Virus record (IMG/VR): IMGVR_UViG_3300033144_006702
Location: 1 to 32,776 of that record
Length of the DNA: 32,776 nucleotides
Strand: one strand, 5' to 3'
Origin: a virus
A program made the position numbers and the translations under genes. Numbering within the stretch: position 1 is the first letter of the stretch; every line of letters begins with the position of its first letter. The notes beneath the pieces were generated by a model. That model was given only the letters and a program-made list of their open reading frames with translations, had not been told where the DNA came from and did no database searches. Shown one piece after another: positions 1-32,776 of this stretch.

Positions 1-114
1 TCGAAAAACTTACAACGCTTAAGTGGAATCCCTGAGCCTTTAGTAAGCACGTATACAAATGAGCAATATAAAAGTTTGAATACCTATTTACAGAGTTTAA
101 CTCCCTCCGCAAGG
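1..114. repeat. Left copy of 114-bp terminal direct repeat
   Basis: These 114 bases are identical to the last 114 bases of the window. The repeat lies inside a single open reading frame that becomes continuous when the ends are joined. It is therefore best read as the overlap of a circular or circularly permuted genome, not as a natural end. Confidence 0.95.
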
Positions 115-975
115 ATTCAAAGCTTAACTGCTTTATATCAGACTCCGAGTGTTAATTATATGGAGATGGTAAATCATCTCAAAGCCACCACAGATGTTGA
201 ACAAGCGTTGTTAGTGCAAGGGGATTCAGGAGATAACACGCGGCGAGTGAGTGATTTGTTAGCCAATCCTGACATGTTAAAAGCGGCCGAAGATTCATTG
301 TCAGATAAAGATAAAAGCGCCATGGAGTTAGCTGCTCATCCTCATTTAACTACTCTTTACAATACTTTTCCTCCTAATATAGCCAAGGCGTTAGCTAACA
401 TTTATCGCGCACGGGCCTATATGACTTACCAAGGAACCGAACCTGGGTTTACGACGGGGTTAGGTCTGCGCCGGCACTCAATCACGTGGGAATCAGGTAG
501 CGATGCATTGTTAAATGACACCTTAAACTCCTTACATATGTACAAATTTCCAGGACAAAATATTATATCGAGTATTAATGTATCGACCCATGGCAAAACT
601 CAAGCATTAGACCCATTTATTGTTAGCCGTAATTTAGAGTATGTGAGAAATAATATTATTGATGGTAAGCAATTTTATACCCCCCCAACTTATGCCACCA
701 AATATAAAAAAGAACAAACATTAATTGACCAGGCGCGAGTTAACACTTTCATTCCGAGCATCACTCCTACTCAATTTTGGGTAGAAGATTCATATACCCA
801 TGCAGTGAAAGGCTCTACCTGGAGGTCACGTTCTCCTACACAAGTTGAACTGATAGATTTGTATGGGTCTCGAGTATTTTTTGAAGATAAAAATGGCAAA
901 CGCGGGATGCCAGTCCTGGCTAATATTGGAGATGTTCAAACGATGATGAAACAGCGTGGCTCTGATGGCAAATGA
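1..975 (+). CDS. Internal virion protein, C-terminal part (continues from 31214)
   Basis: This is the downstream part of the gene that starts at 31214. Base 1 is in frame with the right-hand portion, and the joined product is about 807 aa. It is the second of four consecutive ejection/internal virion genes after the tail tubular proteins, where T7 has gene 15. The sequence is hydrophilic and alpha-helical in character, with no lysozyme or transglycosylase motif that I can see. A TTG at 76 gives a 299-aa frame but is only internal. The stop (973-975) overlaps the start of the next gene, so the two are probably translationally coupled. The function, forming the core or conduit for DNA ejection, is inferred from position and size, not from a sequence motif. 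Confidence 0.8.
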   Translation, partial: SKNLQRLSGIPEPLVSTYTNEQYKSLNTYLQSLTPSARIQSLTALYQTPSVNYMEMVNHLKATTDVEQALLVQGDSGDNTRRVSDLLANPDMLKAAEDSLSDKDKSAMELAAHPHLTTLYNTFPPNIAKALANIYRARAYMTYQGTEPGFTTGLGLRRHSITWESGSDALLNDTLNSLHMYKFPGQNIISSINVSTHGKTQALDPFIVSRNLEYVRNNIIDGKQFYTPPTYATKYKKEQTLIDQARVNTFIPSITPTQFWVEDSYTHAVKGSTWRSRSPTQVELIDLYGSRVFFEDKNGKRGMPVLANIGDVQTMMKQRGSDGK

Positions 976-2986
976 ACTAGACGAACGGGCTGAGGGGTCC
1001 TTAAACCCTAACACCCCACAACAAAATGCTGCTGAAGCTTACGAAGCTCGTCAAGAATATGATGAAAATCTTCAAGAACAATTCCAAGAAAATTTAAAAG
1101 ACAAACGTATTGGGGGATTTCAGGCGTTGGGTATGGGCACTGTTGCCGCTGCTACTGATGAAGTGTCGCCAATTTATCTGGGAGCCGTGGGTGCAGCTCA
1201 AGCTGTTGACTGGGCCTATCAAGGAGCGGTTAAAGGAACCAACGTTTTAGCCGATGTATTTTTGAATAAGAATGGAATGGGGCCTCACGCCCAAGATTAT
1301 ACTGATAAACAAATTGAAGATTCCGCCAACTTAGGATTAGCTCAAACCACAGCCAAGTTTTTAGACGGGATAAATAAGCGGGCCAATGATGTCACCAATC
1401 TTAAGCCAGGGATTTTAAATCGCGCCTTATATGATGGAGCCTGGTTAACTGGCGAAGCTGCCACATTTAATTTTATCGGAAAAGGGTTAAAAGCAGAAGA
1501 ACTAGCTAGCCAAATAGCATCCAAAGCTGAGTTCAATGTTCCGTGGGCTAGGCACAAACTGTCTAATCTATTTGGTAAAGTGGCTTCAGAAGAAGTAGCT
1601 AAGAAAACTTCCGAGGCATTTATGAACGCCCTACCCAGAGCGTTGGCATATGGTGCGGGATATACTGCATCCCAAGTGGCCAGCGATATTGTCAGTGGAA
1701 GGAAAGATAAAACGTTGCCCGAATTAGCCCATGTTTTTATGGGCAATACTATGGCTATAGCTGGGTTTGAAATGGCTCCGTGGGGTTTAGGGGTGGCATT
1801 ACCTGCGGCAGTCAAGGGTACGGGGAAAAAAGCTAAAAAATTATGGGATGGTTTTGTTGTTAATTTAATGAATCCTAGTGAAGCGGCGGTTGCGGGTGAG
1901 AAATTCTTTGATACGGCTTTAAAAACCAATGTTAATAATGGCGCTCCATATATCAAATCTGCTGTTGCGGCTAATATAAAAAAGTTAACTCCAGATGTGA
2001 TATCTAAATTACGGTGGCATTTTAATCAATACAGCAAAGAAAATGCGGAAATTACTGAGCGCCAATATAAAATTATTGATGAGCTAGGAAAACTGCCCAA
2101 AGAAGATTTGCACAAAGCCAGTCTCCAAGATTTAAAAGAGGCCGCAGAAGTTTTTAAGGTTTTAAAAGATAATTCTCCTGAAAAATATGAACGTTGGAAT
2201 AAGTTTGATTTAGAAAACCATATCAACGAAGCTTTACCAGACCACGGGGCTTACAAGAGTGTTGGGAAAGTAATTGAAGGGGAAGGTTGGGATTTATCGG
2301 CTACTGAACAAGCTAATTATGCACAAACAGCGCGGGCATTAAGTAGTCCAGTTAAAGAGTTAGAGTATATTAATGAACGTTACTTATCACGCCCGAAGTC
2401 TTTATCCAAGGATCGGTTAAAGAAAATAAAATCCAGAGCGGCAGCCCTAAGGACTTATTTAAAGACCAAAGATAGATTAGCGCCAGAACGTTTGGGTGTT
2501 TCAGAAAAACTGCCGGTTAGATTAGAAGGTGAACGTTATTATAATCACCCAATGGCAGAATTATTACGTGAATTAAATCAGTCCGAAGATAGTTTCCGAA
2601 AAAATTCCAATCAAATAAGTGGATTAGACGCGATTTTAAATGGAGATTGGGATGAAGGTGGGCAGAATTTAGAAGATGCAGTGACTAGTCACATTTTATC
2701 GGAAAATACGCCGCCTAAAGAACCCACATATGATGAACAAATCCGAGCAGCCACTTCTAAAGAAGATTACGAAGCTACTGACACGCCAATTCCTGATGAA
2801 GGTGGGGCGGAACAAGAACTTGAAGCCACTAAGTTGTCTAATTTAAGTGAAGAAACCCAACAAGAATTTAAGGATAAAGTGGATAGCTTGAAGGAACAAG
2901 AAAAAAATCATAAATCATTCACTGCCATATTGGATGACGCGGCAGCGTGTGTGTTAAAGAATATGCACGGAGGCGCAGGTGGCTAA
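965..2986 (+). CDS. Internal virion / ejection protein (673 aa)
   Basis: This is a large late protein immediately downstream of the circular-junction gene, which it overlaps by 11 bases. The N-terminal third has several Ala/Gly-rich, weakly hydrophobic helices (about residues 45-75 and 255-280), as is common in phage proteins that enter the cell envelope during ejection. The C-terminal part is charged and helical, with Glu/Lys-rich stretches suited to coiled coils. I chose ATG 965; a GTG at 956 adds three residues. No strong Shine-Dalgarno is visible for either, which fits coupling to the upstream stop. No enzyme motif is recognisable. The ejection role rests on gene order. Confidence 0.72.
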   Translation: MANELDERAEGSLNPNTPQQNAAEAYEARQEYDENLQEQFQENLKDKRIGGFQALGMGTVAAATDEVSPIYLGAVGAAQAVDWAYQGAVKGTNVLADVFLNKNGMGPHAQDYTDKQIEDSANLGLAQTTAKFLDGINKRANDVTNLKPGILNRALYDGAWLTGEAATFNFIGKGLKAEELASQIASKAEFNVPWARHKLSNLFGKVASEEVAKKTSEAFMNALPRALAYGAGYTASQVASDIVSGRKDKTLPELAHVFMGNTMAIAGFEMAPWGLGVALPAAVKGTGKKAKKLWDGFVVNLMNPSEAAVAGEKFFDTALKTNVNNGAPYIKSAVAANIKKLTPDVISKLRWHFNQYSKENAEITERQYKIIDELGKLPKEDLHKASLQDLKEAAEVFKVLKDNSPEKYERWNKFDLENHINEALPDHGAYKSVGKVIEGEGWDLSATEQANYAQTARALSSPVKELEYINERYLSRPKSLSKDRLKKIKSRAAALRTYLKTKDRLAPERLGVSEKLPVRLEGERYYNHPMAELLRELNQSEDSFRKNSNQISGLDAILNGDWDEGGQNLEDAVTSHILSENTPPKEPTYDEQIRAATSKEDYEATDTPIPDEGGAEQELEATKLSNLSEETQQEFKDKVDSLKEQEKNHKSFTAILDDAAACVLKNMHGGAGG

Positions 2987-5567
2987 TAAACGCAAAACCT
3001 TTAAAACTATCAAACAAAATTTGGCGCCTTGTGTTAAAGGATTTCTTGAGGCGATCACCGATGTGGAGTTAACTGATACCTTTGGAGAGGATGCAACCCG
3101 CGATCAAATTAATAAATGGGGCAAAGCTCAGATTCATTCGATGGCCCAACAAATTTATAACGCTACAATTAGGGGCGAAGATGCGTCCGTGGTCGCGTTC
3201 AGGGTGAGAGAGCAGTTTAAAAAAAGTCATTATGAATGGTTTAAAAAGCACAAAAGTAATACGTTGCGTAGTTATCTTGCTCAAAATGAATTAATCGGGA
3301 AAGCTAAACAATTAAAATATAACATGCGTAGTTTAACGTCAGCCATATTTTCAAATCAATTTCATGGACAATTAGAAAACACCAAAGGCGCTATTCCAAC
3401 TATAGCTAAGGCTATGTCTGATAGATTATGGGGTAAATTTAATGAAGATATGCAGGAAGCTGCTAAAAATCTTAAAATAGAACTGCCTGAGCTGACCACC
3501 TATTTAATTGAACCTGCAAAATTAGCGCAAGTATTTGATGCTTATCGCGCCAAATTAGATAACAAAAGTCCTGAAGCTACGGTAGCTCGGATTATTCGTT
3601 CTTTTAATGACGACACCCTCAAATTATTAAGAAGCCACGGAATAATAATCAAAGATTTAGAGGAATTCTTCTTTACTAGTCAGAGGCATAACATTGAAAA
3701 GATGCAGAATCCCACTCCAGAATTATGGACGGAGATATTAGGCAAGAATAAAGAAGAAATGACGGAAGCAGAACGTTATCAAGCCACCAAAAAAATCTAT
3801 GCTAAATTTACGGAGCCTTTGTTAGATTGGGACAGATCGTTTTTGGATGATAAAAAAGACACGGTAAATGAGCGTTTAGGAATACTAGAACGCACTTACG
3901 ATAACATTATTGCCGATAAAGCCGAGTTGGGGCGCCCTAAATATGCGACTGCTGAAACTTTCGCGTCTTATGTGCAAGGGTTAAAAAGACAAATCCATTT
4001 TAAAGATGGGGAATCTTGGGCTAAGTATAATGAACACATGGGGATTGATAATTTAGGCAATCATTTGAAAAGAGTTGCTACTAATGCCGGAGAAAATGCA
4101 GCGGTATTTTCAGTATTTGGTCCTAAACCCCAGCGTGTATTTAATGCGTTATTGAAAGAATTACAAGCAAATTTACCCAAAACCACTAAAACCAATAAAG
4201 ACCTACAAGACTTTAAAGATTGGTTTAAATATTTTACCGAAAACACTAGCACCGTCCCGGACATGACCACCTCACGCGTCTTGAATATATTGAAAGCCAT
4301 TCCTAATTTACAGATATTGGGAACGTTGGGTTTAAAGTCTTTGCCTGATTCTTGGACTATGTATAGCTATTTAAAAAGTGAAAATTTCGCCAATGCTGGC
4401 CGCGATACGTTAGAAGCATTAGGCCAATTCTTTAACTCCAGTGCGCGGGCTAAAAACGAAGACTTGCTTAAGATGTTTGGTATGGCTCATGAAAGTTTTG
4501 TTAGTGCTTTGGGCGAGGTATCAGCTTCCACCAGCACTAATTTTGGGGCGCGAGGGCAGTGGGTGGCCAAGACGTTAGCTTATGTAGAATCCAAAGGTAA
4601 AATTGGAATTTGGGATGAGATAATGACGTTAGCTGTTACATCGAGCTGGTCCAAGCGGTTGCGTAGTTTAGCGGAAACTCCTCATGACCAATTGCCGGCG
4701 GAGGTAAAAAATTTATTTACTCAATTCAATATCACCCCGGCTGAGTGGGAGGGAGTGCGAAATTATAAAGCCGCTCATCAAGACATGCACGGTCAATCGT
4801 ATTATGCTCCTTGGGAAATTATGAAAATGCCGTTAGCTGAGCTGGGCAAGATATATAAATTACCCGCCACAAGTAAAATAACTTTAGAACGAGCGCGGAA
4901 TAGTTTGGTGTTGAAGCTGAACTCTGCCATGAAGTACCAAGCTAACTATGTAGTTCCTAGAGAAAATGCACCAATGGGATTAGCTTATGCTCGTCATCGT
5001 GAAGCTGCTTATCGTTCTGGAAGTGCTTATTACATTATGTGGGAATTAATGGCTCAATATAAAAACTGGGCATTTAACTTTTCTTCGTTAGCCTTGGGTA
5101 GGATTAAGGACGGCAATGGAACTTTGATGACAAAATTCGCCAGAGGTGCTCATTTGTTAGTAGGGTTGGGAGCAGTTACCACCTTCATTGACTATATGAT
5201 GGGAGTTGCTGGTAATCAGGTATCGAGGTTTTATGACCCGAATAAGCCAGTGCTGTCGATTGGGGAAGAATTGGCTAAGAATACAATTCGTTCAGCAGGT
5301 GCGTTTGGAGTTCTATTGCAATTAGTAGATGGATTTTATGGAGGAGGCAGTAACTTAGCAGCTGCTGGTTCAATCACTAGGTTAGCGCGTAATGTTTATC
5401 ATCTGGGAGTTCCCAAGCGCGGTGATAGTTATTCGGATTCGTTAAGTAATTTATTGGGGAATGGGGCGGCGGTGACGATGCCAACGTATATGGCGTATAA
5501 TTGGTTTATAGCTCCGTTATTAAACGATCATAATCGTAAAAAAGAATTAATTAATATATATAGTTAG
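2979..5567 (+). CDS. Internal virion / ejection protein (862 aa), gp16-like position
   Basis: The longest late gene after the fusion across the ends, starting with GTG at 2979. The start is supported by GGAGG about six bases upstream and overlaps the previous stop by 8 bases. The protein is mostly helical and charged. Near the C-terminus (about residues 725-755) there is a Gly/Ala/Leu-rich hydrophobic segment, then a second weaker one, compatible with membrane insertion during genome delivery. It occupies the place of T7 gene 16, between the other internal proteins and the tail fibre, and is shorter than T7 gp16. No transglycosylase signature was seen at its N-terminus, unlike T7 gp16. Assignment is by position, size and composition. 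Confidence 0.72.
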   Translation: MANKRKTFKTIKQNLAPCVKGFLEAITDVELTDTFGEDATRDQINKWGKAQIHSMAQQIYNATIRGEDASVVAFRVREQFKKSHYEWFKKHKSNTLRSYLAQNELIGKAKQLKYNMRSLTSAIFSNQFHGQLENTKGAIPTIAKAMSDRLWGKFNEDMQEAAKNLKIELPELTTYLIEPAKLAQVFDAYRAKLDNKSPEATVARIIRSFNDDTLKLLRSHGIIIKDLEEFFFTSQRHNIEKMQNPTPELWTEILGKNKEEMTEAERYQATKKIYAKFTEPLLDWDRSFLDDKKDTVNERLGILERTYDNIIADKAELGRPKYATAETFASYVQGLKRQIHFKDGESWAKYNEHMGIDNLGNHLKRVATNAGENAAVFSVFGPKPQRVFNALLKELQANLPKTTKTNKDLQDFKDWFKYFTENTSTVPDMTTSRVLNILKAIPNLQILGTLGLKSLPDSWTMYSYLKSENFANAGRDTLEALGQFFNSSARAKNEDLLKMFGMAHESFVSALGEVSASTSTNFGARGQWVAKTLAYVESKGKIGIWDEIMTLAVTSSWSKRLRSLAETPHDQLPAEVKNLFTQFNITPAEWEGVRNYKAAHQDMHGQSYYAPWEIMKMPLAELGKIYKLPATSKITLERARNSLVLKLNSAMKYQANYVVPRENAPMGLAYARHREAAYRSGSAYYIMWELMAQYKNWAFNFSSLALGRIKDGNGTLMTKFARGAHLLVGLGAVTTFIDYMMGVAGNQVSRFYDPNKPVLSIGEELAKNTIRSAGAFGVLLQLVDGFYGGGSNLAAAGSITRLARNVYHLGVPKRGDSYSDSLSNLLGNGAAVTMPTYMAYNWFIAPLLNDHNRKKELINIYS

Positions 5568-5576
5568 GGGAAGATA

Positions 5577-7070
5577 ATGGCAATTCCAGAATTCGCATAT
5601 ACTCAAACAGTCGCTAAACAATTAATGGCCAACGCCACAGGTGTGAGCGCATGGGTAATGTTTATTAATGTTAAGAGCGATATCACTGTATATAAGCAAA
5701 TCGCATCAAATCAGCAAGTTGAGCTTATCCCTGAAGCAGATTATACGGTCACTATTACTCCAGCAAGTCCTTGGGAATTCACTTGGACCTATTCAGGAGC
5801 TACTCCTCCCCTAAATGCAGATCACATCATCATCTTCCGGCGCGTGGGTGCTATCTTTAACGATTTCCAACCCGGTGCATTTTTAAACGCCGATTCTTTA
5901 AACCAGGCATTTAATATTGAAACCTTAGCCAATAATGACGTGGGCTATTATCAGCAATTTTCTCGGCCTGGGTACGATGACAAGACATTGGTTGAAAAGG
6001 GCGTTTTTGACCCACCCGTCAGCGTTGGGGAAAGTGATCATAACCCAAAAATTGCCGAGAGTAATTATGAGTTGCCTTATTTAGCTTCTTCTCCAGGAGT
6101 TGCTGCTGGGGATGTATATGTGTGGGGATATGTAGTTGACCCTGGTCCGGTGGCTAGTCCCCGTACTGGGAAATTTGTCGATACCTTGCTGCATCAGTCA
6201 GGCGGGGGCACCGTTGGTCAATTAACGCAAGAATTAGCTGCCGAATGTCTGGTTCCTGGTAGTAATATTATTGGGGTGTGTAACACTACTATTGCAGCTG
6301 CGGGATGGACTCCTGGTCCTGGGATGACATTGTCGGCATATTTAGGAAATTTGTATCATCGAAGTAATACTAATGCTGAAAATGGCGCTAATTTAATTGG
6401 TTATAATCGCGATACTGCCCCTCATACTGGGCAATATTCAGTTCAAACGTTTCTTAATAATTTAGCCGACAAAGGTACTCCAGGCAATTACGCATCAGAC
6501 AGTGGTGCATCTTATATTGGTTACGAGGGCTGGTCAGTAAGTAATAACACAGTTGCGGGATGTTTGAGTAGATTAAATGAGCCGGCTACATCGGCGGCTG
6601 ATTCGGGAGCTACTCATGTTAAGTTTTGGGATATTTCCCCTACCGTGCCTGTGTCTAAGTCTGTTCAGGAGGGGTTGAATGAGTTATGGCAGGCTATTCA
6701 CAATTCTGAACAGCCTATTAATGTGGTTGTTACTATCCCTAACTATACGGCCGGGCTGTCTCCTACCGTTATTCCAATTCCTCCAGGCCCCGCTACGCTG
6801 TTTGCTAATTTAAATCGCCTCCATATACGAACACAGTACAGCAACTTCATCATCCATAATGAAATAGCTCTGGCCGGCACAACCGTGCTGGATTGGCATT
6901 ATGGTCAGTGGCAGACAGCAACGGATTTTCTGCAGATGCAGCTGGACCGAACGGCAGCAGCCACCCCGGTATGGACCACGAAAATCCAGAGTGCGTCAGG
7001 AATGGTGACTCCTACCTTCCCGGCTCAAATCACTTTTTCTTTTTTCTTAAAAGGGGCGGTGCCACCTTAA
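5577..7070 (+). CDS. Tail fibre protein, T7-like N-terminus (497 aa)
   Basis: The N-terminal ~150 residues follow the pattern of T7-like tail fibre virion-binding domains: a short strand-rich domain with aromatic and Asp/Thr turns (residues 30-75), then a segment of the type 'IIFRRVG…FNDFQPGAFLNADSLNQAFN' (about 85-120), in which the conserved Phe, Ala, Asn-Ala-Asp-x-Leu-Asn spacing is typical. The rest is Gly/Asn/Thr-rich with repeating short beta motifs ('ASYIGYEGW', 'ANLIGYNRD'), suggesting a trimeric beta fibre that binds the host surface. The stop overlaps the next start by one base (TAATG). The start ATG has AGGGGAAG upstream. Receptor unknown. Confidence 0.85.
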   Translation: MAIPEFAYTQTVAKQLMANATGVSAWVMFINVKSDITVYKQIASNQQVELIPEADYTVTITPASPWEFTWTYSGATPPLNADHIIIFRRVGAIFNDFQPGAFLNADSLNQAFNIETLANNDVGYYQQFSRPGYDDKTLVEKGVFDPPVSVGESDHNPKIAESNYELPYLASSPGVAAGDVYVWGYVVDPGPVASPRTGKFVDTLLHQSGGGTVGQLTQELAAECLVPGSNIIGVCNTTIAAAGWTPGPGMTLSAYLGNLYHRSNTNAENGANLIGYNRDTAPHTGQYSVQTFLNNLADKGTPGNYASDSGASYIGYEGWSVSNNTVAGCLSRLNEPATSAADSGATHVKFWDISPTVPVSKSVQEGLNELWQAIHNSEQPINVVVTIPNYTAGLSPTVIPIPPGPATLFANLNRLHIRTQYSNFIIHNEIALAGTTVLDWHYGQWQTATDFLQMQLDRTAAATPVWTTKIQSASGMVTPTFPAQITFSFFLKGAVPP

Positions 7071-7285
7071 TGAAGAAAAAACTCTCAGTAATGGCCATAG
7101 GTTTAATGGTGATCGGCGGATTGGAAGCATCCGGGCTCCCGATTCGCTATATAGATGAAATCCAACAATATCTAAAGATGGTAATAAGCGTCTATTTGGC
7201 TTCAGATGCCACGGGTGATATTCTCAAGCTACTTACTCAGAATTTATTAAGTAAAGATGTTAAGAGTTCAAACGTTACCGACTGA
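7070..7285 (+). CDS. Small membrane protein between tail fibre and terminase; possible holin (71 aa)
   Basis: ATG 7070 overlaps the tail-fibre stop by one base and has AGGGGCGG about 11-18 bases upstream. The product begins MKKK, followed by a hydrophobic stretch of about 17 residues (5-21), then an amphipathic helix and a polar tail. In T7 the interval between fibre and large terminase holds the holin (17.5, 67 aa), small terminase and Rz, so a holin or another lysis protein is possible. The single N-terminal segment could equally be a signal anchor. No homology is asserted. The gene overlaps the terminase start by 29 bases. Confidence 0.55.
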   Translation: MKKKLSVMAIGLMVIGGLEASGLPIRYIDEIQQYLKMVISVYLASDATGDILKLLTQNLLSKDVKSSNVTD

Positions 7286-8612
7286 ATTTGTAGCTCGTCC
7301 TTATCAGCAAAATTTAATTAATGCATTTTTCAAACCCAATCCCTGTCGGCGTGCATATATCGTGTGGCATAGGCGCTCGGGGAAGGATTTAACCAGTTGG
7401 ATAACTTTAATATTAAAGGCATTACAAAGGCGCGGTACTTATTACTATTTATTTCCCACAGCCCGCCAAGCTCGGAAAGCCCTGTGGTTAGGGATAGGCA
7501 AAACTGGCATCAGTTTCTTGGATTATATTCCTGATCGTTTAATTGATAAGATAAATAATACGGAAATGCGGGTTCACTTAATCAATAAATCTGTAATCCA
7601 ATTGATTGGTGCAGCTTCATATAATTATGCGATGGGTACTAATCCTGTGGGCTTGGTATTTAGTGAATTTGCTCTCCAAAGTCCCTTGGCATACACCTAT
7701 TTACTGCCTATAATCACAGAAAATGGCGGCTGGTGTATTTTAAACACCACCCCACGAGGTCATAATCATGCTTACAAATTATTTGAACAAGTTAAAAATA
7801 ACCAAAATTGGTATACAAGCACAGAGACTGTCGCTACTACTGTATCTTCAATACGTTCGGGTAAAAGTGTTGTATCTTCCGATGATGTTAAAGAAGCGAA
7901 AGCGGGCGGAATGAGTTACGAATTAATTGCTCAAGAATTTTTATGTAGCTGGGCTTCAGGGTTAGAGACTGCTTACTTTGCTAAGTACATAGCCCGTTCT
8001 CGTGCTCAAGGGCGCATTAAAATGCTGCCGCGAATTCACAAAACCATTTTCACATTCTGGGATTTGGGTGTAAAAGACCCAACAGCAATATTTTTCGTAG
8101 CTTTTGATGAGCAAAACTTTTTCATCATGGATTATTACGAAAATACCAGGCTGGGAATGGAGCACTACATAGAATATGTTAGAAGATATCAAGAACGGCA
8201 CAATTGCGTGTTTGGTGGTCATTTTGCGCCTCATGATATGAAGGTCCAAGAATACAGTACAGGTGAAACGCGTTTAGATTTTGCTAGAAAACAAGGCATT
8301 AACTTCAAAGTGGTTCCTAAACCTAAGTCTAAAATGCATGCGATTGATGTGTTGCGTGGAATTTTTGATTTATTTTACTTTAATAGACCCAAGTGCGAGC
8401 GCGTATTTGATTGCTTGATGCAGTATCATGCCACTATCAATTCCGAAGGCGGCGAAGCCAAACCCGCCCACGATTGGAGCTCGAACTGTCTTGATGCTAT
8501 GCAACTTATTAGCCAAGCTTATATTGCTAATTTACTTCCGATCAAGGCGAGCGTTGCTTATAAAAAATACACCTTTAATGAAGCTGCATTTGATTTTATT
8601 GCGCCCCGCTAA
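7257..8612 (+). CDS. terL: Terminase large subunit (451 aa)
   Basis: The ATP-driven packaging motor and nuclease. The N-terminal ATPase is recognisable: an RPYQQ adenine-contact motif (residues 14-18), a Walker A variant HRRSGKD (38-44), a Walker B-like hydrophobic strand ending in acidic residues (GLVFSEF, about 132-138), and the coupling motif NTTPRGHNHA shortly after. The C-terminal RNase-H-like nuclease is marked by FWDLGVKDPTA with a catalytic Asp, GHFAPHD, and a terminal HDWSSNCLDAM. The length is normal for the family. The start is ATG 7257 with a weak ribosome site, so coupling to the preceding gene is likely. Its stop overlaps the stop of the opposing annealing-protein gene by 17 bases. 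Confidence 0.93.
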   Translation: MLRVQTLPTEFVARPYQQNLINAFFKPNPCRRAYIVWHRRSGKDLTSWITLILKALQRRGTYYYLFPTARQARKALWLGIGKTGISFLDYIPDRLIDKINNTEMRVHLINKSVIQLIGAASYNYAMGTNPVGLVFSEFALQSPLAYTYLLPIITENGGWCILNTTPRGHNHAYKLFEQVKNNQNWYTSTETVATTVSSIRSGKSVVSSDDVKEAKAGGMSYELIAQEFLCSWASGLETAYFAKYIARSRAQGRIKMLPRIHKTIFTFWDLGVKDPTAIFFVAFDEQNFFIMDYYENTRLGMEHYIEYVRRYQERHNCVFGGHFAPHDMKVQEYSTGETRLDFARKQGINFKVVPKPKSKMHAIDVLRGIFDLFYFNRPKCERVFDCLMQYHATINSEGGEAKPAHDWSSNCLDAMQLISQAYIANLLPIKASVAYKKYTFNEAAFDFIAPR

Positions 8613-9225
8613 GTTTTTTCTTTAATTTCAGATAGACGGGATAAGCTTCCTTACATACAGGGGTAGGATAAATTCCTTTTAAATTTACCCAGGTTGCTTG
8701 GAGCTCTTCCAAGGAGTCAGCCTCCCCGATTTCCTCAAGAATCATTGATACATCCTGTTTAGGAGCTGGTGCAGTAGCTAGCGGTGAGACATAACTTTTT
8801 TCTACTGGCTTATTATCATAATATTCTACGTCTTCTCCTTTGCCACCTGGAATTAAGAAAACCTTAAGTAATCCATTTTTAACGGCATATGCCAGAGCTT
8901 TGCCTACCGACGTATCATCTAATCGTGTGCTCAGGCCTACTTGGATATAAGTTTCAAATTCTTCAGGGTTGTCTGCATTAATTATTTTCATTTCTACTTC
9001 TATAAGAAACGCCGTTCCTATCTGCTCCCATTTCTTTATGGTGGAATAGAAACTAACCTTAGTTTTAATAAAGGCTGATCTAAACGCATTAATCACATCA
9101 TCTACCGCAATATAATTATATTTTTGATGATTGTTCGTGCCCTTTTTAGCTATACCAGCTATTTCTGACATCACTTTTAATTTTTTTTGCTGTAAATTAA
9201 TAGAGCCTGAGGATTCTTTTCCCAT
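8596..9225 (-). CDS. erf: ERF-family single-strand DNA annealing protein (209 aa)
   Basis: A phage recombinase that anneals complementary single strands, here paired with the exonuclease encoded just upstream. Family features: the N-terminal K-x-x-N-x-x-x-KYNYIAVDDV motif (about 28-44), and the conserved block GLSTRLDDTSVGKALAYAVKNGLLKVF (about 97-123), in which the Asp-x-Ser-x-x-x-KA-x-x-YA-x-K pattern is diagnostic. A Pro/Ala-rich linker follows (about 148-157), then a C-terminal helical region, as in other ERF proteins. I chose ATG 9225 because GGAAGGTGG sits about five bases upstream; a longer frame to 9288 would overlap the exonuclease by 92 bases. Likely role: recombination-mediated circularisation or repair of packaged ends. 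Confidence 0.88.
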   Translation of the reverse strand: MGKESSGSINLQQKKLKVMSEIAGIAKKGTNNHQKYNYIAVDDVINAFRSAFIKTKVSFYSTIKKWEQIGTAFLIEVEMKIINADNPEEFETYIQVGLSTRLDDTSVGKALAYAVKNGLLKVFLIPGGKGEDVEYYDNKPVEKSYVSPLATAPAPKQDVSMILEEIGEADSLEELQATWVNLKGIYPTPVCKEAYPVYLKLKKKLSGAQ

Positions 9226-10072
9226 TTTTAGCCACCTTCCATGTGCAATGTGTAAATTTATTTTCCTTAATCCCTTCTGCTTCCCCAATGAAGTCAGTAA
9301 TCACGGCATCTAGTCGTTCTTTTTGGGAAAGTAATTTCTTTAAATCGGCTCGTAATGATTTGTCTTTGAGAATAACTTTTTTGATTTTTTCAGTACATTC
9401 TTTATAGTGAGCTTTTTGTATTGGATAGATTTGGTTAGCATCTGGGGCGCTGATTGGGGGAGGGGGAGCATTTTTTAGAACATGGTTATTCCAAAACTTT
9501 TTTACCGCAGAGCGCATCCTAACAGATAAACTGTAGTCGCGGTTAAAATGATATATACGAAAATCATCTACCCCTCCTAACAATACGGCTAAGTACGCAT
9601 AGGTACGATTAGTTACCATCATGTACCAATTTATCTGATAGTAGTATTGGATGGGAATATCATCCATTTTACTTTCGCTACTTTTGCGGGGGGTACCCCA
9701 TGACTTTTGAAGTAATGCATTTAAACCGGCTGTTTTGGCTTCAAAAATCCCAGTATCTCCAATCAAGCCATCCACATGGGCTATCATATAGTCATATTTA
9801 GGGTGTTTAATCATGGGCACGTCCCTGTGCACAGTCATATCGGTCCTTGATTCGAACAAATCGATAACAATTGGCTCCAATCTGTTACCGCATTCCAATT
9901 TAAGCTCTATTTTGGCTAGGGATTGGGCTTGTTTTGAGGGTTTGCCAGTTTTTTCCAGCCATACATCGATGGCGGTTCGCCAGGGATTGACCCCCATAAT
10001 ACATGATACGTCAGTACCTCCAATAGCCCTACGTCGCTCAGCAACTAGTTTAGTTTTGTCTAATTCGTTCAT
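9197..10072 (-). CDS. YqaJ / lambda-type exonuclease (291 aa)
   Basis: A PD-(D/E)XK exonuclease that resects duplex DNA to make single strands for the annealing protein. Visible motifs: RRRAIGGTDVSCIMGVNPW (residues 13-31), the usual N-terminal YqaJ signature; CGNRLEP with Glu66; Asp101 in AHVDG; and the catalytic FEAKTAG with Glu111 and Lys113. A Tyr/Gln helix (YYYQINWYM) follows, as expected. ATG 10072 has AGAGGAT immediately upstream and overlaps the previous gene by 23 bases. The annealing-protein gene begins 29 bases before its stop, so the three genes form one compact operon. This is a functional analogue of lambda Red alpha/beta. Confidence 0.9.
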   Translation of the reverse strand: MNELDKTKLVAERRRAIGGTDVSCIMGVNPWRTAIDVWLEKTGKPSKQAQSLAKIELKLECGNRLEPIVIDLFESRTDMTVHRDVPMIKHPKYDYMIAHVDGLIGDTGIFEAKTAGLNALLQKSWGTPRKSSESKMDDIPIQYYYQINWYMMVTNRTYAYLAVLLGGVDDFRIYHFNRDYSLSVRMRSAVKKFWNNHVLKNAPPPPISAPDANQIYPIQKAHYKECTEKIKKVILKDKSLRADLKKLLSQKERLDAVITDFIGEAEGIKENKFTHCTWKVAKNGKRILRLY

Positions 10073-10376
10073 AATCCTCTGCCACGTGCTCAAACAGCGC
10101 CTGTTCACATAGTACAAAAAATTCTGCTTGTAGATGAGTCACAATTTCTGGTTTGATAATGGTCACTTCTACATCCCATGTGCTTAAAAACTCTAATAAG
10201 TTGGAGCGAAAGGCCGTCAGATAATTGGAGGGTTCTACTAAGAGATCATCAAAATAATCTGGATTATCTGCCAAAAAAGTTGAATACGCCACGGCTCTAG
10301 CAAGGGGAGAAAGCTCATCAAAATCTTCATTGGCTGATGATGCAAGTTCGCGTAGATGATTGAGGTACTCCGACAT
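10050..10376 (-). CDS. Hypothetical protein, first gene of recombination operon (108 aa)
   Basis: An acidic, helical protein starting at ATG 10376. It overlaps the exonuclease gene by 23 bases and is the promoter-proximal gene of the exonuclease/annealing operon. No motif recognised. Position suggests an early accessory role in recombination, for example a nuclease modulator or single-strand-binding helper, but nothing in the sequence shows this. The start lies only about 30 bases downstream of a candidate minus-strand -10 box and lacks a strong Shine-Dalgarno sequence. Confidence 0.75.
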   Translation of the reverse strand: MSEYLNHLRELASSANEDFDELSPLARAVAYSTFLADNPDYFDDLLVEPSNYLTAFRSNLLEFLSTWDVEVTIIKPEIVTHLQAEFFVLCEQALFEHVAEDYERIRQN

Positions 10377-10383
10377 AACCAGC

Positions 10384-10411
10384 TTGACAATTAAATCTTA
10401 GTGGTTATCAT
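10384..10411 (+). promoter_or_regulatory. Candidate sigma70 promoter for replication initiator gene
   Basis: TTGACA at 10384-10389 is a perfect -35. TATCAT at 10406-10411 follows with 16-bp spacing (ATCATA with 17 is also possible). It would give a leader of roughly 135 nt containing two hairpins before the initiator start at 10555. Confidence 0.6.
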
Positions 10412-10436
10412 ACGGCAATAAGACAAAGGGACGCAA
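10407..10436 (-). promoter_or_regulatory. Candidate divergent promoter for recombination operon
   Basis: On the minus strand TTGCGT (10436-10431) and TATGAT (10412-10407) are 18 bp apart. The -10 physically overlaps that of the opposite-strand initiator promoter, so the two promoters would compete for RNA polymerase. Confidence 0.45.
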
Positions 10437-10496
10437 ACGCGCCCCCCAGCGAAATTAAGGAACAACAAGCTTTGGTCGGCTTTCCTAAATTTCTCG

Positions 10497-10554
10497 CTAC
10501 AAACGGAGAATGTAGGGCTACCAAGGATTAGAAAGTAGCTACAAAGGAATGTAG
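10497..10554 (+). promoter_or_regulatory. Twin GGA-loop hairpins, CsrA/RsmA-like translational operator
   Basis: Two stem-loops share the same stem CTACA/TGTAG. The first is 10497-10515 with loop AACGGAGAA. The second is 10539-10554 with loop AAGGAA, and its 3' arm ends immediately before the ATG at 10555. The loop GGA of the second is the ribosome binding site itself. This closely resembles the known CsrA target form (UACA-rGGA-UGU with GGA in a hairpin loop). The GGAs are about 41 nt apart, a distance a CsrA dimer could bridge. CsrA binding is inference; the hairpins are seen directly. Confidence 0.55.
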
Positions 10555-11304
10555 ATGAAGCAAGAATACCAGGTTAAAAATTGTAGTCAAGCTTTTCAAC
10601 TCAAGAACGAGTTAAAAAATTCCCCTTACAAACTTTACTCACCCACTTATCCACATTTGAGGGACTTATATCCACAGATTTCGATAAATGCTTACGACCT
10701 TTACATCGAAATGTTGAAATATCCCACCAAAACCAAAGGTGGCTATTTTACGGTAGCTGAAAATTACTGGCGCAAAACCTGTAGCTTTACTCATCGAGCC
10801 TTTTTAAATGCTCGTGCTGAATTACAAACTCATGAGGCCATTAAAACTAGCCAACATGGATTTAATCACCCCCCTACTTATCGCTTGCGTGCTTGGTTGC
10901 ATGAAGTTAAATCTTACCTCATGATCCCGCTGCCTGTTGTTGACTACTTGGGTGCGCTCTTAGAACATAAGCTCTTAAACAGACCCACCCGCTATCTGTA
11001 TTTTCATTTGTACGGTGTGGCTTTTAAGGCAGACTTCCCCGAAAGTATTTTTTTAGACGTTGCTGACGTTGCCAAATCATTGGGTCATCCCCCCCGTACT
11101 TTGCGAGGATTAACAGCAAAATTAAAAGCCTTAGATTTACTTCAAGTAAAAGCCGCCAAAACTTGCCACTCTCCCTCAGAATTTTTTATTTCAGTTCCTG
11201 CTGTGAAATATCCAGCTCGTGAAAATCGCGCTGAAATCCAAATTGCGACTAATTCTCACCAGAGTTCTGCTATGGCTGCAATCAAAGCGCGGCTTGGAAT
11301 CTAG
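10555..11304 (+). CDS. Putative iteron-type replication initiator (249 aa)
   Basis: I do not recognise a named family with certainty. The protein is about the size of plasmid Rep proteins and appears to have two helix-rich winged-helix-like modules: about residues 40-110 (ISINAYDLYIEML…FTVAENYWRKTC…HRAFLNARAEL) and about 130-210 (…TRYLYFHLYGVAF…VADVAKSLGHPPRTLRGLTAKLKALDLLQV). The strongest support is context: the stop is followed within 30 bases by a DnaA box, three iterons and an AT-rich inverted repeat. A DnaA box also lies inside the 5' end of the gene. Translation start ATG 10555 directly abuts a hairpin carrying the ribosome site. A helix-turn-helix transcription regulator is the main alternative. 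Confidence 0.65.
   Translation: MKQEYQVKNCSQAFQLKNELKNSPYKLYSPTYPHLRDLYPQISINAYDLYIEMLKYPTKTKGGYFTVAENYWRKTCSFTHRAFLNARAELQTHEAIKTSQHGFNHPPTYRLRAWLHEVKSYLMIPLPVVDYLGALLEHKLLNRPTRYLYFHLYGVAFKADFPESIFLDVADVAKSLGHPPRTLRGLTAKLKALDLLQVKAAKTCHSPSEFFISVPAVKYPARENRAEIQIATNSHQSSAMAAIKARLGI
10647..10655 (+). promoter_or_regulatory. DnaA box (exact TTATCCACA) inside initiator gene
   Basis: An exact consensus DnaA box. A degenerate relative (TATATCCACA) follows at about 10668-10677. Being inside the initiator coding sequence, it could assist replication or affect rep transcription. Confidence 0.5.
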
Positions 11305-11334
11305 CTTCTTACTGACCCTTTAAACGTAGCTGCC

Positions 11335-11343
11335 TGTGGATAA
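11335..11343 (-). promoter_or_regulatory. DnaA box next to iterons
   Basis: TGTGGATAA, the exact complement of TTATCCACA, 13 bases before the first iteron. Iteron plasmid origins commonly place a DnaA box next to the iteron array. Confidence 0.75.
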
Positions 11344-11355
11344 GTATCGAGCTAA

Positions 11356-11431
11356 GCGCGGCCAAATCTGCACTACCAACCCCTGCACGCGGCCAAATGT
11401 GCACTACTGCACGCGGCCAAATGTGCACTAC
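11356..11431 (+). repeat. Three iterons (putative Rep-binding direct repeats)
   Basis: Three copies of a 20-bp unit CGCGGCCAAAT-n-TGCACTAC (n = c, g, g) at 11357-11376, 11388-11407 and 11412-11431. Copies 2 and 3 are identical over 23-24 bases; copy 1 differs at one internal base and in its left flank. Start-to-start spacings are 31 and 24 bp, i.e. roughly three and slightly over two helical turns. Downstream of a Rep-like gene, these are best read as initiator-binding iterons. Confidence 0.85.
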
Positions 11432-11462
11432 TTATATAATATAACAAATATTATATATAATA
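11432..11462. other. AT-rich putative DNA unwinding element with perfect inverted repeat
   Basis: Thirty-one bases with a single C and no G directly after the last iteron. It contains a perfect 10-bp inverted repeat (TATATAATAT at 11433-11442, ATATTATATA at 11448-11457) around a 5-base loop. This is the expected melting region of an iteron origin. The whole stretch 11305-11548 has no credible gene. Confidence 0.65.
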
Positions 11463-11521
11463 GAACCTCGACCGCTTTTTTTGAAGCTGTACAAATTATG
11501 AACACCTCTACAAAAATCAGA

Positions 11522-11547
11522 TAAAAAAAAAGGGGCCAAGCCCCTTC
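11522..11547 (-). terminator. Rho-independent terminator of radical SAM operon
   Basis: On the minus strand: AAGGGGC-TTG-GCCCCTT followed by nine T residues, two bases after the radical SAM stop. It insulates the origin from transcription coming from the cargo operon. Confidence 0.92.
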
Positions 11548-11548
11548 A

Positions 11549-12580
11549 CTATTTTTCTGCATGCGGACAAGTCAGCAGCTTCGTATCTTTACCTCCTGAT
11601 GCTTTAACTCTATCCCAGCCACGATAATAAAAATTCACTTTGCCATTATTAATTCTAGTCTCTCCATTCTCAAACAACGCACCAACGACGTTGAAAGTAA
11701 CTGTGCACTTCGCTATTTCACCTGTATTGAGAATGACGTAGGAATTAGGACTAGCTGCATAACAGACATAACAACCCTGATTCTGAGCTTCGCGGGTGGG
11801 TTTCTTTTGTTCTTTAGGGATTACGTATTTCTTTAAATTTTCTACAATAGTTTCTTCTTCTCCCCACCCCAAGACTTTCATATCTTTCACACTCTCGCCG
11901 CCATAGTCTCCAACTGGCTTTAAATCCACGTGAAATCGCTTATCCACTAAGAATGTATCTCTGATGTAGATTAAAAACGCTGCCATATTCTTTATGTTTT
12001 TGGGGTGGATATGAATCCTGAGCTGTATTGAGAACTGATGTGACGACTCTTTGGCTATAAGTAGGTTAGTCATGATTTTCTTATAACTACCTTTGCCACC
12101 GACCCCAATCCGTGTTTTGTTATGGTCTTCTTCAGCACCGTCTAAAGAAACTTGGAATTCATTTAATCCCATCGCACAATATTTGGAGAGCATCTTTTCA
12201 TTTACTGCTGTGTAATTTGTAGTTGCGTGTCCTGTTATTTTTTTTATTCCGAGCGAGTTTGCGTGATTATGAATTTCTTCAATTATCTTGGGTTCAAGTA
12301 ATGGTTCTCCTCCGAACCAGGATATGATTAAGAACTTTAAACCGTCGCGGTGAAGGTAAGTGATTAGATTTTTAATTCCGTTGATATGCGGCCTACTTAA
12401 GGGCTTCATATGGGCAGGTATGTAGTTTGTTTTGGTTGCGAAGTTGTTGCGGTTAACTTCGATGTGGTCTTCATAGCAATATACGCACGATAAATTACAG
12501 TTGCCTGTGGGTAAGATGGTTAGTCTGAAAAATTCGCGTGAAAATGCCTGGACCACCTGTTGTGGTTGAATTGGTAACAT
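11549..12580 (-). CDS. Radical SAM protein with twitch/SPASM-type C-terminus; probable peptide maturase (343 aa)
   Basis: The radical SAM cluster is C28-x3-C32-x2-C35 (CNLSCVYC), followed by the usual FGGEPLL motif (GGEP) that binds the SAM amino group. The C-terminus has C273-x13-G287-x4-C292 and a final C338, matching the twitch pattern CX9-15GX4C-gap-C that holds one auxiliary Fe-S cluster in peptide-modifying enzymes. C270 is an extra cysteine in the same segment. Family members install thioether, C-C or related bonds on ribosomal peptides, or oxidise Cys/Ser in sulfatases. No sulfatase is encoded here, and the two genes just upstream encode small exported proteins with CX4C motifs. ATG 12580 has AAGGAAAAAT upstream; the longer frame to 12658 lacks a site and overlaps the previous gene. 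Confidence 0.85.
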   Translation of the reverse strand: MLPIQPQQVVQAFSREFFRLTILPTGNCNLSCVYCYEDHIEVNRNNFATKTNYIPAHMKPLSRPHINGIKNLITYLHRDGLKFLIISWFGGEPLLEPKIIEEIHNHANSLGIKKITGHATTNYTAVNEKMLSKYCAMGLNEFQVSLDGAEEDHNKTRIGVGGKGSYKKIMTNLLIAKESSHQFSIQLRIHIHPKNIKNMAAFLIYIRDTFLVDKRFHVDLKPVGDYGGESVKDMKVLGWGEEETIVENLKKYVIPKEQKKPTREAQNQGCYVCYAASPNSYVILNTGEIAKCTVTFNVVGALFENGETRINNGKVNFYYRGWDRVKASGGKDTKLLTCPHAEK

Positions 12581-12602
12581 AATTTTTCCTTGGTTGTTAA
12601 GA

Positions 12603-12624
12603 TGAGGGAGCGAGCGCCCCCTCA
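12603..12624 (-). promoter_or_regulatory. Intercistronic hairpin between peptide gene and radical SAM gene
   Basis: The minus-strand RNA forms a 9-bp stem TGAGGGGGC/GCTCCCTCA (one G-U pair) with a 4-base loop. No U-run follows, so it is more likely a 3' stabiliser or attenuating structure than a full terminator. It could raise precursor expression over enzyme. Confidence 0.55.
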
Positions 12625-12633
12625 GTGATTTAA

Positions 12634-12927
12634 TTATACTTGATTGGCATCGAAACAACTGATGTTATTACAACCGGCATTGGCGCTGGGATCGAACAGC
12701 TCATACGCGGTGTCTTGCTGAACGAAACTTGCATCGGTAGGGACGGGGTCACAAATTGTGTTTGAACACCCGCTATTACAACCATCCGCTCCATTATCGA
12801 TGCCACTAATACATGGCAAGCTTACATCTTGTATCTGTCCATGAGTATCGGTACTCATCGCATGTGATGCTGGAATTAGGTTGAATAAAGTTGTTAAAGT
12901 TAATGCTGCTAATTTAGTATTTTTCAT
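12634..12927 (-). CDS. Small exported Cys-rich protein, candidate radical-SAM substrate (97 aa)
   Basis: Begins MKNTK, then a hydrophobic core (residues 6-18) and a probable signal-peptidase site after ASHA-type residue 23. The mature part (~74 aa) is acidic, with six cysteines: C39, C50, C54, C59, C86 and C91. Two related motifs stand out: SGC-SNTI-CDP (54-59) and AGC-NNIS-CFD (86-91), both CX4C with Asn at the second or first inner position and an acidic residue just after. The gene lies 53 bases upstream of the radical SAM gene and has TAGGAAATATT before ATG 12927. Size, cysteine pattern and neighbour suggest a RiPP-type precursor. A disulfide-bonded secreted peptide is the alternative. 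Confidence 0.7.
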   Translation of the reverse strand: MKNTKLAALTLTTLFNLIPASHAMSTDTHGQIQDVSLPCISGIDNGADGCNSGCSNTICDPVPTDASFVQQDTAYELFDPSANAGCNNISCFDANQV

Positions 12928-12942
12928 AATATTTCCTATTTA

Positions 12943-13392
12943 TTAATTAATTGTTACTGGGCATGGTTTAATATCACACAAGACAGCGCCCATGACTGTT
13001 GTGTTATTGAGGTTAATATTTACTCGCCCATTCCCGTTGTTATGGATTAGTAAGTTCCCCCCAATCTGACTGTGATTAAATGTGGAATTGGCTGTAGTGA
13101 GATCTACATCGCTCACAAATACCGTTTCCGTGGCTTCAATCGACCCTACTTGGCGCGCTGAAGTTATTGTGGTGTTTTTAATTGTGGTTGAACCCAGATT
13201 ATCTAAGCGCCCAATCGTTGAATTTAAGACTGTGGCTGGCCCAGTCCATGTTAATGTCATCAAATGTTTATCTTTAATGGCAATTATTCCGGTGCCTTCT
13301 AAGGCATGACTGGGTGTTTGCCATACCGCGGCTGCCACCAGAACTACGGTAGCTGCGTTGTAAAGCGAGCTTAACTTATCAACCATACTCAT
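12943..13392 (-). CDS. Exported beta-repeat protein with C-terminal CX4C (149 aa)
   Basis: A Sec signal peptide is clear: positively charged start, hydrophobic NAATVVLVAAAVW (12-24), and probable cleavage after SHA at residue 30. The mature chain is Thr/Asn/Ile-rich with short recurring strands (STIGRLDNLGS, TTIKNTTITSA, STFNHSQIGGN, VNINLNNTTV), typical of a right-handed beta-helix or bactofilin-like fold. Its only two cysteines, C139 and C144, form a CX4C near the C-terminus, like the motifs of the downstream peptide. ATG 13392 has AGAGGAG about nine bases upstream and overlaps the preceding stop (ATGA). The gap to the next gene is 15 bases. The function is unknown; either a scaffold or a second substrate is possible. 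Confidence 0.72.
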   Translation of the reverse strand: MSMVDKLSSLYNAATVVLVAAAVWQTPSHALEGTGIIAIKDKHLMTLTWTGPATVLNSTIGRLDNLGSTTIKNTTITSARQVGSIEATETVFVSDVDLTTANSTFNHSQIGGNLLIHNNGNGRVNINLNNTTVMGAVLCDIKPCPVTIN

Positions 13393-13413
13393 GATCCGTT
13401 CTCCTCTGATTGT
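13389..13413 (+). repeat. Copy 1 of 25-bp repeat (RBS plus C-terminal tail)
   Basis: This matches 13556-13580 at 24 of 25 positions. On the minus strand it encodes QSEEN-G-S, the ribosome binding site of the next gene, and the overlapping ATGA. Confidence 0.85.
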
Positions 13414-13559
13414 CTTTCTGGGCATTTCAACACGCCGCCCCAATAAGCAGGATCCATTTGCCGGCCCCACTTTTCAATGAATTTATCGAGGCGTTTTTGG
13501 CGTAAATAGTGTTCTTCAGGGCTGTTTAGCTCTGGGGTGAAGTGAGTTGTTGTTTTCAT
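13389..13559 (-). CDS. Small hypothetical protein (56 aa)
   Basis: A short gene with ATG at 13559 overlapping the preceding stop as ATGA, GGAG upstream, and its own stop overlapping the next start as ATGA. The product starts MKTTTHF, is charged (…EEHYLRQKRLDKFIEKWGRQ…) and contains a single Cys. It ends in QSEENGS, nearly the same tail as the upstream gene (QSEENAS). No motif recognised. The double ATGA coupling and good ribosome site argue that it is translated. Confidence 0.7.
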   Translation of the reverse strand: MKTTTHFTPELNSPEEHYLRQKRLDKFIEKWGRQMDPAYWGGVLKCPERQSEENGS

Positions 13560-13580
13560 GATGCGTTCTCCTCTGATTGT
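13556..13580 (+). repeat. Copy 2 of 25-bp repeat (RBS plus C-terminal tail)
   Basis: This is the partner of 13389-13413. It lies at the 3' end of the 86-aa gene and carries the ribosome site for the 56-aa gene. Confidence 0.85.
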
Positions 13581-13816
13581 TTTTGATTTAAAGCCATTTC
13601 TTCGCGATTAATTAAGTCCACAAAATCTTCTGTCCAATCTTGCCGCTTATCTTCATCCATCGCGACCCAATATTTGCGCCTGACTTGGAGCGAAGATTCT
13701 ATTAAAACTTTAATCATCGATAGAATTTCTTTAGGTGTGTTGAATTGCGCGAGTTCATCCCAGCGCACGACAGTTGCCGTTGGCGCTACAAATCGCTCTG
13801 TAAATTGAATTGCCAT
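13556..13816 (-). CDS. Hypothetical protein (86 aa)
   Basis: Starts at ATG 13816 with CGGGAGAAATT upstream, one base after the stop of the 77-aa gene. Helical and acidic at the C-terminus (FVDLINREEMALNQKQSEENAS). No recognised domain. It is a member of the minus-strand operon leading to the exported peptide cassette. Confidence 0.72.
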   Translation of the reverse strand: MAIQFTERFVAPTATVVRWDELAQFNTPKEILSMIKVLIESSLQVRRKYWVAMDEDKRQDWTEDFVDLINREEMALNQKQSEENAS

Positions 13817-13817
13817 G

Positions 13818-14051
13818 TTAATTTCTCCCGTATTCTTGTAATGTCCAATGTGTCTTTGTTACTTCTACTGCACCCATCTCATTAGGCCCGACTTCTAATC
13901 GACTACAAATTCCCGTGACCTGTGGTGGAGTTAAATGTTGGGCTATCTCCTCGAGTGATGAGCCTAGTCCTAATAGCCCATAACTGGGGTTTTCTACATA
14001 CACGCAGCCCTCTAATCCGTTGATGCGATTGTAGAGATACATTCTCTTCAC
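13818..14051 (-). CDS. Hypothetical protein (77 aa)
   Basis: GTG 14051 is preferred because AAGGGG lies about eight bases upstream; the next ATG (14042) would be too far from it. The product is a small, mixed protein (YLYNRINGLEGCVYVENPSYGLLGLG…) without a recognised motif. It lies 11 bases downstream of a 45-aa gene and one base upstream of the 86-aa gene. Confidence 0.65.
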   Translation of the reverse strand: MKRMYLYNRINGLEGCVYVENPSYGLLGLGSSLEEIAQHLTPPQVTGICSRLEVGPNEMGAVEVTKTHWTLQEYGRN

Positions 14052-14062
14052 TATATTGCCCC

Positions 14063-14200
14063 TTAAACGTCCGTTGTGTGATTAGGCGCATGTTTACCTG
14101 GGTTCAGGTAAAGTACGCTTAAAATCGATTTAAGAGCGTCTGAGCGTTTGACGGCTGTTTGAGAATTTTTGTTGCTTCTGTTATGTTGAAATAGTTTCAT
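14063..14200 (-). CDS. Small basic hypothetical protein (45 aa)
   Basis: ATG 14200 has CCAGGAAAATATT before it, the same ribosome site type as the 97-aa and 71-aa genes of this operon. The product is basic (MKLFQHNRSNKN…VKRSDALKSILSVLYLNPGKHAP…) and ends where the ribosome site of the next gene begins. No motif recognised. The small size and basic charge allow a nucleic-acid-binding role, which is speculation. Confidence 0.55.
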   Translation of the reverse strand: MKLFQHNRSNKNSQTAVKRSDALKSILSVLYLNPGKHAPNHTTDV

Positions 14201-14233
14201 AATATTTTCCTGGTAATTAAATTGTAATTGTAA

Positions 14234-14258
14234 GGGTCAATCTCCAGTTGGCCCTTCT
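14234..14258 (-). promoter_or_regulatory. Intercistronic hairpin
   Basis: The minus strand has AGGGCCAA-ctggaga-TTGACCCT, an 8-bp stem with one mismatch, just after the recombinase-like gene. The T-content after it is moderate (TTACAATTACAATTT), so it may be a weak terminator or a processing site. Confidence 0.35.
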
Positions 14259-14266
14259 CCTAACTC

Positions 14267-14953
14267 CTAAGTCTCGGCTTCTGTCATTTTGATTTTACGC
14301 ACTAGCTTCATTGCTTCTTGATATACAGCGTCCGTTTGAGACGCGATATGGTCTGAAGTGAGCGATAGGTAATATAACTGCATGGTAGGATGAGTAAGAG
14401 CATGACGATAAATATAATCTCTGGTTGTATTGTTAAGTTTTGCGGTTACGGTGACTGATTCACCATTCCGCAATGCCTTGATACAATTCAATGCCAAAAG
14501 ACAGTTCTTCGCCGGGCGCCCTTGTCTCGTTTGATTGACCTTACCTACACTCGCTGCCAATTTTTCTAATGAGTAAGTATTCAAAAATTCGCCGATGTAA
14601 TTTATCTGCGTGTCTACTGGACACTCTGTTAAGGCAGTATTTAAGCCTTCTTTAACACTTCTTAAGTGAGTGTTATGGTCTCGAAAAAACATTAATCCAC
14701 GTTTGATTTCCTTGATGCTAGTGAACAGTCTACTGAGATCGTAAATGTAGATTGTATGTTTCATTTCCTCAACTTTCTCCAGAAGATTCAAAGATTGCAA
14801 TCTGACACTTATTGCCTGTCTGATCAACCGGCGTTTGTCGCTGTGGATAACTTCAACTTCATCACCAACCTCTGATTGAATAGCTCTGAGTTGATTGTCC
14901 ACATCCCATGACGCCATTGGTATTGAGGACTGTCTGATTAATGCAATGTTCAT
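14267..14953 (-). CDS. Serine-recombinase/resolvase-like protein, possibly degenerate (228 aa)
   Basis: The N-terminus reads ALIRQSS followed by DNQLRAI (residues 4-25), recalling the resolvase pattern with Arg7 and catalytic Ser9 or Ser10. A second block, IYDLSRLFTS…LMFFRDHNTHLRSVKEGLNT (69-106), matches the resolvase helix with Arg75 but has Thr where the second conserved Arg of 'DRLGR' is expected. The C-terminus has GRP (145-147) and a helix-turn-helix (about 153-184, ending YIYRHAL), as in DNA invertases and resolvases. It may resolve multimers of the plasmid form or act only as a DNA-binding regulator. ATG 14953 follows CAAGGAGAGACA. Confidence 0.65.
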   Translation of the reverse strand: MNIALIRQSSIPMASWDVDNQLRAIQSEVGDEVEVIHSDKRRLIRQAISVRLQSLNLLEKVEEMKHTIYIYDLSRLFTSIKEIKRGLMFFRDHNTHLRSVKEGLNTALTECPVDTQINYIGEFLNTYSLEKLAASVGKVNQTRQGRPAKNCLLALNCIKALRNGESVTVTAKLNNTTRDYIYRHALTHPTMQLYYLSLTSDHIASQTDAVYQEAMKLVRKIKMTEAET

Positions 14954-14993
14954 TCTTTGTCTCTCCTTGATTTGGTTTTTTATGCCGCTTCGA

Positions 14994-15209
14994 TCAATGG
15001 ATTACGCCAACTTTCTCTAATGAAATCAATGCTAAAGAGCGATATCTCAAGCGTACTTGCATGTATTTTTTCATGATGGCAACTGTTTCATGGTCAAATG
15101 TGCAGATGAATTGAGAGTCGTTCTCTGACACTTCTTTCAGCGTATCTTCCACTAATTCGAGGTCGGTATATAGGTTATTTATTAAATTATTTAGCTCCGA
15201 TAGATTCAT
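14994..15209 (-). CDS. Hypothetical coiled-coil protein, first gene of cargo operon (71 aa)
   Basis: ATG 15209 follows AAGGGAATATT. The first half is a Leu/Glu heptad-like helix (LNNLINNLYTDLELVEDTLKEVSE). No recognised domain. It is the promoter-proximal gene of the operon that ends with the radical SAM gene, and is divergent from the probable small terminase gene. Confidence 0.65.
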   Translation of the reverse strand: MNLSELNNLINNLYTDLELVEDTLKEVSENDSQFICTFDHETVAIMKKYMQVRLRYRSLALISLEKVGVIH

Positions 15210-15226
15210 AATATTCCCTTATTTGC

Positions 15227-15255
15227 TTTAATATGTTGTTAAGAAAATATATAAT
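15227..15255 (+). promoter_or_regulatory. Candidate promoter for small terminase gene
   Basis: TATAAT at 15250-15255 is a perfect -10; TTTAAT at 15227-15232 is a weak -35 at 17-bp spacing. Confidence 0.4.
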
Positions 15256-15286
15256 ACATTTATCAGACACTAAATACAAGGACTGT

Positions 15287-15907
15287 ATGAAAAATAAAAA
15301 GATACCCGAATATAGGCCCATTTCGGTACCAAGCACAATTGATGAAAAGGCCGAAAATTTACTACATCCGCAAGATTTGAAAAGGTTAAAAGCGCTCCGG
15401 GCTAGCTACTGGGCTTCGATGCAACTTCAATCTACTCTTAAGCCGCTCACTGAGGGTCAGATAGATCATATGATGGCGTACTGTAGCTGCGGATTTACTA
15501 AAGATGAATCGCTAGCTGAACTCGGACTTACCCGCGCGCAGTGGGATTTACAAGTTGAAACTTTTCCCGCAATGCAAAAGCTCTCGGAAGTTGTGGATCA
15601 GTTATTGAAAGCCTACTGTGATCGGATGCTGCAAGCCTGTATTAAAGACCCAAAGATACAATTACAGCCAATTAAAATGAAATTAAATGAGTGTAGACTT
15701 CATGACACCAGTATTATTAATTTGAAAGTTTTCACTGCAATGACTTTAGAGGAGAAATCTAGCCATATTATGCACTGCCTGGCGAGTGGCTTAATTAGTG
15801 CCAAACAATCCCATCAGTTATTGGATGTATTGACTAGGGTTCAGGAATTAGTGTCAGTACCTGCGCTCGAAGCACAGGTAGACACATTACGCGCTCAGCT
15901 CGACTGA
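15287..15907 (+). CDS. Probable terminase small subunit (206 aa)
   Basis: The central region (about residues 58-100) has the layout of small-terminase DNA-binding domains: a Cys/Gly-containing helix (YCSCGFTKDESLAELGLTRAQWDLQVETFPAMQKLSE), i.e. a short turn, 'LGLTRxQW' recognition helix, then an acidic/aromatic 'fPAm..L' element. The C-terminus is helical, with a final leucine heptad (VQELVSVPALEAQVDTLRAQL) that could oligomerise. ATG 15287 is preferred over an upstream TTG at 15233 because AAGGA sits just before it. If correct, it recognises the packaging start for the large subunit, although the two genes are far apart. A transcription regulator is the alternative. Confidence 0.55.
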   Translation: MKNKKIPEYRPISVPSTIDEKAENLLHPQDLKRLKALRASYWASMQLQSTLKPLTEGQIDHMMAYCSCGFTKDESLAELGLTRAQWDLQVETFPAMQKLSEVVDQLLKAYCDRMLQACIKDPKIQLQPIKMKLNECRLHDTSIINLKVFTAMTLEEKSSHIMHCLASGLISAKQSHQLLDVLTRVQELVSVPALEAQVDTLRAQLD

Positions 15908-16272
15908 TTAGCCGGTCTGATTGTGAAGTTTTTATTTTGAAGTTGCTTTAGAAATAGCTGGTGCTCAAATATTTTAAGGACTAACGCGCTGAGTTTTGGC
16001 GCGTCTGGGTGTTTATTAGCTGTCATCCACGTTAATATTAGCCCCGATGTCTTTATATATTCGCAAAAGTCACGGTCTAAGCGCTTTGCTTCTTTATAGA
16101 ACACGTTTTTATCTTCTTCTTCTGGTGTTTTCTTGAGTTCATCGAGTAATATTCGCGTTGATTGGTAAGTGTCAGTTACTTTGGCAGTAAATTTCCAAAT
16201 TTTATCCTGACCGCATGGAAAAAATGCAGCGTCGATAAATTGAATCTCATCAAGAGTTGGTCGTGTAGTCAT
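15895..16272 (-). CDS. Hypothetical protein (125 aa)
   Basis: ATG 16272 follows TAGGAACAAATTC, ten bases after the stop of the 54-aa gene. The protein is helical, with aromatic and charged clusters (DRDFCEYIKTSGLILTWMTANKH), and no recognised domain. Its 3' end overlaps the opposing small-terminase gene by 13 bases, so the two transcripts converge. Confidence 0.7.
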   Translation of the reverse strand: MTTRPTLDEIQFIDAAFFPCGQDKIWKFTAKVTDTYQSTRILLDELKKTPEEEDKNVFYKEAKRLDRDFCEYIKTSGLILTWMTANKHPDAPKLSALVLKIFEHQLFLKQLQNKNFTIRPANQSS

Positions 16273-16282
16273 GAATTTGTTC

Positions 16283-16447
16283 CTAGTATGTATAGATTGG
16301 TTCGTTTTTGATTAAAGCTAATTTTAATGAATCAATTAACTCTACCCCAGTTGTGTTGTCTTGGTCTTGTAAATCTCGCATCATCTGATTGAGCAAGTCA
16401 TATAAGCTGCAACTTCTAAACATTTGTTCATTCATAATTTCGTACAT
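16283..16447 (-). CDS. Small hypothetical protein (54 aa)
   Basis: ATG 16447 follows AAGGAAATAACAAG. The product (starting MYEIMNEQMFRSC, ending IKNEPIYTY) is helical and Met/Asn/Gln/Asp-rich. It lies ten bases upstream of the 125-aa gene and is probably co-transcribed. No motif recognised. Confidence 0.6.
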   Translation of the reverse strand: MYEIMNEQMFRSCSLYDLLNQMMRDLQDQDNTTGVELIDSLKLALIKNEPIYTY

Positions 16448-16620
16448 CTTGTTATTTCCTTATGGCAATTGTTTGTTAAGTATGTGTATGATAAGTGATT
16501 ATTGGGTGTGAGTCAAATGTTTTTTGGAAGTATTTCAGTTGCTTAGGTCGAAATTTATTTACCAGACAGTTTTGTAATCCAAAGCGCCAAAGTTCTCAGC
16601 CCATATATAAGGAGTAAGTC

Positions 16621-16692
16621 ATGATGGATTGGATGGGGGGAATTCTTAGAACATTGGTGTGTTCAATCCAAATGTTAATGAGATTCATTTAG
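16621..16692 (+). CDS. Possible hydrophobic micropeptide gene (23 aa)
   Basis: ATG 16621 is preceded by ATAAGGAGTAAGTC, a near-ideal ribosome site. The peptide runs from MMDWMGGI to MLMRFI and is a single hydrophobic/amphipathic helix with only one Asp, two Arg and one Cys. Such peptides are typical of type I toxins and small phage membrane peptides. No antisense RNA promoter was demonstrated. The chance that a short frame carries such a ribosome site in a gene-free region is low but not negligible. Confidence 0.4.
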   Translation: MMDWMGGILRTLVCSIQMLMRFI

Positions 16693-16705
16693 AAGACCTG
16701 CTGTC

Positions 16706-16722
16706 ATTTTATACCATTATAT
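16706..16722 (+). repeat. 17-bp direct repeat, copy 1
   Basis: ATTTTATACCATTATAT, identical to 16937-16953, 231 bp apart start to start. AT-rich, with an imperfect dyad (TATA-CCAT-TATA). It is a possible protein-binding site. Confidence 0.8.
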
Positions 16723-16936
16723 TTGGTGCGTTATACTTAAGCTGGGTAAACCCATCCGCGAAAACCTGAACCAAAACAGTTCTGGTTCAATTACCCGTGG
16801 TAATACTAATTATCACGGTTTTATTATCGTGTTAAATCAAGCACTTACCAAAAGCTGTTCAAATTATGCGTAGTTTTCTTAAGATTGTGGATAAAAACGC
16901 CAGGTCTGGCTGATTAATTAAGGGTCTGAAAAGAAT

Positions 16937-16953
16937 ATTTTATACCATTATAT
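16937..16953 (+). repeat. 17-bp direct repeat, copy 2
   Basis: This copy is identical to 16706-16722. It is followed by the C-rich tract and a short inverted repeat. Confidence 0.8.
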
Positions 16954-17276
16954 GCCCCCTCCCCCCCCCTAACCCGGTGAGTGCTATATCACCTCCGGAG
17001 TCACTTAAAAAATTTTACCAAAAAATTTGAGAATGAAAAATCCCAAGGATGGGGTAGGGCGGTATCTCAGACAGCCAACTAATCACCAGGGGCGGCTGGG
17101 TAAAAAACCCATACTACCACCCCAGAAATAAATTTGCTCAATAAACTATTGTCTGATAATATGTACTCAGATTCGTTGGCAACTCGAATCCACCGGTAGC
17201 TTTCAACCGGTTGTTAAGAACTCGAAACCCTTCGTACGCATGATATTTTGACTCTAAATATTCCTAAGCGGAGGGG

Positions 17277-17720
17277 CTAGAGTTTAAACCCCGGAGTGGA
17301 CTTCAAAGGACCGAACTTAGAATTCCAATAATTCAATTCCCTAACCGCATCTTTATATTCATGACCAGTTTCCCGAAGCTTCTGATGATAGTTATAGAGT
17401 TGGCGTTGGTTAAGAAAGTGAGTCTTGAGCTCGGCGCGGGTGGGTTCTGGTGTGGGTCCGTGCGGATTCCACTTCTTAAAACACAATGTATCAAAACAAT
17501 TGCGCTCGATATTCACGATTTTTAAATAGGGATAACTTAAATCCCAAACATAAGTTTCATCGAATTTTCTGATGGCCTGTTCTAATTGCAGGATTTTTGG
17601 CGCGAGTTGTAATTCCAGAGCTTTAATATCCGTCACGATATGGTCTGATTCAAGACGCTTAACCCGTAGCGCTATTTCAATTTGACGAGCTCTAGCGGGG
17701 TCCTGGCGGGTGGGTTTCAT
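17277..17720 (-). CDS. Hypothetical helical protein (147 aa)
   Basis: ATG 17720 follows GGAGCCCACT; a GTG at 17735 is possible but lacks this spacing. The first half is a long charged helix (ARARQIEIALRVKRLESDHIVTDIKALELQLAPKILQLEQAIRKF), probably a coiled coil. The second half contains aromatic residues and a Tyr/Asn/His-rich helix. No recognised family. It is the last gene of a three-gene minus operon with the DNA-binding protein at its head, and ends beside the repeat-rich gene-free region. Confidence 0.68.
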   Translation of the reverse strand: MKPTRQDPARARQIEIALRVKRLESDHIVTDIKALELQLAPKILQLEQAIRKFDETYVWDLSYPYLKIVNIERNCFDTLCFKKWNPHGPTPEPTRAELKTHFLNQRQLYNYHQKLRETGHEYKDAVRELNYWNSKFGPLKSTPGFKL

Positions 17721-17769
17721 AGTGGGCTCCAGCACCGGGACAAAGTACTGGGCCCGAATGAATTATATC

Positions 17770-17997
17770 TCATTTATCGGCTTTATCACCATACAGTTGC
17801 CGATCTACCTTGGATCCATTGGCTTTGAAATCTGTCAATGTGGTTTGAAGATTGAACCTTATCCGCTGCATTTGACCAATCATGGTGTCAATATCGCTAA
17901 TTAATCCCTGAACTTGGCCCGGTAAAGTTAATGCCCGCTCAATCTCATTCTCAATTTCCTGAATCTGGCGCAATTGCTTGTGTAAATCTAATCCCAT
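17770..17997 (-). CDS. Small coiled-coil protein (75 aa)
   Basis: ATG 17997 follows AAGGACATTTGAT. Almost the whole chain fits an amphipathic helix (LHKQLRQIQEIENEIERALTL…LISDIDTMIGQMQRIRFNLQTTLTDF). It is the middle gene between the helix-turn-helix protein and the 147-aa protein. No recognised family. Partner or oligomerisation role is inferred from shape only. Confidence 0.65.
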   Translation of the reverse strand: MGLDLHKQLRQIQEIENEIERALTLPGQVQGLISDIDTMIGQMQRIRFNLQTTLTDFKANGSKVDRQLYGDKADK

Positions 17998-18036
17998 ATC
18001 AAATGTCCTTATTAATTTGGTCGCTAAGTTCGTCTA

Positions 18037-18582
18037 TTACTGTGCAAGCCTATCAATAAGGCCAGCGTTCTCTGATGTCAGAGAGCTAACCCTATCCCGC
18101 AGCTTCTCGACTTCTGATGTCAGAGAGCCGACCTTATCATTCAACTCCTGAATTACCCGGTCTTTGGTCATATATCCGGCCTTTAACACCTGAGTACCCG
18201 CACGATTAGAGTTTCTACGAGGGTCCTTATAAAACTTGGGTTTAATACTGCGATTGAGACCACGTTCCATAAACTCCTTACCATATGCATCCACGAGGTC
18301 GGTATAGCGCACGACAAATGTTCTGCCCATGCCCCGACCCGTGACGCGCCCTAGATGGATATGATTAAGAACCGTTTTGCGCGGTAGATTCAACAGAGCT
18401 GACACTTCGGAAGTTGTGAGCCAGCGTTCATCGATTTTATTAGAAATCTTTGGATTAGCCCCGATTGCTGTCTTGGTTTTGTGCTGAATATCCGGCATAT
18501 TTAATAGAACCTCGGTCCTGGTAGCGATTCCCAGAGCCTCGTTGAGTTTAGATATAACTTTTTTAATAGGTCCTTCTCCCAT
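18037..18582 (-). CDS. Helix-turn-helix DNA-binding protein with C-terminal coiled coil (181 aa)
   Basis: A MerR/excisionase-type winged helix is clear at about residues 54-98: RWLTTSEVSALLNLPRKTV (helix-turn-helix), then HIHLGRVTGRGMGRTFVVRYTDLVDAY (wing and 'yr…dl..ay' ending). The N-terminal 50 residues are polar. A basic linker (about 107-135) leads to a coiled coil (140-180) with two related heptad units containing SLTSE, encoded by two copies of TCTGATGTCAGAGAG. ATG 18582 follows TTAAGGAAAATAATT. It is divergent from the late operon start, so it could repress or activate late genes, or act in partition like KfrA-type plasmid proteins. Confidence 0.75.
   Translation of the reverse strand: MGEGPIKKVISKLNEALGIATRTEVLLNMPDIQHKTKTAIGANPKISNKIDERWLTTSEVSALLNLPRKTVLNHIHLGRVTGRGMGRTFVVRYTDLVDAYGKEFMERGLNRSIKPKFYKDPRRNSNRAGTQVLKAGYMTKDRVIQELNDKVGSLTSEVEKLRDRVSSLTSENAGLIDRLAQ
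18071..18127 (+). repeat. Two 15-bp direct repeats inside coiled-coil coding region
   Basis: TCTGATGTCAGAGAG occurs at 18071-18085 and 18113-18127, 42 bp apart (14 codons, two heptads). It is explained by duplication of a coiled-coil unit, although each copy is also a near-palindrome. Confidence 0.85.
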
Positions 18583-18612
18583 AATTATTTTCCTTAATAA
18601 TTGATAATAATA

Positions 18613-18642
18613 AAATACCCCTGGCGGGTGGGTCTGAGTCAA
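18613..18642 (-). promoter_or_regulatory. Candidate promoter for the DNA-binding protein operon
   Basis: On the minus strand TTGACT (18642-18637) is a good -35. TATTTT follows at about 19 bp, a long spacing. The decamer GCGGGTGGGT on the + strand (18624-18633) sits in the spacer. Confidence 0.35.
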
Positions 18643-18674
18643 GCTACTATTATCACTTTTTCTGAAAATGCGGT

Positions 18675-18680
18675 TATACT
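18675..18680 (+). promoter_or_regulatory. Candidate -10 of late operon promoter
   Basis: TATACT, 27 bases before the first late gene ATG. No convincing -35 at 16-18 bp, so an activator or a different sigma factor may be needed. Confidence 0.35.
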
Positions 18681-18706
18681 TAACACATTGTTAAGGAGAT
18701 ACGCCC

Positions 18707-18991
18707 ATGACTCGTGAAGAACGCATCCGAAATAAACCCGGTGGGTCAAATTACGGAAAATATGATGGTAAGGAAATGAAATTTGCCGGTAAGAGTGGCG
18801 GTGCTCCTGGCAGAACTTATCCTGTGACCTATGATAATTCGAGCAAAATTGATCCAAAACGGGTCCGCGCAGCATTAGCTTATGCTCACAATGCACCAAA
18901 TCCTGAGGGAATTCGTCGGGGAGTGGCTAGAATTGTTAAAAAATCCGGTAATAAAAGCTTAGCTCAACGAATTTTATCTAAAACTAAATAG
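18707..18991 (+). CDS. Conserved-looking phage protein, first late gene (94 aa)
   Basis: ATG 18707 follows TTAAGGAGATACG. The sequence combines a Gly/Lys-rich start (KPGGSNYGKYDG…FAGKSGGAPGRTYPV) with a C-terminal 'VRAALAYAHNAPNPEGIRRGVARIVKK' block. I recall this pattern from small phage proteins and from N-termini of phage morphogenesis proteins, but I cannot name the family securely. Basic overall. It starts the structural operon upstream of the portal. Function unknown. Confidence 0.75.
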   Translation: MTREERIRNKPGGSNYGKYDGKEMKFAGKSGGAPGRTYPVTYDNSSKIDPKRVRAALAYAHNAPNPEGIRRGVARIVKKSGNKSLAQRILSKTK

Positions 18992-19001
18992 TGAGGACGA
19001 T

Positions 19002-19385
19002 ATGTCATTAGCACGCAAAGTTATTGAGAGCAGACGGCGCAAAGTTGTAGGTGTTAAGCGCGAACACGCAGATTTACCCAATACCAGAACATTACATGGC
19101 GAAGGTACGTTGCCTCCAACTTCGGATGTGGAAGCTCCGCAACGATGGAAAACGCATGGTCATAAGGTTAGCGCCAAAGCTACTTCAATGGCAGCTTCTG
19201 TGATGGGAGATAAAATGGGCTATGAATTATATAAAGACCCTAATGATAGACGTACTAAAGCCGAAGCTCGTGACGATAGTGAGACTGAAGGCAAAGGTCG
19301 AAGAACTCGTCGTCATCGCCGCATAATTCATGGTGGCAATCATGGCAATTCTTATGAACCTGAAGAGGTGCGTGGAGGAAGATGA
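19002..19385 (+). CDS. Basic hypothetical late protein (127 aa)
   Basis: ATG 19002 follows GTGAGGACG. The product is Arg/Lys/His-rich with low-complexity ends (SLARKVIESRRRKVV… and GRRTRRHRRIIHGGNHGN…), probably disordered and nucleic-acid-binding or virion-associated. No recognised motif. Its stop is directly followed by the TTG start of the next gene. Confidence 0.7.
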   Translation: MSLARKVIESRRRKVVGVKREHADLPNTRTLHGEGTLPPTSDVEAPQRWKTHGHKVSAKATSMAASVMGDKMGYELYKDPNDRRTKAEARDDSETEGKGRRTRRHRRIIHGGNHGNSYEPEEVRGGR

Positions 19386-19670
19386 TTGTCCACGATCAAA
19401 AAATTACAGCGTGAGATTAAGAAGTTAAGTTTAGAGGTTGAGAGTCGTAGAGGTAGTGTTGAAATATATGAAGCTAAGACTAAGCGCGATAAGGCTAGAT
19501 GTATAAAGGAAATGTCCGCAAAATATTCACAAAGACATGGTTGGTTATTCGTGATAGCGCCATACAAATTTACGGCATTCTCAGAACCGGACGACCAAGT
19601 CCAAGAAAGAGTAAAGAAATATATGTTGTCTTTAGGTCCGGAGTTCGGGCCCCATGGCAGCACGCTTTAA
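19386..19670 (+). CDS. Hypothetical late protein (94 aa)
   Basis: TTG start at 19386 immediately after the previous stop, with GGAGGAAG about eight bases upstream and no ATG at the N-terminus. N-terminal basic coiled-coil helix (IKKLQREIKKLSLEVESRRGSVEIYEAKTKRDKARC), then a compact part ending at the residues GPHGSTL. No recognised domain. Confidence 0.62.
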   Translation: MSTIKKLQREIKKLSLEVESRRGSVEIYEAKTKRDKARCIKEMSAKYSQRHGWLFVIAPYKFTAFSEPDDQVQERVKKYMLSLGPEFGPHGSTL

Positions 19671-19693
19671 ATAGGAAGTTCACGCATGTTTTT

Positions 19694-20011
19694 ATGATTG
19701 AGGACCTTATCAATCAAAAGTACGGAAAAGGATTTATGCAATACGAATTTTTGAACTCTCATATCACAGCTCTACACTTGCCGCTTTTTTCGATAGAGAC
19801 TTATATTAAAGAGTTAAAAAACCGTGGGTGTACTGTGCTTAGGGTTATGCCGACTAAAGTTAAAAGTCTGGGGTCATTTTTCCCTAAACTCATTCCATAT
19901 AATTGCGTAAGTTTAACTAAACTTTACTTAGGGATTAGAGCTTATCACGCCATAACACCATACGGATTGTATAAGCATCTCTACAAACAACATAATGTGA
20001 TGAAAGAATAG
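19694..20011 (+). CDS. Phage protein with conserved Cys-x4-K-type motif near portal (≥105 aa)
   Basis: The frame is open from 19499, but upstream of 19670 it overlaps another gene, so the first ATG after that (19694) is chosen. The ribosome site AGGAAG is about 16 bases away, so the true start is uncertain. The end YNCVSLTKLYLGIRAYHAITPYGLYKHL resembles a motif I have seen in small proteins beside the portal in other podophages: Cys, Lys four residues on, LGI, then TP-x-x-LY. A papain-like cysteine hydrolase fold is conceivable but not shown. The stop lies ten bases before the next gene. Confidence 0.55.
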   Translation: MIEDLINQKYGKGFMQYEFLNSHITALHLPLFSIETYIKELKNRGCTVLRVMPTKVKSLGSFFPKLIPYNCVSLTKLYLGIRAYHAITPYGLYKHLYKQHNVMKE

Positions 20012-20020
20012 GAGGCGGAT

Positions 20021-20206
20021 ATGGGAGATTTTTTTGGTGGTGATGATGGGATGCTGCACCAACAGCAGAGTGACTTAGATCGTTTGCAGGAAGAAGAGAA
20101 AAGGAAAAACAAACTTGCTCAAGAACGAACAATTCGCGGTCTCAAGACAGCGGCGGGTGGGTCCGGTGGTTTTTCTAATCGCGATGACAAGGATACGTTT
20201 GGATGA
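20021..20206 (+). CDS. Small hypothetical protein upstream of portal (61 aa)
   Basis: ATG 20021 follows AGGAGGCGGAT, an excellent ribosome site, and the stop overlaps the portal start (ATGA). The chain is Gly-rich at both ends with a charged central helix (HQQQSDLDRLQEEEKRKNKLAQER). Probably a small virion or assembly factor coupled to portal synthesis. Unknown family. Confidence 0.72.
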   Translation: MGDFFGGDDGMLHQQQSDLDRLQEEEKRKNKLAQERTIRGLKTAAGGSGGFSNRDDKDTFG

Positions 20207-21825
20207 AAGAATTAAGCAAGGAAATGCTGCTGGCGCGAGCTGCCAGTGCGAAGACTGTTGCAGATATGTGGATGTCGCAGTTGCAGCAAGTCTATGAATT
20301 AGTGCTTCCTAATAAAGCGGAGTTTGCAATCTTTAGACGTATTGAAGGCGGTCCTAGGACGCAATATGTTTTTGATTGTACGGCTATTACTGCATTAAAA
20401 AGATGGGCAGCCAACGTTCAATCCATGTTGATGCCTAACACTACCTATTGGGCAAAATTTCGTCCTGGTAGCAAGGTTTTAGCTCCTAACTCAGGAATAG
20501 ACCCTCAGGATGCACAAATCGAATGCGATAAATGGCAGAAGGATTTCTTTACCGCTTTAAATAAATCCAATTTCAGTAATGCAGTCTATCAAAGTATTTT
20601 GGAGATGGGCATTAGTACCGGAGTTATGTTACTTCAGCCTGGCACTAAAACTAATCCGTTCAATTTTAAAGCCGTTCCTTTACATCAGATTGCTATTGAG
20701 CAAGGTGCTAATGACACTGTTGAGACGGTATTTAGAAAATATCGAATGCGAGCAAAACAAATCTACCAAACGTGGCCTGATGCCGATTATACCGATGGGC
20801 AAATGGCTATCTTTGAAGGGCCAGCTAATGATGAGCTCGAGCTTATTGAAGGTTGCGTCTATGAACCTCAGTTAGAGGGTAAGAGGAAATATTGCGTTTT
20901 CGTCATGATGGAAGGGTTCGAGAATTTCATTGTGAAAGAATATCGGACTTGGTCGCCTTGGATTGTTTTTAGATCTAGTGTGTATGCAGCCGAATCATTT
21001 GGGCGTGGACCTATTTTAGATTTATTGCCGTTCATTAGAGAGCTTAATCAACTGGCGCAATATGATTTACAGGCAGCGAGTTTCGCGGCGAATCCTATAT
21101 TTTTAGTCGCGGCTGGCAGCGAGATTAACCCATATACCGCAAGAATTTCTCCGGGAGCGATAATCCCAGTCCAACAAACGACACCAGGTATGGCTCCAAT
21201 TAGCCAATTAACAATTCAAGGAACACCTGGTTATAGCCAATTAACTCGTGCTGAGTTAGTAGCCGCTGTTCATGACACCATGAATACCAATCCGATTGTT
21301 CCTAATACATCAGCGGACAAGACAGCTACCGAAGTTCAAGCAAGACAGGCTGAGTGGTTAAGGCAAAATCAATCTACGGCAGCAAGGTTAGAGAAGGAGC
21401 TATGTAGGCAAGTGATAGAAAAGTGTTGGCATATTATGCATTCATTTGGTTTGGTTCCTTATCAATATATTAATGATGTCGACATCACAGTGGAATTTGA
21501 AAGCACGATAAAAGATATCCAAGGGTTAAATGAAGTTAATAAAGCAGTACAAGCATCGCAGCTGATTACCCAAATCTTAGGTCCACAAGCAGCTATGGCG
21601 GCATTTGTTCAGGGTTATAAAGTTGAAGATGTAGCTACGTATGTTTTAGAGAAACTTGATGTTAATCCCAAAATTATTAGAAACGCCGCATCTCGACAAA
21701 AGATTATGCAAGCAGCGGCTAAACAAAATCAAGTAACTCAAGCGCAACAAGGGGCAGCACAAGCACAAGCGATCCAATTGAAAGACAAAGCGCAAGAAAA
21801 TACGGAGCCACAAGGACAGATTTAA
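20203..21825 (+). CDS. Portal protein, T7-like head-tail connector (540 aa)
   Basis: The length and order match T7-like connectors (T7 gp8 is 536 aa). The N-terminus is helical with DMWMSQLQQVYELVLPNKAEF, followed by a strand-rich clip/stem region. The conserved central segment 'AESFGRGPILDLLPFIRELNQLAQYDLQAASFAANPIFLV' and the later 'TATEVQARQAEWLRQN' helix are typical of the family. The C-terminus is Gln/Ala-rich (KQNQVTQAQQGAAQAQAIQ), as is common. It forms the dodecameric ring through which DNA is packaged and ejected. ATG 20203 overlaps the previous stop. Confidence 0.9.
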   Translation: MKELSKEMLLARAASAKTVADMWMSQLQQVYELVLPNKAEFAIFRRIEGGPRTQYVFDCTAITALKRWAANVQSMLMPNTTYWAKFRPGSKVLAPNSGIDPQDAQIECDKWQKDFFTALNKSNFSNAVYQSILEMGISTGVMLLQPGTKTNPFNFKAVPLHQIAIEQGANDTVETVFRKYRMRAKQIYQTWPDADYTDGQMAIFEGPANDELELIEGCVYEPQLEGKRKYCVFVMMEGFENFIVKEYRTWSPWIVFRSSVYAAESFGRGPILDLLPFIRELNQLAQYDLQAASFAANPIFLVAAGSEINPYTARISPGAIIPVQQTTPGMAPISQLTIQGTPGYSQLTRAELVAAVHDTMNTNPIVPNTSADKTATEVQARQAEWLRQNQSTAARLEKELCRQVIEKCWHIMHSFGLVPYQYINDVDITVEFESTIKDIQGLNEVNKAVQASQLITQILGPQAAMAAFVQGYKVEDVATYVLEKLDVNPKIIRNAASRQKIMQAAAKQNQVTQAQQGAAQAQAIQLKDKAQENTEPQGQI

Positions 21826-21827
21826 GT

Positions 21828-22112
21828 ATGAAGCAGACTGAAGACCCAATAGATTTAATTAATCAAAATCGCGAAAAATTTAAAGCAGATTATAAAACCG
21901 AATTACATCAGGTATACCGTGCAGCTTACGAAACTTTTGAAAAAACCAAATATGGGCAAGTATTACGCCAAGTTTTAGAGAAAAAGTTATTTTCTCCCAT
22001 TGGTCCAGAAGTAGATGCAACTTATATGGCTGGTCAGCATGACATGATACGGATGATATTTGGGTGGATTAAAAGTTATGAATTATTAGCACAAGGAATT
22101 GAGCATGGATGA
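21828..22112 (+). CDS. Hypothetical late protein between portal and scaffold (94 aa)
   Basis: ATG 21828 is two bases after the portal stop, with AAGGACAG upstream. The product is a mixed helical protein (FKADYKTELHQVYRAAYETFEKTKYGQVLRQVLEKKLF…AGQHDMIRMIFGWIKSYELLA). It has no T7 counterpart at this place. Its stop overlaps the scaffold start. Function unknown. Confidence 0.75.
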   Translation: MKQTEDPIDLINQNREKFKADYKTELHQVYRAAYETFEKTKYGQVLRQVLEKKLFSPIGPEVDATYMAGQHDMIRMIFGWIKSYELLAQGIEHG

Positions 22113-22974
22113 GCAAGGAATAGGCACAACGGAAGAGCATACTTCCTTAGTAGATGAGCCAGGGATTGGCTTAACTGATTTAGTACAGAGCGAAACAGAT
22201 CCAGCAGCGACTTCTAACAATAATGTTCACGGTAAAGCTGGTGATCGTGAAGAATGGTTTTGGGTTAATAATGATGACCAAGTGCTTGAAGGTAAAGGTG
22301 AGGCCCCAGTGTGGTATAACAGCAAGACTTTCAAGTCGGTAGAGGAGCAAGCCAAAGCTCATCCTGAACTACGGAAACTCTATAATGACAAACTTAAAGG
22401 AATGTCAGGAGCACCAGAAGAAGGATACAAATACGACATGCCAGAGGATTTTGTTAGCAAAGGTTATGAATATGATGTTGAAAATCCTTATTACCAAGAC
22501 TTCCTCGATTTGGCCCGGACTAACGGGGTATCACAAGAATTGGTAGAGCAGATGACCGACCTGCTTGTTGAATCCGAAAATGTTTCACGTGGAACAATGA
22601 TGGAGCGTCGGGAAGAAACTCAAAACCACCAATTAAGTTCGTTAACGAATGGTGATAAAGAAGGTTTCGAGCACGCAGTTAGAACTGCATCTAATAATCC
22701 TAATGTAGATAAACAGGCTTTGAATGTTTTGTTAGAAGAATTAAATACAGCTGATGCTATTAAAGCCTTTACGTCCTTGGTAAGACCTGAGCAGTATTCA
22801 CGGTTACCTGGTCCAGACGTAGCCTCGGTGAGAGATAGCGGCGCACGGCAAAATCAATTGCGTGAGAGATTAGCGGGTCTAGCCAATTTGCGCGGACAAG
22901 CATTAGAAGATGAAAAACGTTCGGTCTATGCAGCTTATGCTGACGAATACCCTGGGGAGAAATATTTTGGTTAA
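22105..22974 (+). CDS. Scaffolding / capsid assembly protein (289 aa)
   Basis: Acidic, mostly helical protein directly upstream of the capsid region. It has the segment SGAPEEGYKYDMPEDF (about 110-125), a pattern common in podophage scaffolds ('aP-x-xY-x-…P'), and a flexible acidic N-terminus. ATG 22105 has AAGGAATT upstream; a TTG at 22099 would add two residues. It overlaps the previous stop by 8 bases. Likely guides procapsid assembly and is then lost. Confidence 0.82.
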   Translation: MDEQGIGTTEEHTSLVDEPGIGLTDLVQSETDPAATSNNNVHGKAGDREEWFWVNNDDQVLEGKGEAPVWYNSKTFKSVEEQAKAHPELRKLYNDKLKGMSGAPEEGYKYDMPEDFVSKGYEYDVENPYYQDFLDLARTNGVSQELVEQMTDLLVESENVSRGTMMERREETQNHQLSSLTNGDKEGFEHAVRTASNNPNVDKQALNVLLEELNTADAIKAFTSLVRPEQYSRLPGPDVASVRDSGARQNQLRERLAGLANLRGQALEDEKRSVYAAYADEYPGEKYFG

Positions 22975-23383
22975 AGCAAAAAAAACACTAGCAGCATCTG
23001 TTAATAAAACACCTCCTTTACCTAAGATTGAAAAGGATTTATATGAGCGGGCTGTCGAGTATCTCGAATCAGTAGAAGGTAATACAGCTATGCCCTGGTT
23101 CCATTTAAAAGGAGCCAAGGCCAAAAGCAAAAACACTTATCCTGATTTCTTTATCGCGCAGTGGAATCGTAATGCTTACGGTGGCTTATTTGTGCATTTA
23201 GATCCTAATAAAAAAACACTAACCGCGAGCGAAAAAAAATGGGTTACTAAATTTCGTGAGAAAGGTTATGCGTGTGTTACTGTCTCTAAAATGCAGGAGT
23301 TAAAAATATTAATCAATGATTATTATGTGGCTCATGGTCAATCAGGAAAACAATATTTCAACAACCGCTGGGAACGCACCTAA
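22967..23383 (+). CDS. VRR-NUC-like protein with altered catalytic residues (138 aa)
   Basis: The chosen start is TTG 22967, overlapping the scaffold stop, with GGGGAG seven bases upstream; ATG 22910 is a longer alternative inside the scaffold gene. The fold signature of VRR-NUC nucleases is present: N-terminal helix, YPDFFIA with Asp60, 'YGGLFVHLDP', a 'TASEKKWVTKFREKGYACVTVSKMQELKILINDYY' tail. However, the expected catalytic E-x-K is replaced by His77-Leu-Asp79, and the usual Gln of the following helix is Lys. It is therefore probably an inactive or structurally repurposed nuclease. The stop overlaps the next start (TAATG). Confidence 0.65.
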   Translation: MVKAKKTLAASVNKTPPLPKIEKDLYERAVEYLESVEGNTAMPWFHLKGAKAKSKNTYPDFFIAQWNRNAYGGLFVHLDPNKKTLTASEKKWVTKFREKGYACVTVSKMQELKILINDYYVAHGQSGKQYFNNRWERT

Positions 23384-23583
23384 TGAAAGGCACTGTAAAA
23401 TGGTTTTCGTCCGCAAAAGGATTTGGGTTTTTAGTATCTGATGAAGTAGACAAGGATGTCTATGTTCATTTTAGTGATATCAAAATGACGGGATTTAAAA
23501 CCTTAAATGTAGATCAAACGGTAGAGTTTGACTTAGCCGTAACTCCTAAGGGATATGCGGCCAAAGAGGTTCTTGTTCCTTAG
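23383..23583 (+). CDS. csp: Cold-shock domain protein (66 aa)
   Basis: A full-length CspA-family OB-fold protein. It starts MKGTVKWFSSAKGFGFL with RNP1 (KGFGFL, 12-17) and RNP2 as DVYVHFS (25-31; Tyr for the common Phe), ending AAKEVLVP. These bind single-stranded RNA or DNA and can unfold mRNA. It lies between the degenerate nuclease and the capsid gene, inside the late operon, with TAATG coupling to the previous stop. That suggests high late expression, perhaps aiding translation of structured late mRNA such as the capsid leader. Confidence 0.93.
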   Translation: MKGTVKWFSSAKGFGFLVSDEVDKDVYVHFSDIKMTGFKTLNVDQTVEFDLAVTPKGYAAKEVLVP

Positions 23584-23602
23584 CCATATCTTAAGCTATA
23601 CT
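23573..23602 (+). promoter_or_regulatory. Candidate promoter before major capsid gene
   Basis: TTGTTC (23573-23578) and TATACT (23597-23602), 18-bp spacing. It lies at the start of a 138-base leader between the cold-shock and capsid genes. Confidence 0.35.
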
Positions 23603-23626
23603 TTGGATAAGGACGCATTAGCCTAA

Positions 23627-23704
23627 CCTTATTAATTTAAGGAATCCGATTAGAGACCCTGAGGTTTTGGCCAACTCTTAAAAAAGATTCATAACAACAA
23701 TCTT
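23627..23704 (+). promoter_or_regulatory. Capsid mRNA leader with two inverted repeats
   Basis: CCTTA-TTAATT-TAAGG at 23627-23642 and AAGATT-N9-AATCTT at 23684-23704. The second ends just before the capsid ribosome site (TTTAGGAGA, 23706-23714). They may stabilise the mRNA or bind a regulator. Confidence 0.4.
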
Positions 23705-23721
23705 CTTTAGGAGAATACACT

Positions 23722-24717
23722 ATGCCTAGTCAGTTAAGTAACGTGGCAATTCAGCAATTCCACGATCAATTCACTAATGCTTACCAAGCCGCTTCCCAGT
23801 TATCTGGTACTGCTAATACCGTATCGGGTGCCCGTGGGTCAGCATATAAATGGCCTTTACAGGGTTCTGCGCCGATGGTTTTGCGTAATGCCCCTCAATC
23901 TTTAATTCCAGTTTCTAGTAATGATTATGCCCAAGTAACTACACTTTTTGAGAACTATATTTTAAACTTACCAGTTGATATATTTCAGCAAGCTGAATTA
24001 ATAATCGACACGCTCAGCCAACTTGGCCTGGTACACGCTAAAGCAGCTGGACGACGCGAAGATCAATTTTTATTAGACGCTTTATATGATGCAGGCGGTA
24101 TCAATGCCGTCCCAGCTATCCTGCCAGATCAAGAACCTCCTGGACTTGTTCATGGAGATACAGGGTCGAAGGTTCCTGTAACCAACCCTTCCTTAGCTGT
24201 AAACTTAAATGTTGAAAAGATAATTAAGGCAGCAGCGTTGCTCGATCAGGCTAACGTCCCCCATGAAGATAGGTACCTAGCTATATCCGCACCTATGCTA
24301 GCTGGCCTCATGTCAAACGGCGATCAGCCAACAAACATTTTATACAACAATACTAAAAATTTGATGCAAGGTGGCATTGATACTTTCATGGGCTTTAAGA
24401 TTTTTACTTTAGGATATCGTGAAGAAGGCGGTATCACAGTAAGACCTCCACCTGGACTACCTGGCTTAGATCCAATTACTGGGCCTGGAGCTTTCGGCAA
24501 TCCTGTGACTGGGGTAAATGCTACGGCAATAGCTTGGCACAAGTCAGCTCTTGGATCAGTTTACTCACTTAACCCTGTCACTGAGGTAGAATGGGCTCCG
24601 GCTTACCAGAGTTGGTTAACAATTTCCCGACTTAGAATGGGGGCAAGTGCATTGTTAGGTAAGGGTCTGGTTTACATCGATTGTGACCAAGATGCGACAC
24701 CTGATGGTACTGTATAA
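23722..24717 (+). CDS. Major capsid protein (331 aa)
   Basis: It follows scaffold in the standard podophage order, has a dedicated leader with a strong ribosome site, and is closed by a strong terminator. The sequence is typical of HK97-fold capsid proteins of T7-like phages in length. It has a polar N-arm (IQQFHDQFTNAYQAASQL), then a central E-loop/P-domain region (RGSAYKWPLQGSAPMVLR), a long helix (FQQAELIIDTLSQLGLVHAKAAGRREDQFLLDAL) and a C-terminal domain ending AYQSWLTISRLRMGASALL. No frameshift extension like T7 gp10B was noticed. Confidence 0.88.
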   Translation: MPSQLSNVAIQQFHDQFTNAYQAASQLSGTANTVSGARGSAYKWPLQGSAPMVLRNAPQSLIPVSSNDYAQVTTLFENYILNLPVDIFQQAELIIDTLSQLGLVHAKAAGRREDQFLLDALYDAGGINAVPAILPDQEPPGLVHGDTGSKVPVTNPSLAVNLNVEKIIKAAALLDQANVPHEDRYLAISAPMLAGLMSNGDQPTNILYNNTKNLMQGGIDTFMGFKIFTLGYREEGGITVRPPPGLPGLDPITGPGAFGNPVTGVNATAIAWHKSALGSVYSLNPVTEVEWAPAYQSWLTISRLRMGASALLGKGLVYIDCDQDATPDGTV

Positions 24718-24724
24718 CTTTAAT

Positions 24725-24745
24725 AGCCCCTCCAGGGGCTTTTTA
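24725..24745 (+). terminator. Rho-independent terminator after major capsid gene
   Basis: AGCCCC-TCCA-GGGGCT followed by TTTT, eight bases after the capsid stop. T7 also places its main late terminator directly after gene 10. Read-through would supply the downstream tail genes. Confidence 0.9.
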
Positions 24746-24760
24746 ATAGGAGATTGAGCG

Positions 24761-25315
24761 ATGGCTTATAATGCCGAGAATATGGTGCAATTAAGTGCGG
24801 GAGAAACGAGTGCTGATCAGTTAGCTGGGATAAGGATTTTTAGTTATGAAAGTTTGGATGATACTATTGATACCCAAGTAACGACAGTAGGATATTTTAA
24901 CAAAGCAATCCCTTTATTACGCTGGGGTTCCTTGATTATGTTGGCCGATGGTGCGGTGTTACCTGAATTATATCAGGTCGTATCTAATAATGGCGATGTG
25001 CCCATCTTAGAGCCGTTTCCATCGAGTAATGTACCTTCCCCTTACTATGAAACCTTATCTGAAGAGCCTGTAGAGTTTCTCACTGCTGGCGGTGCTGTTG
25101 ATACTGTGGCCGTGGCGGATTCCGTAGTTGGAGCTTATGCGGTTTATGCTCTTAATTCCGAAGTAATTGATATTGGGCCTCCTGGAGCTCATTCTGGGAT
25201 AGAGTACATAGAGTGTCAAGCTGGGCAAATAGAAGTGAACTGGTCGCGCCCTGTTATTGGGGGACAGACTGTTAAGTTATGGATTCAAATCCGCAGTGCG
25301 ACCCCAACACCTTAG
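24761..25315 (+). CDS. Tandem virion-associated family, member 1 (184 aa)
   Basis: First of five related genes between capsid and tail tube A. N-terminal family pattern: LSAGETSADQLAGIRIFSYES, then DDTID…VGYF and RWGSLIMLAD, 'YQVVS'. It has a C-terminal domain ending GQIEVNWSRP…VKLWIQIRS, shared with member 4. Beta-rich and acidic. ATG 24761 follows TAGGAGATTGAG. Probably capsid decoration or head-fibre subunits; assignment is by position and family pattern, not by known homology. Confidence 0.75.
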   Translation: MAYNAENMVQLSAGETSADQLAGIRIFSYESLDDTIDTQVTTVGYFNKAIPLLRWGSLIMLADGAVLPELYQVVSNNGDVPILEPFPSSNVPSPYYETLSEEPVEFLTAGGAVDTVAVADSVVGAYAVYALNSEVIDIGPPGAHSGIEYIECQAGQIEVNWSRPVIGGQTVKLWIQIRSATPTP

Positions 25316-25326
25316 GAGAAATTTAA

Positions 25327-25716
25327 ATGGCTACTTATAATCCCAAACATTTTGCATTAACTGGGGGAGCTGAACTAGCTGGGGATGAAGGAATCCCTAA
25401 ACTCTTCGGCTATTATGCAGAAGTCGATACTTATGACGATATTATCAATTCAGTAGGGCCTCCTGCTCCATTTGGTAGTGATTTTTTTGGTTTACGTACT
25501 AATGGGTCGGGCGTACCTTTAACTCCCGCACAAACTCAATTGCCTAGTGTTACAGATCAATTGTCTGCTGGCAGTATGATTATGATTTATGGCGATCATC
25601 AAACTAACACGGGTGCTCCCACTGACGACAAGTATTATATCTTGTATGTCGCAGTAACTTCGCAGCCTGGGTTTGATACGGCCTATTCTCAAATTTATTA
25701 TTATGCTGAACCGTAA
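25327..25716 (+). CDS. Tandem virion-associated family, member 2 (129 aa)
   Basis: ATG 25327 follows TAGGAGAAAT. It carries the shared core: GGAELAGDEGIPKLFGYYAEVDTYDDI, DFFG and 'LSAGSMIMIYGD', 'YYILYVAV'. It lacks the C-terminal domain of members 1, 4 and 5. The spacing to its neighbours is 11-14 bases. Confidence 0.72.
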   Translation: MATYNPKHFALTGGAELAGDEGIPKLFGYYAEVDTYDDIINSVGPPAPFGSDFFGLRTNGSGVPLTPAQTQLPSVTDQLSAGSMIMIYGDHQTNTGAPTDDKYYILYVAVTSQPGFDTAYSQIYYYAEP

Positions 25717-25730
25717 GGAGCACTAGATTC

Positions 25731-26159
25731 ATGCCTATTTACCCTATCAATCCTGACCCCCAATTTACCCCGAACGGTTTTGGTGCAGGTTCCTCACAAA
25801 CTGGCATCGATAGTCGTATTCCTAAATTTTTTGGATATAGATGTCTTCAAGATCATACTGCAGTGGAGATAGCAGCTGACGGATATTTTGGTCCTGCGCT
25901 CCCATGGTCATTTCTAGGTCCGAATATGGTGGGCAACACTAGTCCCAATGAAAATGCTGCGCAACCTACACTTGCAAAGAGTGTTCCCCCAGGTAGTTTT
26001 ATTTCTATTGTTGCCTTTCCGGCGCCTGTGCCTCCAGATCAGCAGTTTCAAGCAGCAGTTGTGACAGAGATTGAACCAGATGCAAGTGTTCCTGCTGCTT
26101 ATCAAAGCGCAGTGAAGCCGACCAAAGTGATTGCTAACCATTGGGTATGGCCTTTTTAG
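25731..26159 (+). CDS. Tandem virion-associated family, member 3 (142 aa)
   Basis: ATG 25731 follows AAGGAGCACTAG. The core pattern is retained: GIDSRIPKFFGYRCLQDHTAVEIAADGYFGP, then VPPGSFISIVAF and 'FQAAVVTEIEPD'. Pro-rich linkers are present and the long C-terminal domain is absent. It resembles member 2 most closely (RIPKFFGYR versus GIPKLFGYY). Confidence 0.72.
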   Translation: MPIYPINPDPQFTPNGFGAGSSQTGIDSRIPKFFGYRCLQDHTAVEIAADGYFGPALPWSFLGPNMVGNTSPNENAAQPTLAKSVPPGSFISIVAFPAPVPPDQQFQAAVVTEIEPDASVPAAYQSAVKPTKVIANHWVWPF

Positions 26160-26170
26160 GAGGGCGTATC

Positions 26171-26218
26171 ATGGCAGTTCTTGGTCATATTGATATTACC
26201 ACTTTACTTGAGGACTAA
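26171..26218 (+). CDS. Possible 15-codon minigene
   Basis: ATG 26171 is preceded by AGGAGGGCGTATC, one of the best ribosome sites in the window, but the frame ends after 15 codons (MAVLGHIDITTLLED). Its stop is two bases before the next gene's ATG. It may serve to couple or regulate translation of member 4, or be the remnant of another family member. Confidence 0.4.
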   Translation: MAVLGHIDITTLLED

Positions 26219-26220
26219 TC

Positions 26221-26880
26221 ATGGAAGCAGATATTAATAAATTATCACGGATTACGTCAGGAGAAATCGGCTTCGATCAGGCTATAGTTGATTATTTTTA
26301 TTATGACCCGGAGTTAGACTTCCAAGATTTTATGAGTCTCGGGTTTTTGGATAAAATTTCTTCAAAGTTTCAGGTAGGCTCGCGCATAAGTGTCTATTGT
26401 CTGGGTAATAATACAGGTTTTGCTCCTTCGTTAAAAAGATTGGATGCGGTTGTTGCAGCTATAACGCCATTTCCTACCCCAACAACTTATGAGCAAGTTA
26501 AGTTGGTCGCCGGTCCGGGCACATGGCAAACTAATGATGGTACAATCAACGTCTGGTCCAACTATTCCTGTATATTCCAAGGATTTGCTACGTGGGTTAC
26601 CCCGGCTCTTCCTAACCCTAATCCTGGCCTCAATAAGATTGACCTTCCCAATGCTCAAATAGCACTCCAGGCACAAGATAAAATACTTTTTAATCAACCT
26701 GAACCTGGGGATAACGCGCAAGCCCATATGGTTAGGACTTGTCAACCAGCTAGTGCCGGAGAGATTGAGCTAGCGTGGGCCCCTGTGGCATTAGGTATTC
26801 CTCCAGTAGTTATATTCGACCCTCCAGCCGGGCTAACATGCGAAATGTTTATTCAGGTCTGGTCTAATATTTTACTTTAG
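26221..26880 (+). CDS. Tandem virion-associated family, member 4 (219 aa)
   Basis: ATG 26221 follows TTGAGGACTAATC. The N-terminus LSRITSGEIGFDQAIVDYFYYDPE is nearly the same as in member 5. The core 'MSLGFLDK…VGSRISVYCLG…DAVVAAITP' follows. The C-terminal domain ends GEIELAWAPV…CEMFIQVWS, echoing member 1. Presumed beta-sandwich virion protein. Confidence 0.74.
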   Translation: MEADINKLSRITSGEIGFDQAIVDYFYYDPELDFQDFMSLGFLDKISSKFQVGSRISVYCLGNNTGFAPSLKRLDAVVAAITPFPTPTTYEQVKLVAGPGTWQTNDGTINVWSNYSCIFQGFATWVTPALPNPNPGLNKIDLPNAQIALQAQDKILFNQPEPGDNAQAHMVRTCQPASAGEIELAWAPVALGIPPVVIFDPPAGLTCEMFIQVWSNILL

Positions 26881-26889
26881 GAGCATGAG

Positions 26890-27582
26890 ATGCCATATAT
26901 TCCTTCAAGATTAGCGCGAATAACTCCCGGAGAGGTTAGTCCTGACCAAGCGGTGATAGATTATTTTTATTATGCTCCTGAGGTCCCAATTAAAACCATA
27001 ATGAGCAAAGGCTTTTTCGATAGCGCTGGTTACCTTTTTTATAATAGTAACAATTCGCGAACTTACCAACGCATTTCAATCTATGCGCTCAAAGGAGTTC
27101 TAGGCGATCCGAGTTGTGATAGATATTCAGCAGTAGTTTCGGATGTTACGCCTACCTCTGGACCTAGCCAAATCCCTCCGAATGAGTTTGCAGTTACAGT
27201 TTCATTAGGTGCCGACACTAGTTATACATATGATGATACTGTAGTCCCCCCACCTGTTAATCAATCTTGGCATAATTTTTTCATTAAATACCAAGGAGTT
27301 CTGCGATACACCAGTAATTTTATCCCTGGAACTCCGGTCATTATCGATGTTCCTAGTGCTTATGCGTATGGGCCAAGTGATTTTTCCACGGCTGTGTTAA
27401 TGTCCGCGCCAGGCAATCCCAATCAACCTCTAGCCGGAGATGCAATTATCGCTTCTTATGTAGAGGCAGGGCCTAGCTCTGTCTTCCCATTGCGCGTAAG
27501 AATTATCAATCCTAGTGCTGGGAGCGGCTTTAATCAACGGGCGTGGGTAACGATATACAGCACCACATGTAAGTTTCTCTAA
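26890..27582 (+). CDS. Tandem virion-associated family, member 5 (230 aa)
   Basis: ATG 26890 follows TTAGGAGCATGAG. N-terminus LARITPGEVSPDQAVIDYFYYAPE matches member 4 closely; 'MSKGFFD…RISIYALKG…SAVVSDVTP' is the family core. A longer C-terminal beta-rich domain diverges from the others. It lies directly before tail tubular protein A. Confidence 0.74.
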   Translation: MPYIPSRLARITPGEVSPDQAVIDYFYYAPEVPIKTIMSKGFFDSAGYLFYNSNNSRTYQRISIYALKGVLGDPSCDRYSAVVSDVTPTSGPSQIPPNEFAVTVSLGADTSYTYDDTVVPPPVNQSWHNFFIKYQGVLRYTSNFIPGTPVIIDVPSAYAYGPSDFSTAVLMSAPGNPNQPLAGDAIIASYVEAGPSSVFPLRVRIINPSAGSGFNQRAWVTIYSTTCKFL

Positions 27583-27602
27583 TCTAAGAAGGGGTACGAG
27601 CC

Positions 27603-28172
27603 ATGACTAGTAAGTTGGAAGTGATAAACCAAGCCTTAACTTACTTAGGCAATCCCACCGTTCCTGCACTCACCATAGGCGACCCAGTAGTAAATGCGAT
27701 GTCCTTAATTTATGATGCGGAAAAATCCAATTTATTATCTTGGAATCCCTGGCGTTTTGCTACTAAATGGGCGACATTAACGCCCTCAGCCACTCCCTCA
27801 CCGTACCCAAAGTTCCAATATGTGTATGACTTGCCGACCGATTATATACAGGCGGTAGATACTTACTATTGGGAAAACTACAATATTGTTGGTCCTTTAA
27901 TATTAGCCAACATTAATCCGCCCTGGTTATGGGGTTATATATATGATGTTCCCGAAAGCGCATTTCCTGAGTATTTTACACTAGCTTTGAGCCACACTAT
28001 AGCCTCAAAATCAGCAACTCTTTTAACTGAAAATCCCGAAATAGCTAAATACTGGCAACAACAAGCTAGTATCCAAACTCTCAGGGCACAGAATCGTGAT
28101 GGTACTGCGGTTCCTGCTCAGAGTATTAGAGACAACCCAATGCTAGCCAACCATTTTTTCAGGAATTTTTAA
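27603..28172 (+). CDS. Tail tubular protein A, gp11-like (189 aa)
   Basis: Typical gatekeeper/adaptor protein of T7-like tails. N-terminus KLEVINQALTYLGNPTV (family pattern 'E.IN.cL..LGe.pv'), then a long helix with AMSLIYDAEKSNLLSWNPWRFATKWATL ('W.FN' type motif), and YDLPTDYIQAVDTYYW. It forms the dodecameric ring below the portal. ATG 27603 follows AAGGGGTACGAG. Directly abuts tail tubular protein B. Confidence 0.92.
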   Translation: MTSKLEVINQALTYLGNPTVPALTIGDPVVNAMSLIYDAEKSNLLSWNPWRFATKWATLTPSATPSPYPKFQYVYDLPTDYIQAVDTYYWENYNIVGPLILANINPPWLWGYIYDVPESAFPEYFTLALSHTIASKSATLLTENPEIAKYWQQQASIQTLRAQNRDGTAVPAQSIRDNPMLANHFFRNF

Positions 28173-30608
28173 ATGGCATATTATGTTACGACACATGATT
28201 TCACGCACGGCCAGATTGACAAGGTTTTAAAAGCTCGTTCGGATATGCCGCTTTATAATAAGGGTGCATTAGAGCTTAAGAATATGGTGGTTAGAGCTGG
28301 CGGGGCTGCTAAGTCGAGATTTGGTACGCAAGCGGTTCCTTTGGCCAGTGGTGGGGTTGCGGAAGGTGTAGATTATCCGACTCCTGCACCGGCCAATCCT
28401 GTGGGATTTCCTAATCCTGATTTATCGGTAGGGTTGAATAATCTTGAGCCTGGCTATCAAATGTTCGATTTTGTACCGAGCGAGGATTTACAGTTATTAA
28501 TTATTTTAGGAGTTGCAGGAAGTGCGGGCGTCATCTCTCCACCAGGTATTTCGAATAGATTCGTATATTATGTAGTTAAAAATACCACAGGCACAGGCCC
28601 GTCTACTGGCACCTTTAATTTAGTCGAGGCTCCTGGCGGTACTCCTACGTGGAGAATTGACAACAACCAAGTGGCTAGAATTAAATACCGCCCAGCTCAA
28701 AACCAAACCGATTTTATATTAGTGACTGGCACCCAGCCGCCACTGAGATTGAATTGGACAGGGTCAGATATTGAGGGAAAGACATTAACTTCCACTAATC
28801 CTCCTCAGCATGATTTTGCTGCTGGTCGATATAATGGAGTTACTTTTACGTTAAGTGCTGTTGCAATAACTCCAGCTGGAACGCCGATTGCCAGCCTGCC
28901 TACTTTAACTTTAACGAATCTGCCTCCCAACGTTCCCGATGAATGGAATGGCTTTTATTATGACGGAGCTACTGCCGACACCGAGTTTGTTAATGGTATT
29001 TTTGAAGCGATTGGTCCTATAACTACGGTAGGCTCTCCTGTCGGAGTGGCAACTATAGTAAGTATTACGAGCAATACTGTAGCCCGCGTGAGAATTACCA
29101 GTCCTTTCGATCCTTCTTTAGCTCCTCCTCCCGCTACTGCTGGAGCGACTGGAGATCAAGTAGTCTTAACTGAGCCTGCATTTAGTAGTCTTGACCCAGC
29201 CTTTCCCACCTTCCCCGGACGTGGCCAACCGCGCACAGTCAGTTTTTATGAATCGCGATTAATTTTAGCTGGTTCCAAGTCTTTGCCTCAGTCATTATTC
29301 ATGTCTCAAATTGGGCGTTTCGACAACTTTTCAACGGGCACAGGGTTAGCAGATGAAGCAATAGCTTACACAATAGCGGCTGGTTCTGAAGACCAAATCA
29401 TAAACATGGTATCAGGGCGCTCATTACAAGTATTCACTACCACTAACGAATTCAGTGCCCCGGTATGGTCGGAATCTGGATTAACCCCAGAAACCGTAAC
29501 CATCCGCCGCCAGACCAGTATTGGGTCATCTAATTGTATCCCCGCGGTCTTGGATAATATGACGGTCTATACCAAACGTGGTGGTCGTGCGGTAATGGGC
29601 TTTGAATCGGTTAATTCAGGTGGTAATACGTACAATTCTGAAGACATTAGTGCGCTCAGTTCGGAGATAGTAAACACCCCAATTCACATGTCGAGTTATG
29701 TAGAAAATAATGCTTATGATGCGAATGTGTTGTTTGTCATTAATGAGGGTATCGACGACATTCAGCAGCGTCAGATGATAGTTTATGAATCATTAAGAGA
29801 GCAAAATGTAGCTGCATGGACAAGCACTTCCACCTTGGGTGAGTGGGAAAATGTAGAATCAGTAGGTGACCAAGTGTATTTTATAACCAAACGTGGCACT
29901 GGAGCTACGGCTGGTAAATATGTATTTGAGAAAATGAATTGGAATATTGTGATGGATGGGGCTATTGAGTGTGTGGCGACTAGTGCCGGACCACAAGCAA
30001 CCATTCTTGTGCCTAACCCTGCGGGAGGCGCGCCAATTCCTTTAATTATGCCGGAGATGTACTATGAGCAAACTATTGAAGTGGTGGCTTATGTAGGAGA
30101 TGACCCTAGGCATCCGCAGGGGTTATGGATTGATGAAGCCCAAGTGAGTAATACGGGAGTTGTGAGTATTAGTATTCCTCAAACTCCTGATCCACCTGTT
30201 GGGCCAGGGCCTATTTCTGGAGCTAATCCTTACACTTATTGGATAGGATTAAAATTCGAACAAAAAATAGAAACGATGCCGATTGATATTAAGACGCAGA
30301 TGGGTTCTATGCTATATTTCAAGAAAAAAATATTTAAAGCATTTGTGCAGTATTTTGAGTCTTATCCGTTTTTAGTGAATGGTCAAGAAGCTCCCTTACG
30401 AAGACTGGGCCCTCCTTATACTCCCCCAGCACTGCAATTAAATATGCCAGAGCTACCTTATTCGGGAATATGGATGACACCCACCATGCAAAAATTAAAT
30501 TTGCCGACTGATTATTATGTTGGTTTTGTACGTGAGGCTACCGTGTTGATTAATAGCACTAGACCTTTGCCATTAACTATAACGGGCCTAAGTATGGGCG
30601 TAGGATAA
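28173..30608 (+). CDS. Tail tubular protein B, gp12-like nozzle (811 aa)
   Basis: Large nozzle protein of T7-like tails, about the size of T7 gp12 (794 aa). It opens with a short strand and TTHDFTHGQIDKVLKARSDMPLYNKGALELKNMVVRAGGAAKSRFGTQ, the usual 'GG.s.r.G' start of the family. The central part contains FPGRGQPRTVSFYESRLILAGSKSLPQSLFMSQIGRFDNFSTGTGLADEAIAYTIA, the strongly conserved 'P..v.ff..RL..aGt...P..i..S..g...nF' block. ATG 28173 follows CAGGAATTTTTAA and abuts the previous stop. Confidence 0.93.
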   Translation: MAYYVTTHDFTHGQIDKVLKARSDMPLYNKGALELKNMVVRAGGAAKSRFGTQAVPLASGGVAEGVDYPTPAPANPVGFPNPDLSVGLNNLEPGYQMFDFVPSEDLQLLIILGVAGSAGVISPPGISNRFVYYVVKNTTGTGPSTGTFNLVEAPGGTPTWRIDNNQVARIKYRPAQNQTDFILVTGTQPPLRLNWTGSDIEGKTLTSTNPPQHDFAAGRYNGVTFTLSAVAITPAGTPIASLPTLTLTNLPPNVPDEWNGFYYDGATADTEFVNGIFEAIGPITTVGSPVGVATIVSITSNTVARVRITSPFDPSLAPPPATAGATGDQVVLTEPAFSSLDPAFPTFPGRGQPRTVSFYESRLILAGSKSLPQSLFMSQIGRFDNFSTGTGLADEAIAYTIAAGSEDQIINMVSGRSLQVFTTTNEFSAPVWSESGLTPETVTIRRQTSIGSSNCIPAVLDNMTVYTKRGGRAVMGFESVNSGGNTYNSEDISALSSEIVNTPIHMSSYVENNAYDANVLFVINEGIDDIQQRQMIVYESLREQNVAAWTSTSTLGEWENVESVGDQVYFITKRGTGATAGKYVFEKMNWNIVMDGAIECVATSAGPQATILVPNPAGGAPIPLIMPEMYYEQTIEVVAYVGDDPRHPQGLWIDEAQVSNTGVVSISIPQTPDPPVGPGPISGANPYTYWIGLKFEQKIETMPIDIKTQMGSMLYFKKKIFKAFVQYFESYPFLVNGQEAPLRRLGPPYTPPALQLNMPELPYSGIWMTPTMQKLNLPTDYYVGFVREATVLINSTRPLPLTITGLSMGVG

Positions 30609-30617
30609 GGAGGAGAT

Positions 30618-31211
30618 ATGGGCGATCCAGTTTCATGGACCATTGCAGCGGTAATAGCTGGAACCGGGGCGGAAATGTATGAGCAAAGTGAAGCTACCAG
30701 TGCCAAGGAACACGCTTTAGAAATCCAGCGACAACAGCAAGAAATGTTAGCCGCTCAAGAACAAATCAAGCGCGATGATATGCTGCGTAGGGTTCAGGGG
30801 GAACAACTCGCTCAAGCTGCGGCGGAGGGTATGGCTCCTTCATCCGGGACGTTGGGGTCGTTGCAGTTAGGTTCATATAGACAGTTCGCTGAATCCACCC
30901 AGGCGGGTAAATCTAATTTGCAGATGAAAGAATTATCGTTAGATGCTCAGCGCAGTGCTTTAGAAAGCCAATTTTGGGAGCAAATGTTTGGAGATGTAGC
31001 CACGGCAGCTACGCAAATCTATAACGTTACGGGTGGTGCTGGTAAAAAAGGTGGCGGCGGTGGTGGTGGCGGTGGAGGAGATTGGACGGATGCCGGGTTT
31101 GGTAAAGAAAGTCCAGGACTAAGCGCGTCGAATAAGAAGCAACCCAATTTAGTAGATACGTATACAGACAGCGACCCGTTTGCGAATTGGCTTCATGAGA
31201 ATGGTGAATAA
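30618..31211 (+). CDS. Internal virion protein, gp14-like (197 aa)
   Basis: Matches T7 gp14 in place and length (196 aa). An N-terminal hydrophobic Ala/Gly segment (WTIAAVIAGTGAEMY) is followed by a long Gln/Glu/Ala-rich amphipathic helix, SSGTLGSLQLGSYRQ, and a low-complexity Gly run (about residues 145-155). ATG 30618 follows AAGGAGGAGAT. The protein is thought to form an outer-membrane channel in T7; here that is inference from position. Confidence 0.82.
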   Translation: MGDPVSWTIAAVIAGTGAEMYEQSEATSAKEHALEIQRQQQEMLAAQEQIKRDDMLRRVQGEQLAQAAAEGMAPSSGTLGSLQLGSYRQFAESTQAGKSNLQMKELSLDAQRSALESQFWEQMFGDVATAATQIYNVTGGAGKKGGGGGGGGGGDWTDAGFGKESPGLSASNKKQPNLVDTYTDSDPFANWLHENGE

Positions 31212-31213
31212 AT

Positions 31214-32776
31214 ATGGTAACTGCAAAATATACAGAAAGCACCCCAATCCAACCAGTTGATTTCACAGCGGCAGCCGGGGCCGGTGCTGAAGGATGGGCC
31301 AAGTTATTTGCAACTACTGAGAACTTAGCATATCAAAAAGGCCAACAGTTAGCGGACGCTCAAGCTGCCCAAAATGGGGTGGAGAATGTTGCTAAGTATG
31401 GATTAGGGGCACCTTATCCAGATAGCTCCTCAGAAGCAGCTCAACATTATAAGCAAGCTGTAGACCGTAGCCAGGCTACGTTATTGCAAAATCAAATCAA
31501 CAGCAAAGGTAATGAGTTATTCCAAGAAACCGCTGCCCAAGGATTTAATCCACAAACTTCTGAGGAATTTAATAATAAATGGACTGCATGGACCAAAGCT
31601 ACATTAGATGAATTGCCCCAACATCAAAAGGCTATGGGTGTGCAATTAATGGGAGCTGTGGGCAATCATTATGGGATGCAGGTCGCTACTCAAGTTAGCA
31701 AACAGTTATTGCAAGATAAAAAATTACAATCAGATTTAGCTATTCAAGAACAAGGCCAACATGCGGTTAATTATTTTTACCAAGGTGGCCAATTTACCAA
31801 TCCGAAAATGTTATTAGGCGATCAAAGTTTATTAAGTTCCTTAAAAGATAATATCTTAAATGCCCCCGGAACGGCCCTGCAACGTGAAGCTAAACTGAGA
31901 AATTATCAAGAAAATATTTTACAAGCCAATGTTACAGGGAGTTTGCAATGGTTACAGCAGGCGCAGGTCAAAGCTCTTCAGGAAACTAATCCTGAAAAAC
32001 GCGCAGAAAAGCTAGCGATAGTGAAAAAAGAATACAATCAAATCCAATCTAATCCTGAGAAATGGGTAAAAGGGAAAATTGAACAAAGCGATTTTTTTGA
32101 AGGGGTTAATCCCCAGGAGGGCCTAACTGCTTTAAACACCTTTAAAAATAATATGACGCTAGGGTTAGCCCAACAATCCCAACAAGCCACGGATACTTAT
32201 GATAAGTTAACTCTTCAAATTAAGAACGGCAATATCCCTACTCAAGCTGAGTTAAACGAATATGTAAACCAGGCCCCTTATGATAAAAAAGGAGTTGAGC
32301 GCGTAAAATTATTAAATCAGGGTATTGCTACTGTTAAAGATATATTTAGTGAAATTGCCACACCTGGCGCGCTGGATGCTATGCTCACCAAAGCTAATAC
32401 AGGCACCTATGGTGATTCTAAACATACGAATGCCATAGCTAAACCATTGCTGCCAGCCGCTTACGGGGCCTTTATATATAACCGCTCTTCATTAACTAAA
32501 CAAACCCAAGCCAAAGCGTACGCTCAGTTAAGAGCCTCTCCCGAACAGGTTCAGTTAGTAGAGGGATTTGCGGGCAGTCCTGACATGTTAACTAAAATTG
32601 CGAGCGGGCAAAATCCCCTAAATCTAGCCCAAGATAAAATTGCTAATCAGTATTATTCTGGCTCGAAAAACTTACAACGCTTAAGTGGAATCCCTGAGCC
32701 TTTAGTAAGCACGTATACAAATGAGCAATATAAAAGTTTGAATACCTATTTACAGAGTTTAACTCCCTCCGCAAGG
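31214..32776 (+). CDS. Internal virion protein, N-terminal part (continues at base 1)
   Basis: The gene begins at ATG 31214, two bases after the gp14-like stop (TAAATATGG), with AATGGTGAATAAAT upstream, a weak ribosome site that suggests coupling. It stays open to the end of the window and resumes at base 1, giving about 807 aa in total. It is hydrophilic and Gln/Ala/Asn-rich, with long helical stretches. Position corresponds to T7 gp15. The window's last 114 bases duplicate its first 114 and must be counted once. Confidence 0.85.
   Translation, partial: MVTAKYTESTPIQPVDFTAAAGAGAEGWAKLFATTENLAYQKGQQLADAQAAQNGVENVAKYGLGAPYPDSSSEAAQHYKQAVDRSQATLLQNQINSKGNELFQETAAQGFNPQTSEEFNNKWTAWTKATLDELPQHQKAMGVQLMGAVGNHYGMQVATQVSKQLLQDKKLQSDLAIQEQGQHAVNYFYQGGQFTNPKMLLGDQSLLSSLKDNILNAPGTALQREAKLRNYQENILQANVTGSLQWLQQAQVKALQETNPEKRAEKLAIVKKEYNQIQSNPEKWVKGKIEQSDFFEGVNPQEGLTALNTFKNNMTLGLAQQSQQATDTYDKLTLQIKNGNIPTQAELNEYVNQAPYDKKGVERVKLLNQGIATVKDIFSEIATPGALDAMLTKANTGTYGDSKHTNAIAKPLLPAAYGAFIYNRSSLTKQTQAKAYAQLRASPEQVQLVEGFAGSPDMLTKIASGQNPLNLAQDKIANQYYSGSKNLQRLSGIPEPLVSTYTNEQYKSLNTYLQSLTPSAR
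32663..32776. repeat. Right copy of 114-bp terminal direct repeat
   Basis: This copy is identical to 1-114 and shows that the sequence closes on itself; see the left copy. Confidence 0.95.

Follow-up and report, generated by a model that had tools for sequence, protein, structure and literature searches.

We analysed a stretch of viral DNA of 32,776 nucleotides (the window; virus record IMGVR_UViG_3300033144_006702), whose minus strand carries three tandem genes, two for proteins with predicted export signals (149 and 97 aa) and one for a radical SAM enzyme of 343 aa, followed by an intrinsic terminator (Table 1). The original prediction had described two Sec-signal proteins directly upstream of a radical SAM gene, a set of enzyme motifs and a closing terminator, and all of these are present, the motifs reading C28-X3-C32-X2-C35, GGEP at residues 90–93, and C273-X13-G287-X4-C292 with a later C338. 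The three-gene cassette holds no dedicated protease, immunity gene or transporter. A GC-rich stem-loop lies in the gap between the genes of the 97-aa protein and the enzyme, both here and in three related phages, where a T-run follows it (stem-loop in 4/4 phages), as expected if the 97-aa protein is a precursor needed in excess of the enzyme.

Because its first 114 bases recur exactly at its end as a direct terminal repeat (1–114 and 32663–32776), the window is probably a complete genome, with 32,662 unique bases. Its particle genes are T7-like and include an adaptor/portal, a major head protein, a tail tubular protein and a gp14-like internal protein. A T7-type virion had been predicted for this phage, which fits the head–tail adaptor, tail tubular and gp14-like genes, but replication does not look T7-like: there is no match to DNA polymerase A in the window, which has a plasmid-like origin instead. 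The window also gave no match to a tyrosine integrase and contains no Rfam family or tRNA. A search for hosts with the portal protein across 369 genomes of Chromobacterium's class returned distant matches (30–31%) with internal stops in one genome only.

Table 1. Features of the cassette and its surroundings (positions in the window)
Feature	Position	Strand	Basis or remark
Exported beta-solenoid protein, 149 aa (gene 1)	12943–13392 (ATG at 13392, stop at 12943)	-	ORF, AF2; homologues at equivalent position in three related phages
Sec-type signal peptide of the 149-aa protein, residues 1–30 (...TPSHA/LE)	13303–13392	-	Sequence, unstructured N-terminus in model, rule-based scan
Predicted precursor peptide, 97 aa, Sec signal, six Cys (gene 2)	12634–12927 (ATG at 12927, stop at 12634)	-	Precursor-equivalent position; CX3C invariant
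Sec signal peptide of the 97-aa precursor, residues 1–23 (...ASHA/M)	12859–12927	-	Rule-based scan
GC-rich stem-loop, attenuator-like, between precursor and enzyme genes	12603–12624	-	Window fold -16.8 kcal/mol; equivalents in 3 related phages
Radical SAM enzyme, 343 aa, 3-Cys twitch domain, no RRE (gene 3)	11549–12580 (ATG at 12580, stop at 11549)	-	Pfam/NCBIfam, invariant Cys, AF2
Intrinsic terminator GAAGGGGCTTGGCCCCTTTTTTTTT closing the cassette	11529–11547	-	Terminator scan
Plasmid-like origin adjoining the cassette: DnaA box 11335, three 24-bp iterons 11352–11430, AT-rich tract 11433–11466	11335–11466	none	
Rep-like protein, 249 aa, beside the origin	10555–11304	+	ORF; 72% identity in G002, 25% in G001
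Resolvase-like serine recombinase	14267–14953	-	PF00239 at cut-off; part of the cassette's leftward gene block

The radical SAM enzyme and its chromosomal relatives

The enzyme matches the Pfam Radical_SAM family (E=6e-15), and across about 100 homologues C28, C32, C35, C273, C292, C338 and the GGEP motif are invariant, gaps in fragments aside. The CX3CX2C core is thus accompanied by C-terminal ligands for one auxiliary cluster (C273, C292 and C338), the arrangement of a twitch domain, and these residues are consistent with a working radical SAM enzyme that carries one putative auxiliary cluster with three Cys ligands. The enzyme scores below the cut-off of the NCBIfam twitch subfamily NF033640 (50 vs 170 bits). 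In an AlphaFold (AF2) model (pLDDT 85, pTM 0.86) the chain reaches the barrel at residue 17 after a single short helix, and the nearest solved folds, CteB, ChlB, anSME and SkfB, all belong to enzymes that modify peptides or proteins.

In the NCBIfam search the enzyme reached no equivalog cut-off, and its best matches, TIGR04463, CefB (NF038107) and PapB, are all RiPP maturases of the radical SAM/SPASM type. It resembles them in the radical SAM core, in the CX13GX4C start of the C-terminal domain and, among its relatives, in an upstream Cys-containing precursor, but it scores only 94 vs 525, 95 vs 600 and 79 vs 340 bits against them, respectively, and has a single later Cys rather than CX2CX5CX3C...C. 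The N-terminal region in which CefB and TIGR04463 would carry a recognition domain (RRE) is missing, since the matches start near profile position 76–79. CteB, a thioether-forming maturase, has an RRE, a full SPASM domain and two auxiliary clusters. Among solved structures CteB (PDB 5WGG/5WHY) is the best match in both fold and sequence, and the window enzyme differs from it in having neither the RRE nor a full SPASM domain. The enzyme is a member of a widespread RiPP-maturase family.

Several closer assignments were tried and rejected. A SPASM sactipeptide or ranthipeptide maturase, with a seven-Cys SPASM domain and an N-terminal RRE, is ruled out by the one late Cys, by a core motif starting as early as residue 28 and by a model that has no N-terminal domain; QhpD (TIGR03906; 56.6 vs 453 bits) and prokaryotic viperin (NF038283; 42 vs 180 bits) are ruled out on score. 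The comparisons with QhpD-type, sactipeptide and ranthipeptide enzymes made in the original prediction do not hold, as the enzyme falls into none of these families by any curated cut-off.

We compared 61 chromosomal or plasmid relatives of the enzyme's short type. In 34 of these the position directly upstream, on the same strand, is taken by a small ORF that combines a leader-like D..G motif with a Cys tail, against 5, 5 and 1 in three control regions; the same rule finds no precursor in the other 27. Many of the relatives' precursors have a leader that ends in GG, and a C39-peptidase ABC transporter occurs within the fetched flanks of 24 loci, plus that of L013. At L013 an exported beta-strand-rich protein, a GG-leader precursor, the radical SAM enzyme and a C39 transporter stand in a row; this exported protein we call analogous only, because we could not demonstrate that it is homologous to the 149-aa phage protein (E=0.013, hhalign probability 4%).

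GG-leader precursors and C39 transporters are typical of bacteriocin clusters, and phage-borne biosynthetic gene clusters mostly encode bacteriocins (PMC7616364), which raises the possibility that the phage peptide is a bacteriocin directed against sensitive neighbours, with the beta-solenoid protein as producer immunity or delivery factor and the cassette serving to keep a plasmid-like prophage in the population. The diversity of the phage alleles (see below) would fit turnover of toxin and immunity as well. A Sec signal, in contrast, delivers its cargo to the periplasm, no outer-membrane exporter is encoded, and no known immunity family is present; we regard a bacteriocin as possible but doubtful.

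Enzymes of this family also occur on other mobile elements. On one element with an integrase and a DNA primase (L095, IMGVR 2548876714_000006), possibly a phage satellite, a precursor-like ORF lies just ahead of a related enzyme gene; this is a separate mobile-element acquisition of the enzyme's RiPP family. Phage L088 (IMGVR 2908321769_000003), which has genes for a portal and a DnaB-type helicase, also carries a related enzyme gene, with no precursor recognised upstream.

The two Sec-signal proteins

The 97-aa protein begins with a Lys-bearing start and a hydrophobic core that end in ASHA/M. The signal-peptide rule that recognises it holds for 5/5 phage precursors and for the precursors of two relatives (L004 and L031), against a background of 2.8% of small ORFs. 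The six Cys of the 97-aa protein (residues 39, 50, 54, 59, 86 and 91) and the stem-loop ahead of the enzyme gene had not been part of the original prediction. All five phage precursors share an invariant CX3C (C50 and C54 in the window), and those of the related phages end in CGIGC, CGINCYCDA or CGVNCSC, each preceded by a Sec signal. In a set of 10,722 small ORFs that still contained duplicate loci, CG[IV]xC in the last 25 residues was confined to the precursors of G001, G002 and G003, to the ORFs found upstream in L019 and L063, and to one unrelated ORF, the motif having been picked after the phage sequences had been seen. The window's own precursor core does not contain CG[IV]xC and has CNSGC and CNNISC instead.

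Two further observations concern the precursors. The Planctomycetota and Chromobacterium precursors (L063 5699–5986; L019 5754–5927) have the same CG[IV]xC core as those of the related phages, and in the enzyme tree no bacterial sequence lies closer to the phage clade than that of L019 (moderate support, 88/76). In L096, at 9454–9929, two tandem precursor copies with differing signal regions and the same CGVNCSC end stand ahead of the enzyme gene.

A small precursor gene directly next to its modifying enzyme is the hallmark of a RiPP cluster, and it is found in four phages, the window counted, and in 34/61 relatives. An enzyme always paired with some unrelated substrate would have spoken against the original prediction; this check did not refute it, and the RiPP reading of the 97-aa protein and the enzyme stands as well supported. 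The original prediction had taken both small proteins as substrates. For the 97-aa protein this survives as a predicted precursor, given the homologous loci, the core motif shared by the related phages and the nearest chromosomal precursor, and the stem-loop, but not for the 149-aa protein, a predicted beta-solenoid that nothing shows to be modified.

Sec-signal RiPP precursors have been described as highly unusual, and use of Sec in a natural host has been shown experimentally only for bufferins, which are made by MNIO enzymes (PMC12452194). Like bufferins and oxazolins, the window precursor has a Sec signal peptide where an ordinary leader would stand, and a Cys-rich mature part, but those peptides are modified by an MNIO enzyme and the window cassette uses a radical SAM enzyme. 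A search for MNIO (PF05114) that was positive in two control genomes gave no match in the record, and the cassette is thus not a bufferin locus. The existence of Sec-exported, Cys-rich RiPPs such as bufferins (PMC12452194), together with the CX3C in all phage precursors, might nevertheless suggest a metal-binding or stress-protective periplasmic peptide that aids the lysogen, as bufferins do with copper, and hence lysogenic conversion without conflict. We consider this unlikely, as no MNIO enzyme is in the record, and a housekeeping chelator would not be expected to diverge strongly or to swap alleles.

The 149-aa protein was modelled with AF2 from a four-sequence alignment as a beta-solenoid, with pLDDT mostly about 85–95 from residue 40 on. 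Fold searches with this model against the PDB and viral structures returned generic matches only, none at E<=0.001, and neither small cassette protein has a family match. A C-X3/4-C pair near its C-terminus is kept in all four phages and its gene always comes first, both of which would suit an enzyme that acts on the beta-solenoid protein, or on both exported proteins, to yield a modified surface protein. Most chromosomal relatives, however, have a small precursor, no relative of the beta-solenoid protein was detected among them (L013 only, weakly), and it is the 97-aa gene that occupies the precursor position; we hold modification of the 149-aa protein to be unlikely, and the model and the chromosomal loci suggest that it is more likely a partner than a substrate.

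One slot, probable allele exchange and a plasmid-like origin

Viral contigs searched with the window enzyme as a single sequence returned nothing, relatives being found only when an alignment was the query; phage and plasmid records gave distant enzymes only. The cassette occupies an equivalent slot in three further viral contigs: G002 (L089/L180/L181), G001 (L169/L178/L179) and G003 (L096/L174), the last with an enzyme cut by the contig end. All four phages are IMG/VR records, and a further contig, L168, stops just short of the slot. The original prediction had left to be checked whether the three genes co-occur in other phages, and they do so in 4/4 sampled phages whose contigs span the slot, the window counted. 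Adjacency by chance, or decayed cargo, might be suspected from the small proteins' lack of a family match; yet four phages keep the three genes in one order and one slot, with ORFs and catalytic residues intact although identity is about 40%, which largely refutes this explanation and leaves it barely credible. We conclude that the cassette is real, that the phage encodes it and that it specifies a RiPP predicted to be exported by Sec, with a putative chemistry and role.

The cassette similarity does not follow that of the rest of the genome. By backbone the phages form two pairs, with the window and G002 sharing 94% identity in the portal and 90% in the tail tube, G001 and G003 sharing 88% and 89%, and values of 63–72% across pairs. 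The N-terminal part of the enzyme, in contrast, is 53% identical between the window and G001 and 69% between G002 and G003, with 40–43% for the remaining pairs, and the beta-solenoid protein follows the same pattern (43%, 45% and 27–35% for the others). The closest phage (portal 94%) thus has a 40%-identical enzyme, and the nearest enzyme is found in a distant phage (portal 71%). In a tree of full-length enzymes the window groups with G001 and not with G002 (100/97), and the phage-slot enzymes are one clade (100/97). Because cassette similarity does not track the backbone, the alleles appear to have been exchanged, and the simplest reading of these sequences is one old acquisition followed by divergence and allele exchange. 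A fixed position with swapped, diverged alleles is what a locus that determines specificity in a conflict would be expected to show.

Elsewhere in the genome a second locus has diverged strongly: an 862-aa virion protein (2979–5567) is only 29% identical to its G002 counterpart while the nearby terminase is 94% identical. This protein is perhaps receptor-facing or ejected.

Beside the cassette lies an origin that combines a DnaA box, iterons and an AT-rich tract with a Rep-like gene, and a resolvase-like gene is present in the window, with no partition gene seen. The 249-aa Rep-like protein has no Pfam, plasmid or phage match, Rep3_N and the curated Rep families included, and for that reason its assignment as Rep is one that we infer. 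The origin of G002 has the layout and spacing of the window's, with iterons of another sequence and a tandem pair of rep-like genes; that of G001 has a similar layout, again with different iterons. The Rep-like gene, the DnaA box and the 24-bp iterons that adjoin the cassette suggest that the phage persists as a plasmid-like prophage.

Proposed mechanism and use of the cassette

Taking these observations together, the explanation that we find probable is a phage-encoded RiPP cassette that yields a modified and Sec-exported peptide with a beta-solenoid partner for use in envelope conflict, with the reaction, export, plasmid-like state and role all predicted. The 97-aa protein would be the precursor, with its Sec signal region doubling as the leader, and the radical SAM/twitch enzyme would modify its Cys-containing C-terminal part in the cytoplasm, a cross-link, for instance a thioether, being the most likely modification. 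Sec would then export the modified peptide and signal peptidase cut it, after which the mature peptide may act, alongside the co-exported beta-solenoid protein, in the periplasm or extracellularly. Expression would probably occur during plasmid-like prophage persistence.

Allele swapping and the plasmid-like origin lead us to favour a role in envelope conflict or lysogenic conversion. The most likely use would be envelope conflict in which competing phages or cells are excluded, with different alleles conferring different specificities; we favour exclusion with modest confidence, the one observation that points to it being the allele swapping, which other selection could also cause. A more specific picture, in which a lineage of small, plasmid-persisting podoviruses uses an allele-swapping, radical-SAM-modified, Sec-exported peptide and its beta-solenoid partner to decide phage–phage exclusion, such that a RiPP serves as an immunity or specificity determinant, is tentative and we think it rather improbable.

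RiPPs on phages are already known (PMC7616364), and phage-borne bacteriocin clusters (Dragos et al. 2021, as cited in PMC7616364) resemble the window cassette in being phage-carried biosynthetic clusters, which according to that account can transfer production to new strains. The window phage differs from these in its T7-like virion, its plasmid-like origin and a Sec-exported peptide that comes with no transporter or recognisable immunity gene. The open-access literature offered no account of a phage cassette that joins a radical SAM enzyme to Sec export, an absence that is weak evidence. If the proposed mechanism is true, the window cassette would be a radical-SAM, phage-carried counterpart of the Sec-exported bufferins. 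With three genes and no transporter, it is small enough for direct expression and testing, and the contrast between a well-conserved backbone and a peptide locus that is swapped and has diverged strongly gives a concrete, testable proposal for how phages may use such peptides.
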